A DNA stretch of 64,000 nt. Source: Membranipora membranacea (taxonomy: Eukaryota > Bryozoa > Gymnolaemata > Cheilostomatida > Membraniporidae). Shown here piece after piece: positions 1-64,000 of this stretch. A program made the position numbers and the translations under genes. Location of the stretch: contig OU612066.1 of assembly GCA_914767715.1 (NCBI GenBank), forward strand, positions 26,882,283 to 26,946,282, written 5' to 3'. Each line of letters starts with the position of its first letter. Positions within the stretch are counted from its first letter, which is position 1. The notes beneath the pieces were generated by a model. The model was given only the letters and a program-made list of their open reading frames with translations. It ran no database searches and was not told the DNA's origin.

Positions 1-42
1 AAATCATTATATAGGCTTGTGAGGCTTTGACTTTATTTTCAG

Positions 43-811
43 ATCATACTGGATGGAGACAAGTATGAGGTATATGATCCAAATGAGGTGAGTTGAATGG
101 GCATCGATTTGGCAATTCAAATGAAGTTGCCCGTTTTTAATTTGAATGTCATTTATTAGGTTGCCATGATGATAAAACTTCAAAATGTTCAACTGCGGTT
201 GAAAATTGAACCTGAGCCTCCAATGCCACAGCCTACGATGTTAACAGCTCAGCCACACGCATCGGAGACCAAAACCAAATGATGGAACATGCACCAAAAT
301 TAACGAAGGTTTAACTCGATAACTCTTGTATAATTGATGTGAAATCGATACATGGGGATTTTTAGGTGTTTGTGATTTTCCTATAACCTTGCTATAGGGA
401 TCTTTAAAATAATTTGAGAATCATTTGTGGGTTACAATTCGCCTTAAACGCAGAATCATGATGAAGATAAAATCTTTTAGCTGTATATTCTAAAATATAT
501 TCATTTCATGATTACAACAGTTCCCACCATCCAAGTGTTTTAGCTGTATATTATAAAATATACTTATTTCATGATTACAACAGATCCCACATCCGTATCA
601 CCAACTCATTTATATTTATTATCAGCTCACCCTTGCGGAGATCCTGATCGCTGAAATAGAGCATGGAGACAATGATGATGATGATGACGACCCGACAGTA
701 CGTGTAAACAAAGGAGATATTGTTGTAGCAGGTGGCATTATCGGTGCCCTTGTTGTCATAATCATCATAATAATCTTTGTAATCATAATCTTTGTGAAGA
801 GAAATAGATAA
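43..811 (+). CDS. CLCA-like protein, last exons (partial gene)
   Basis: Seen: exon 43-87 reads IILDGDKYEVYDPNE and ends at a GTGAG donor. Exon 626-811 follows an ATCAG acceptor in phase 0. It gives an acidic linker (six Asp in a row), a hydrophobic segment of about 25 residues rich in Ile and Val, and a short basic tail KRNR before TAA. This is a type I membrane anchor. The two exons match the last two exons of the minus-strand CLCA-like gene at 3897-22705 in length, phase and sequence (IILDGESYEMYNPNE there), which identifies this as the end of a paralog. Everything upstream is off the left edge. An alternative last exon is possible at 160-282: it follows a TTATTAG acceptor in phase 0, encodes 40 residues with no membrane segment and ends in TGA. 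That isoform would lack the anchor; it is inference only. Confidence 0.75.
475..593. repeat. Two-copy tandem repeat, about 60 bp
   Basis: Two adjacent copies of about 60 bp, each running from TTTTAGCTGTATATT to GATTACAACAG, lie in the last intron of the left CLCA-like gene. They differ by a few substitutions. No function is apparent. Confidence 0.8.
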
Positions 812-3482
812 TTTCCTACATAAGCACGATTGTAGTTTTATCTAACATTTAAAGGTTGTTCATGATAAGGTTCTTCTTGATTTATATAACTTATTAGTTC
901 TACAATGTAGGAAGTTGGTACATTTTTGGCTAACAACATTATTATTAGAAATATATTTGCATCAAAACATTTAAAAACATAAACAATAATGATTTATTGT
1001 TGATAATGGTATTGGCAGCACACTGACTTTTTTCTAATCCTTACTGGCAGGCACTTTTACTGGTACCTTTTTCGTAGACTACTAGAAATTTAAAAATTAT
1101 ATATATTTAACCACTCAGGTCATACTTTAAATTAAGTGATTTTATCAGAAACTGTTTGACACCGATGTGAAACATGATTACACAATATTGCCATATGCAA
1201 CTTTTCTTTCCATCCCTGTTATTTTTGTGAAATTGATTAGTTAGTTTTGGTTGGGTCTTCACATGCTATAGAAAGGTCTTAAGAAAATAAGACAATCTAT
1301 AATATAAGATCAATCCCTTTTTTGTTACAAAGAGTAATTGAATATTCAAAATAATTTTTTTTATCTTTTCATAAGTTTTTTTTTATAATTTTTTCAATGT
1401 TGTTTCAACCAATTTTTGCTCTTTCTATTTTGGCTATAAATTTCCATGAATAAAGAAAAATTCTTCACTGTCCACCCGTCATCAGGATAAATTAATGTAT
1501 CTGAACATGAGATTATTTCATCATGAAAAATAAATGATAATGATGCCAACTTTTTGATTGGACTTGAAATGCTACTATGACTACCATTATTAAAAGCCAG
1601 ATTCCCTGCATCTTCCATCAGCATTCAGTGGAAAGTTTCATCAAATATTTCAAAGATTTCAACAATAAGGTTAGGCCCAAAATAGTTTATTTCTTTTTGT
1701 ATCAGTAAAGGGTTTGGGGTTATGAGTAAGAACAATTATTATTTATTACAACTGGGCAATATCAATATGATATTTATTTTAATAAACTATGCAAGTCTCA
1801 GTGAAAAGCTCTACACACATGGTGTTGCAAGTTAAATGTTGGTATGTGAATAAGGTCACTAACTAACAGAAACTAAGCTGAAGGTAGCTAATAATTTAAG
1901 ACCAGCCGTGAAGCCAAACAACAAAAAGATTAAGATGATTAAAACCGGCAGTGTTAACCACAACGGCAGAACATTGCTCAATATCATAACAAGCCTAGCA
2001 TTTGAGACAATTTCATCAAATTCGACATCAGCTTAGACATATATATTACAACGTGTACATTCTGAGTAGAGGGTACAGTAACTGTCTGTAAATTTTAACT
2101 TCGAACTACAGAAAATTACTATTATTGTGTATATACCCAACTATCTAGCCGCAATCTAACGTTCTGCATAAGCTTTCTGGTGCGAAATATACCACAGTGT
2201 TTTAAGCTGCCGAGGGCATCCTATATTAGGTTTATTTCAAGCTCGTTCACACCTTTACAATAAAGGCAATCTTTGTGATTAGCTATCTCATATATTCTCA
2301 CAAAACTATCAATATCATTCCTTGTGAATTATGTGTATTGCTTGGAATTATGGGGTAATTGGTGTGGAGGGTTTGAGGTGAGAAATGTGGATGAATGGTG
2401 AAGGTGCTAAGGCCTAAGCCTGTACATACAAGATGGACCCAACTGACTTATTTTCAATTCGGCTTTCTTTTACAAACCCGACAGTAGTAATGCAGTGACA
2501 TGAGTGTATTTAACTTTATTTGATAATTTTGACACTGACATATCACAGTTTTGTTATGCTAGAATCTGCGAGTCCTTACATTTGGTAATGGCTACTGGCA
2601 CATTGCATTATGTATCACAAGTGTACACTACTAAACCCACATATACCTTACTCCTAGCAAGCAGGAACTCCCTTTGCTTTTGTTGCTGATATCTTATGAT
2701 ACATTTCGGCTTTATCCTCAGTTGTCATGAGAAGCATTCCCTTCTTAACATTTATTCCCATTTGTTTTTTATCCAAACCAATGATGCTTTGAGGAGCCAG
2801 TATGAAGCATCCCATATTTGACGTTGCATACTTAACAGACTGGGTGGGGGATGAGGTTAAAAACTTTTCATGAAATATTTAATTGTAAACTCAAATTCAG
2901 GCACTGGTTCCTCATCGCCTTGGTTCGATTCTTGGCTCTTAACCCACTCAGCTATGCTATGCCATCCCTGGAATTGGCGAATTTTTTCAGATGCTTCTCA
3001 CGACTATTGCGTTTTTTGAAGTTTTCAAGGGTTTTGCAGGTTGAAAATCTGCTCCGACATTGGTGGAGCAAAGTTTGTTCCCTATTCATTGATGCTTTGC
3101 TCATTGTTAATTCTCTCAGCATTTTGTGATAACTGAGTGGGCCTCAATTGCTGTTATGGGGTATATATGAGAGAAGATTTCAGGTAGAGAGAAGTCTTCT
3201 TTCTTGCCTAAAGACATAATATTGGCTATCAAAGATGGTTAAACAGATATAATTACATTTAAATTTCCAGTGGTTCTATGACATAAATATAAATAAAAAA
3301 GTAAAAGTATATTGGCATGAAAAAATACACAGTTTGTTGCCAATAACAAAAACAAAAATTCATAAAAAAATTCATAATTATGTTTGGTAAATGTTTGGAT
3401 TATATCAATGAATAACAATGGGGCACAAATACATACACAACAGTTATAAAAAAACTAATATAATAACATGTCTTAAAGCCAT
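812..3482. other. Convergent intergenic region, no gene seen
   Basis: AT-rich sequence between the 3' ends of two tail-to-tail CLCA-like genes. Several open frames of 60 to 90 codons occur but have no splice context, motif or family resemblance. No RNA gene was recognised. Confidence 0.5.
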
Positions 3483-3838
3483 AGTTACGCCTCCCCATAT
3501 TTGGTATCATATTGAAGGTCTCCGTCTAATTAAGAGGATCGTGGCAACCTTTTGATAACCTATGGATACAGTTGAAACCATAAGCTTTACTAAAATGAAA
3601 ATTTTTTTCAACTTTTCCTAACCACTAAGGTTGTCCCCCTCCTAATCTTTATAAGGTATAGTGGATAAAGAGGGGACAACCTCAGTTGTTGAGAAAGATA
3701 GAGAACGACTTTTCATTCCAGTAAAGCTTACGGTTTCAACTGTGTCTGTGAGCAATTTGAGAGGTTGTCATGGTGCTCTTATTAAGACTGAGACCTTCAA
3801 TATGATACCAAATATGGGGAGGAGCAACTGTAGATTTA
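3483..3838. mobile_element. Foldback (inverted-repeat) element
   Basis: An imperfect inverted repeat of about 355 bp. The left arm contains CTCCCCATATTTGGTATCAT and the right arm its reverse complement. The central arms AGGTTGTCCCC and GGGGACAACCT meet near 3655. This structure is typical of a MITE or foldback element. The small open frame over the right arm (3661-3882) is not regarded as a gene. Ends and target duplication were not resolved. Confidence 0.7.
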
Positions 3839-3896
3839 AAGATCAAAGTTTTGCCTTATCATGTGAGTTAATTTCAGAATGATGTTATGTAGGAAA

Positions 3897-6800
3897 TTAT
3901 TTATATCTCTTTACAAGGAATACAAACAACCCAACTACGGCGACAAGGAAAAGTGCACCAGAATGCTTCCTGCTATAATGAAATATACGCGCACTTTTGG
4001 GTCATTAGCATCACTTGTTGGAGTTTGTATGGCATTGTCTCTGTTCTCCATCTCAACGATCAGGCTCTCAGCGAGGGTGAGCTGATAAGAAAATATTAAT
4101 CATATTGATGATAGTGATTGTGGTAATGATAAAAAAATATAGTATTCTAATAATTATGTTATGCCATTTAATCAATACCATTTCCTTTTAACCATCAATT
4201 GCTTTTGAAATAAGCTTTGAGAACGAGCAGAAAAACTTTTAAGTTTTATTGTTCTGTTTATGAGACCCATCACCTATGAAAACCAACACCCTAAACATGG
4301 CTCCTTAGCAGTGCACATTATTAGTTGCATCATTCAATTGATCCAAATAAACTCACCTCATTAGGATTGTACATTTCATAGCTTTCTCCATCCAGTATGA
4401 TCTGAAATAGAAAGTCCAGATTTTACACAGACATCAGGCTCATGATCCTCCATCACAATTATCCAACATGCCCTTACTGTGATAGTTTCAGATGGTGGCA
4501 TATTCAGTTACATTTCGTCAGGAACAGTTGGAATTGAAAAGTATCAAATATCAAATTCTTCAAATTGAACCAGGGCCATCACTGAAAACGCACATGAAAA
4601 TGACCTAACAATCTAAGATTCAATGTGCATTGATTGGAAATCCAAGCCAGGGTTCTGCATGATGTGTGGTCAGTCGGACTGCAATATCATTATCAGTGTT
4701 AGGTCAACCAAAATTACGAACGGAAACAAAAGTAGCTTCCAAATATTCATAGAAAATTCAACTATCAGGTATCCAATTAAAAGGAATGTCAGTGCACAGG
4801 CCTACCAGCTTTTCAATGCATTGTGCTTTGATTTCTAAGAGACAATGGGTTCAAATAAAGATAGAAACATTTGACGTTGACAAATACCCATATTCTGATT
4901 GGTTAATATATTCATTAATTACAGTTCAGGCGCTATTAGTACCAATGTTTGTTGATGACATAAATCTGTAAAGCCTATGATTGAATTGACATAGAAATGC
5001 ATAAGAATAGATGATTGAAGAATCTGAATGATCATTATTTACTGGCTGTGACCACTTACTGGTTTCTCAAAATCTTCTGGTTTTAAGAAGGAAGCAGAGA
5101 CAATGTTAGACCAGGCAGCACCATTTTTCTCTGCATCAAACGCTCGGAGCCTGATATAATATACAATATCTATCTGGCTTTGTGTAGAGGTTTGGCTGTT
5201 TCCATCATCAATAGACCGCTTTGATCTGCTGTTGATTATCTTGGCCAGTTCAGCTGAGGAAAAATTATTTCTTATTAATGAAAGCAGGAATGTTGCTTAG
5301 GAAGAATGTAATTGTATTATAGCCAACATTGATATAATGCATTAATATGTGTGATTCTGACAAACTGAAAATTTTGCCTTCTCTTGTTGCCAAACATCAA
5401 TGAGTTGGTCGACCTATTTTGCCTCAGGACAGGAGATTCTTTTTAACAGAATATTGACAATGCTTCTGTTTGAGAATACAGCAAATTTAACATAACATAT
5501 ACATGAGTCGGCTCCTATCAATCAATTATCAATGTAGCTAACATCAAAATACATATTCTATGAATAGCCATTAATATAATTAAATATTATGAACAAATAC
5601 TTATATGAGGGACTTATTATTGCTTACTTGCATTGATTTTCATCTGGACCGGTTCTCCAGCTTCCCTCTCCAACTCACTTGAGTTTGTCCAAACAATGTG
5701 ATTAGGTTGCAGGGATGTGCTATTCAGTAAGGAGTTCGGATCAGTATGTGCTGCAAGCTCATATCCTGTGGCTAGTACGACAGAAAAAAAACTGCAGATA
5801 GCTTGTGGATTAAAAGTTTACAACAAGACTTAAAATAATTGGTTGCTAAAACCAGGTGCGACATGGGTGAAGCTTATCATTCAGCTCAATTCTTTTTGAT
5901 ATATAATGATTGCCCTTTGAACTCATCCATTCAGGTTAACTGGTTGTTATTTACCTCATTTATGAGGCCAATGATTCTGATGACCAGGAACATCAATAGC
6001 AAACCAACCTGTACCCTGGCCAGGGTTATCTCCTGCTGCTGTCCAGCCAATAGTAAAAGTATCTGATCCATCGACAGCAGTCAGAAGTGTCAAATCGCGA
6101 ACAGGCTCTGGGGGCATTTGATCTCTCAATATCCTCCTCCAGTTTGTCAAATAAATAAGCCCACCTATAAAATTATATAAATGTTTCATTGTTTTATTTT
6201 AGTAGAACTTTCAAGATTACATAAACAAAGATCATTTATGCTCTACTTAGTCAAAAAGGTTTTAGCCATAAACAGATGTTCAACTAAGGAACAGCTCACC
6301 ATAAATTACATGCTGTTGGTCTATGTGCAAATTTCTGGAGCTTTGGGATAATGGGCGGATAAATAAACTTCTTATTTCCAGCTTTTACTTGTAACTACAG
6401 TGTATATACCTCCATAGAAAAGAAGTGACAACAAAGAACATTAGTTAAGGTTGTTTCAAAAACTTCCACTGCGCGTTTGTCACAACTAGAATACCCTTAG
6501 GAATCCAAGGCAATGTAGAGTCAAAAGGCAAAAACCAACACACAAGAAAATCATAGCCTTTGAGAAATTGTTGATGAAAGGTATGACACCTTGATATCAT
6601 TCCAAGAAATGCTGCAGTATAATAAATGAAGGGAGCTTATTGGTTTACTACATGTTTTACTGTAAGCTACTCTGACCTTCAAGGTTTCTTGTTATTGAAG
6701 GAAGTGGTAGTCCTTCGTTTCTTGCACAAAATGTTCTTTCTCTGACATTCCTCAAGAAAGGATAGCCACCTACATCTACCTGGAAGTACGCAATATTTAC

Positions 6801-9800
6801 GCAAATTTGTACATTCATTAGGTTTGGCCTTAAAATGCTATTTTATTTCTCAGGTTAAGACCTTAAAGAATATAAAAAGATTATGTGATTTTGCTCTTTG
6901 CCAGGCATAACTAATGTAACTACATAAGAATTCCATGATGAGAATATCCTGAACCCACTCTAAACCCTCGAAACCAATAGCATTAAAAGTTGTCTGCACA
7001 ACAAACTGATAACTCTGATTCCAAATAGAAAGGTGTATGGGTAGAAATGCTGTTATTAGCCGGATTGATTTCAATAAGAAAATCATAATGGAACTTGGGC
7101 TTAGTTTGGATAATATAGTCTGCCAACACAAACGATGTAATATTAGGATATAAGTCTACACCATTGACATAATAATAAACCTAGACAGGACACCATATAC
7201 AGCTGAAGTGAGGCACTTAATTGTGGGCGGCCTAGCGACATTAGAAGGTGTAGAAGTAATGATGCTATCATTGATTACAGTCCACAATCTAGGTTTTTTG
7301 TTCATAACTCAATTTATTTTGATCGAATTTTCAATTTGAAAATTGCTTTACAGTCAGCAGCAAATTCGGACAGTAAAATTGGGATCCTTGTAGATCAATT
7401 TGCTCCTTTCAAAACACATCGTTCACAGCAAAAGAGTGATCTTTGCTGGTCATGTCCAGTAGCTACACAGCTTGTTAAATTAAAAAGACAGGCTTTTCAA
7501 AAATTTGCTGACAGTGATTACGATAAGTCCTCAGTTGCTTGGGAAAATTATCGTGTTTTGCGTAATCAAGCTGCAAATGCAGTGCGAGATGCAATAAAGC
7601 AAGTTACAAAAGCTGTCCTTGGTGATAATTCGATTTATCAATGGCAAAAAATCAAGATTTTTCAGGATAGTATCCCCCAAGGTAACAACACAATAAAAGA
7701 AATGGATTTTAACGGTTCAAAAACAACATCTAACTCTGAAATAGCAACTGGTCTGAACAATTTTTTCTCAACTATGGGTATAGAGTTAAACGAGCAGGCA
7801 GAGTCATCAGCAATTTTGACAGATACTGTTCCAACTGAAATCCTAAATTTTAACCACAACAGAATTGCCTTTCAAGAGACAGATAATTCTGAAGTATCCA
7901 ATACATTAAATTCCCTAAAATCAAGGAAAACCGGAGGTTTGTCACAAATACCAGCTTTTATATACAACGTTTTAGAACCCTTAATTCTTAATCCATTGAC
8001 TCATATTTTTAATCTTAGCCTAAAGACCAATCAATTCCCAAGTATTTGGAAAAAAGCTCTGGTGATTCCAATTTTCAAAAGTGGTAAAACAACTTCTCCT
8101 AATAATTACAGGCCAATTTCATTGCTGCCAATACTCAGCAAAGTTTTGGAAAAAATAATGATGCCCAAATGCCTGAATACTTAGACTCTCATGACCTGAT
8201 AGCTTTCAGACAATTTGGTTTTCGTAAAGGCACATCAACTGATCAGATACTTTTACAATTTGTCAACAAAATCAGACATAAGCTTTCCAAACCTGATTCC
8301 CATTCTGTCACGCTTGCTGCACTAGACATAAAGAAAGCATTTGATTGTGTTAATCATGAGTTACTGACCAAAAAATTATCTTCCAAGTTTCACTTTGAAA
8401 ATGGTGCTTGCGCTTTCATCAAAGATTATCTGTCTAATAGGGTGCAAGCTATGAAAGTGAATGGGCACATCTCGGACTGTTGTATGATTAGAACAGGGGT
8501 GCCACAAGGTTCTGCTTTGGGCCCATTATTATTTATAATGGGCCCAATGATTTGATGAGTCTTCAAAACTGCTACCTCTTTGCTTATGATTGCTTGTTGG
8601 TTACTGGGGGTAATAATCCCTTAAAATCTACTCGAGCAATGGAAATTACTATGGTTCAAGCCTCTGAATGGTACAATTCTAATTGTCTAGTGTTAAATAG
8701 TGCCAAAGCTGATGTAATAACAATATCAGTGTGCCTGCGGCTGTGCCTGCGGCTGTGCCTGCGGCTGTGCCTGCGGCTGTGCCTGCGGCTGTGCCTGCGG
8801 CTGTGCCTGCGGCTGTGCCTGCGGCTGTGCCTGCGGCTGTGCCTGCGGCTGTGCCTGCGGCTGTGCCTGCGGCTGTGCCTGCGGCTGTGCCTGCGGCTGT
8901 GCCTGCGGCTGTGCCTGCGGCTGTGCCTGCGGCTGTGCCTGCGGCTGTGCCTGCGGCTGTGCCTGCGGCTGTGCCTGCGGCTGTGCCTGCGGCTGTGCCT
9001 GCGGCTGTGCCTGCGGCTGTGCCTGCGGCTGTGCCTGCGGCTGTGCCTGCGGCTGTGCCTGCGGCTGTGCCTGCGGCTGTGCCTGCGGCTGTGCCTGCGG
9101 CTGTGCCTGCGGCTGTGCCTGCGGCTGTGCCTGCGGCTGTGCCTGCGGCTGTGCCTGCGGCTGTGCCTGCGGCTGTGCTTGCGGCCTGGGTACGTTGCCT
9201 TTGGGGTGGTGTAATTGCTATGTGTTTGTAGCACTGACCTGATTGGTCGCATGGTGGTGATAATTGGTTTGCTTGCCTTGGTGTGGGGTCTATTGTTTGC
9301 ACTCCTGCATTGCCCTTCAGTGTGGATTTGGTTATCTATTAATTTGCATATCACTTCAGTTATACTATAATTGAATTTTCCTTAATTTTACCTGTGATTT
9401 ATTGAGTCATAGGAGTTGATGAGAGCCTTCTGGATCACTGAGGTGAGATCTTGTATTACATTATTGTTTTCATGCTTATTGATGTTCGCATTACTGATAT
9501 TATTGATGTCAGATTTTTTGTTGTCAATGATTTGATGTCAGCATCATTGTCATTGGTATTTATGCCATTTATCAGAACTGAACTTATGCAATGTTTTTTC
9601 TCTTCTTTCAGTTTTACAACACGTATCGTTATAATATAACACATCAAACCGTAACTCAACCCAGAAACCTGGTTCCACACACCCCTATAACAACCACAAA
9701 ACAATTATACAACAAACATACGCTGCCCTGCAGCTACAATCAGTTAACGATGATATCTCCATTCCCGATTTGAATTTTAAAAACATGACTTTTAAACAAA

Positions 9801-12800
9801 CCGAAGAAATAAAATACTTATGAGTTGTGTTGGACAACAAATTGAATTTTAAAAGTCACATAAAGAAAGTAAAACAGAAATTATACCCTATTATCACAAA
9901 TTTTTAGCATAACAGAAAATTTTTATCTCCCCACTGGCTCGCCTATGGTATACTGGTCTTATTCGATGTCATCTGGAATATTGTGCATCTTTAATGCACT
10001 CCATGAACGACCAAATAAAAAAAAAGAATTTCAGAAAATTGAGAATCGCTGCCTCAAAATAATTGATTTTAACCAAGCAAAAGATGAGACAAGGCATCTA
10101 TACAGTATCCCTAAATTTTTAACTCGTTTTGAATACCTTTATCTTTTAAGGTTTTACCAACTTGTCAATTCTCAGGTGCCAATCATTGATAGAGAACTTT
10201 TACCTAAAAAATTGACTAGCGAAACTCGTCCCTCTAAAAGCGAAGTATTACAATTATCAAAGGACAAATTTAGATTTGCCATCGCCAATTTTGGTGCCAA
10301 ACAATTCAATTCATTACCTCACCACAGTAAGCTGTGCTCAACAGTTATTATGTTTAAATCTGCCATAAAGAGCCACCTTCTTCATTGTTAGTTCTCTAAA
10401 TTTCTTTCCAATATTTTATTTTTATTGCTTATTATTTGACATATATCTGCTTAATGTTTTTCTTTGATGACTTGCTAACTGATAAAAAGTATTTTGTGTA
10501 TTAATAATGAACTTTTTCTTAAACTTCTTAGTAAATTTTACAGTTAATAATTCTTATGCTTGCCTTTTAATTAATTTTTGCCTAATATATTTAAAATCCG
10601 CGATTTCTCACATGTATGTTTATTTGTTTCTGGATAAAAGTCCCTGACTTAATCTGCACCAGAATAAAAATGGAAAATATATTGTGTTAACAACTCAATT
10701 TCTTTCTTCTTCGAAAATTGTTTTTGTCTAAATTTTGTAACAAACTGTTCAGGACAAGCTGATTAATCTATTGTAATAACTCAAAATCCGATCATAATTG
10801 ACCAATTTATCTACAAAAAAGCGTTCGGTTTGTCGACATTAAATCAATGATAGCCTCATTGCTTCTACACCTTCAAATGCTGTCACGTTGCCCACATTAA
10901 ATGCCACAGTGCCTCAATGTTTGTGCTCCATATAGTGTCCTGTCTAGGTTATTATTAAGACTATGGTCTAGTCAATTGACTGGTCTAGATTAGCTCTGAT
11001 TGGAGCAATTCAAGCCAAACACATTTGCAAAGTTAGAGATAGTTCAGCACCCAAATACAAGTGTTGATGATGGAAAATTAGAGGACACATGTGGGGGCGT
11101 AATAGGTGACCAAACAGGTCTTTCCACTTTAAATACTCACTTTCCAACTGTAATAACCGTCTCCATTGAATTGATCGGCATTTAAGTATCCACTATATAC
11201 ACCATCACAAGCCACAGAATCAGCTCCTGGTTATAACAGAACAAACAAAAGAGAGTGTAGTACATTTCAGAATAATTAAGAAAAGTTTGTTGTTAATTCA
11301 GTTGTGTTACGGTCCTCAACAATTCAAAGATTATAGACAGCTAATTTGAGATCTAATTTTACACACTCGGTAGCTGTATGAGCTGTCAGATGGAAATATT
11401 GATGCAATATACTTAAAAATAATTGAGAATTGGTCACTTATCATGTAATGCACAAGGACATCATCCGATGGTGGTTGTTGCAATAAAAATGTATACATGT
11501 ATATATATATATTCAGGGAAATAGCTATCCAATGTGAAGGCTCTGGTTGGCTTGTGGGAGGGAGAAGTGAGAAAACACGGACAGACAGAAAGTACCTTTT
11601 GATATAATGGGAAATGTGAAAGTAAATCAGTTTAGTTTACACTTTATCCCAATAGGTACCTGCAGTGACCTTGCATTGGCCCTCTTTCACCCAACAGACA
11701 ATCAGATCAGAGCCAAAACATTGGCTAGAAAACAGCGTGCAAAGTCTTCAGTAATCACATTAATTTCAGCAATCTAATTTGCATGATTCATCAATATCAA
11801 AATCAATAATACCAGATAATTGCACCCAGAACATACCCGTCCCGTTGTCGTTCATTTTTATTATCACCTGCTCATCATTGAAAGGAAGACTGACTGTGGT
11901 AAGTACTTCCAAACCAGACACTGGTGCAACTCCTTTGAGGACTGTTGCAAAGAACTTGACCTACGACATTGAATATAATCTTAGTATAAAAACGGTAATT
12001 GTGATCGATCACGATTAGGAGAAGTTAAATGCATCAGCATTCAATAGTGAGTGTTATTTTCCGTTTAATGTTTGTTGCATATATATGCGCAAGAGTGATA
12101 CAGTTGAGCAGACTTAAGATTAAATAGTTATGTATTTTAGAACACAATAAAATAAAAGAATAAATTAAAGAGCATCCTCAAAAATCACAATTTAGATGTT
12201 TTCAATTATTGACAGCTTCCTTACTAACCTGAGTGAGCTCATCGAAAGGAATATTCTGTTTGTCAGATTTGGCATCAATTACAATTGGATCCTGTCCTTT
12301 GACAGGGGTTGATGTAATAGTCACTGCTATACTCTGAGTTGTTGACGGATCTAAGCTGGTAATATTGTACTTTACCTCACCTGACTAAAGCACAAAATCA
12401 AGTATTTCAATAATTCCTGATAATTGTTGTATTACATTATATGTATACGCCAAAATTAAAGAGTTGTTGACGTTTTCCAGCCCACAAGAGCTGTATGCTA
12501 AAACAATGATCAATTCGATTCAAATGTGTAACAAGAAGATAGAGAATTTGTTTGGCGACTCAGGAAGGGATTATAAACATTGACTTGGAAACTTACAACT
12601 GTTCCGTTTATGTCTGCAATAACCCTGTTATTGGAAGGCTGGTCTGTGACATCAATATCAGCTGATTTGTCCTCTGCCATTACTTCTACTTGGATTGCGA
12701 CGGTATAAGTGAAGGACAGACGAGTGTTTGTAATGCTGGTGTCAAGGTGAACACTATGAATCTGAGATGGCTCATCCTGACTGAGTGCCACAAGTTGGTT

Positions 12801-15800
12801 GACAATCTGCAAAGCAAATTGACATCATGATAGGAATGATATCAACAATGTAAGTCTCAATACCCATGCCCCATATTATTAAAAAAACCATTGGTGCTCT
12901 CAATAAATGAATAAAACATGACAAAATACCTTTCACACTACCTTTGAATTCACTTTCAATTGTGTAAAATGATTTTCTTAAGTTAGGAAGACAGAGTTGT
13001 CTTATAAAAATAATTAACAATAATCAAGAAAGAAATACATCATAATCATCATTTGGAGACTAACCGAAACAACAGCATCAACAGAGCTCCGCTGTGTGAT
13101 TGTTAGCAGTGCGGATGTTATACTACTCAAAACATTGGTGTCACCTGCAAAATAACTAGTTCCCCCTGTACTGCTTGATATCTCATCAAGAATTGCTCCT
13201 GTGTTTTGTCTGAAAGCGACCAGATTCTAAGTTAAGACAACACTTTGGTACTGATTGTTAGAAGTATTTTGAATGCAATTCACAATGATTGTTAGCAAAA
13301 CAAAACATTCACAAGAAAATGAAAACTGTTTTTTCTACTAATTTTTCAACTAACTTATCCTAAGTATTTTAACTAGAGGACATTCGTCTGTTCACAGGTC
13401 TTTAATACACCTCGGATTAGATCCACACTTCATTTTCCCACTGATCTGAGTAGATATAGTTTTGTTTCAGTTAATTCCATGTCATCTTTAATTTTAATTA
13501 TCACTCAAAAATATTAGAGAATGATAGAAAAATTCTCCTGTCTGTAGTGGTATTTGTTGGCCAATAGATGACATTGATGAATATGCAACCTTGACCTGAG
13601 GACCAGCCCCTTACTTTCTGTTGGTGAGCCTTTACTTCCTGTTGATGAGCCTTCACTTCCGGTTGAAGTCCATGGGCACGATGATCCTTGTCTGGTGAAC
13701 CAATCCAACACAACTGGTGAGTTACCTCATACATCAGTCAATAGTATTCACTAGATGCAGCAATAGTCAATGAACATTTGACAACTGTCAACTTCTTCAA
13801 ATACTTGCTTTGCAAAAACATATTCATGAGCACCATGTCAAATTATGCCACCATTTTACTGCAACTCACCCATAAGCTATGGTATTGACTATGATACCAT
13901 CTCGATTCAGGCTTGGAATGATATCATCAGAAAGAGCAGAATGCCCATCACTCAGCAGTAGAATAAATGTCCCAATAGGTGATCCGTCTGTGTAATCTCT
14001 CAGATTCTGCATCACAAAATAAAAATTATGACAATGACAACAGGATTCACTCTACCCTAATCAATCATATCCCATACCTATTTACACACTAACTGCCACA
14101 ACATCATAAGTCAGACTCACTTAGATATGGAAATGGTAATGTATGCTGTAAAACGTTAAGTTAGCTATCTTCCCAAACCACGACTGCCATGTGGTAGGAC
14201 ATTTTCATTTATAATTATGTAGCCGCCCGAAGGCAAATGTCATTATAAGCGTGAGAGACCATGATCATTTTCAAATTAACTGAAATAAATATGAAGAGTA
14301 GGGATGCTGCGAAGAACGAATGATCAGATTGGGTTGGTTCCATTTTCTTTTAAAGTAATAAGATATGAAGTGGAAAGATTTAAACTGTTTGTGTGATTAT
14401 ATTCTCTTCTCTGAGAAAAATAATGTCACGACTATCCTGCTGTAATTTTTAAGTATGACGATGTATTATTATTTATCCCACGAGATTATCAGCAGTCCAA
14501 ACAGGTGTTAAAATGATATCTCCTTGTATTTGATATTCTTCAAGAACATCATATAAGTGTATAACTGAGATCAGACTAGCTCTACCTGAAAAACCCAGCG
14601 AGTTCTCGTATTTATAGTAAAAAAAATGGTTGTTGATAACACACTAGTACAACGAAATGTAGATTTCCACCAATAGGAACGTGGGAATGTAGGAAAACCC
14701 CTGAACAGGAAATAGCAAGACAAGTTGCAAGGGTGATTTCCACCAATAAAAACTGAGTAAACAGGAAACTGCAAGACAAGTTGTAAGAGTGATTTCCACC
14801 AATAAAAACTGAGTAAACAGGAAACTGCAAGACAAGTTGTAAGAGTGATTTCCACCAATAAAAACTGAGTAAACAGGAAACTGCAAGACAATAGTTATAA
14901 GAGTGATTTCCACCAATAAAAACTGAGTAAACAGGAAACTGCAAGACAAGTTGTAAGGATGATTGCCACTAATAAAATCTGGTAAACAGGAAACTGCAAG
15001 ACAAATTGTAAGGTATAGATCTCTACCAATAGCAATAAAGTGGGAATCCCTGAATGCACATTGTGTCAGCAACTGCTGTCAAATAAGATGACTTAATAAA
15101 ACAACATAATAAGTCATTCAAAATATGACCAAGGAGATATCATAATATGTACTTTTGAAATAAAAATTAAAAAATTAAAAAATTCTTAAATTCCACCACA
15201 GATACAACTAATGGTACTTGGGGCTGGAACAATCTATCTCAAATACTCTCCCAATTGGACTTTAACTCCTCCTAGCCGTGAATAGCGCCAATTTTTATCT
15301 CCCCGTATCCATGTACGCCCCCCTCCTTGTGCCCATTCACATTCATTATTGAAAGCATAACTCATCAAAATGTGAAAATCATACATTATATAAATTGTTC
15401 AATATCCCACTCACTATGGCCTGTTATCATGTTCCTACACATTATATTGAAACTTACTTGTTGACATTCTAGTAGGCCGGCTCCTATACTCGTACCCCCA
15501 CCTGCAGATGATGGCACAGCAGCTAGAAGAACGCTCCTGACCTCCTGTCCAGTGATCATTTGGATATCAGCCAAGGTCCTAGCAATATTATCGAATATCA
15601 CTATTCCAACAGAAAACCCATCCTGCACAGAGTCTGTTATGTAATTTCGCACAGTTGTCGCAAGATTTTCAATTCTGGTGCCCTGTTGTAAACAATTTAT
15701 CCACATATCAAGTTTATACAATTCCTTCATAGATGAGATTGTAATTGGGAAATCGGCAAAAATTAAATTCAATATTTATCATTTTATACATTGATGTAAA

Positions 15801-18800
15801 TTAATCATTCAAATAAAGGAAACTAAGAATGCAGTAAATAAAATCACATCACATTTGAGTCAAAAGCAGAAAATAACTGCAGGAATGAACATTAATTTGA
15901 ATTGTAATAGAAAGTAAGATTTACGGATATTTTTTTTTTCATAAAGCATGAATATGTCAATTTTTGGATTCCTGAATATGGATGTCGAGTGCGGTTATTA
16001 GGAATCCGGAGATTTTTTTCCAACAAAAAGAAATTTCATTTCCTTCCTCTACAGCTTTTATAAAATTTTGCATATGTATCATACATAATTATGATACATT
16101 CTCTGTAAAAGATCAAGGTGACCAACTCAGACAAACACAACACCTGCAGTATATAAATTGCATCAATAAGTATGAGATCATGATTATCCTGGCTGTTTAA
16201 CTTACTGACATACTTCCTGATGTGTCCAAAGCGAGACAAACTGTTTTTGTGTTGTTCTGTTGTTTCTGCTGTACGATTGTGAACAGAGTTGGAGGAGTGA
16301 ATGACTTCTTCTCCGGCAGATTCAAGGCTGGGTAGGAAATGACAGTCACAGATAAAGGATAAATTGAAATATAAGACACTCTGGCTTGTGTCTGGGAAAA
16401 GTTGTTAAAAACATGTGATTTATATACTGGGAAGGTAGGAAATCATTTATGCCCTTTCATCATGATTGATCTAATTGTGCTTTATCTGGAGAGGACTTAG
16501 AGTCTTGACACGCAAGAAAGCAAGTGGAAAAAATAATGGTGAAGCAAACAGTAGAGTAATGAAAAATCAATTGAGAAAAGACATATCCAGACTGACTTAC
16601 CAAAATCTTTATGATTATCCATGACGGTTCTGGCACTCTTCTGGTTACACATCTTGTTTTGCTGGTTTGGTGATTGAGAGTCATGCAGATGATCATCACT
16701 TTGAAACCCTGTGACTTCAAACCAATCAAACACATTTATGCTTCCTTTACAGAATTGTGTCACCTGTTGAAAGATAAAGTACAGATTCCCATTTCCCAAA
16801 TAACAACTAAGCAAAAAACTGGCGTTGAAATATTATTTATAAATGGGAAATCTTGCATCATTGATAAACATGTTTAACATGTGGATATTGTCTCGATGAT
16901 GCAGCTTTTGGGAATTAGTCTTAGCGCTTTGTAGAGGGAATATGAGCTGGCACCTCTTCAGAGAAAGGACATAAGAGCAGAGAATTCTTACCCTGGGCAG
17001 AAACTCGGCATACATCAAAGATGTTGTACTGTTCATATTTCCGTCTATTGTAAAGGTACAATTTTCTGGTAATCCAGTTGTTGAGTTTATTTTACAGCCT
17101 TTCCTATTGTCTTCACGATCATGCATTCTTCCCTTGATATTTCTCGGACATCTGTATGATATATTGTGATTGCTATTGTTAACCATCTAAACATCCGACG
17201 CTTAACTATGTATAAGTTTCAATAAGCTACAATGCAGTCTACACCTTAGAATTTTGCCACATCATCATTCCTTATTTCTATTGCTTACCCAGTAGGTTTA
17301 GGAATCCTTCCACTGCTATAAAATAAGGGGTCACTTCCTTTTGGATTTTCATCAAACAAGCCCCATCGAAGATGGGCCCACTGTCTTACCACTCTCTTTT
17401 CTGAAACAAACAAGAACATTGTAAGCAATGATAAATATGACCACTTTCGCACGACTCAGTAGGAAGTAGGAGACAGATAACTTGTACCGGTGTAGTTTTG
17501 TAAGCTGTCCCCGGGACAACAACGTCTTGGGGACAGGTTACAATACAGTAAATTGTCCCTGGCTCACTTTATAATAGAGACAGACCTATTGTAAACTGTC
17601 CCCCCTATTGTAAACTGTCCCCCCCCCCTATTGTAAACTGTCCCCCCCCCTATTGTGAAGTGTCCCCCTATTGCTGACTGTCTCATCTTAAGGATGTAAA
17701 TATTTATGATCATTCTCAAAAGCTGGTGCGTACCATGGTGTTCTGGCTACCACTGCGATTACCTCAGCAGTTTGAGTTGATGGTTGTGGTATCTGATCCA
17801 GATTATGATTGAGTCTCATACCCCCCTATTTTGTGAAGTACCTGATATATCTTGTATTTTGCGCACACCAGTTGTTCTTTGAAGCTCTTATGATTGAAAG
17901 AGGTCTGGTTTGCAAATAAATGTGCACTAAGCAGACAGTGAATAACATGTGCTTGGTACACCACAGAACACATGCCCTCATAGTGCCTTGCCAATGGCTA
18001 CCATCGCCAAAGTAATACCAATTTTCAGAATGATGCTTTGGCGCCTTTATGATTATAAACTCTTTCAGGCAGGTGGCTCATCAAACAAAATAGTAACAAT
18101 GTGTACTACTGCTGCTTTCTTATTGAGTTAAGACAAAAAGATTTGCCAGACTTTAGCGAAGCTAATAGTGAACCTTAAGATAGGAAGATGAGAATTATAA
18201 GCATTTAAGGATAAATTAACTAAGTCATTGTTTCATCTTTCACCAGGTTCCTCTGAAGCTTATATGTTAGTAATGTGACGTCATGCAAACCGCTCTGCAC
18301 TCTGAGGTTGCAACCGCTGATCAAACCTCTGAGGATGAGCTGATGAGCATATTTGTTTACTATGGTGACGTCGTTCAAACCTCTGAGGTTACAACCGCAA
18401 AATGTGTTTTGACCATAATGTGTATTTACCTGTCGCCCCATATTTAATTGGTAGGTACTTTCTATCAAATTCCTTTGCTGATACAGTTTCGTACAGATAA
18501 TCAATCTGATGAAGAGTTTTTCCAGTTCTCATTGCTTCCTGAACCTCGATCACCGACGCATTGATCCATGCATCGTATGTGCCATCATCTGCCTTCTTGA
18601 AAACACACAGTGCTACGTTCTGGGCAAATGTTTTCATCTCATCTTTGCATCTTTCAAGTGACAGCAGACGAGGAATTCGAAGAAATATCAGTTCTACGAC
18701 TAGAACATAGTAAACAGAAAATTGTTTGACTGTACAAAACAATGTCGGGCAATGCCATGGCTTCATATACTAGTTTGGGTATAACTTCAACATAACCTGT

Positions 18801-21800
18801 GCGAAATTGCAAACACTTACTAATGGGAATACTTGGCTCCTCGGGGGTACAAGAAAAGTGTAACCAAGCTCAGTATCGATGAGACCAACTAATAGTTCAA
18901 ACTCAAGATATCGACCGAACAAGGTAAAGTAATGAGTTAATATTACTTATGTTCCTTCCATAGCACCATATTTCTCAGTTTTCTGACAGTAACAAGCGGT
19001 CATCACCAGGCTCATTTGGAAAGATACCAGAATGCAAAAATTATGACAGAGGTGGTTGAAAGACACCTTGTGAAAAAGATTCAAACCAATTACTTGTCTT
19101 TTGTCCTTCCAGCGAATCAGGTGCAAAAGGAATAAAGATTCCACAAATAAATCTTCTTCCTGTGATTTGTTTCAACAGGCAGGTCTTTACAGAACCAAAG
19201 ATCAAATCGAAGGATCCAACAGCAAATTCAGAAATATCATAAGATATTGCCAGCTCTTGTCCAACTTTGCTGTTATGAAGGTGGATCAGGCGATCACTGA
19301 GACTTAAATCCTCCGTCCGTCTCTCTGTTCTGTACACCTCAAATCGATCGCTTACTTCCTTGGAGGTTGAGGCACCCATAGTCTGCTTCATGAGAAATCC
19401 CCACAAAGTTTTCTGGAAAACTTCGCCAGTCTCTTCTGGAAGGCAAAAAATATTGATTGACTAAGAATTATAAACTAGGAATCCTTTAGCAAACATTACC
19501 TTGAACTGAAATCATTCAAATAACAAAGTTGGATGAATAATTTATTCATTCCCACACCATATAACAGGAGAGTGAGGGAGTGCACTTCCTATCTCACTAT
19601 AAAACCTTCAGTGAGCATAGCAAAACTTGTAAAACTCAACCCTTGTATAAGTACTTGAATAATATAACCTGAATAATTATGTGGCAGATCAAAAGTTTAT
19701 CAATAATGATGAGAATTGTCAGAACTGCGAGAGACATTAGGTGCTTGACTGAACACTTAAGCTTAATTTAGAAGTAGATGTGACAGGCTAAAACAATCTT
19801 AGACTTTCATTGAACTCCCACCTTCATTCGAGTAGAACTCATTTTGCCTCTCAGTAGCAGAGAGGTATAATGCTATGGATGGTATATAGTTTGTAACACT
19901 GAGAAGTGTCTCTACAAAGGCAAAGTCTCCATTTTCAAAAGGATCAAACCCGTACTTCTCATACCAATCTACAATCGAGATACATGAATATTATTAATAG
20001 ATCAATGCAAATCAATTTTTCTTATAATCATTGTTACAGTAATTTAGAACAGCCTCAAACACTCTTTTCTTGCACGTTTAACCTTGAAGTGGCCTGACAT
20101 CATTTTTCGTCTTGATATGAGTCTTTACTAGCCAGAAGAGGGAGCTTATAAACGTTCAATCAAAGCAAGTCGATAATCCGCCTAAAAGTAACTATGATAA
20201 GAAGAGAGAACAGAAATTGTTAACACAAACATACCAACATTTTCAAATGGACTTGGCATTTTGCCAAGGGCTTTGATAAAAGATGGTGACAGGTGGGTAA
20301 AGTCACCCTCCTCTCCACAACCTCCAGGCTGCACTGTGAATACTGGGTCAAGAAAAGAGTCCAGTCCTTGTTCAATCAAAACTCGAGCTCTCATGAAACT
20401 TTCTCCTTGAGCCTAAAAAGTTAAAAAGCTTATATTGAGACACATTATGATCAGTTATATGCATATATTCTGTCAAAAAGGATGAGACATCTGACAAAGG
20501 CAACTTTCAAGATTGGTGAAATCAAATGTCTTCATCTCTGTATATCACAATTTAGAACTAGATAATGAGGGAATGCACATTTGTTAGCTTTCCCATGTAA
20601 ATTGAAGGAACCAAAAATAAGGTCAATTCTGAAAACTTTGCTGAAAAATTATGAAATTCGGGCTAAAGCTTTTCCAACAAAAATCATAAAAAAACTTATC
20701 AGATTAGTCTTTAGAAAACTTTTATTTGAGTACTTCTACTTAGTACTGGTGAGCGATATTGATTAACTTTGACGCTTATGATCTATGATTATAAAAAGTC
20801 TTTGACATAATTGAAGTTGTCTGTTGATACTCATCCATTTTATAATCCATTAGTGTAACAGCCAAAACAACCAGGAAATGTATTCATTATCCAATGATAT
20901 GAATTAACCATATCATAATGCTGCTAATCACCATCATGATATTGGATGTGGGCAAGGTGATTCTGATAACTAAAATTTCTAGAGCAATAAAAGAAAACAG
21001 ACACAAACACACCTCTCCCCAGTCAGTTTGTCCAGTCCAGTGTGTAGGCACAAGGATTGTGATGTTGTGAAAATACATCCGACCATCTGTTGCCTTCATA
21101 AGATACTGAGAAGCACCCCTGTAAAGTTCCTGAATAAACAAAAGGCAACACAGCTTCATGGAAATAATTTTCAATTGTGAGCGAACACAATTCACTTACG
21201 GGAGGGTGTCTAGAAGCAGGTCTTTGTAATAAATGCTCATGAAAAAAATGCGGAGAAAAAACTATGTAGGTGTGAGCTCCATTCGTCAAAAGGTGTCAGT
21301 TTGGCTAAACACTCGTAATATTCGATCGCATTGGCCAATAAAACAGAAATGAGATGAATTTAATTGCAGGAATCATTCACACGCTTTGTTTATGGAATAG
21401 CATTGGCTGATTATGAACCTCATGAATATCCCATTCTGTTGCTGCCTACTCGTGTGTGCAATGGCAAATCAAGACATTATAAAGCTAAGCCAGTTTTTCT
21501 TCCTTGAGCCAGAGCGGGTTGTCTAGCCTCTCTTCAGAGGGCTTCAAATTATAGATATCCAATACAGTTCCGGGGGCAACATTAAATGATTAAGCATACT
21601 GAAAAGCGCATTTGCCACCTCAGGGGATCATTAATTATGCAATAATGTTAGAACCATTAAGCCTGTTCACTAACTGAAAGGAACACATGGGTTGAAAACA
21701 ATATATACCAAGAGTCTCAATGGTGGGCAACAAATTACCATAGTAGTTTTTTAGCCTATTTCAGTGTCGGAGTAATACCAGCAAGCTCTTATATTTCAGC

Positions 21801-22705
21801 TGATGGCTGAGGGAAGTAAAAATTGGCTGATCAAAAACTTGTAATAGTTTCAAGTAACTAGTTCCCCAGACGATATCTTTCCAGCGAAATGCTCTTCGAC
21901 TACAGCACGAGGCATACTATTTTCTTCAGCTGCATTGGTGTTCAAAAATTAAATAAAAATTTTCACTGATTACTATTGACATATGCCATCGCTGTTTTCA
22001 GAAGCCATAGCCATTATGATAATAAGCCAATAATGCAGCAAGGTCTTCAGGGCATACATAAAATATCAATTATCCAATCAAGATATTATGGTTGCACAAG
22101 GTTTACCACAGGCAGCTTGCTATTGGTTGAAGCTTGTGAGAATCATTTACCCCTGATGTGATTGTATATATATAAATATTCGCTTTTCGCGTAATTGCCT
22201 AAGTAGCGAAATTTAGTGTAACTTAATAAAACTCACTCACCATAGTTTCATAAACAATGTACAATTATAAAGGAATACACCTTACCTATGCATGCAAGGT
22301 AGTGTGGTGTAGTGGTCTAAGTGTCTGCCTTGCAATCAGTTGGAGAGTTATGCCGGACATTTTTTTTTAATTTTCGAAAATTTAGTACCAGGTCCAGATA
22401 GCGAAATTAAACTCTAGCTAAATTAAACTCCTATAGGGTAATTACTGAAACAAAATTATACACTGCTGCAATTTATATTGATGTTTGCAAGGTAAGAATT
22501 ATACCTGTAGAGCCTTTAGCAGGTTGAGATCTTCGGTGATGTCATCATGAATGGCTACAAGAAAATTATAACCACCCTCTGCATTCAATGTTATTTCCTG
22601 TCTCCTATCGCCAATACTACCATTTGCGTTGCAGAAAGACTTATAAACAGAGAACAACAACAGCAAAACCGCAACCAAACACAAAAAATTAGTGTTGCCA
22701 CCCAT
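3897..22705 (-). CDS. CLCA-like (calcium-activated chloride channel regulator) protein, 23 exons
   Basis: Exons 5' to 3': 22505-22705, 21013-21129, 20235-20412, 19822-19968, 19094-19435, 18430-18699, 17289-17400, 16992-17151, 16601-16763, 16206-16327, 15458-15682, 13870-14006, 13065-13209, 12597-12806, 12229-12384, 11837-11960, 11141-11226, 6677-6779, 6015-6164, 5628-5771, 5060-5253, 4357-4401, 3897-4081. Phases agree at every junction. The start is the ATG at 22705, followed by a signal peptide (LVAVLLLLFSVY). CLCA hallmarks appear in family order: GGCGEEGDFTHLSPSF, WAHLRWGLFDE, CKGSINVFDW, a VWA domain with MIDAS residues LDTSGSMS, GGGTSIGAG and LLLSDGH, then VACDGVYSGY, an FN3-like region (PPEPVRDL, YYIRLRAFDAE) and a C-terminal membrane segment. 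Two oddities: the family HEWAH protease motif reads RQWAH, and one base is missing in the last exon, so the anchor is out of frame (nominal stop at 3935-3937). About 1238 residues if read through; about 985, a normal CLCA length, without exons 4-6. Family assignment is firm; function (secreted or membrane protease/VWA protein modulating chloride current) is inferred. Confidence 0.9.
7336..10391 (+). pseudogene. Non-LTR retrotransposon reverse transcriptase, decayed
   Basis: Recognisable RT motifs run across broken frames. 7336-8184 ends with a pre-palm region (KSRKTGGLSQIPAFIYNVL, WKKALVIPIFKSG, NNYRPISLLPILSKVLEKI). 8169-8546 continues one frame over with FRQFGFRKGTSTDQILLQF, LAALDIKKAFDCVNHELL and TGVPQGSALGPLLFI. 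From 8552 another frame gives NCYLFAYDCLLVTGG, where the catalytic YADD box is degenerate (FAYD), then NCLVLNSAKADVI. A minisatellite and about 550 bases of other sequence interrupt it. The C-terminal thumb resumes near 9775 (IKYL, stop, VVLDNKLNFKSHIKKVKQK), and 9945-10391 holds the end (FQKIENRCLKIIDF, RFEYLYLLRFYQLV). Frameshifts, stops and the changed active site mean it is not functional. Jockey/CR1-type is my best placement; no endonuclease domain is visible. Confidence 0.85.
8731..9186. repeat. 12-bp minisatellite, about 38 copies
   Basis: Near-perfect head-to-tail copies of GCCTGCGGCTGT with one variant unit at the right end. Since 12 is a multiple of 3, several frames stay open across it; the long translations with LCLR, PAAV, AAGT and RRHS repeats are artefacts. 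It lies inside the RT pseudogene directly after the NSAKADVI segment. Confidence 0.95.
14655..15060. repeat. VNTR, unit about 57 bp, about six copies
   Basis: Tandem copies carrying GATTTCCACCAATAAAAACT, then AACAGGAAACTGCAAGACAA and GTTGTAAGA, with starts at about 14734, 14791, 14847 and 14907 and more diverged units at both ends. It sits in the CLCA intron between exons 15458-15682 and 13870-14006. Open frames across it are repeat artefacts. Confidence 0.9.
17575..17690. repeat. Short tandem repeat, about 20-bp unit
   Basis: About five units of CCTATTGTAAACTGTCCCC with variable C-tract lengths (up to ten C). It lies in the CLCA intron upstream of exon 17289-17400. Confidence 0.85.
18430..19968 (-). 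CDS. Three extra exons (about 253 residues) inside the CLCA-like gene
   Basis: Exons 19822-19968, 19094-19435 and 18430-18699 each have usable splice sites, and every junction is phase 1. They join the preceding exon (ending PSPFENV) to the following one (KRVVRQWAHLRWG) in frame. Skipping all three also keeps frame and gives the normal CLCA spacing of about 18 residues between HLSPSF and the WAH motif. They therefore look like an inserted domain or a cassette. Sequence features: WYEKYGFDPFENGDF, FLMKQTMGAS, SDRLIHLHNSKVG, GRRFICGIFIPF and TYDAWINASVIEVQEA. The mix of helix and strand suggests a folded globular domain, but I do not recognise the family. They could instead be part of a separate gene nested in this intron, since another gene in this window is nested in an intron, but no independent start or stop was found. 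Confidence 0.6.
22290..22375 (+). other. tRNA-like fragment, possible SINE head
   Basis: GGTGTAGTGGTCTAAGTG followed by CTGCCTTGCAATCAG resembles the D arm and anticodon arm of a tRNA. The T arm (GTTATGCC) is poor and a run of nine T follows. It cannot be a functional tRNA gene; a decayed tRNA-derived SINE is the likely origin. It lies in the first CLCA intron. Confidence 0.4.
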
Positions 22706-25042
22706 TTTTTGCTGTTATATGCGAACCTAGCTTTGCCAAGCTCAAACCAATGTATGAATCTAGCTTTAGGCTTTAGGTTTGTTGAAAAAAAGAGTCAATA
22801 CTTTTCCGTCTCATTTGATTGATTAGATTACGATGATTTGATTACGAGTACAAATGTAAGAGTACAAATGATTATTTGCGTTCAAAAAAATATTGAATGT
22901 CGCCTCATCAATGCTAATGGTTGCAAACACCCAGAGGGCCACAGCAAAAATAGCTCATTCAATGCGGAACTATGTAACAGTTAACAGCTAATCAATAATT
23001 TGGGAAAAAATTAACTCTTATTTAGTGATCACATGTAATGGAATCATGTCATGTCATGTAATTAGCATCCATGATAAAAAAATGACCCTGAATCTGTTAA
23101 CAGTAGAATCAATCATGTAGCTTACGTCATAAACCTAACTGCGGCTAGTTGATTTTGAGTTATTTGAACACAGGTGTTAACGGAGATGGGAGATTGTACC
23201 ATTCCAAAATACTCACTTTTACAAATATATGGTGGTTTTTTTTCCTCTATTTTAGACTCTGCTATTATACATGTCTTCTTGCATTAACACTGCTTTGTCA
23301 GATACAAAAACTAGTTTGAGACAAATGCGTCAGCCCAAATACGTACAAAGGGATGTCATGTCAACACTGTAAGCTGTGAAGATACTAAAGTTTAGATCTC
23401 TATTGACAACGACTTATGCTGTTTGATAGCTTGAAAATATTCTTATCAGGGATTCATATAGAGAAAATGTATGGTGGGCCTCAACGGTTCACTTTATTAT
23501 GGTGATCTAAATGCTGTTGACGATGGATGAGCTAAAAGTTGCATGTTATTTGTTTATCTATGGTCAATAACCCCTTTCGATAAGTGACCTTTCATAGCTT
23601 TTCATACTGAATGAAGAGCCACCGGAGGATTCACGAGGCACAGCTGTGTGCAGAGAGGTACTTCTGTACGCCTAAAGGAGCAGTGCACTGACTAATCAGT
23701 TTAATTTGGCACTATATCCCAACGAGATAGTATGTGTTGTAAAATGGAAATTTTGAAATTGCTCAATTCACAAGACAATGTCCAAAGTCGATCACATCGA
23801 AAATTCATTATTGAAACTTCATCAAACTTGAGCAACAAAGAAGGAATCGTGCACCACACTAAACTGGAAAGAGCATTCTACTTTAAATATCAGATAAACA
23901 GTGCCTGACAACTCAGACGAACTTAGCATTATGAGGCCAACATGGTTATTACTGTGGTGTTGCGTCTATGCCTATTGCAAATGTAACATCTCCACACGAA
24001 CACTGCGCAACAATCGACAGAGCTGTATACTAAAGCGCCGCACTGCAAAGTATGCCAACAGCTTTTTCGTCAAATATGCTATGTAGATTTAGTGTAACAC
24101 TTCATTATTGAATTTTTCCTTTTGTTCATTCAACAACTACTTCGTTATAAACCCAATTGTTTCTGCGAGAGTGTCAATAAAATCTTATCTTATCTTAATA
24201 GTAGAAATTGTGCAGATTCTCTTTTAAAAGCTCAGTAAAGAAGTTATTCTCATCATTCAGTGTTTCCCTGATATTGATATAACTGGACAAAGTCTTTGGC
24301 AAGGAAAATGATCGGATCGGGGAATTATGATGCTTTGCACAAAGAAATGTAAGGCTTTTCAAGTTTCACCATGCATCCAAAAGAGTTGGATCAAGGTCAC
24401 AAAATCTCAGTTCATTAAAGTCAATTTGGGCAAATCTTAGGCTAAGAAGTTGTCTTCTCTTATTGTTGAATTTTGGTGGCTCATTAGCAGTATAGAGTTA
24501 TCACCCCATCTATCTATCTGTGTAAAACATTTTTAGTTTCAAGCATGTGGATAGACTGCTTCACAGAGTAAAGGGATTCAGAGTAAATTTTTTAACAATA
24601 GTCAAGGAAAGAGTTTTTTACTCCTTGGTCAAGGTACCTGCAAGCTTTGCGTCAAAGGGAAAGTTATGGGAAGCTTGATGCCAACAACTCCTTTCATCTA
24701 TTTGTCACAATTATAGGTTTCTGGAGAATGAACTGAATTCAAAGTTTTTGATTACAGTAAAAAATAGAATATGCAGGCTCTCCCGTAAAAATTTCTCTTT
24801 GTACAGCCTTACTCCACAATTAGACATGAAGTTTTATGCTTAAATTACACCTAACTATCCTAGCTAAATTGATACGGTGGGTATAGCTAGGAAGGTAGTA
24901 TTGTGGCAGTTTTTACAATAGGATTAACTATTACAATCCTTGAATGATGCTGCCACAATGTACCCTTGGTCTGTGCAATCATTGAACCTTAAATTTATCG
25001 AAAGGGCCTCATATCAAATGTATCTGCGGTCCATCGTCTACT

Positions 25043-25560
25043 GGGCTTTGGTTGGCACCCAGGTGTGCTCCAACCTGCCTGCAAACAGAGAGCAACCTGG
25101 CGCAGATATTGTGGCCTGGCCACTAAGGCAACGAATTTCGCCGCCTATGCTCCGGGATGTGGCTTGTGTCAAGACATCTGATTTAAATCAACCTTCAATT
25201 TTAATCAGTCTTGAGACACAAAGGTTATCCTCAGGTTTTGATATTCTAATATTACATTGCCTTTAAATCATTTGGGAAAGATAAACAAGGCACAACAGTA
25301 ACAAATTCTTTCCCTGTAACGAAACTCAGAGACTGCAATACAACTGGTTGTTTACAAATAAGATTTTCTTGAGGGATTAGAAAATTTACTCTGAGAAAAC
25401 AATGTCTGTAATAATTACAGACATTGTTTTCTCAGAGTAAATTTTCTAATTATTGCTCTAACTGATATCTTCATCCAGCTTAGGTCTCGATTGTACTTGG
25501 ATCGTTTCAATACACCGCGTGGAGAATTGCTTCAGATTTTGTTTGGAGGCCATCTCAGAT
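25043..25560. repeat. Direct repeat, copy 1
   Basis: Begins with ACTGGGCTTTGGTTGGCACC and contains GAGCAACCTGGCGCAGATAT and GGCCATCTCAGATTTGTTGT (just beyond the end). It pairs with 26014-26555 at roughly 90 percent identity by eye. Copy 1 alone contains the second arm of the hairpin at 25376-25450. Confidence 0.85.
25376..25450. repeat. Near-perfect hairpin, 37-bp arms, 1-base loop
   Basis: The left arm 25376-25412 and right arm 25414-25450 are exact reverse complements (ends ATTAGAAAATTT and AAATTTTCTAAT). Copy 2 of the surrounding direct repeat has only the left arm and then runs straight into GCTCTAACTGATATC, so the right arm was added to this copy. Confidence 0.95.
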
Positions 25561-26013
25561 TTGTTGTTTATTGAGGCAGCCCACCTGTTTGGCTAACCGA
25601 ATCCTCAAAAGTAACAACATTATAACCTGTTGCAGTATAGATGCAATCCCAGGGCACCCTCTACTTGATTGTGCAATAACTCCCGGAAGAAGGTTTACCC
25701 GGCTAACCAAGAGTGAAATGATCGCAACCTTGTATGACTTTTTTAGAAGCATGAGTAAAGAGAGTGTGGATAATTGAATGTCGACAAGGTGTCATGGTCG
25801 ATTGCAAAAATGTAAATATATGAGTAGCCAGCCACTAGAGCCTATTGATTCAACATAATATGATATGATATTTTAGATGCAATAAAATTGGTATATAAAA
25901 ACGGGGCACTCAATATTGGCTAAATTTTTTGTATCAGAACTGGGGTTTCGGGCTTGGAATTCTGGTTGGAAAATATATTTGGACTGAGCAGGAATTACAA
26001 ATTATCTAGCACT

Positions 26014-26555
26014 GGGCTTTGGTTGGAACCCAGGTGTACTCCGACCTGCCTGCAAACAGGGAGCAACCTGGCGCAGATATTGCAGCCTGGCCACTAAGGC
26101 AACAAATTTTGCCGCCTATGCTCCAGGATGTTGCTTGCGACAAGACATCTGATTTAATTCAACCTTCAATTTTAATCTGATGTAATAATGCTATAATACA
26201 TAAATATCATAAGAAGCAACAAGTCTTGAGACACAAAGGTAATCCTCAGGTTTTGATATTATAAAATTACATTGCCTTTAAATCCCTTGGAAAAGATAAA
26301 CAAGGCACAACAGTAACAAATTCTTTCCCTGTAATGAAACACAGAGACTGCAATACACTGGTTGTTTACAAATAAGATTTTCTTGAGAGATTAGAAAATT
26401 TACTCTGAGAAAACAATGTCTGTAATTGCTCTAACTGATATCTTCATCCAGCAGAGGTCTCAATTGTACGTGGATCGTTTCAATGCACTGCGTGAAGAAT
26501 TGCTTCCAATTTTGTTTGGAGGCCATCTCAGATTTGTTGTTTATTGAGGTAGCCC
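26014..26555. repeat. Direct repeat, copy 2
   Basis: Counterpart of 25043-25560 in the same orientation. It has a small extra segment (near 26170-26220) absent from copy 1 and lacks the second hairpin arm. Confidence 0.85.
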
Positions 26556-28820
26556 AAAAGTAACAACATTATAACTTGTTGCAGTATAGATGCAGTCCCA
26601 TGGCACGATTTTTAAAAAAATGTACAAATTCAACCGTAACATGAATGCTGTCAATGGTTATTTCAGGACTGCAATTCCTTAATGGTGATAAATACACCAA
26701 GGTCGAACATACAGAAACCAGCTCACTGAAAATGCAGCAGAATAATTCACATAGAATATCATGTGTGTTATTAAGGGTGAGCCCTCCAGACACACAGTTA
26801 TCATAATCCTATACACATCCAGCATAGTTACATTAGTGTTTTTCAATAATAAAAATATTGGGATGACATTCGAGTAAGATTTAAGCTCAAACATTTGGGT
26901 GTAGTTTGAAAATGCTATCATTGAACAGTATCAACTGAAAAAGCCAAATCCAAACCATGTTTCGGAATATTAATAATATTAATTATTTTGAGGTCTATAG
27001 TCATTCTGAAAGAATTTGATGGGTGACTGATGGGTCACCACGATCTATACTGAAAACTTATATCAACCAACAGAAATATTCTTTTGTTTAAGTTCAGTAT
27101 AGCATCTCCATTGTCATTTGTAAATTGCTCCACTCCTTTGATAAAAGGCAATTAGAATTTGTTTGAAACTGTACACAATGGCATAGAAACTACAAATATA
27201 TAGGCTCTTTGCACTGCCTTGCGCAACATTGCCACTGCACTGATGGATGAAATAAACACCGTAATGAAAAAGTAAATCGCAATTTTAAATATGTTAAAAA
27301 AATATTTCAAACATGCCCTCAAAAACTCATTTAGATAATGTGATGAACTCGTGCTCCGAAAAAAACCAGATCTCTGTGAGTTACCATGTCGAAGTGTAGT
27401 TCTGCCCAAACAGAAAACCACGAACTTGGAGATTTCTTGTCAGATTTGGAGTTTTTTGCAGAAAAAGATAAATTAATAGTTAGCTGATTGACTAACGATC
27501 CAGGTGACCAAATGTGGTTATTCTGAATTAAAAACTGTAGGAAGGAGATAGCTTTTGGAAAAGTAAGGAGGAGATAACTACAACTGAGCATTTTTGACTT
27601 TAAATAACTGAGATGGATTCACTGGTGAAGTATTACATAAACTTAACCATTAGTCAGGATAAAAGACAAAACAAAATTTACACATTTTCAATAGTTTAGT
27701 AATTATATAGTAATTAAAGATGGATAATGATGCCAGCACTTTGATTGAGTTTGAAATGACATTATGAAATGTAATATGAGATCAAAAATAAAAGATATCC
27801 TACATATCTATGCGTACAGACATGGATTGGCATGTGGAAATACTGGGCAGGAATAATTAGCTTTGTTTCCGCATAATTAAAATTTGGATGGGACAGACAT
27901 GTAAGTGATGAAGGTCGGCCAAAGCACAAGAGTTGTCTAGCATTGACAAATGGTAGGACATTGACAGACAGCATCAAATGATGGACAGGAGAGAGCAAGG
28001 TTGCGATCTTGTTCGCTGAATTTTGAGTAAAATCAAGTGAGGAATCCATGTAAATGGTGAAGAATTTGGATGAGGAAGCTGACACTGATCAAATGCTTAA
28101 ATGTTGCTTGCTATATCACTATATTGGTTTGTTAATCAGCAAACATAGTCTGTTGTCAATTATCTTTCCATAGTGGTTTTGAAAGATATTAGGTTATTGA
28201 ATATTTTCTTATTTTAACCAAAAGGATCCCACTTGAACATCAGATTTCACCAATTACGGTCTCTGCAAACTGTTGATGTTGTGTGCACTGGTATCAATTT
28301 TATTTCAAGAAAAAGAATTCCTATTTGAATGATTTCCATCGTGAATAACAACTACATCATAGCTGTGAATAGAATTTTGGCAATGATGCAATACCTGTAG
28401 ACTTTTGATTGAAATAGATGTTTAATTAGATTTTTAACTCATATTCAAAATAAAGCAGCAAAAAAAAATCAATTAAACTAATTAAATTTGATGATTGCTG
28501 TCAATAAATGTTTAAAAAATGTATAAAATGTAATGTATAAAAGTGTACAAAAAATAACCAATCAATCAATACCAGATTTTATACAGAAGCAGCAGCGAAG
28601 GCGGAAGGGTACTGTAAAAAAGTATTTAGGATTTAATGTCTGAAACTCATAAGCAACCTCATCTTAGGCATTGAATTATTAAATAAAATCACACTATATT
28701 TAATGATTTCTGTCAATGCTTGTCAAAAATCTTACGGAAACGCCAATAGTAAATATGACACAATTCAGAAATCCAGGCTGAAGTTCACTGTTATGCGTGT
28801 TGTTAGTGTCATACCTTTGT

Positions 28821-31800
28821 TCACTCAGATGTTACCATGACAAGGTCAACTCTTTCCAAATACAACTTCTCATCTTCAGAATGGATCATATCAAAGTTAT
28901 CAGGTTTCAGACCGTTTTTCTGCATCACTTTTACAAGTGCTGGCCAGAGAAACATACATTGATAGACTTGTGGTGAACTGATTTGAGATGATTGCATTTC
29001 CAGCGCCTGCAACATGCCAAAGGCATAGAGATGATCTTCTTTTCCTTGTTTGACGAGGACATGGACAATGGATCCGCTTTGACCTTCAAACAACCTGTAA
29101 AACATAAAGATAATCTGTTAGGTTTTGAGATTGAGGGCAACAAAAGGGTAAATGTGTAGAGTTGGGAAATTCAAGCTGATTCATTTTACCATGGCATTTG
29201 AACTTTTACAACTTTTCAGTGTGACAAAAGTTTTAACTGAACAGAAAGTGTGTTGCCACATAATTATGTGTAGTATTTTCTGTAGTCAAATTCTGGACAC
29301 TGATATGATGAAGATTGCAAAATTCCCTGAAGATCATCCTGTATGACTGAACGAGTGTAATGTCCATAGCCTTTCACTCGTCTTTCAGATGCTGTCACCT
29401 TATCTTCATATTCCTCAGCATTGTTGCATTTATCATTGTGGGGCCGAATCTCATCGTCGTCCATTATTGTATGTGCTGCAGACACTCCGAAGTATTCATT
29501 CCTAACCTTGTCATAAAGGACGAGTTCGAGTGTCCCAAAATTATAGTTCTCTCCTTCTTCTTGATCATTAAAGTAGACCTGTATTGTGAGTGGTAAACGG
29601 TGTTTTGCTGTTCCATTCTCGAGATGCAAGGGTTTGTGAAAACCGAGCACAGAACTGCCAATAACAGAATGACATATTTTGAGCGCATTGTAACCCTCAT
29701 TCAGTGTCTCCATCTCCTCTTTGAGTTTTGAAGTGATTGCTGACTTTTGATAGACTATCAAAGACCTATCATCAACAGGATGGGTGAGTATCTTGTAGTT
29801 CTGTATATCATGCTGCTCCATCAGGCTAATAAAAGGAAAACAGAATGCCTCTAGAAACTGGAGGTTTAGCCACCCCTTATTACTTTGTCAAAGGAATGTT
29901 AATTATGCTGATTCCAGATATGGAGTTAAATGGATCAGTATTTAATGTATGAATCATAGCAATATAACAATGAGAGGAAAGACTTGCATGATATTCATTG
30001 AGCTAATTATGAGGGATTTTTATCTTTGCTTGTCGAATACCTTTTTCTTTATCTGGAACCAGGCATACAATAAGAAATGCCACGACCAGGATCCTTTTAA
30101 ATGCATGTTACCATCAGTTTAGAGGTAGGACAAGACACTAGACAAGACAACCAATATCATTATAGAAACGTGACCTGCAGAGACAGTTAATGGGGGATTA
30201 GCAGGTCAGGCTTCGCACTAGTAGAGTTTCTAACTAATCAATGTGGCCCCAAACAGTTAGGTTCTCAATAGCTAAAGTTTCCTACCAGGGTACAGAGGGT
30301 AAGAACTAGAATGATACGGTCAAGTCAGGGTCAGTCAAGACAGAAACAACGACAGCTACCTACGTCAAAGGCACGGATTAGCACCGCAACCTACAGAGAT
30401 TGGGACATGTCCGCTTTAGAATAACGAGGTTTTGAAAACAGCCTTAACACTAAAGTTGAAATGACAGTCTGAGTTTTGGGTATAAAAGGGGAGAGCAGCA
30501 CAAGTAGATGTCAGTCGATATCTAGGAGTGAACTGATCTACCTCTTTCAACCCAAAACTCACACTGAAAGGTTCGTTATTTTGCATAATATCTTTTTAAT
30601 AAGTATAAATTCTAAACCAATAAAGTGAAGTTCATAGTAGACAATATCCTGTGTAGTTAATCTAATGGTCATTCAAGTGTATAAACAGTAGAGGCAGACC
30701 TCCTGCCCCGGCAGCAAACTCCTAGTTCCTACCCTATATAATGCTGCATTCCAATATTTTATCAAAAAGAAAAGAAATACATGTGTTTTCAATAATGTAC
30801 ATGAAGGGCAATTGGCTTTGAAGTTTGTTGCCAGATATTTTGTCAAAATTCATCAGTGAACAGACAGATTCTAACTAAAAATTGAGCATTGCCCATAATA
30901 CCTGAATGGTCCTTCTTACCCTCGTATTTTATTAAAAACTTCTGTCAGCTCATCGTTGTCTGCCTGGTCATCATCATCATCCGTTGATTCAGAAGCAGTG
31001 TCAGCATCAGTAGCACAATTGGCAGCAGTAACAAAAGCAGCAGTATTATTGGTATCAGTATTGATGGTTAACCATTCCATAACATCTGCGCTAGTGGCAG
31101 TAGAAATATCAGCGGCAGTAGAAGTTTTTGCAGTATCTTCCTCTCTCCTTTTACCTACTTCTTCATTATCAGAAGGCTCTGAGGGGAGCTCATTTAATGC
31201 CAGACTGATGGAATCTTTCATCCTACAATATTCAGAGCAGAGCATATAGCAAATGCATATGCAGCTTCCAGTTTTCGAGCTGCCAAACTCCTCAAGTTGC
31301 CGCCTGTAGAAGGAAGGAATTGCTAAAAAGTCACTTTTAACAGAAAATCATAAACGCTTCACAGCATAGATAAAGCTAAAAGAGTTCTGGGAGGCTATAA
31401 TTTTTCGTAGTTGAAATGAAAAGAATAGTCAGAACAGGCCTATTTGAGGTTCTCTGTTGTGCTCAATTGAGTGTTACATAGAGGCAAGTAGTGACTCAAT
31501 TTGATTAAATACATTATTCTCCTCAACAAAAAGTCTAGATTTTGCTTATTTTATTATTATATATTATAGAATCTTTATATATTCAGGTTACCCTTGTCGT
31601 GGCTCAAGATTTACTGGATATTGAAGGCCACTCTTTGGTCACTTTAATCTCTCCACACATTGAAGTAAACAAGATCGCATGATAGATTAAATCCTGAAGG
31701 TGGTAGCAGGACACCATCATGTCCATAGAAATCAGCAGGTTCTGAAATCCTTGCTTTCAATATCAGTGAATGACAGGGAGACAGGTAAACATAATTGCAA

Positions 31801-34800
31801 AAACATTGGTGCACTGATGTTTGCTAAAATGTAGACATTGAACTCACAGTATGATGGAGGTGGTTCCAGTAGAACTGAATACTATGTCATCTTTTGTCTG
31901 GATGTGTTGTTCCTACAACAAGGATTCATGGGTTGATAGTTAATGCCTTGGAGGCCAACCCTTAAACTACTGTTGCCACTCACGCAAATTTAATTATGTA
32001 TAGCTCCAAGATATTAAATAGAAGGTTTAATCTCAGAATTGTCATCTAGTTGGCAAATAATTTGCACGGATTGATCTTCAAAATTAGGGTGTGAAATCAA
32101 CGAAATAGCTGATGACGTCATCATTGGCCACTAGTAAGATGGTAAATTTGTCACAATGCACAGAGGTAGGTAATCAATTTCATACCCTGATATTGACATC
32201 AGTTTTGGCAAATTATTTGCCCATTTGGGGAAAATGCTGAGATTGCAGCCTCATATTATTAGTTTTGAGCTATTCAGACTTCATTAAGCACACATATCTC
32301 GGTATGTCAGCTGTGGTTTAAGGTGAGTTTATGCTAGGACGTTTTTAGCAATTCTAACAATTATTGGACGATCGATTTTCTGTAAAATAGTTAATGATAA
32401 GAAACTATGTACAAACATAACCTCTACAATATTCAGCCACAATATGCTAGACAGAGAAACTATCAAATATTATCGCAGAAAGAAAATTTTTTAAAATACT
32501 TTCAATTTCTACTTTCAGTTAACAGGGTACAGATCCCCTAGAATCAGACACCATGTCCTCAAAGGATAAGGCTGCAAGTAATGAATAATCACTGATTGAA
32601 ATAAACACATCTTCTCATTCAAAATAAAGTTAACTCAAAGGCAAAGGTTTACAAATTTACTGGGAACTTATTTTAAAGCCAGAAACCTCTTCGTTGTGGC
32701 TCACCTTTTCATCAGGTTCTCCCACTTTCGAACTTGACCGACGAAGATTCCATCTCTCTTCTACTTCTATTCTTTCGTTCAACGTCTTCCGTATTTGTCT
32801 CTTTTCCGAGCATTCTATCTGGTCATTCTCTTCTTCTGCTTCCATCTTCGAAAGACAAACATGTTGCAGGTGAAATCCGATAATTTTATCATCAGAACAG
32901 TGATTTCTTAGTTTCACAATTTCACACGGGGTCATAAACTATCAATACTTAAAAACATTGCTCCACTAGGCATGCATATAAAATAAGAAGAGTGTAATGT
33001 AAGAATGTAAGAATGTAAAACATGTGTGCTGTGTAGTGTGTTTTCAACAAGTTATCCTTGCTGATTAATTTTCTAAAATTCATCTGGGCGCACTTACCAC
33101 CTTTGTGCCAGCTTCAGAAGCCTCAAGATGGAAAGGTCCTGGCTCACTTTGGTCTGTCTTACCTGTAAAAATAGATCAGATTCAGATTGGTCCTTCCAAA
33201 ATTCACATTTGATAAATTATTGTCGCTCAACAATTAACATGGTGTAATAATAGCGCTAACAAAGATGTATGCTCATGGACGGACAATCTAACAGGCCATA
33301 AACTGCCAGGTGGTTGATACCTCAGCGAATGTTCGTTCAACCATAAGGGGGACCATTTTTGATTGACTATCTCAGCCTCAGCTCCCTCTGGTGTATCTAC
33401 TTCAAGAACATTTTTGATTTAAAATGAAACAGTGACTGATTGTGAGCAGACAACTCCGTAAACCCACAAGACTTATAGTTTTATACCAGACTTATGTTCA
33501 TACCTCATCAGACTCATAGTTCTAGGGGGGGCAGGGATGCTCCGCCACCCCTAGAATGCTCAAAGAGTGGCCTAAAATGCTATGATCGAATGTTCCATGT
33601 CAGAATCAGCTCATTTGGGACTTCCATTCGCTATTTATATCATCAAAACGCATTTGAGGCTGGGGATTAACCACAGACTCCACAGGAGGGGCTTACCAAC
33701 CTGGGGCCACATCACACCCTCAAAACTTTTGCGCTACCCCCAAGATTTTTTCTAAAATTGGCCCTGCTAAAGCTGTGGCTCCACGTAACGATGTAATCAC
33801 AGGCCGATGGCATGTCTAGACATGCTCGGTCGATCTCACACTGCTACACAGGCCTATGAGTTAGTACTCGATGGTCTAGTGAGTCATAGTGGGGTAATAA
33901 ATCAGGTGCCTAGATTGACCAATGAACTCCCTCAGTTCAATTGATTGACCAATGATATTTAATGGGCGTGTTAACAAATGACCGGATATAGATGTCATAT
34001 TAAATCCGGGTCTTTGTCACTTTGAATCTTCACCAAATAAAATTTCAGTCTTCTGTAAAATTGATTTTCCTATGCTATACTATGGATGTCATGTCAGGAC
34101 AGCTTCCATTTCCAAGTGATACAGCTATTACCCTCCATATTTTCACTACAGCACCACTCCTATCTTTGTAGTTATGGTCTTTTTTATCATAAATAGGAGG
34201 ATGTGATTTGACTACAGATATTATCAACTCCTCCATTTTTGATAGCCTGTCACGATTTGATAGATGACGTGTTTAACCGCGTAATTATTGAAGCAAGCAA
34301 TCAACAACCAATCAGCATAGAGGATCGTCCAGATCACTCGGGCAAAAGACCAACAAGTTCGATGTCCACTTAACACGAGTAATCACTCGTGCAGATCCAC
34401 CGATTAACCACTCGTGACCCCAAATCGATGTAAAAATCGTGTCATGTAGCCATAGCTTTATCCAGTCAAACTCCATTGATAGAGGCAGTAAATTTTCTCA
34501 ATTTAAGTCCATGATTAAAGTTTGGTAGTAAACCATCTTTAAACCTGGATTTTGTCATTGCAAACAGGAGTTTGTCATGTAATGATAACTTATTTTTGTG
34601 TCATTATTCTATCATCATAGCTGACAAATTTTTTCGCTATGATATATTATTGAAGTCCGCTAGTATTCCCTTAAATATTTTGGTAAATTGAATTATCAGG
34701 TTGTGTTTCCTTATGTTGTGCGGTTCACTCTTGGATTCCCTTTTTATAACCAATCAAGGGATAATATGTCAAAGTTCATAATGTAAAACAAAGGAAATTC

Positions 34801-37800
34801 ATATTCCCATTCCCTTTAAAACAAAAAAACAGTACTTAAGGAGTTTCCTACCCTCCTCCCTGTTACAAATAACAGAATTTGTTGTATCAAATACTGACAA
34901 TAAATTAAAGTGAGATCCTGCATACTTCATAACTAACTTACTAATTAGTCAATTGCTAATTGCTAATTGCTAATTAGTCAATGTGTATGTCCTTATCACA
35001 GTTCGCCTTTCCTAGTCGGTGTGTCTTCACTGCCAACTTAATTATCATTGCCCAATGTCACAATGGGTGTACGGTCTCATAAAGAGGGGAGATTTCCGAT
35101 CATTATTATTGAGATGCGAATTATGATATAAAGATGACCATGTTGCAAACAAATTTAATTAATTATTTGGCCAATCGGAGCATTTGAGCCCAATTTTGTA
35201 CGAAAATACAATATACCTACCAAAACCATATTCAGAGTCACTGACATAGCCCTTGTAGATTGTCTCTTCGGCCTGAAATGCAGTACAATAAAGTGTAATT
35301 GTAAAGAGATTTAAACTTGGTTATACTTGAGTAATAGATCCAGGTAACACCCTAAAGCATCATTTTATTTTGCTGAAAATGCAGAGATTGACTGTGTTCT
35401 TGACAAGCCTAAGTTTGATTAAATAATATTCAGACCCCCTTTTAGTTCTTATTTATCTTTGTTTCTTCCACAACTTGATGGATGATTTCCAGCCACTGGC
35501 CAAGCAATGGGCTATGTAAGGTTAACAACCCTAACACAAACTCTGTGTAGCAAAGGTGGCAATGGTAGAGTGGACTGTGCTGTGGGAGTACACAACTCTG
35601 AGGAATGAATAGCAGGCATACTAATTAGTGCCATCAACCCATTCTTTTTGGAGGATGGTGAGACCGCGCAATTGATTAGTGCACTTGCTATTCACTACCA
35701 TGGGATTTGTGAGTTGTGGGTTCAAGTCCCCCTGAGGACGCTGTCACGGCTGATTGTTCCAGCCCCCAGAAACCTAGGGTGTATACTTCACTTCTCCCAG
35801 ACATATACATGTTTATGGACAGCTATTAATCTGTTTTGCATGAAGAAAACCCGAATTTCAACACATAACCAACTATCTGGTACTAAGTGCTCTAAATTGC
35901 ATATAAGTTATTTAAGTTTTTTTGGTATTGCGTCGGGATGTAACTCAGAGGTTCATAACTTCTAATTATCTCATACAAACTCACTTCAAATAATATCTAA
36001 ATCCGTACCAGTGCTTACCTCAGCGGCAGCCTCATGTTTGATTTCCACTGATTGCTGAAAAAGATTCAGGTCGGCCTGATTAAAAGAGAAGAAATTTTTT
36101 TATAAATTACTTGATGGAAATATCGCAAGGCTCGGAGGATGAACATCAATCAGATGACAAAGCAACAGCAGACAGACCAAGGATTAGAGTACATTACAAT
36201 ATCATGCAAAATGCCATGTAGAAGTTTAGAAGCCCAAAGGAAATACACTATACATAAGTAGACTTGTCACGCGGCCACAGGTTTTGGATTTTTTGGATTT
36301 TTGGGTGGTCTTGTATTTCTCGTTGGGGTGTGAGTAGTTATCTTCTGCCTTTTTTAAACTCTAATCTTCACCACTTTGCCTTTACATTTCTTCTGTTTCC
36401 ATATGCAAATGAATTGACTTTGTCAATCATCATATTCAAAATAAATATAAATAAGTTGATTGCACTAAAAAGTGCAGTAATAATGTGAAAACATGGCTAA
36501 GTGAAAAGAAGATTCTAAAACACCCATGAATTTGACTATGACCATGACCTTGACCTTGATATTGTCTTAGTGGTAATACACCTGTAATTAAATTAGGTCA
36601 ACTTGTTTCACCCATCCTTGAAATTAAAATGATTAGTATGCTGATGACAAATCAGGACCCAGGCAAGTTGATAGTACTGCAGTCAGTAATATTGAGGCAT
36701 GAAAATGTTGCCTGATGTATTTGCAATTGAAATTTTGGTGATTTGAGGTTTTAGCAAAATAAATTTGGGGCGCTTTATGTAAACAAGTCAGTTGAGGCAA
36801 AATTAGCTGGAAAACTTGTAAAAATGCACTTGCTCCTTTTGTGACAACCAGATTCCTTTCAATACTCATAAGTATGTCAGAGCAGAAGCAGACCATCATT
36901 TTGAGTGGACTAGTTAAAGAATCGAAAGAAGCTGAAGCAGGCTTTCGGAGGTGAGAAGTCAACATAATTTGCATGTAAAGCAATGGGGTGTTGGACCAGT
37001 CTTGGGTGTTTTAAAAAAATCTTTTAGCTTAGCCATGTTTTCACATTATTACTGCAACATTTAGTGTAATCAACTTATTTATATTCATTTTGAATATGAT
37101 AAATGACAAAGTTAATTTATAAAGCTAACAAGGCAGAAGACAACTACTCATACTATACCGAGAAATATAATGCCACCCAAAAAAAACAAAATCCGTGGCC
37201 ACGTGACAAGGCTAATACATAAAATAATACATGATGCATAATTACATAATATCATTCATTACAGATCTTCCTACATCAGGCGCCGTGTCCTACAAAAGTA
37301 ACCACTGCCTGAACTGAACACACCAATTTATTTAATATTGGAGCCAATGATCAAGCTCCATGGAAATAAACTTTGAATCGAGGAAGTTCTTGAAATTAAT
37401 CTATTACAGCTTACCATACGTTGTTCTTCAGCTTTCCCAACAATTAAATCTAACCTAACCTCACTGCTATCTTCTTAGAAATTAGAACACTAAAGTTACT
37501 GTGAATAGCTCAGGACCAACAAATGAACCGCTTGCTTCTGTTGACCAATGGCATTCATCTTCTCAAATTCAGAATAATATAACAATGTGCTAGGCTCAGC
37601 TTTAAACAATTGTACACCACTTAATGATTTTTAAGTTTATGGCAACACATGATCTTCTATGGTTTAAAATACATAAGTATAAGTATTGAGAAATAAGGGG
37701 AAATAACTTTTAGCACTTTCAAGTCTATCTGAGAAAATTCAATTGATACGGGTACTTGTAAGACAACTGCTGCTGTTGAATAGTAATAAATCAATTTCAG

Positions 37801-40800
37801 AGTTTCAATTTTTTGAAAGAATAGTTACCTCCCTTACATCCTGATGATTCTTCTTCATGCTTCCTGGTTTCTAAAATAAAAGTAAATATTGAGCATTAAA
37901 TATGCTATGATCAATGATTTCAAAGGAAAGTGCATATTTGTTTTGTAAATTGATCATCCTACTATAAATATTTCTCATACCATACACATACACTCAGGCA
38001 AATTTATGTATTATGTATAGCTCAAAGATAGTAAATTGAAGTTTTAATCTCAGAATTGTCACCCAATTGGCTTCTCGGCTTTTCGGCCTATTGGCTAAGA
38101 TCAAAGTGTCACTTCCAATGGCCGATTAGTGCCAGTTCAGTTTTGGCAGCCTGCTGCGCACTTATGATTAGGAGGCCCTCTATGGCCTCACCTCTAGGAT
38201 GCATTCTAGTTTTCTAGAATGTATCACATTCTCAGTATGAGGATTAGGGCAGCTTGCATCCCTCTCTAGGGGCAGCCCAATCTTCTGTTTCTTAGCAAAC
38301 AGCAATTGGCAAATAATTTGCACGGATTGATCTTCAAAATTAGGGTGTGAAATTAACGAAATAGCTGAGGACGTCATCATTGGCCACTAGTAAGATGGTA
38401 ACTTTGTCACAATGCACAGAGGTAGATAATCAATTTCATACCCTGATATTAACATCAGCTTGTGCAAATTATTGCCCATTTGGGGAAAATGCTGAGACTT
38501 TGACCTAAATAAGTTAAAATTTGGATTATTATCTGTTACGGTTGTGACAACCAGGATCTGAAAGCTGGTAAGATTATTTATGGAAGTGACAGTACAAGAC
38601 CAAAATGGTAGAATAATGTGGAAATTTTAGTTTCTGCTTTATTCGGGTTGCATGTATCGAGGGGTCAGAAATGGCCCTTTTACTATTGCAAAAAATCAAT
38701 TTCAAATCTCGAAGACAGGAGGCCTAAAATCGTAAAGTCGGCTAAAATGTGACTCCTCCAGTTAGTGCCATGCCTCCTCTTTATGGTGAAAGCATAAACT
38801 AATCAAATACCTTAAATACAAGGCACAGAAGGCTCAATTAAAAAATGGCACTTTTTGCCCCAAAATGAATTTCCAGAGGTCACTGCGACTCAACGTCAAA
38901 TATTTGGGAGGTTTCACTGTGAAAATAACTATAAGTCATGATCACCAATGCAATGTTAAAAAGTTTTAAAAAGCGATATATCACATTAAGCACACATATT
39001 TCGGTGTGTCAGATGTGGTTAAAGGTGAGTTTATGCTAGGAAATTTTTTAGCAATTTTAACAATTTTTGGACAATAGATATTCTGTGCAATTTTTGAAAT
39101 GCTTTCAATTTCTGAAAATAAAACGTTGTGTTCACTCTGTCCTAATTCTGTGTTAACCAATATTGGTTAACACAGAATTAGGACAGAGTGAACACAACGT
39201 TTGGTACAATAAGAAGAAGAAGAAGGGGAAGAGAAGACAAACTTCAAATTTTCCAAATATGTTGGCGCTTTTAAAAACCTTCAGGAAACGTTGCATCAGA
39301 AGTTATGCAAAAAAAGTTGGTCCTGCTAAAAACATCCAAAATATGTCTTAGTATTAACTCACCAAAAGCTATTTATTGTGCCATTGGTTGGGTAGGTACT
39401 CATTTAAAGCATCCTTGAAAGAGAGCTTAAAATAATCAGAGGAACAAGCTCCAGCTAATGAGCTTCAAAATGAGCCCAAGAACAGCTTTATCGGGCAACT
39501 TATCAAAGTAAGGCCTTGCAGACGCACACGAGCCTTGCGTGGGGATTTGATGTCATAAACACATTTTGCGTATATATCTACAATTAGATTAATCTTTGGA
39601 CTCTTTTAAGTTCATAGAAATTGGATGAAACGAGTTGAAATCCAACATACATCCTGTCATCATAGAGATTATTTCAAAACAAAAAATTGAAGGAGATTAG
39701 CGCAGATTTTAAAGTTGAAAAAAGGTCGGTTTCACTTCCATATACGGAAAATGTCGAATATTGGTCAATTACTCCGATGTGACCTCACACATGGACATTC
39801 CTAACTCAAGAGCAAATTTTGAAATAGGCCGAATTTATTGTCCTATATATATCAAATATACAAATGGAGCTGATTGATAGCCTTATAAAAATGAGCCTTA
39901 TAATTAAATTGAACTTCAATTTTTTTCAACTGATATGATATAGCAAGGCTATTCTCAGCATCTGGTATTGTAAATATTGTGATAATAAGTGTCTTATGAG
40001 CTCATGCCACAAGCTTGAATAGATTTTCCTTAGGCATCTTATTTTCATCCAAACTATAGTTACCTCAACATCCATCTCCTGTGGAACTTGGAATGCAGAT
40101 ATTTTGACTTTGGATGCCTTCTCTGACTCATAATTCCACTCTATAGGGACAGCTGAATCATCGTCTTCAGAATCATCATCTCCGACACCCCTGCTGCCTG
40201 TATTTAAAAGCAATCGATGAATGAATAATGAATGATGAAAATAAAATGGCAAACATAAGTCCTATTATTTTCTATTTGAATGACGGAATTTTACTAGCAC
40301 CCTGGTCACTGAGAAGAGAACTTTATAAGTTTGTATAATATTGAATCAATTGAATGGTATAAAATGAAACAGTGTCAGCTTTCATTTCAGGCTTTGCACC
40401 AAACGTGGCTTTCTAAGACAACCCAACTCCATTCCTACTTGACCTCATTTTAACATTGACACAAAACACAAAACTTGACCCCAATATATCATTGCCCAAA
40501 CGAGTAAACCCTGGCAGCTTACACAAAATGTCCCCTAAAACTTGGCCCTGTTTATTAATATTTACTCATAATATATACATGGGCGTATATTCCGAAAAAT
40601 CTGACCCACCACTTTTCACCCCAGACACAACTCCCCGAAAATCTCGCAAACTTATTCGCAATATTTGACATTTTTATGGTTTTTCACCCATTAAATCCAA
40701 TTTTTACCCAGAAATGGGTGTTTTATATGGAAGAGCATGAAAAACTACTAGATGTTTTAAGGATGAAAATCAAAAAGAAAAATGAAAAAAATAATTTTTT

Positions 40801-43800
40801 TTAATTCTAATTGAACCCACGACTTTTCGTGAGTCGTGGATGGTAATATACACCCATGAATATATAGATATACGAAGAACCAGAAATAGAATCAATTCTA
40901 CTTTCGTGCGAAGGTATTTGTAAACGCACGATCTCTGTGTATTTTGTACCCACCAATCACAGCAATGCACAAGTGGTCGTGCATGATCGCAGACGAGTTC
41001 ATGGGACAGTTATGCAGTTGATGGGTACCAGGCTTTAAAGGAATCAACTGATAAAACTTACCTTAACAAAGCGTGACATGGTGACAATTACAACAACATT
41101 GCGGTAGTGAAGGCAAAAATTTCTACTCACAATACCACAATAATTAAGCAATAGACTGTCTTTGCTCCTTTATTTCGTAATTGCAAACAGCTTGAATACA
41201 ACACATTTGGTAATCGTCATCACCAATATTTTGATCATTTTACTAACCGAAACTGATTCCCGAGTCACTGAAACACTCCTCGTAATACGCATTTTCTTCC
41301 TGAAATACAGTTCAATCAAATATAAATAAAAGATGATTATTGCATGGTGATACAAAATTTTACAGAAACATATTGTCTGGCTAAATTGTGACAATGCAAT
41401 GATGCAATGATGTGTTCGCTCTAGAGTTACAGACATAAAAAATTTGCTGTTCGAACTTTCCAGTTTCATTATCTTTTTTAGTTGCCAACCAACTATAATC
41501 ACAATGGCAAAATAGGATTCAGTATATCTCGCGTGGAAGGACCATCAAACTGTATATTGAGGCAGACAAAACACCCAGTAATATCCCCACAATTTCGCAC
41601 TACATTGGCGCGATGAAATACAAGGAAATAATTGAGCATTGGCTGACATGAAGATAATGCCACTTTGGTTCCAGCCATCACAAATTTGCATCCATCATTA
41701 TAATTCTTGGTCAATATAGTATTCAGTGTTATATGGTGATTTATAGTCATCCTTATATACCAAAGTAAAATATTTCACCCCCTTTCCATACAAGCCTCAA
41801 AAAGATGTTTTGTTCGCTTGTTAATCCAGGTGCACACTTATCAAATAAAACAAATATCATAGGACTGAGATCAATCGCAATTAAACTTTTTTGTTAACTC
41901 TCAACAGCCTCCCAGCGAGCTCAGCATATACAACCACATTCAGAAGAAAAAGAGTATAATTCTGCTTAGTTCTGTGCAGCATCAACATACCTCAAGAGCA
42001 ACAGCGTAATCAGTCTTTTTTCTGCTGTCAATTATGTCCGGCCGTGAGGATGAGGGATTCAGACGGGCCTGAATAAAGGTATTGTAAAATTGTTAATGAT
42101 GAGAAACTATGTACAAACATGACCTATACAATATTCAGCCACAATGTGCTAGACAGAGAAACTATCTAATATTACCGTACAGAAAGAAATGAAATCCGAT
42201 AATTTTATCGTCAGAACAGCGAGTTCTTAGTTTTACAATTGCACATGGGGTAATAAACTACCAATACTTAGAAAGCACAGCTCCACATGGCATGCATATA
42301 AAATAAGAAGAGTAGTAAAACATGTGTGCTGGGTTTTCAACAAGTGATCCTTGCTGATCAATTTTCTAAAATTCATCTGGGCACACTTACTGCCTTTGCG
42401 CCTGTTTTAGAAGCCGCTAGATGGGAAGGTTCTGGCTCACTTTTGTCCGTCTCACCTGTACAAAAAGATACAGATTCAGATCGGTACTTCCAAAATTCAC
42501 ATTTGATAAATTATTGTTGCTCAGCAATCAACATGGGGTAATGATAGCGCTAACAGAGATGTATGCTCATGGACGGAAAATCTAACAGGCCATTAACTGT
42601 CAGGTGGACGATACCTCAGGAAGTGTTGGTTCAACCAAAATGGGGGGGGGGGGCATTTTTTATTGACTATCTCAGCCTCAGCTCCCTCTGGTGTAACTAC
42701 TTCAAGAACATTTTTGATTTAAAATGAAACAGTGACTTATTGTGAGCAGACAACCCCGTAAACCCACCAGACTTTTAGTTTTATACCAGACTTATGTTTA
42801 TACCTCATCAGACTCATAGTTCTAGGGGAGGCAGGGATGCTCTGCCTCCCCTAGAATGCCCAAAGAGTGGCCTAAAAATGCTATAATCGAATATTCCATG
42901 TCAGAATCAGCTCATTTGGGACTTCTATTTGCTATTATATCATCAAAATGCTTTTGAGGCTGGGGATTAACCACAGACTCAACAGGAGGGGCTTACCAAC
43001 CTGGGGCCACATCACACCCTCAAAACTTTTGCGCTACCCCTTAGGTTTTTCCTAAACTTTGGCCCTGCTTATGCAGTCAAGCTCTATTGACAGAGGCAGT
43101 AAATATTCTCAACTTAAATCCATTATTAAAGTAAACCATCTTCAAACCTGTATTTTTATAGGAGTTGTCATGTAATGAAATCTTATTTTTGTTTCATTAT
43201 TGTAACATCAAAGCTGACAAATTTTATTCACTATGATATATTTTTGTAGTCTGCTAATATTCCCTTAAATATTTTGGTAAATTAAATTATCAGGTATTTA
43301 GTCTTAAACCATAACCTAGCGGTTGTGTTTCCTTATGTTATGCGATTCACTCTTGAATACCCTTTTTATAACCAATCAGGTGATAACATGTCAAAGTTCA
43401 TAATGTAAAACACAGGAAATTTATATTCCTCTTCCTTTTAAAACAAAAATCTACAAAAACAACACGCACCTTCTCCTTGTTACAAATAACAGAATGTGTT
43501 GTATCAAATACTGACAGTCAATTGAAGTGAGATCAGGCATACTTCATAACTAACTTGCTAATTAGTCATTATTAAAAAGAGCTCAATGTGTATGTTCTTA
43601 TCACAGTTCGCCTAGGCCTTTCCTAGTCGGTGTGTCTACACTGCCAACTTAATTATAATTGCCGCAATGGGTGTAAGGTCTCATAAAGAGGGGAGATTTA
43701 CGATCAATATTATTGAGTTGCGAATTATGATTTGAAGATGACCATGTTGAAAACCAATTTAATAAATTATTTGGCCAATCGGAGCATTTGAGCCCAATTT

Positions 43801-46800
43801 TGTACAAAAATACAATATACCTACCAAAACCATATTCAGAGTCACTGACATAGCCCTCGTAGATTGTCTCTTCAGCCTGAAATGCAATACAATAAAGTGT
43901 AATTGTAAAGAGATTGGTTGGTTATACTTGAGTAATAGATCCAGGTAACACCCTAAAGCACCATTTTATTTTGCTGAAAATGCAGAGATTGACTGTGTTC
44001 TTGACAAGCCTAAGTTTGATTAAATAATATTCAGACCCCCTTTTAGTTCTTATTTATCTTTGTTTCTTCCAACTTGATAGATGATTTCCAGCCAATGGCC
44101 AAGCAATGGGCTATGTAAGGTTAACAACCCTAACACATACTCTGTGTAGCAAAGGTGGCAATGGTAGAGTGGACTGTGCTGTGGGAGTACACAACTCTGA
44201 GGAATGAATAGCAGGCATACTAATTAGTGCCATCAACCCATTCTTTTTTGAGTATGGTGAGACCGCGCAATTGATTAGTGCGCTTGCTATTCACTACCAT
44301 GGGATTTGTGAGTTGTGGGTTCAAGTCCCCTGGGGACGCTGTCACGGTTGATTGTTCCAGCCCCCAGAAACCTCGGGTGTATACCTCACCTCTCCCAGAC
44401 ATATACATGTTTACGAACAGCTATTAGTCTGTTTTGCATGAAGAAAACCCGAATTTCAACGCATAACCCACTATCTGGTACTAAGTGCTCTAAATTGCAT
44501 ATAAATTATTTAAGTTTTTTTGGTATTGCGTCGGGATGTAACTCAGAGGTTCATAACTTCTAATTATCTCATTTAAACTCACTTCAAATAATATCTAAAT
44601 CAGTACCAGTGCTTACCTCAGCGGCAGCCTCATGTTTGATTTCCATTGATTGCTGAGAAGGATTCAGGTCGGCCTGGTTAAAAAATAAGAAACTTTTTGA
44701 TAAATTACTTGATGGAAATATCGCAAGGCTCGGAGGATAAACATCAATCTGATGACAAAACAACAGCAGCAGCACTAGCTGGACAGACTAAGGATTAGAG
44801 TACATTAGAATATCATGCAAAATGCCATGTAGAAGTTTAGAAGCCCCAAGGAAATACACTATACATAAATAGACTTGTCACGCGGCGACGGGTTTTTGAT
44901 TTTTTTGATTTTTGGGTGGCCTTGAATTTCTCGTTGTGGTATGAGTAGTTATCTTCTGCCTTTTTTTAACTCTAATCTTCACCACTTTCCCTTTACTTTT
45001 TCTCTGTTTCCATATGCAAATGAATAAACTTTGTCAATCATCATAGTCAAAATAAATATAAGTAAGTTGATTGCACTAAAAAGTGCAGTAATAATGTGAA
45101 AACATGGCTAAGTGAAAAGCAGATTATAAAAAAAACAAATGAATTTGACTATGACCATGACCTTGACCTTGATATTGTCATAGTGGTAATACACCTGTAA
45201 TTAAATTAGGTCAACTTGTTGCACCCATCCTTGAAATTAAAATGATTAGTATGCTGATGACAAATCAGGACCCAGGCAAGTTGATAGTACTGCAGTCAGT
45301 AATATTGAGGCATGAAAATGTTGCCTGGTGTATTTGCAATTGAAATTTGGTTTTAGCAAAATCAATTTGGGGCGCTTTATGCAGACAAGTCAGTTGAGGC
45401 TAAATTAGCTGGAAAACCTGTAAAAATGCACTTGCTCCGTTTGTTAGAGCGCCGAAAAAATCTGACAACCAGTTTTCTTTCAATACTCATAAGTATGTCA
45501 GAGCAGAAGCAGACCATCATTTTGAGTTGACTAGTTAAAGAATAGCAAGAAGCTGAAGCAGACTTTTGGAGGTGAGAAGTCAACATAATTTGCATGTAAA
45601 GCAATGGGGTGTTGGACCAGTCATGGGTGTTTTAAAAATCTTTTAGCGTAGCCATGTTTTCACATTATTACTGCAATATTTAGTGTAATCAACTTATATA
45701 TATTTATTTTGAATATGATAAATGACAAAGTTAATATATTTGCCTATGGAACGGAGAAAATGTCAAAGCTCAAGGTGGTGTAGATTAAAGCTATCAAGGC
45801 AGAAGACAACTACTCATACTATACCAAGAAATACAATGCCGCCCAAAAAAACGAAACCCGTGGCCACGTGACAAGGCTAATACATAAAATAATACATGAT
45901 GCATAATTACATAATATCATTTACTACAGATCTTCCTACATTAGGCGCCGTGTCCTACGAAAGTAACCACTGCCTGAACTGAACACACCAATTTATTTAA
46001 TATTGGAGCCAATGATCAAGCTCCATGGAAATAAACTTTGAATCAAGGAAGTTCTTGAAATTAATCTATTACAGCTTACCATACGTTGTTCTTCAGCTTC
46101 CCCAACAGTTAAATCTAAAGGAAAAAACTCCCCTTTTCCTCCAGCATTCCTATTTTTCTTTTCTTTTCCCTTTGCCTCCATCCTGTCCCTTCCGAACATC
46201 ACTGCTCTCATCTTAGAATTTAGAACACTAAAGTTACTGTGAATAGCTCAGGACCAACAAATGAACAGTTTGCTTCTGTTGACCAATGGCATTCATCTTC
46301 TCAAATTCAGAATAATATAACAATGTGCTAGGCTCAGCTTTAAACAATTGTACACCAATGATTTTTAAGTCTATGGCAACACACGATCTTCTCTGGTTTA
46401 AAATACATAAGTACAGGTATTGAGAAATAAGGGGAAATAACTTTTAGTACTTTCAAGTCTATCTGAGAAAATTCAATTGATACGCGTACTTGTTAAGACA
46501 ACTGCTGCTGTTGAATAGTAATAAATCAATTTCAGAGTTACGATTTTTTGAAAGAATAGCTACCTTCCTTACAACCTGATAATTCTTCTTCATGCTTCCT
46601 GGTTTCTAAAATAAAAGCCAATATTGAGCATTAAATATGCTATGATCAATGATTTCAAAGGAAAGTGCATATTTGTTTTGTAGATTGATCATCCCACTAT
46701 AAAATATTTCTCATATTATACACACAAACGCCAATCACAAAATCCTAATAAAGAACGGCAGTAAACTAGAGGGGGTATACTCTGGATAATTTGCTTGGCA

Positions 46801-49744
46801 AATATAAACTATCTAGCATATGAACATGTGCGCTGATTTCGAGTAGTTATCTTAATAAGTCATTGGATATACTTACAGGATTTGTGCCTGTTGCAGAACC
46901 CACCTCACATTCGTCCATTTTGGCTGTACAAAAAAGTTGAAAATTGAAATTGTTACATTGGTAAGTTAGGATTCAAAAAATAAAACAGGACACACTTCAA
47001 AGCAATTGAAAAGTTGCCTACCAAGTAACAGTTAACAGTGTGCATTAGTAATGATACTGAATACTCAAGTATGCTCATGGGCGAACATCCTACTAAGGGT
47101 AGCTCACTGAAAAACAAAGCCATAAGACCGCTGTGTACCGAGATTGAAAGGATACACACAGATTAAAAAAAAACTCATTCTGAGCATATAAATCAAAAAT
47201 GGGAAATATTTCCCCTCACCTGATAGGTTATCCAGCAAAGAGAAGATTTCATTGTTCCCGGGCATATGCGGTGTCGATCCAGGTTTGGCGAATTTCATGT
47301 GTGCATCATTGTGAAAATGCATGAAAAGACGGTCAACTGGTTTGTGAACCTGAGAGAGGTAAGACCCAAGATGGTTCGGTTCGTGTATGGATCTGACCCG
47401 TAGCAATATACAGGGGAACTTGAAGCTGGTAGGAGTCAAATCCTCTGAAAAAAAGGTATCCTTCAATCTGATGTATGCGTCATTCGATCCGTCACTTTGA
47501 CTGAACTCGCGGCATTGTTTTGAGAACTCTACATTTCCCAAAAGGTGTGAACTTGATACAAGATTGCGCTGGGGAAATATTGCAACATCAAATTCCTTTA
47601 TCCTGTAACGAATACTATGACGTCCTTGTCGAGCTGGGACAATTTGCAGATTTTCATTTAGGACCCCATGCTCTGCAACAGATTGCAGCCTACCATGCTT
47701 CTCAAAATTGCAGTTGAATGATATGAATGAGGCAATTTTGGAAGATTTCCCAAATTCAGTGATACACATCCAGCTGGTGTGTGGGTTGCGATAATTGAAT
47801 GAGGCTGGAAGATTGAGCTCGTTACAACTGCCTCTTCCCAGGATGACCAGAGTAGTTATTGAGGGTTGGCCTTTTTGGTTCCTCTTAAACTTCAGCCTGG
47901 TCGACAGCATGTGAACACTGATCATCACATCATCATCTGATGCAGACACCGAACCAGAAGGGGACCGAAAATCATCAGGAAGCCAGCTCGCAGACTTGAC
48001 CTGGTACATGACATCTCGAATTTTATGCGCCATCTCAGATTGGTTGGGAATCTGAAACAAAGTATATTAAAGGTTTACCCAGTGTGCAATTTCATATCAT
48101 TCCAACTATTGGTTCTCTTGTTCTGCCATTTGCTTGAGTCACATTATGTAAAACATTCCAAATGATGAAACTGTAGATGACAATGAGAATATCAAATAAT
48201 ATGATGTTGATGTATAACTATACAAGTCTCCAGAGTCTAAACATTGAATATGATTGGTAACAAAAAAAAATTCAAGATGCTGAGATCAGCTGATAGCCTG
48301 TAGCTCCTGTGTAAGATTCTGCTGGCGCACTGCTACTATACCTAAAAGTCTGATGGTCAGGTGTAATATTGGCTTGACTTTGAGGATAGGGCTACAATCC
48401 TTTTTATCGACGACCGAAAAAAATACTCACCGGTCCCAAATGTTTCAGCTCTACCACTCTGAACTGGTATGTACTCTTCGAGAGATCTGGATGGCTGATT
48501 TTCAGAATATCCCAGTCAACATGAATTGTGAATAGTGTTGCTTCTAGATTACTAGTCAATATGTCTTCATTAAGTTGAGAAGTTATTCCACCTTCTACAA
48601 CCCACTCATCTTTTGTGCGATACTGTGACCCTTTCAGTTTGAGTGCGGCACTTAACTTTCTGCTGTACATCTGAATTGCATTAACTTTAAGAGCTAGACC
48701 AGTCCTCCCCTGAATGCGGTCACTTCCAACAAAAGAGCCTTCTACAAGATAGACATTTTTCGTCATCTCCCCACCGTTACGTAGGGTCAGGCAGATGACG
48801 GCAGTTACAATGTCAGACGGTTCAAAATCATGGCACTCTTCTTCATGTTCACGCAGCGCGTTGAAGATTTCATAATAAGACTCTTTCAGTTTGCGACATG
48901 ACTCCCCATCAACTTTATAAACCTGCAAGCAAACAAACTATTGGTCATCCATCAAAAATAAATAATTTAATATCGTATATTTGTTTCTTGACAATACCAA
49001 AAGCCAAACCTGATGGAAGAACGAGAAGTTTTTTTAAGACAGAATGTGGCAGGTCCTATAACCAGGGATGGATTAAAAGTGGGCCAACCTAGTTCCCAAA
49101 AAGATCACCTCCCTCCCAATCTACTGCTACCTGGTGTGAAGCAAAATTGATGAAACAAAACCACTATTATGTAATGAATCCCATGAGATGGCTTTGCCAT
49201 GACAGTCCTTACTATAGTGATATTTATCTGCCACAGAAAAGAGTGAGTGAGTGAGGTTGTACAAAGTAGGTAACTCGGTTTGTGAAATCAGAGCTCATAA
49301 TGTTGCCTTTCCCCGAGAATCGACCTGAAATGCAATAGACTGCCTCTCTTTAGCCCTTTGTATCATACATTACCGTCACCAACCGCTATCATGCACTAAC
49401 ATGGAAGCCCGTTCATTATTTTCACAACGTTCTCATCGATATAATAGACTACACCACATTTTCTATATCATATTGTGATATTCAAAATGCGGTTGGTGGG
49501 AAAAAAAATTCTAGTGTAGTGTAATCGAGACTCTGTACTGGGAGAAATGTCCTGAAGGATCTTTTGGGTCTTACAATGCTCAGTGAGGAGGTTTTTAATC
49601 GTATCAATAAGCAAGGGGTGTATCTTCTCTACTTACAAATTCCCTCTTTATAAATATCTTTTGACAAAGTTCCCTAGCAAATAACCACGACAATGTAAGA
49701 TAAATTTAAACACTTACCGGTGCTACTGGTGCTGCTGCTTCCAT
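28821..49744 (-). CDS. Multi-exon protein with repeated exon cassettes and C-terminal trypsin-like region
   Basis: Exons 5' to 3': 49718-49744, 48431-48922, 47220-48051, 46877-46923, 46564-46605, 44617-44673, 43825-43876, 42391-42455, 41991-42068, 41248-41299, 40064-40197, 37829-37870, 36019-36075, 35221-35272, 33098-33162, 32705-32845, 31848-31912, 30920-31222, 29301-29825, 28821-29094. They sum to 3402 bases with phases agreeing throughout (1133 residues). The start is MEAAAPVAP. Residues about 10-450 form two large exons of unrecognised fold. The middle, to about 870, is acidic and low-complexity, with cassettes ADLN.., (A/E)E(E/N)..Y..(G/C)(Y/F)(V/F)SDS and a GETDKSEP-type segment. The C-terminus has GTLELVLYDK, FGVSAAHT (trypsin-like His, near residue 985) and GQSGSIVHV (catalytic-Ser-like), then AFGMLQALE. 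No signal peptide or membrane segment is seen, so a cytosolic location is likely. The catalytic Asp is not placed, and the donor at 29301 (CA/GTGTCC) is weak. The protease role is an inference. Confidence 0.7.
30107..30735 (+). mobile_element. Possible solo LTR with TATA box and poly(A) signal
   Basis: In the intron between exons 30920-31222 and 29301-29825. GGGTATAAAAGGGGAGAGC near 30478 is a strong TATA box. GTCAGTCG about 30 bases downstream resembles an initiator, and CCAATAAAGTG near 30618 looks like a poly(A) signal. That order is typical of the U3-R part of an LTR retrotransposon. TGTTACC at 30107 is only a candidate left end, and the right end and target duplication are not defined. 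No internal coding region is present. Confidence 0.4.
35640..35960 (+). mobile_element. tRNA-derived SINE-like repeat (copy A)
   Basis: GAGACCGCGCAATTGATTAG is followed about 55 bases later by a good B box, GGTTCAAGTCC, then a non-tRNA body ending near TCATAACTTCTAATTATC. Present in both copies of the segmental duplication (second at 44237-44565), so the insertion predates it. It lies in an intron; the small open frames across it are not genes. Confidence 0.6.
36259..37214. mobile_element. Foldback DNA element with 9-bp target duplication (copy A)
   Basis: Ends TAGACTTGTCACG and CGTGACAAGGCTA, with inverted arms of about 230 bp that include the AACATGGCTAAG and CTTAGCCATGTT stretches. Flanks are ATACATAAG on the left and ATACATAAA on the right. 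Non-autonomous: no transposase. A 9-bp duplication and long arms point to the Mutator-like superfamily. It lies in an intron of the 28821-49744 gene. Confidence 0.75.
38071..38302 (+). mobile_element. U2 snRNA-headed retroposon (SINE-like)
   Basis: Starts CTTCTCGGC and continues ...GGCTAAGATCAAAGTGT, matching the 5' end of U2 snRNA (CUUCUCGGCCUUUUGGCUAAGAUCAAGUGU) apart from a short internal duplication-like insert. The remaining 190 bases are not U2; no Sm site is seen. It is flanked by CAATTGG at 38064-38070 and 38303-38309. The duplicated locus near 32047 has the same flanks and no insert, proving insertion. Confidence 0.8.
39121..39202. repeat. Perfect 82-bp palindrome
   Basis: Two 41-bp arms with no spacer, centred on CCAAT/ATTGG between 39161 and 39162; outer ends AAACGTTGTG and CACAACGTTT. 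Pairing stops at the next base on each side. It lies in an intron of the 28821-49744 gene. Confidence 0.97.
44237..44565 (+). mobile_element. tRNA-derived SINE-like repeat (copy B)
   Basis: Second copy of the repeat at 35640-35960, with the same GAGACCGCGCAATTGATTAG start and GGTTCAAGTCC B box, carried by the segmental duplication. Confidence 0.6.
44870..45879. mobile_element. Foldback DNA element with 9-bp target duplication (copy B)
   Basis: Same element as 36259-37214. Here the flanking 9 bases are identical on both sides: ATACATAAA at 44861-44869 and 45880-45888. It is slightly longer, owing to small internal insertions near 45440 and 45735. Confidence 0.8.
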
Positions 49745-50456
49745 AGATAACTTCCAACGCGGGGGGGGGGGCTCATTGTTGCTGATCTATGAGAGCAATG
49801 AAAATTAGCCTCATATGTAGTGTCAAATTGGTTGAAGTCCAGGAAGCGCACTAGTATGTTACTACGTAATAGTCTGAAATGAATCACTCTTCATGTGTGT
49901 CAAGTGGTATAGTTGTATAAGAGTGGAGAGATAAGATAACTTGTGCGCTAGCAGGCAGTTAGCAGCAATACTAATAAACTCGATACTGGACGCTTATCTA
50001 AGCTAAAATTATTTTATGCTTGATTGAGCACCACTCGCAGCTTTTATCTAGAGCAAGTTTGTTCCCTCTGTGGTTGGAGTTAGATTTACAAAAGTCGGGT
50101 ATCGAGGCGCACGTAGTCACTCCAGAGTCTAACCACCTCTGCTCCTCTTAAGTTCCATTCCTATAAACACAGATATTGTTGTGAACAAATTTTATGTATG
50201 GCAATCCTGGCCATGTATGCCAGGACTAGCCAACACTTAACTGTCATAACATCACATTCTTCAGGCACAGGTGTGGGAAATGCAATGTTGAAGAAATGAT
50301 ATCATAACTCATTTGGTACTATTTGGCCTTCTATTCCAATTGAAGCCCAATAGCATAAATACATTTATCTTATGTAGGGCAAATAAGGGGAATTCAACCA
50401 ACTTTTGTTGATGGTAGAGCGAAACTTAAAAAATAAGAATTGAATATATATCAAAA
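49745..50456. other. Upstream region of the 28821-49744 gene, no gene seen
   Basis: Holds a run of eleven G near 49760, immediately upstream of the chosen start codon, and otherwise featureless AT-rich sequence. No clear promoter element was identified. Confidence 0.4.
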
Positions 50457-50572
50457 CTTTACAGCACCCTATTCCCAGGCGGTCACCCATCCAATTACTA
50501 ACTGGGCTCGACATTGCTTAGCTTCAGTGATCGGACGAGAAGTGGCGTTTTCAACACGATATGGCCGTAGAC
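50457..50572 (-). rRNA. 5S rRNA-like sequence, probably a pseudogene
   Basis: The reverse strand reads GTCTACGGCCATATCGTG, CTTCTCGTCCGATCACTG, AGCTAAGCAATGTCGAGCCC and TTGGATGGGTGACCGCCTGG, a clear full-length match to animal 5S rRNA (116 nt against about 120). The internal promoter region is recognisable. Faults: the terminal stem is weak (GTCTAC against GTAAAG), and two bases are missing after GGGAATA. A lone, slightly damaged copy away from a tandem array suggests a pseudogene or a 5S-derived retroposon, but a divergent dispersed gene is possible. Confidence 0.85.
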
Positions 50573-51822
50573 GATTTCTGACATTAAAATTAGCTATTTT
50601 ATGCTTGAATTCGGAAATTTAAAAACAGGGGCAGCAGCTCTTTTTTCCAAGTGTCTAATTTCTGTCTGATGGCACTTTAAATGATTTTCATCTTTCGGCT
50701 ATTAATGAATCAGTGACCATGAACTCGATTTGAGTAGCGTATCATTGGTATTAAGGCAACCATCAACTGAATAAAACATCACCTTCAGCTACATTGCTTA
50801 GCATTCTGTTGGACTACACGCCACACCACAGCGAAAAACTCAACTGGCCAGGAAGAAGGCAGCGAGTAGTAGTATGCAAAGGTAAGTTTCTTTTATAAAT
50901 TAAATATGGCAGCATCAACGGTAACCATATCACAGGACTGGACCGCAGTTTGGGGGGGGGATTCAGGGGGACGCTGAGCCATTCAAAACTTTCTTAGTGT
51001 TGGTGTATGATTTGTTATTTGGTTGACAGGTGCGAAAGTACTTGGTTCTGGCGCACCAGTAACAAATATCTTTCAAAGATATTAAGATATTTCGAATGCA
51101 TAGAACTTTATACTGTCACCGATCACCACCCTGAAGAGCCTTTGTGATTGCTCTGCAAATTGAACTTTATTATCTCGTATCATCTTTAAAATACCCTTGA
51201 TAGAAATAGGAAAGTATAGGTTTGTATTCCCCCTGGTTTGAAGCCAGTCTCCGAGTCATATTTTTATGTTGCATGATGGACAACTGCAAATCCACTCAGT
51301 TGCTTTCCTTGGACAACAGAAGCGTCACACCCCTTACATTGTGTACTACAAGGTGTTGATGATAAGTGGTCCATCAGTATGTTAATGTATAATAGGGATC
51401 AAATTATATCCTTGATCGATGAAATTAAAAACTTCTGTTCAATCTGTCACTAAACATGACTAGCAATTAATGTGAATTTCTATCATCTTTAGTTTAAGAA
51501 GCGAAGCTAAAAAATTGATGAATGAAATGGGATATGTGGAGTTATATATGCTTCAAAATGCAACAAGCTCAAGATTTCAGCGATGAAAATAATCCTTTGA
51601 CACCACTTTATCTGTTCAATTCTATCGGGCCATGGATAGAGAGATGTCAGTTACAAGTCCTCAAAATAGTATTTTAATTACGACTTTTTGGCAAAAAGCG
51701 TTCTACGGTCTGAATATTGAAGCATCGCTGAAGTAATAGAGGGTGTAATAAGCAGCAGAAGCCAACCCAAACTATCAGCCTTCCCTAATTGTCTCGCTAT
51801 CTCTTTTCCGTCTTTGGATTGA
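50573..51822. other. Intergenic region, no gene seen
   Basis: Between the 5S-like sequence and the 3' end of ALG6. It presumably holds the ALG6 3' UTR (toward lower coordinates from 51822). No motif, RNA or repeat was recognised apart from a run of eight G near 50955. Confidence 0.4.
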
Positions 51823-54800
51823 CTATAAAGTTTTCTTGAGAGTTTTATCAGCCACTGCATCTGGGTGTAGATGAAGGATCCTGTAGTTTAGATGCAAGTA
51901 GTAGAGTACAAAGTGTGCACATGATACCAGGGAGATCAGGACAGGCCATAGATCTGGTAGTCTGGTGGGCGGAGTTAGTACGGCAGCACAAAAAGTCAGC
52001 GCTATAACCACCAAACCAGACCCCAACATCTGCAAACATAAATAACCGCTGTAAAGTAATCAGCACAGCCGAATACTGTAAGTATGAACCCTAGCAGGTG
52101 CAAGTTATGTTTTATACGAGGTAAATAAATGGGGGAGGTGGCAGTGCTAGATATCATGTTCAGTCATTGGGTCTTAGTGCAGAGGCACTTGGTTGTGGCT
52201 TACTGATAACGGACTAACAATATAGAAGATAAAAATAGACTGTCACAGTATCATGTTTGAACAGCTTGAACTCGTTTGGCTAGACTACCCTTCATTGCAC
52301 AATTATGAGTAAGCTTGGTAAAGAGCTGATAAAACTATGTACGCAAACTGAAATATTTACGTCACTCACTGATAAAAATCCGATCAAGCTTATCATAAAC
52401 CTCAGATTAACTGGGACAATGTCACATTTGAAGGCCAGCAAGTGGGAACGAGGCCAAAGGCATTCCATATGCCAATGATGTTTGTAACTCATCACTAAAC
52501 ATGCTAAAATTTCAAGCCTTTGCCAAATGCACCACCGCTAAGACAATTTGGCAGACAGAGTAACTTCATGGCCTGGCCTAGCCTGAAGTAGTGGTTGGAT
52601 GAAAAAGAAACAAATGGTTTGATTTCATCTTATTTATGTAGAAAAATACACATCACTTAGAACGGTAAAGTGGCGTCGTACGACAGAGCAACGTTAAAAC
52701 GCTAAATAGCAGCCAGGAACCCATTCTTCATCTTAACCACCAGAGTTGGCTTGGCTTTTAAATTATGTCAGCTTGAAAAACGCAGATTCAATTTGAGATA
52801 ATAATCCTAATTTTTCACCGCACAATGCTTCTAACTTTCGAAAGACAAATTGCTAACAACATACCAGAAATCGGCACAGTGCCTTTGTTGCCCCCTCTCA
52901 TGTTTCAGTGGTTTAGAATGATACCGATACTGATTCGGTTTCAAAGCTGATTGTTGAGAGTTTGCACCATAATATATAAGTACATTCTTGGTTTATTCAC
53001 AGACAACAGAAGAGAGAGAATAAGTTAAGCCGATATTTCCTACTAATACTAATCACATAGTGCGTGTATTCAAGCGGCCTCTGCGATGGAGGCAACCAAA
53101 TAAGTGATCCACCAAAAAAGTAACCAAGATCTCAAGGCTCATTCTACTCCTACTACTACACATGCATTATACCCACCATCAGTTGTTGAGCTAGACTGTT
53201 TTGCATTTTATCTTCATACAGGAATACCATCAGCAGCAGGAAAAAGAGACTGGTACTAATTGATGGTAGGAGTAATCCATCCTTAATCAGCAGGGGTAGC
53301 ATGCTGTAGAAAGAAATAGGACACAAAACTAATTAAGTTTTATGGGATGGGCTACTCATTTAACCTGTGCAAATATATGCTCAAATTCTCAATCTTTGGT
53401 GCAGGTCACTGTGATAATAATATAATGTCACCAACGGTGACCAGAGTTTAGCAACATGAGCTATGTAAACACATTCATCTCATATTAAATGGTTGGCGGT
53501 CAAAGAAATTGCTCAAACACCTAACCTTCCTATCTCACAGCCAAAGCTGAAATTGCAATGCAATCATAGAATTTTAAAGGAGATCATAGAACAAAGTGCT
53601 GCCTTGACTATATGGCATATCCTGCCACCCCTGACAGATATGAAAAGACAGATATCTTCCATGTCATATCTGAAGGAGAAACCCCAAGATTAAGAAAACA
53701 GACTTGAGTATTCTAACAATGCAACATTCTTCCGCTTTCTTGACGTTATTCTCTCCGGGAATATCTTTAACACATATTACAAGACTTGGGCTTTGTCAGA
53801 AATGAGGAGGTGCTTCGTTTGTTGTAGATCCCTGAGAAATGTTTCTTGTATTGTTCAACTCGGCTCAGAGTGCATAACTCATAGGAACTGCCGTGTAAAA
53901 AATGTGAGCAAAGACCTTATTTGGCCTGACATCTTACCATAGTGTGAGAGCCTATACGATCACAAAAAAACTAAATTGTATATAACATAGCTTACAAAAG
54001 TAAGGGTATCTTTTGAAATTCAAGAATTGTACACTTGAAAGCGATTTCATACGTTGACAGAGAACTGGAACTGAACGTGTGCGTGATGGTATAGGCATTG
54101 TATGATGTCAGGTCGAAAGATGGCGTTGCTTACCATAATTCTACACCGAGCCCCCCCCCCTCAGAATTAGCATCTCGGACCAGGTATAAATGATATATGG
54201 GAATGTCTACTCTATAAATTTTCTCAACCCACAGGAATCAGCAAGCAGTGAGGCACCCCTACTTATTCACACAATTATTCTGAGCAATTAAAGCTTGAAT
54301 ACTATATCGATAACATTAAATACCTGAACACAGAGGTGAGGGAAAACGATAAGACTAGAAAGGGCTCCTCATCTGTCAGTAAAAGCAGGGATCTGCAAAT
54401 ATATGAAAATAGGGCTTCAGACTTAAAGACTTACTTTGAGGCTGCTATTTTGTATCACATCTTATTCTCCATATTTAATTCTATAATGTGAGCAATTTAC
54501 AGCAGTAGAATCCAAATATTGAGGAAGTTATGGTCTCTCAAACTTTCTAGGTGATGGCAGTCAATCGGCATTAAGAATCAGCGGGCACACCTTGTGGGAC
54601 GTCACAACGCATCATACTTATTATGGGTTATTATACTAATAATTCCATAGATAAGATGATGATCAAAATTCAGTTCTAGATGGGACTCGAACCCAGGTTT
54701 TGAAAACCACCAGGCAACGCCGCTACCATCTCACCACTAGGTCCAGCTCTGTGAGTCTGTAGACAATATAGCTCAGTGTTAGCAGCGTTGCCTGCTGGGC

Positions 54801-57800
54801 CATTTGGACCTGGGTCCAAGACCCTCTATATTCCTGAACATTTTGATCGTCATCCTATCTATTAGAATATCACAATGCGTATGACGCGTTGTGACATCCC
54901 ACAAGGTGTGCCCGTTGATTCCCAACGCCATTTGAAGGTGATCACCTTGAAGGTTTGAGATACCATAACTTCCTCAATACTTGGATTCTTAAGCTGGAAA
55001 TTGCTCTAATGATAGAATAAAATATGGAGAATAAGATGTGATACAAAATAGCAGCCTCAAAGTAAGTCTTTAACCACATTACGATATAGCTTTGGTCACT
55101 CAAAGTCCATGATTTAATCTAGATATCAGGTACACCATGTCTTATGGCCATATGTTGCATGTTATATTAAGGGCTCAATTTGATACATGCTAGATTTTGT
55201 GGCATGCCATTAACATTATACAGAAAATGAGTGTCTGGTAATGGAATGCCACATAATCTCAGTTGCAGTCGTCTGTGACATTAATCTAAGTGCGGACCAT
55301 AGACATGATTGTAATCCCAGACTGGACACCATACATAGCTGAAGTGAGTGAGTGACGTTACGACTTTGGATTGCGTAGTAGCAAGGATGCTATCATTGAT
55401 TGAAAACCTTGGGTCTAAGTGCAGAGGGGTTGAAGCTTTTTTACATTAGCAATGTACGTTCATTAACTTGTTATGCTGCCCCTGCCTGGTATACTGTTTT
55501 ATCTGATTTTAATAAGCAACGCCTTGAAAGCATACAAAGATATGCAACTAGAATAATTTTACCTGAGTTTAACTACGAAGAAAGGCTTGAATCACTAGAT
55601 ATCCAACTACTCAATGACTTTTTGTTTCATCTAGCCTCAGCCCATTTTAGTAAGATTTTACACAATGCAACCCATCCACATCACTATCGAATTGTTTTAA
55701 ACACTAGCCAACGAACATCCTCTCGCGCATCATATCCATATTTGCCTAAGAGATGTCGCACAACGAAGCAGCAAAACAGCTTTTTTCAATTTTTCATGTC
55801 ATTTTATAACCACAGATTTGTGTATGTAGAGTGATATTTTTAGTCTCATCAAAACTCTAATTTTTTTTTGCAAACATTCAATTTTTATCTTCGCCATGAT
55901 AACAGAATGTAGAATAAACAATTGCAATTACAATTACGATTTGCAGTTAGATCAAGATTGATCCAATTTGCCCGCATGCCGGTTGCTACACGTTCAAACT
56001 CAAAGTTACGCTTTGACTGCTTGATGTGTCAAACTAGTCTACTTGTTGAGCAAAGACTTGCTGTTGTGGTGCAACGTTTTTCTTAATTAGATAACTCCCT
56101 TTCAACTGGATTATACCAACGCAAAGAAACTGGGAGTTACCCGCTCTCTGAGGTTTAGTTCAGAGAGTTGGCAACTTCCTTTACACTTGAATGATAGGGA
56201 AGAGATTATTTGCCATACCATTCAGCCATAAATACCTAGCTACACATCAAAATTCTTTTGTATCATGATTGTATATTCCATGTTTCACTCGGACTAACTT
56301 TGTTTTGGTATAATACTGTTTGGTTTTGAAGTTTATGATTTTTGTTTGGCAATTCTAAATCCTCCAAAATTCGGTAGGGTTCTTGTGCTGAAATACTGCT
56401 AATGGGGAAGTCCATAAATATGTGGATATATAAAGGCATATCATACTCTTAAATGTCTACAATCTTTGGAAAAGAAATTGTCCAGATATCTGTGGCTCTA
56501 TCCTCAATAAGGCTCATCTTCTTTCGAGAAACAACGAAGAAAAGGTGGGTAAGCCTTGCTCAGGATAGTAGGAGTTCTCACAATTGCTGACATTCCTTTT
56601 AAATTGTAGTCACCAAGGATTGATATATAAAAATGTATACTCACATAACAGGAATAAGTATTGTCTTCTCATGAACTTGGTATGAAAATAGGAAGAATCC
56701 AAGGGATGAAATCACCTGACAAAGTAACAAAAAGAAATACATCAACACAATGTGTCACAGAGTTGTGACATTGACCAAACTTTGCATGACAAGTAGTCTA
56801 AGTGCTCAGACTCCAAGGCGCAGGGAGTTACTTGCGCAAGCTATCAAACTCCTCTCCCCTTCTCCGTCTGAGCAAAAACCTATGATCTCAACAGACTCAC
56901 AATTCAGAGTTGCCTCCTCAATTTCACAAAATCATCAAGAAGCACAACTCTGAAAATTAAAAATAGCCTTAGGCACATAACTTGCAGAAAACTGAAGTTG
57001 TAGAACTTAGGTTATTTTTTAGTGCACTCAACCGTGCAAAGATTATGATTGCTGTATGGATCACAGTTATACAAGACAGTAACATACTCTTTGATAACAT
57101 ACACATCACAGAGTAAGGATATACAGAGGTAGCTTCGATGATAGTAAAAGTGTCTGTGGTTTTTGATTCAGTGGGGGAAAATTGTGCACAGCTGGATGCC
57201 ACAATCTCATTATCTCTATGTGTTATAGTGTCATTTTTCTCGCAGACATCCCTACCTTTGATGGGCCATAATTCAGTCTGTATTTATCCTAAAGACCATA
57301 TTATTGTCATTTTTTGCAAAGATACATAGGCTAAGAGCTATCTGCATTTGTAAAATGAGTTTTATCATATAGATTTACGTGTGACAATTGATAAACTTCT
57401 GGTTATCAAAATTAGGAAATGTCCGTGTATTGACCCAAGCCACATGTAAGTCTATATGATATATTAACTCATTTTAAAAAACACAGATAGCTCATAGCCG
57501 ATGTATCCAAGCAAAAAATGACAACAATATGGTGTATAGCTTGAAGGTTGGACATTCCAACAATGTTGAAAATCAGTATTTAGGATTAATACAGAATGAA
57601 TTATGGCCCATCAAAGGTAGGGATGTCTGCAAGAAAAATGACACTATAACACATAGAGATAATGAGTTTTTGGCATCCAGCTGTGCACAATTTTCCCCAG
57701 TGAAAAAAAAACCACAGGCACTATAACTATCATTGAATTGAAGTGTCCCCTCTGTATATCTTTACTCTGTGATACACATGGATTTGGCTATAGCATTCAT

Positions 57801-60800
57801 AGACTTAATATAATATAGTATATCAAGTCTATGATAGCATTGGCTATCATATCTCTATCCTTTACTGCATCCACTCAGTGAAACAGCTTGTTATTTATCA
57901 CGGCCATATTTCTACATCAAATGTTTACAGCTTTCAAGCTGTAATATGTATGTACGGTTTAAAATTTAGTTGATTTGTATTTATCATCTACATTTGGAGT
58001 CTGCATAAATTTGATAAATGTGACTTCTTTGCATTGAATTTTGTTTTGTAAAATTTGTGCAAAAAGAGTTGAAGTTTTAGAACACATATCGATCTACCTC
58101 TCTAATTCTGATGACCCCAGATATGCTTGCTTCATAAATAAAGGAAATATATTGCAAACATGCACATTGTCATACATGTACATCAGCCAGTTTTGATATA
58201 TGACAATATGTGAGTTTGTGTAGCACAGCCTATAACCTGATAGCTCTATTGTGAAGTATTCAAATGGTAGTCCAAAACAAGGGCAAATGACTTATAAATA
58301 TTAAGAAGCGCAGTATGTCCAGTAGTCAAAATAGGCGTATGCACAAACAAGGCCGAGTACCAAATAAAAGTAAATGTTCAGAGTAAAGTCTTTCTTGAGA
58401 CAGTAATAAAAAACATGGAGAATATGGCCCTGGAATGGTATGTATATACCTGACCTGGTAATATAAATCATAGTCTAAGTGCTCAGTCTCCAAGGTGCAG
58501 GGAGTTTGTGGCGCCACTAACTCCCTGCACCTTGTAGTCTGAGCACTTAGACCATATAAATCAATGTTCTGAGCAAGGGCACTCGAGACAATATAACACA
58601 GAGAAAACGACCCTGGATTGATCTACATTCACATGACTTAGTAATACAAATGAATTTCTGAGTAAGGGCACTCGAGACAATAACTTAACACAGAGGATAG
58701 GGCCCTGGATTGATACCACCTTGGTATGCATCTACATGACTGAGTAATATAAATCAATGTTCTTAGTAAGGGCACTTGATACTAAACACCCTCTGAACTG
58801 GAGCAGCTGATATCTCCAAATGATGCTACTGATAACGAGTCACTAAAACTGTCTGTGAATGAGCTATCATAAGACTACTATCTGGGTTTTTACATGGCAT
58901 GAGATATCAGGGTCACAAACATCACAGCAAGCCTGTTGCTCGGAAGGTTTGTCACAACCAAAATCAGCAAGCAAACATTCACGAAGGCAAGACTTTCCTT
59001 GTGCATAGCTCTTCATGGTCTGATATAATTTATGTCCATTTGCCATTCTAGGATATGTTAATATAAAAGAATGTGCAACAACTTCGCACTCCCTAGAAGC
59101 GCAACCAGATTCCTGGAGAAACGCACCAGCAGTGGTGGGAACACCGTAATGAATGACATATTCAATGTTTCTCAAATTGAGCCCCATTGATAGACTGCTA
59201 GAACAGAGAGATACTTTAACATGACCAGATGAATTGCCAAGGTCAGCCAATATTCTTGACTCGATGTTGCAGTCTGCTATCAAGTGGTACATAACCACTC
59301 TGGCGGTGGTAGAACCTACAGGTTGATGCGTGTTAAGTGTGATGTACTGGTAAGCATCCACTAAGGTGTTGATGTTTGTGAAGAATATCATCATTCTAGG
59401 AAGGTCTAGTGGTCTAGAATTAATCAGCTCACACAACCATTTAAAATCTGCAAGAATGTTCCCTGTAACTCTCACTGTGTGATAGCTACAAATGAAACAA
59501 AAAATCTAAAATGAATAAGACATAACTTGTATTTTTTTTATGAAAATGAAGCTGAATTGAGACGTTGACAACCGCAAGGTTGACTCCATCACCAGCAGAA
59601 CTGAACTGTCACTGGGCTCAGAGTAACTGCAAGTGTTGGTCAATGTCAGCACTTAGAAATTGAACAGGAAAGCATTGCGACACACTGGGAATAGTCTAAG
59701 AGCTCAAACTCCAAGGCGCAGGGAGTTACCTGCGCCAGCTATCAAACTCCTCTGTTTGTTAGTTTGATAGATGGCACAGGTAACTCCCTGCGCCTTGGAG
59801 TCTGAGCAGATATTAACATCCACGTGTGGAACTAGCTAGATGCTCCCGAATTTGAGCATTAAAAATTATACACACTTAAAATAATATGACTTACATTATA
59901 TTCTTCTTGTTGATAGAAACTTTGAAAATAGTGGCACAATGTTTAGTGATGTCTTGACATAGTCTATGGTATCATCAGAGGCAGTGGCTGACATACACAC
60001 GAAAGGCACACTCCTCAGAAAGGAGTGCAAGCTGTTGAGTCTGCCATATGCACTCCGAAATGCGTCGTCCCTTCCTTTCTCAGCACCCCTAAAATAGCAT
60101 GAAATATGAATGTAAGCACATGTCTTTATTTACTTGGAGTGTCTGGCTAGGGGAAAGTACTATTGGTATTGAAATTTAATCCAAGTGCTGTATATTTAAA
60201 ATGGTCCCAGTAATATTAGTTTTCCACTTTAAACCGGATGAAATGTCATCAGTTGCCTATGTATGGTTTTTCTCAGCTCCATTGACCCCCATAGCTGCCA
60301 TCATCAACATTTACATTTGAGAGATTATATTGAATATGGGGATAGGAGTTTGATAGCCTGGTGCCACTAACTCCCTCCGCCTTGGAGACTGAGCACTTGA
60401 CTAGGCCTGATAATTGTCAGTTATTATGATTTATTTATGGCCCTTCGTTTTTTCTTCTCAATTTACAAAATCTAAATATGTCAATATTTCAATGCCTCTT
60501 ATAACTGGCTTCTGTCTGGATTTTCATTATTTTCACTCCGGAAGCAGAAGGAGGTCATATAGATTTGTTTATTTACGATCTATCATGGGCATAATATTTG
60601 AATACCGCATGATGAGAAAGAATAACTACCATTACTCAACGATATGGAATTCGTCGATGAACAGAGTCTTCACATTCAAACCCTCCGGTAACGCCTTTTT
60701 CCCACTGCAATCGAGAATACTCTTCGGGCTAGTAAATATGAACACCGCAGCCCTACACATAAGTAGTGGCGGCAGAGAGATGAATTGCCGAGAGCTTGGG

Positions 60801-63800
60801 TAGATTCTTAATCATTGACACCATTGGCATTACAATTGGGAATTGGGATGGGGCATTCTGGAAAAAAAATAGACAATTCAATCTTGTTGGATGTTTGCTA
60901 GAAAATATGACATGTTTGGATCACAAGATTAAGTGAACAATATCCAACCAAAAATTCAAATGCTTTAAATGCTTATCAACAAAATATGCGAGGGTGGCCA
61001 AGGGTCTAAATTTTATTTCTGGTTTCAAAACCTCGGGCCCGTCGGGCTGTGAAGGTTCAAACTAGTGTCATCACTGTAATATAGGAGGCCACAGTATCTC
61101 AACCCAACAGTTTTAATATTAACCTATCACTTCGATTTGAATCATCAACAGCTGACAAGAATCTGAGCCCTAGCAAGTAAACATGCCTATGTTCAGACTA
61201 AATTAATACCTTATTCAGACATTGAAAATGAGACATAGAAAAATGCCTCCACCCTGCAATCAAAGATGACTAAAATAAAATATTTGGAATTTATTCATCT
61301 TTTAGTCCTTTGTTATCATTAAAATGATGCATCCTGAGCAGAAAATGGCAATGAAATGGTGCTGCTACAAAATCAGTTTTGGTGTAAAGTTTAAAGTAAT
61401 GAACCTCTGAACCAAAAGTATTGAAGGAGTTTGTCATCTAGAACAAAGTATTAATTTGGTGTGGCCTAACCTTAGCCTAACGCACCTTGACTAAACCATT
61501 ATAACCATAACTAACCTTCTGAACAGTTGAGCTTGACGCATAAGTCAATCTCCTCACACATGAGCCCACATAATCCTATGAAACAAAAATGGTGGTTCAA
61601 ATCAAGATCAATACGGATAACAACTATTTGAACAAGGTGTCTACAATCAAATACACCAAAAAGTATGATGTCGACAATCCCAAAATTTTGAGCACTGAGG
61701 TGAGGCTGTTGTGGGACTTGGATAGAAATGAAATGATGATGTAGTCCATCTCACTTGCATATGTATAGTATGCTAGAGTACAAATTCTACACTAAGTCAA
61801 AGCTATGTTATTCTGGGAGCAATGGAATGGATCGTATCTAGATAGAAGAGATGATAGTGTTAGTAAGCTAGGTGCCAAGGCACCAAGAATTCAACATATG
61901 TAGACTATTGTATGTATTGGATGAGCGAGAGAGACTAAAAAAACTAAAAATAAATATGTTATTCATTGTTTTGTTAACATTCAGGGAAAGTTGGTTCTTG
62001 TCACTTACCTCCTTGTTTGATTGTGCCTGCTGGGGTTTGTACAACTCAGTATCATGGTCATACAGGAAGGGTGCTGCTAAGCTAAGTATAGGAGAGATTT
62101 CCCAAAACCGGTTGGAGCAATGAATATGGTATCTTTTTGTTCAACAAAATATGAATTGATAGCCTGTCTGTAACTGTTCTTGTTTTACTCACTGATATGT
62201 TTAAGTTTGTTTGAATAATGTCACTTATTTCAGACTTATCCATCTTCCTTGATATCATTATATTACTGATCAGATTTTCCATATAGAGGAGATCAGTGAG
62301 TGTAAAACAACAAAATTAATAAAGGTAAAATGACCCTATAATCAAGGAGTTGCTATAATAATTGTTACAGTTAAATTGTTCCTGTCCTCACTGAATTCTT
62401 GGCCAGAAAGTGGGCCCAGTTGATGTAAATAAGAAAAGGTCAAGGTTGCCATGTGTGTAAATACTGGATTGTCCCCCTTGACTATGTGCAATAGGAGGAG
62501 CTGTCACAAAATGGGAGTTATCTTCCCTCAGCAGCTTTAAACCTCAATAACTGCTTTTCCTTGATCTTCCGCAAAAAGAGAGTAATTCCATGTTGTTCAG
62601 AGGGGACAAATCTCTATGAACATATGCAAGTTTTATTGGGGAAGATCAAAGTTTAAGAGTTGTCATTGATTACAATGCAAATTGCTCTGAACAAAGAGAA
62701 GACAATCCCATCATATCCCCAGGTTTTTGCTCAGACGGAGAAGGGGAGAGGAGTTTGATAGCTTGCGCAAGTAACTCCCTGCGCCTTGGAGTCTGAGCAC
62801 TTAGACTACATGACAAGAAACGTTTGCGCACCAGTTATATGATGAGCAAAGCATCATTGAGGATTGAAGTGATCACAGACTACAAAGTACCAGCTTGGCT
62901 GGTCTGACAGCACCTAACTTGTTTCGCTGCTATTCGACCAACCAAGAGCGGTAGCTATTACATTTGAAACAGCTGTTAATTCCATATATAGTTAATTCAT
63001 TGAAACAAAACAAGTGTAAAGCCTAGAAAACCTTGACATGCTTTTTGTGCTGGTGGAACGGGGGAATAATGATTGTCAACTCTTGCTTTGAATCTGTCGA
63101 GTAAAGAGTTGTGCCTAAAAAACCTGGTTTTCTTACAAAGGTTTATGTGTTAGTGGTTACATTCTGTGTTACTAGATTCATGATAGGATTTATCACATTT
63201 CGTAACAGGCAAGCAAAATCAAACATGGAAACATGTATGAACCAAGTTTTTTCCTTTTTTCTTGACAGCTTAAAAGAAGACTCTGGCACCTTCTCCGGAC
63301 CTCATCATCAATTAAAGCTTGTCTAGGCAGGCTATTTATTCACAGCCACTTATTGAGGGTATTGATACACCTAAGAGCAATTTGATCGCAATCACAACAC
63401 ACCACAGCGGGCTGGTGTACTATTTTGCCTGTCTTGAGATTGAACACACAGCGCACTCAAACTAACTGAACTTTCTAACTCACCAATGAGTATTTGAAAT
63501 GCTTCATAGTAGGATTGAGTATCAGTTTTATAGATGAAGGCACGACAGAAGCAAGTGTTGTAATGGCGCTAAAAAAAAAGAGGAAATATCACATTGGAGT
63601 TTTCGGGACTTTAAAGTAAAAGAGAATAGCTGCATGCAATTTACAAAGACAGAAAAAATTGTTGACAAATTGATTTGTTTCTATCACCAGCACACATGTG
63701 CTGCACAAATAGGACGCAAAATTCCTATGTATGATATTACGAGTATAGTAGAAGAAACCGCAACTTCAAAGCAGCACCATAGATGTACATTTATCACTGA

Positions 63801-63985
63801 GAGGATGAGTCAGGAATAAGGGAATACATTACAGTGTTATCCGAGATGTTTGTCTAGAACTTGACCAAGGTATCAGAGAAAAAATGAGTGAGCACTCACC
63901 ATAGTGTGACTATAGTAGGTTGAGGCAGAATATTCTTAATTTTAAATATAATATTCACTGAACACCAAAAGTTGGATACCTTGTC
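51823..63985 (-). CDS. ALG6: ALG6, dolichyl-P-Glc:Man9GlcNAc2-PP-dolichol glucosyltransferase, C-terminal exons (partial)
   Basis: Exons 5' to 3': 63900-63985, 63484-63568, 56645-56715, 53177-53303, 51823-52029; phases agree at every junction. They read DKVSNFWCSVNIIFKIKNIL, SVVPSSIKLILNPTMKHFKY, FFLFSYQVHEKTILIPVI, MLPLLIKDGLLLPSI and LPDLWPVLISLVSCAHFVLY. This is the conserved C-terminal half of ALG6, including the family's FSxQVHEK motif, with several membrane segments and a short charged tail before TAG. The family adds the first glucose to the lipid-linked oligosaccharide in the ER membrane, using dolichyl-phosphate glucose. The N-terminal half, including the luminal catalytic loop, lies beyond the right edge. 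Two introns are unusually large because of mobile DNA: 56716-63483 holds the RecQ-carrying element, and 53304-56644 holds a foldback element and a reverse-transcriptase fragment. No coding damage is seen. ALG8 is a relative but matches less well. Confidence 0.9.
54671..54748 (-). other. tRNA-like sequence (minus), not a confirmed tRNA gene
   Basis: The reverse strand shows GGTGAGATGGTAGCGGCGTT (D-arm/A-box-like) and GGTTCGAGTCCC (good B box) at tRNA spacing, but the acceptor ends (GGACCTAG and CTAGAACTG) do not pair as a proper stem. Probably SINE-derived. Confidence 0.5.
54766..54831 (+). other. tRNA-like sequence (plus), degenerate
   Basis: ATATAGCTCAGTGTTAGCAG followed by CTGGGTCCAAGACCC mimics A and B boxes. 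It is inverted relative to the neighbour at 54671-54748 and related to it (GTAGCGGCGTTGCCTG against TTAGCAGCGTTGCCTG), so the pair may form the inner part of the element's hairpin. Confidence 0.5.
55286..55925 (+). mobile_element. Truncated reverse-transcriptase element
   Basis: The left end (GACTGGACACCATACATAGC and GATGCTATCATTGATT) matches the end of the 7153-10976 element and runs directly into an RT C-terminal frame at 55400. After the stop come a T-rich stretch and an AATAAACAATTGCAATTAC tail near 55915, like a non-LTR 3' end. It lies in an ALG6 intron. Confidence 0.65.
55400..55834 (+). pseudogene. Non-LTR reverse transcriptase, C-terminal fragment
   Basis: 144 codons open to a stop: KLFYISNVRSLTCYAAPAWY, then LESIQRYATRIILPEFNYEE, YPYLPKRCRTTKQQNSFF and FFMSFYNHRFVYVE. 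This is the thumb and C-terminal region found after the polymerase core of CR1/Jockey-type elements. The finger and palm domains are absent, so it is a 5'-truncated or internally deleted copy. It differs from the RT at 7336-10391, so two lineages are present. Confidence 0.85.
57107..57771. mobile_element. Foldback element with 8-bp target duplication, nested
   Basis: Inverted arms of about 290 bp (CACAGAGTAAGGATATACAG on the left, CTGTATATCTTTACTCTGTG on the right) around a short centre. ATACACAT flanks it at 57099-57106 and 57772-57779. An 8-bp duplication suits hAT-type elements. No coding capacity. Nested in the 56794-62808 element. Confidence 0.8.
58471..58554. mobile_element. 84-bp hairpin MITE, same ends as the 6-kb element
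   Basis: TAGTCTAAGTGCTCAG to CTGAGCACTTAGACCA, almost entirely self-complementary around TGGCGCCA. The 9-bp duplication TATAAATCA is at 58462-58470 and 58555-58563. The flanking unit also occurs nearby without the insert (near 58746), supporting insertion. Confidence 0.8.
59692..59812. repeat. Copy of the TAGTCTAAG-type hairpin repeat
   Basis: Inverted arms around CTCCAAGGCGCAGGGAGTTA and its complement, with a loop containing GTTTGTTAGTTTGATAG. The left end is TAGTCTAAG, but the right end is degraded after GTCTGAGCA, so no target duplication is visible. It lies in the intron between the last two RecQ-like exons. Confidence 0.75.
60343..60405. repeat. Half copy of the TAGTCTAAG-type repeat
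   Basis: Only the right arm is present (GAGTTTGATAG to GAGCACTTGACTA). It lies between RecQ-like exons. Confidence 0.65.
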
Positions 63986-64000
63986 CTGCAAAAACAAATC

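Follow-up and report, generated by a model that had tools for sequence, protein, structure and literature searches.

Elements of the AcademH group are reportedly found in animals and fungi, as the title of a 2020 paper by Kojima has it. Kolobok transposons duplicate TTAA at their target. According to published descriptions, AcademH encodes a helicase and has target site duplications (TSDs) of 9 or 10 bp (PMC10045372), and RecQ helicases are described for fungal KolobokH and for a rhodophyte Kolobok, in the latter case on the complementary strand (PMC9587614). Here, we examine an insert of about 6 kb in a 64,000-nucleotide stretch of the Membranipora membranacea genome (the window), which is very probably a non-autonomous derivative of an AcademH-type cut-and-paste transposon with genes for a DUF6589 protein and a RecQ-like helicase that converge from opposite ends. 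In the window copy, the helicase half is present along with two 88-bp terminal inverted repeats (TIRs), and the transposase half is absent.

The insert is a real mobile TIR element. The two TIRs agree at 88/88 positions and the TSD CATGACAAG is perfect on both flanks (9/9), as the earlier note had read by eye. The host gene matches Pfam PF03155 (Alg6_Alg8), and the insertion point is intronic and lies 78 bp upstream of the exon given in the table; the proposed location in an ALG6 intron thus stands for the intron, and for the gene at the level of the ALG6/ALG8 family, no finer. The empty site, with one CATGACAAG, is preserved in two paralogous copies of the host intron (593/600 and 589/600 identical, gapless). 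This comparison with insert-free loci shows that the element entered the intron of one of three segmental ALG6/ALG8-family gene copies and duplicated 9 bp. An assembly artefact or a chance TSD is ruled out by the two empty sites together with the family-wide TSDs.

RecQ-type helicase exons, already suspected from the letters, lie on the minus strand of the insert. The C-terminal exon matches Helicase_C in Pfam (E=1.1e-6) and RecQ_Zn_bind at a level below the Pfam cut-off (E=2.4e-4), and its sequence matches in the PDB are 1oyw (ATP-dependent DNA helicase) and 4tmu (RecQ). The other exons were recognised by eye and by their match to a related element. With a profile of nine relatives, no DUF6589 match was found in the insert, where no other transposase reading frame was seen either, in agreement with the earlier impression of an insert with no visible transposase.

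Features of the insert and its host intron, with positions in the window; the C4 copy is the transposase-bearing relative described in the text.
Feature	Position	Strand	Remarks
ALG6/ALG8-family host exon (VISSLGFFLFSYQVHEKTILIPVM)	56645-56715	-	PF03155 match; bounds read from splice sites
Left TSD CATGACAAG	56785-56793	.	single copy at empty site in two paralogs
Left 88-bp TIR	56794-56881	+	88/88 identical to right TIR
Long inverted repeat	57105-57773	.	outer arms, and arms 57174-57296 and 57576-57698 with 95% complementarity
Nested miniature TIR-TIR copy (58471-58554)	58462-58563 with TSD	.	own perfect 9-bp TSD TATAAATCA
Helicase C-terminal exon region	58785-59505	-	Helicase_C, RecQ zinc-binding, serine-rich tail; reading frame disrupted towards the end relative to C4 copy
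Nested TIR-TIR palindrome, one end truncated	59692-59808	.	between helicase exons
Helicase exon region, motif III (SATA, by eye)	59899-60129	-	
Single TIR-like remnant	60338-60403	.	between helicase exons
Helicase exon region, motifs Ia and II (DEFH, by eye)	60635-60857	-	frameshift relative to C4 copy
Helicase 5' exon region, motif I (APTGFGKS)	62080-62315	-	short insertions break frame relative to C4 copy
Right 88-bp TIR	62721-62808	-	identical to left TIR
Right TSD CATGACAAG	62809-62817	.	

The genome search with the TIR that the earlier note had suggested returned 731 sites matching its first 25 bases with at most two mismatches, and 0 for the backward control. Ten long copies, the window copy among them, have both TIRs; the 9-bp TSD is perfect in nine, and in the remaining one it agrees at 8/9 positions. 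The TSD is likewise perfect in 11/13 of the short palindromic copies fetched. The 9-bp match in the window is therefore no coincidence, since other TIR-bounded copies exist and carry such duplications. As to what these copies might encode, the helicase C-terminal exon is present in 10/10 TIR-paired long copies, a MULE transposase was found in none of the copies examined, and the profile of nine relatives detects no DUF6589 in the nine other TIR-paired copies. Six of the ten represent one insertion spread by segmental duplication, so that the ten reflect five independent events, or six with the C4 copy. The possibility of many independent insertions in C7 was discarded: the target is the same in nine C7 copies, six of them paired and three one-ended, and their flanks are 96-99.8% identical in a comparison covering the left flank of nine copies and the right flank of six. 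For the one-ended copies L025 and L026, neither a far end nor a helicase match was found in the stretches fetched. The family has also spread many near-perfect TIR-TIR palindromes of ~140 bp through the genome.

A more complete relative is found in C4 (27834027-27846197; 12,171 bp). Its TIRs are identical to that of the window at 88/88 positions at one end and 64/64 at the other, where only 64 bases are kept, and its TSD, CTGTATGTT, is a perfect 9 bp. Between the TIRs lie a RecQ-like helicase and a DUF6589 protein, on opposite strands and tail to tail. The transposase pieces, joined with X, match PF20231, the Pfam entry for DUF6589 (E=7.9e-17), and no named transposase family in Pfam. The window element aligns to about positions 1-5200 of this copy, at 88.6% identity over the main block, while the transposase half has no alignment to it except in TIR-like stretches. 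The long inverted repeat of the window copy has no match in the C4 copy. The trimmed 64-bp TIR of the C4 copy is on the transposase side, and the gene starts close behind it. A stop also precedes the MEHEN box when the sequence is read straight through, and the C4 copy may thus itself be defective. It is the one copy found with DUF6589 between two TIRs of the window family and a TSD. A stretch in C8 with DUF6589 and a helicase, of which the C-terminal part was seen, shares 97-99% identity with the C4 copy; we rejected it as a second complete copy with the window TIR, as no such TIR adjoins its transposase, and the nearest lies at a distance of ~9.3 kb, beyond other sequence. A search of the genome with PF20231 did not list the C4 or the C8 copy. 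The same two genes, again tail to tail, occur in a related pair of 10-kb elements, 98.9% identical to each other. Their termini are TAGACTAAA and TAGACTGAA, and their TSDs measure 10 and 9 bp. In an alignment of 202 columns, the helicase of this related element has 35.6% identity to that of the window copy (E=3.6e-35).

For the helicase C-terminal exon (540 columns), dN/dS by simple counting is 1.15-2.0 in 5/6 pairs of transposase-less copies (the computable ones) and 0.36-0.40 in 4/4 pairs with the C4 copy, all on small counts, the short copies showing 0-2 synonymous differences from one another. With its broken frame, the window helicase is, as judged from its sequence, decaying and under little apparent constraint.

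The DUF6589 protein is presumed to be the transposase of this family. It is a putative Academ DDE transposase; conserved D, D and E boxes were picked out by eye, and none of the papers searched mentions DUF6589. Fold prediction for the DUF6589 protein P0009, from nine sequences, gave a poor model (mean pLDDT 55.9), with which Foldseek found no PDB match at E<=0.001.

The elements resemble AcademH in two traits of its published description. TSDs are 9 bp long in 9/10 paired long copies, in 11/13 short ones and in the C4 copy, and 10 and 9 bp long in the related pair. A helicase is found both in the window copy and in its C4 relative, as well as in the related element and, as a C-terminal part, in the C8 stretch. 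The window copy differs in having a broken helicase and no transposase, with no DUF6589 match of its own, and the likeness is one to a published description of traits. Since helicase and TSD length are those described for AcademH (PMC10045372), the new element family envisaged by the earlier note is probably not categorically new. Its fallback suggestion of a resident helicase is favoured by the 10/10 paired copies, the C4 copy and the related family: the helicase is most likely a resident gene of the transposon family, as far as gene content tells, and not a captured host gene.

The earlier note had preferred a Mutator-like element of the Pack-MULE type. Under such a reading, a captured fragment of a host RecQ gene would have been moved in trans by a MULE transposase. 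Such elements share with the insert long TIRs, a 9-bp TSD and non-autonomous copies with gene sequence; the window copy has an intron-bearing gene and no transposase, and the genome contains 32 matches to the MULE domain (PF10551). The combination of long TIRs and a TSD near 9 bp, a MULE trait seen here too, is nonetheless not diagnostic, since AcademH shares the TSD length. Against a capture, one and the same helicase, rather than differing genes, recurs in the 10 long copies with paired TIRs, a homologous helicase takes the equivalent place in the related DUF6589 family, and 0/32 MULE matches overlap the copies examined, which lack a MULE transposase; the gene carried is most likely the family's own. 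The C4 copy, which has the window TIR, encodes DUF6589 and the helicase with no MULE match, and on this ground the Mutator-like assignment was abandoned as very improbable, even though the genome does contain MULE domains. A KolobokH-like element, in which a Kolobok transposon has RecQ as an accessory helicase, would also place such a helicase beside the transposase of a DNA transposon, and the complementary-strand RecQ of the rhodophyte Kolobok resembles the convergent layout here. The duplications in the window family, however, are 9 bp long and varied in sequence, against TTAA in Kolobok, and the reading was rejected on the TSD; the transposase pieces match DUF6589 and no named transposase family, and no Kolobok transposase was found here, making this explanation extremely unlikely.

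The likeness to AcademH, as one of published traits, would also suit a separate superfamily of DUF6589-RecQ elements that is AcademH-like in TSD length and helicase only. We think this quite unlikely, as two published AcademH traits, the helicase and the 9-10-bp TSDs, are present here. There is some small chance that the arrangement itself, DUF6589 and a RecQ-like helicase tail to tail between TIRs with 9-10-bp TSDs, could define a superfamily of its own; the helicase would then open palindromic ends, in keeping with the many ~140-bp TIR-TIR palindromes.

Under the preferred reading, that of an AcademH-type derivative, a transposase supplied in trans by a more complete copy elsewhere would have bound the window TIRs and inserted the element with a 9-bp stagger. 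The helicase encoded by the family may aid strand separation or gap processing, and it may explain the long target duplication.

Taken together, these results remove the claimed animal Pack-MULE, because the helicase belongs to the transposon, and suggest a transposase role for the Pfam family DUF6589. One TIR is common to a copy with the presumed transposase, derivatives with the helicase only and palindromes of 140 bp, and one insertion has empty sites; in this clean system, the part played by the helicase in transposition, and any need of the short palindromes for it, can be studied.

The two terminal inverted repeats (TIRs) of the window element (C2:26882283-26946282 is the window's place in the 18-contig, 339-Mb assembly) are identical at 88/88 positions, and a perfect 9-bp target-site duplication (TSD), CATGACAAG, lies on both sides, as the earlier note had read by eye. 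The host is an ALG6/ALG8-family gene, by its match to Pfam PF03155 (Alg6_Alg8), and the insert proves to lie within one of its introns: the splice acceptor of exon 56715-56645 is 78 bp downstream of the insertion point. Of this gene's three segmental copies on contig C2 (near 26.72, 26.95 and 27.15 Mb), only the middle one, near 26.95 Mb, carries the insert. Both remaining copies have an empty site with a single CATGACAAG, and the joined window flanks match them, gapless, at 593/600 and 589/600 bases. One more PF03155 locus lies on C11 at 14.58 Mb. Elsewhere in the window (7207-10391), a long tandem repeat (about 8700-9214) interrupts reading frames that resemble by eye a non-LTR reverse transcriptase; a Pfam search of the frame at 7207-8184 returned no match.

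Inside the insert, RecQ-type exons were recovered as described, on the minus strand, with motifs I, Ia, II and III and a C-terminal part. An element with the same TIR on contig C4 (the C4 copy) has a helicase half, to which the insert aligns, and a transposase half, which has no counterpart in this alignment except TIR-like stretches. The left kilobase of the window element is mostly a long inverted repeat that has no counterpart in the C4 copy.

Features of the window element and the most complete relative seen
Feature	Position	Strand or detail	Remark
Window element	56794-62808	88-bp inverted repeats at both ends	sequence comparison
Helicase motif I exon	near 62180-62080	minus	motif named by eye
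Helicase motifs Ia + II exon	near 60857-60635	minus	motifs named by eye
Helicase motif III exon	near 60129-59899	minus	motif named by eye
Helicase C-terminal half, zinc-binding residues	59505-58785	minus	motif naming by eye
Miniature TIR-TIR copy nested in window element	58471-58554	own TSD TATAAATCA	read from sequence
C4 copy	C4:27834027-27846197	12,171 bp	TSD CTGTATGTT

A profile of DUF6589 (PF20231, a presumed transposase) built from nine relatives found nothing in the 10 long copies with paired TIRs, in line with the insert's lack of a visible transposase, and matched six pieces in the C4 copy. Joined with X, the C4 pieces match PF20231 (E=7.9e-17), with no named transposase family among their Pfam matches. 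Helicase and DUF6589 protein converge from opposite strands; a 55-bp tandem repeat (about 14 copies, element positions 3964-4732) lies between their 3' ends. One TIR has the full 88 bp; the other is cut down to the first 64, and the transposase pieces begin just behind it. In a straight reading a stop stands ahead of the MEHEN box, possibly at an intron edge. No copy seen is more complete than the C4 copy, though it need not be intact. A stretch on contig C8 shares 97-99% identity with the C4 copy over bases 64-9882 of the latter (counted from the transposase end). In the part covered it has DUF6589 pieces together with the helicase C-terminal exon (as two overlapping hits). Its transposase has no family TIR next to it; the closest one, which has a window-like end of about 315 bp, is found some 9.3 kb off, beyond an apparent nested element (24-bp inverted repeats about 5.2 kb apart). 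As the two may or may not belong together, we left the stretch out of the count of complete copies. Neither locus is among the 19 DUF6589 matches of a genome-wide Pfam search.

Other copies do exist: the TIR's first 25 bases occur, with up to two mismatches, at 731 genomic sites (a count that takes in nested ones), and the backward control gives 0. Perfect 9-bp TSDs flank 9/10 long paired copies, window included; the tenth agrees at 8 of 9 bases. Six of the ten, plus three one-ended copies, lie on C7 at a common target with flanks 96-99.8% identical, from which we read them as a single insertion multiplied by segmental duplication; this leaves 5 independent events, or 6 counting the C4 copy. 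At least nine segmental copies with the same insertion and target lie at about 21.6-25.0 Mb of C7 (L010, L011, L013, L016-L019, L022-L024), and the repeats of this region are a local amplification on one chromosome. By eye, a Copia-type element sits within a 13-kb C7 copy (L014-L015), a reverse transcriptase gene in L023 and a Harbinger-like frame in L021. Near-perfect TIR-TIR palindromes of 114-267 bp with 9-bp TSDs swarm genome-wide (e.g., L028-L038). Among 13 nearly pure ones examined, 12 had both ends (114-267 bp) and the right end of one was not found; the TSD was perfect in 11/13 and absent from one. Two, L029 and L030, are identical at different genomic places, suggesting recent activity.

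The earlier note had classed the element as Mutator-like, a reading we abandon: the genome's 32 MULE-domain matches overlap none of the copies examined, and the C4 copy carries DUF6589 instead. We file the window element as a non-autonomous AcademH-type transposon, on the presumption that DUF6589 is the Academ transposase. The literature searched yielded no mention of DUF6589, and its fold model, of poor quality, gave no match at E<=0.001. AcademH is reportedly known from animals and fungi, by the title of a 2020 work of Kojima. Kolobok transposons duplicate TTAA, in contrast to the 9 bp here. KolobokH also carries a RecQ, like the window element (PMC9587614). TSDs are given as 9 or 10 bp for AcademH and 3 or 4 bp for AcademX, a difference seemingly tied to the encoded helicase or nuclease (PMC10045372). 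The window family, with 9 bp, agrees with the AcademH lengths, as does a related family (10 bp on C7, assuming symmetrical ends; 9 bp on C6) whose two copies are 98.9% identical over 9.5 kb. In this related family DUF6589 and a RecQ-like helicase lie on opposite strands, and the termini are TAGACTAAA and TAGACTGAA versus TAGTCTAAG in the window family. Additional multi-copy DUF6589 families occur at L049, L050, L051, L054 and other loci.

The helicase C-terminal exon is present in 10/10 paired long copies, the motif II exon in 9/10 and the motif I exon in 7/10 (tblastn, E<=1e-5). In one-ended copies L025 and L026, family similarity is confined to the first 290-395 bases, and the same search found no helicase within the stretches examined. 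The related family's helicase is 35.6% identical to that of the window over 202 columns, a helicase piece next to L044, a third DUF6589 locus, shares 37% identity with the C4-copy helicase over 129 residues, and eight public proteins share 51-67% identity with the C-terminal half. Since more than one family pairs it with DUF6589, the helicase is most simply seen as a resident gene of DUF6589-type transposons, which favours the note's fallback.

Compared by eye with the C4 copy, the window helicase has its frame broken by changes in three regions: motif I, motif Ia/II and the C-terminal one. In a 540-column alignment of the C-terminal exon, four copies that lack the transposase (L009, L012, the window's own and the 13-kb one on C7, leaving out the C7 cluster) differ per pair by 0-2 synonymous and 2-8 replacement changes, which by these small counts and a simple method would be as for an unconstrained gene. 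With the same limits of count and method, dN/dS is 0.36-0.40 for this exon against the C4 copy, and 0.38 for 7/8 transposase pieces between C4 and C8. The frame breaks and unconstrained differences suggest that the window helicase is probably a decaying passenger.

Insertion makes a 9-bp duplication and the ends are defined by the TIRs, with TSDs around even copies holding little besides TIRs. A DUF6589 protein from a fuller copy may work in trans on the TIRs; its putative active site would be a set of conserved D, D and E boxes picked out by eye. The helicase might aid strand opening or gap repair. As it has no transposase gene and a broken helicase, the window copy, or a recent ancestor of it, would have depended on other copies for its insertion.
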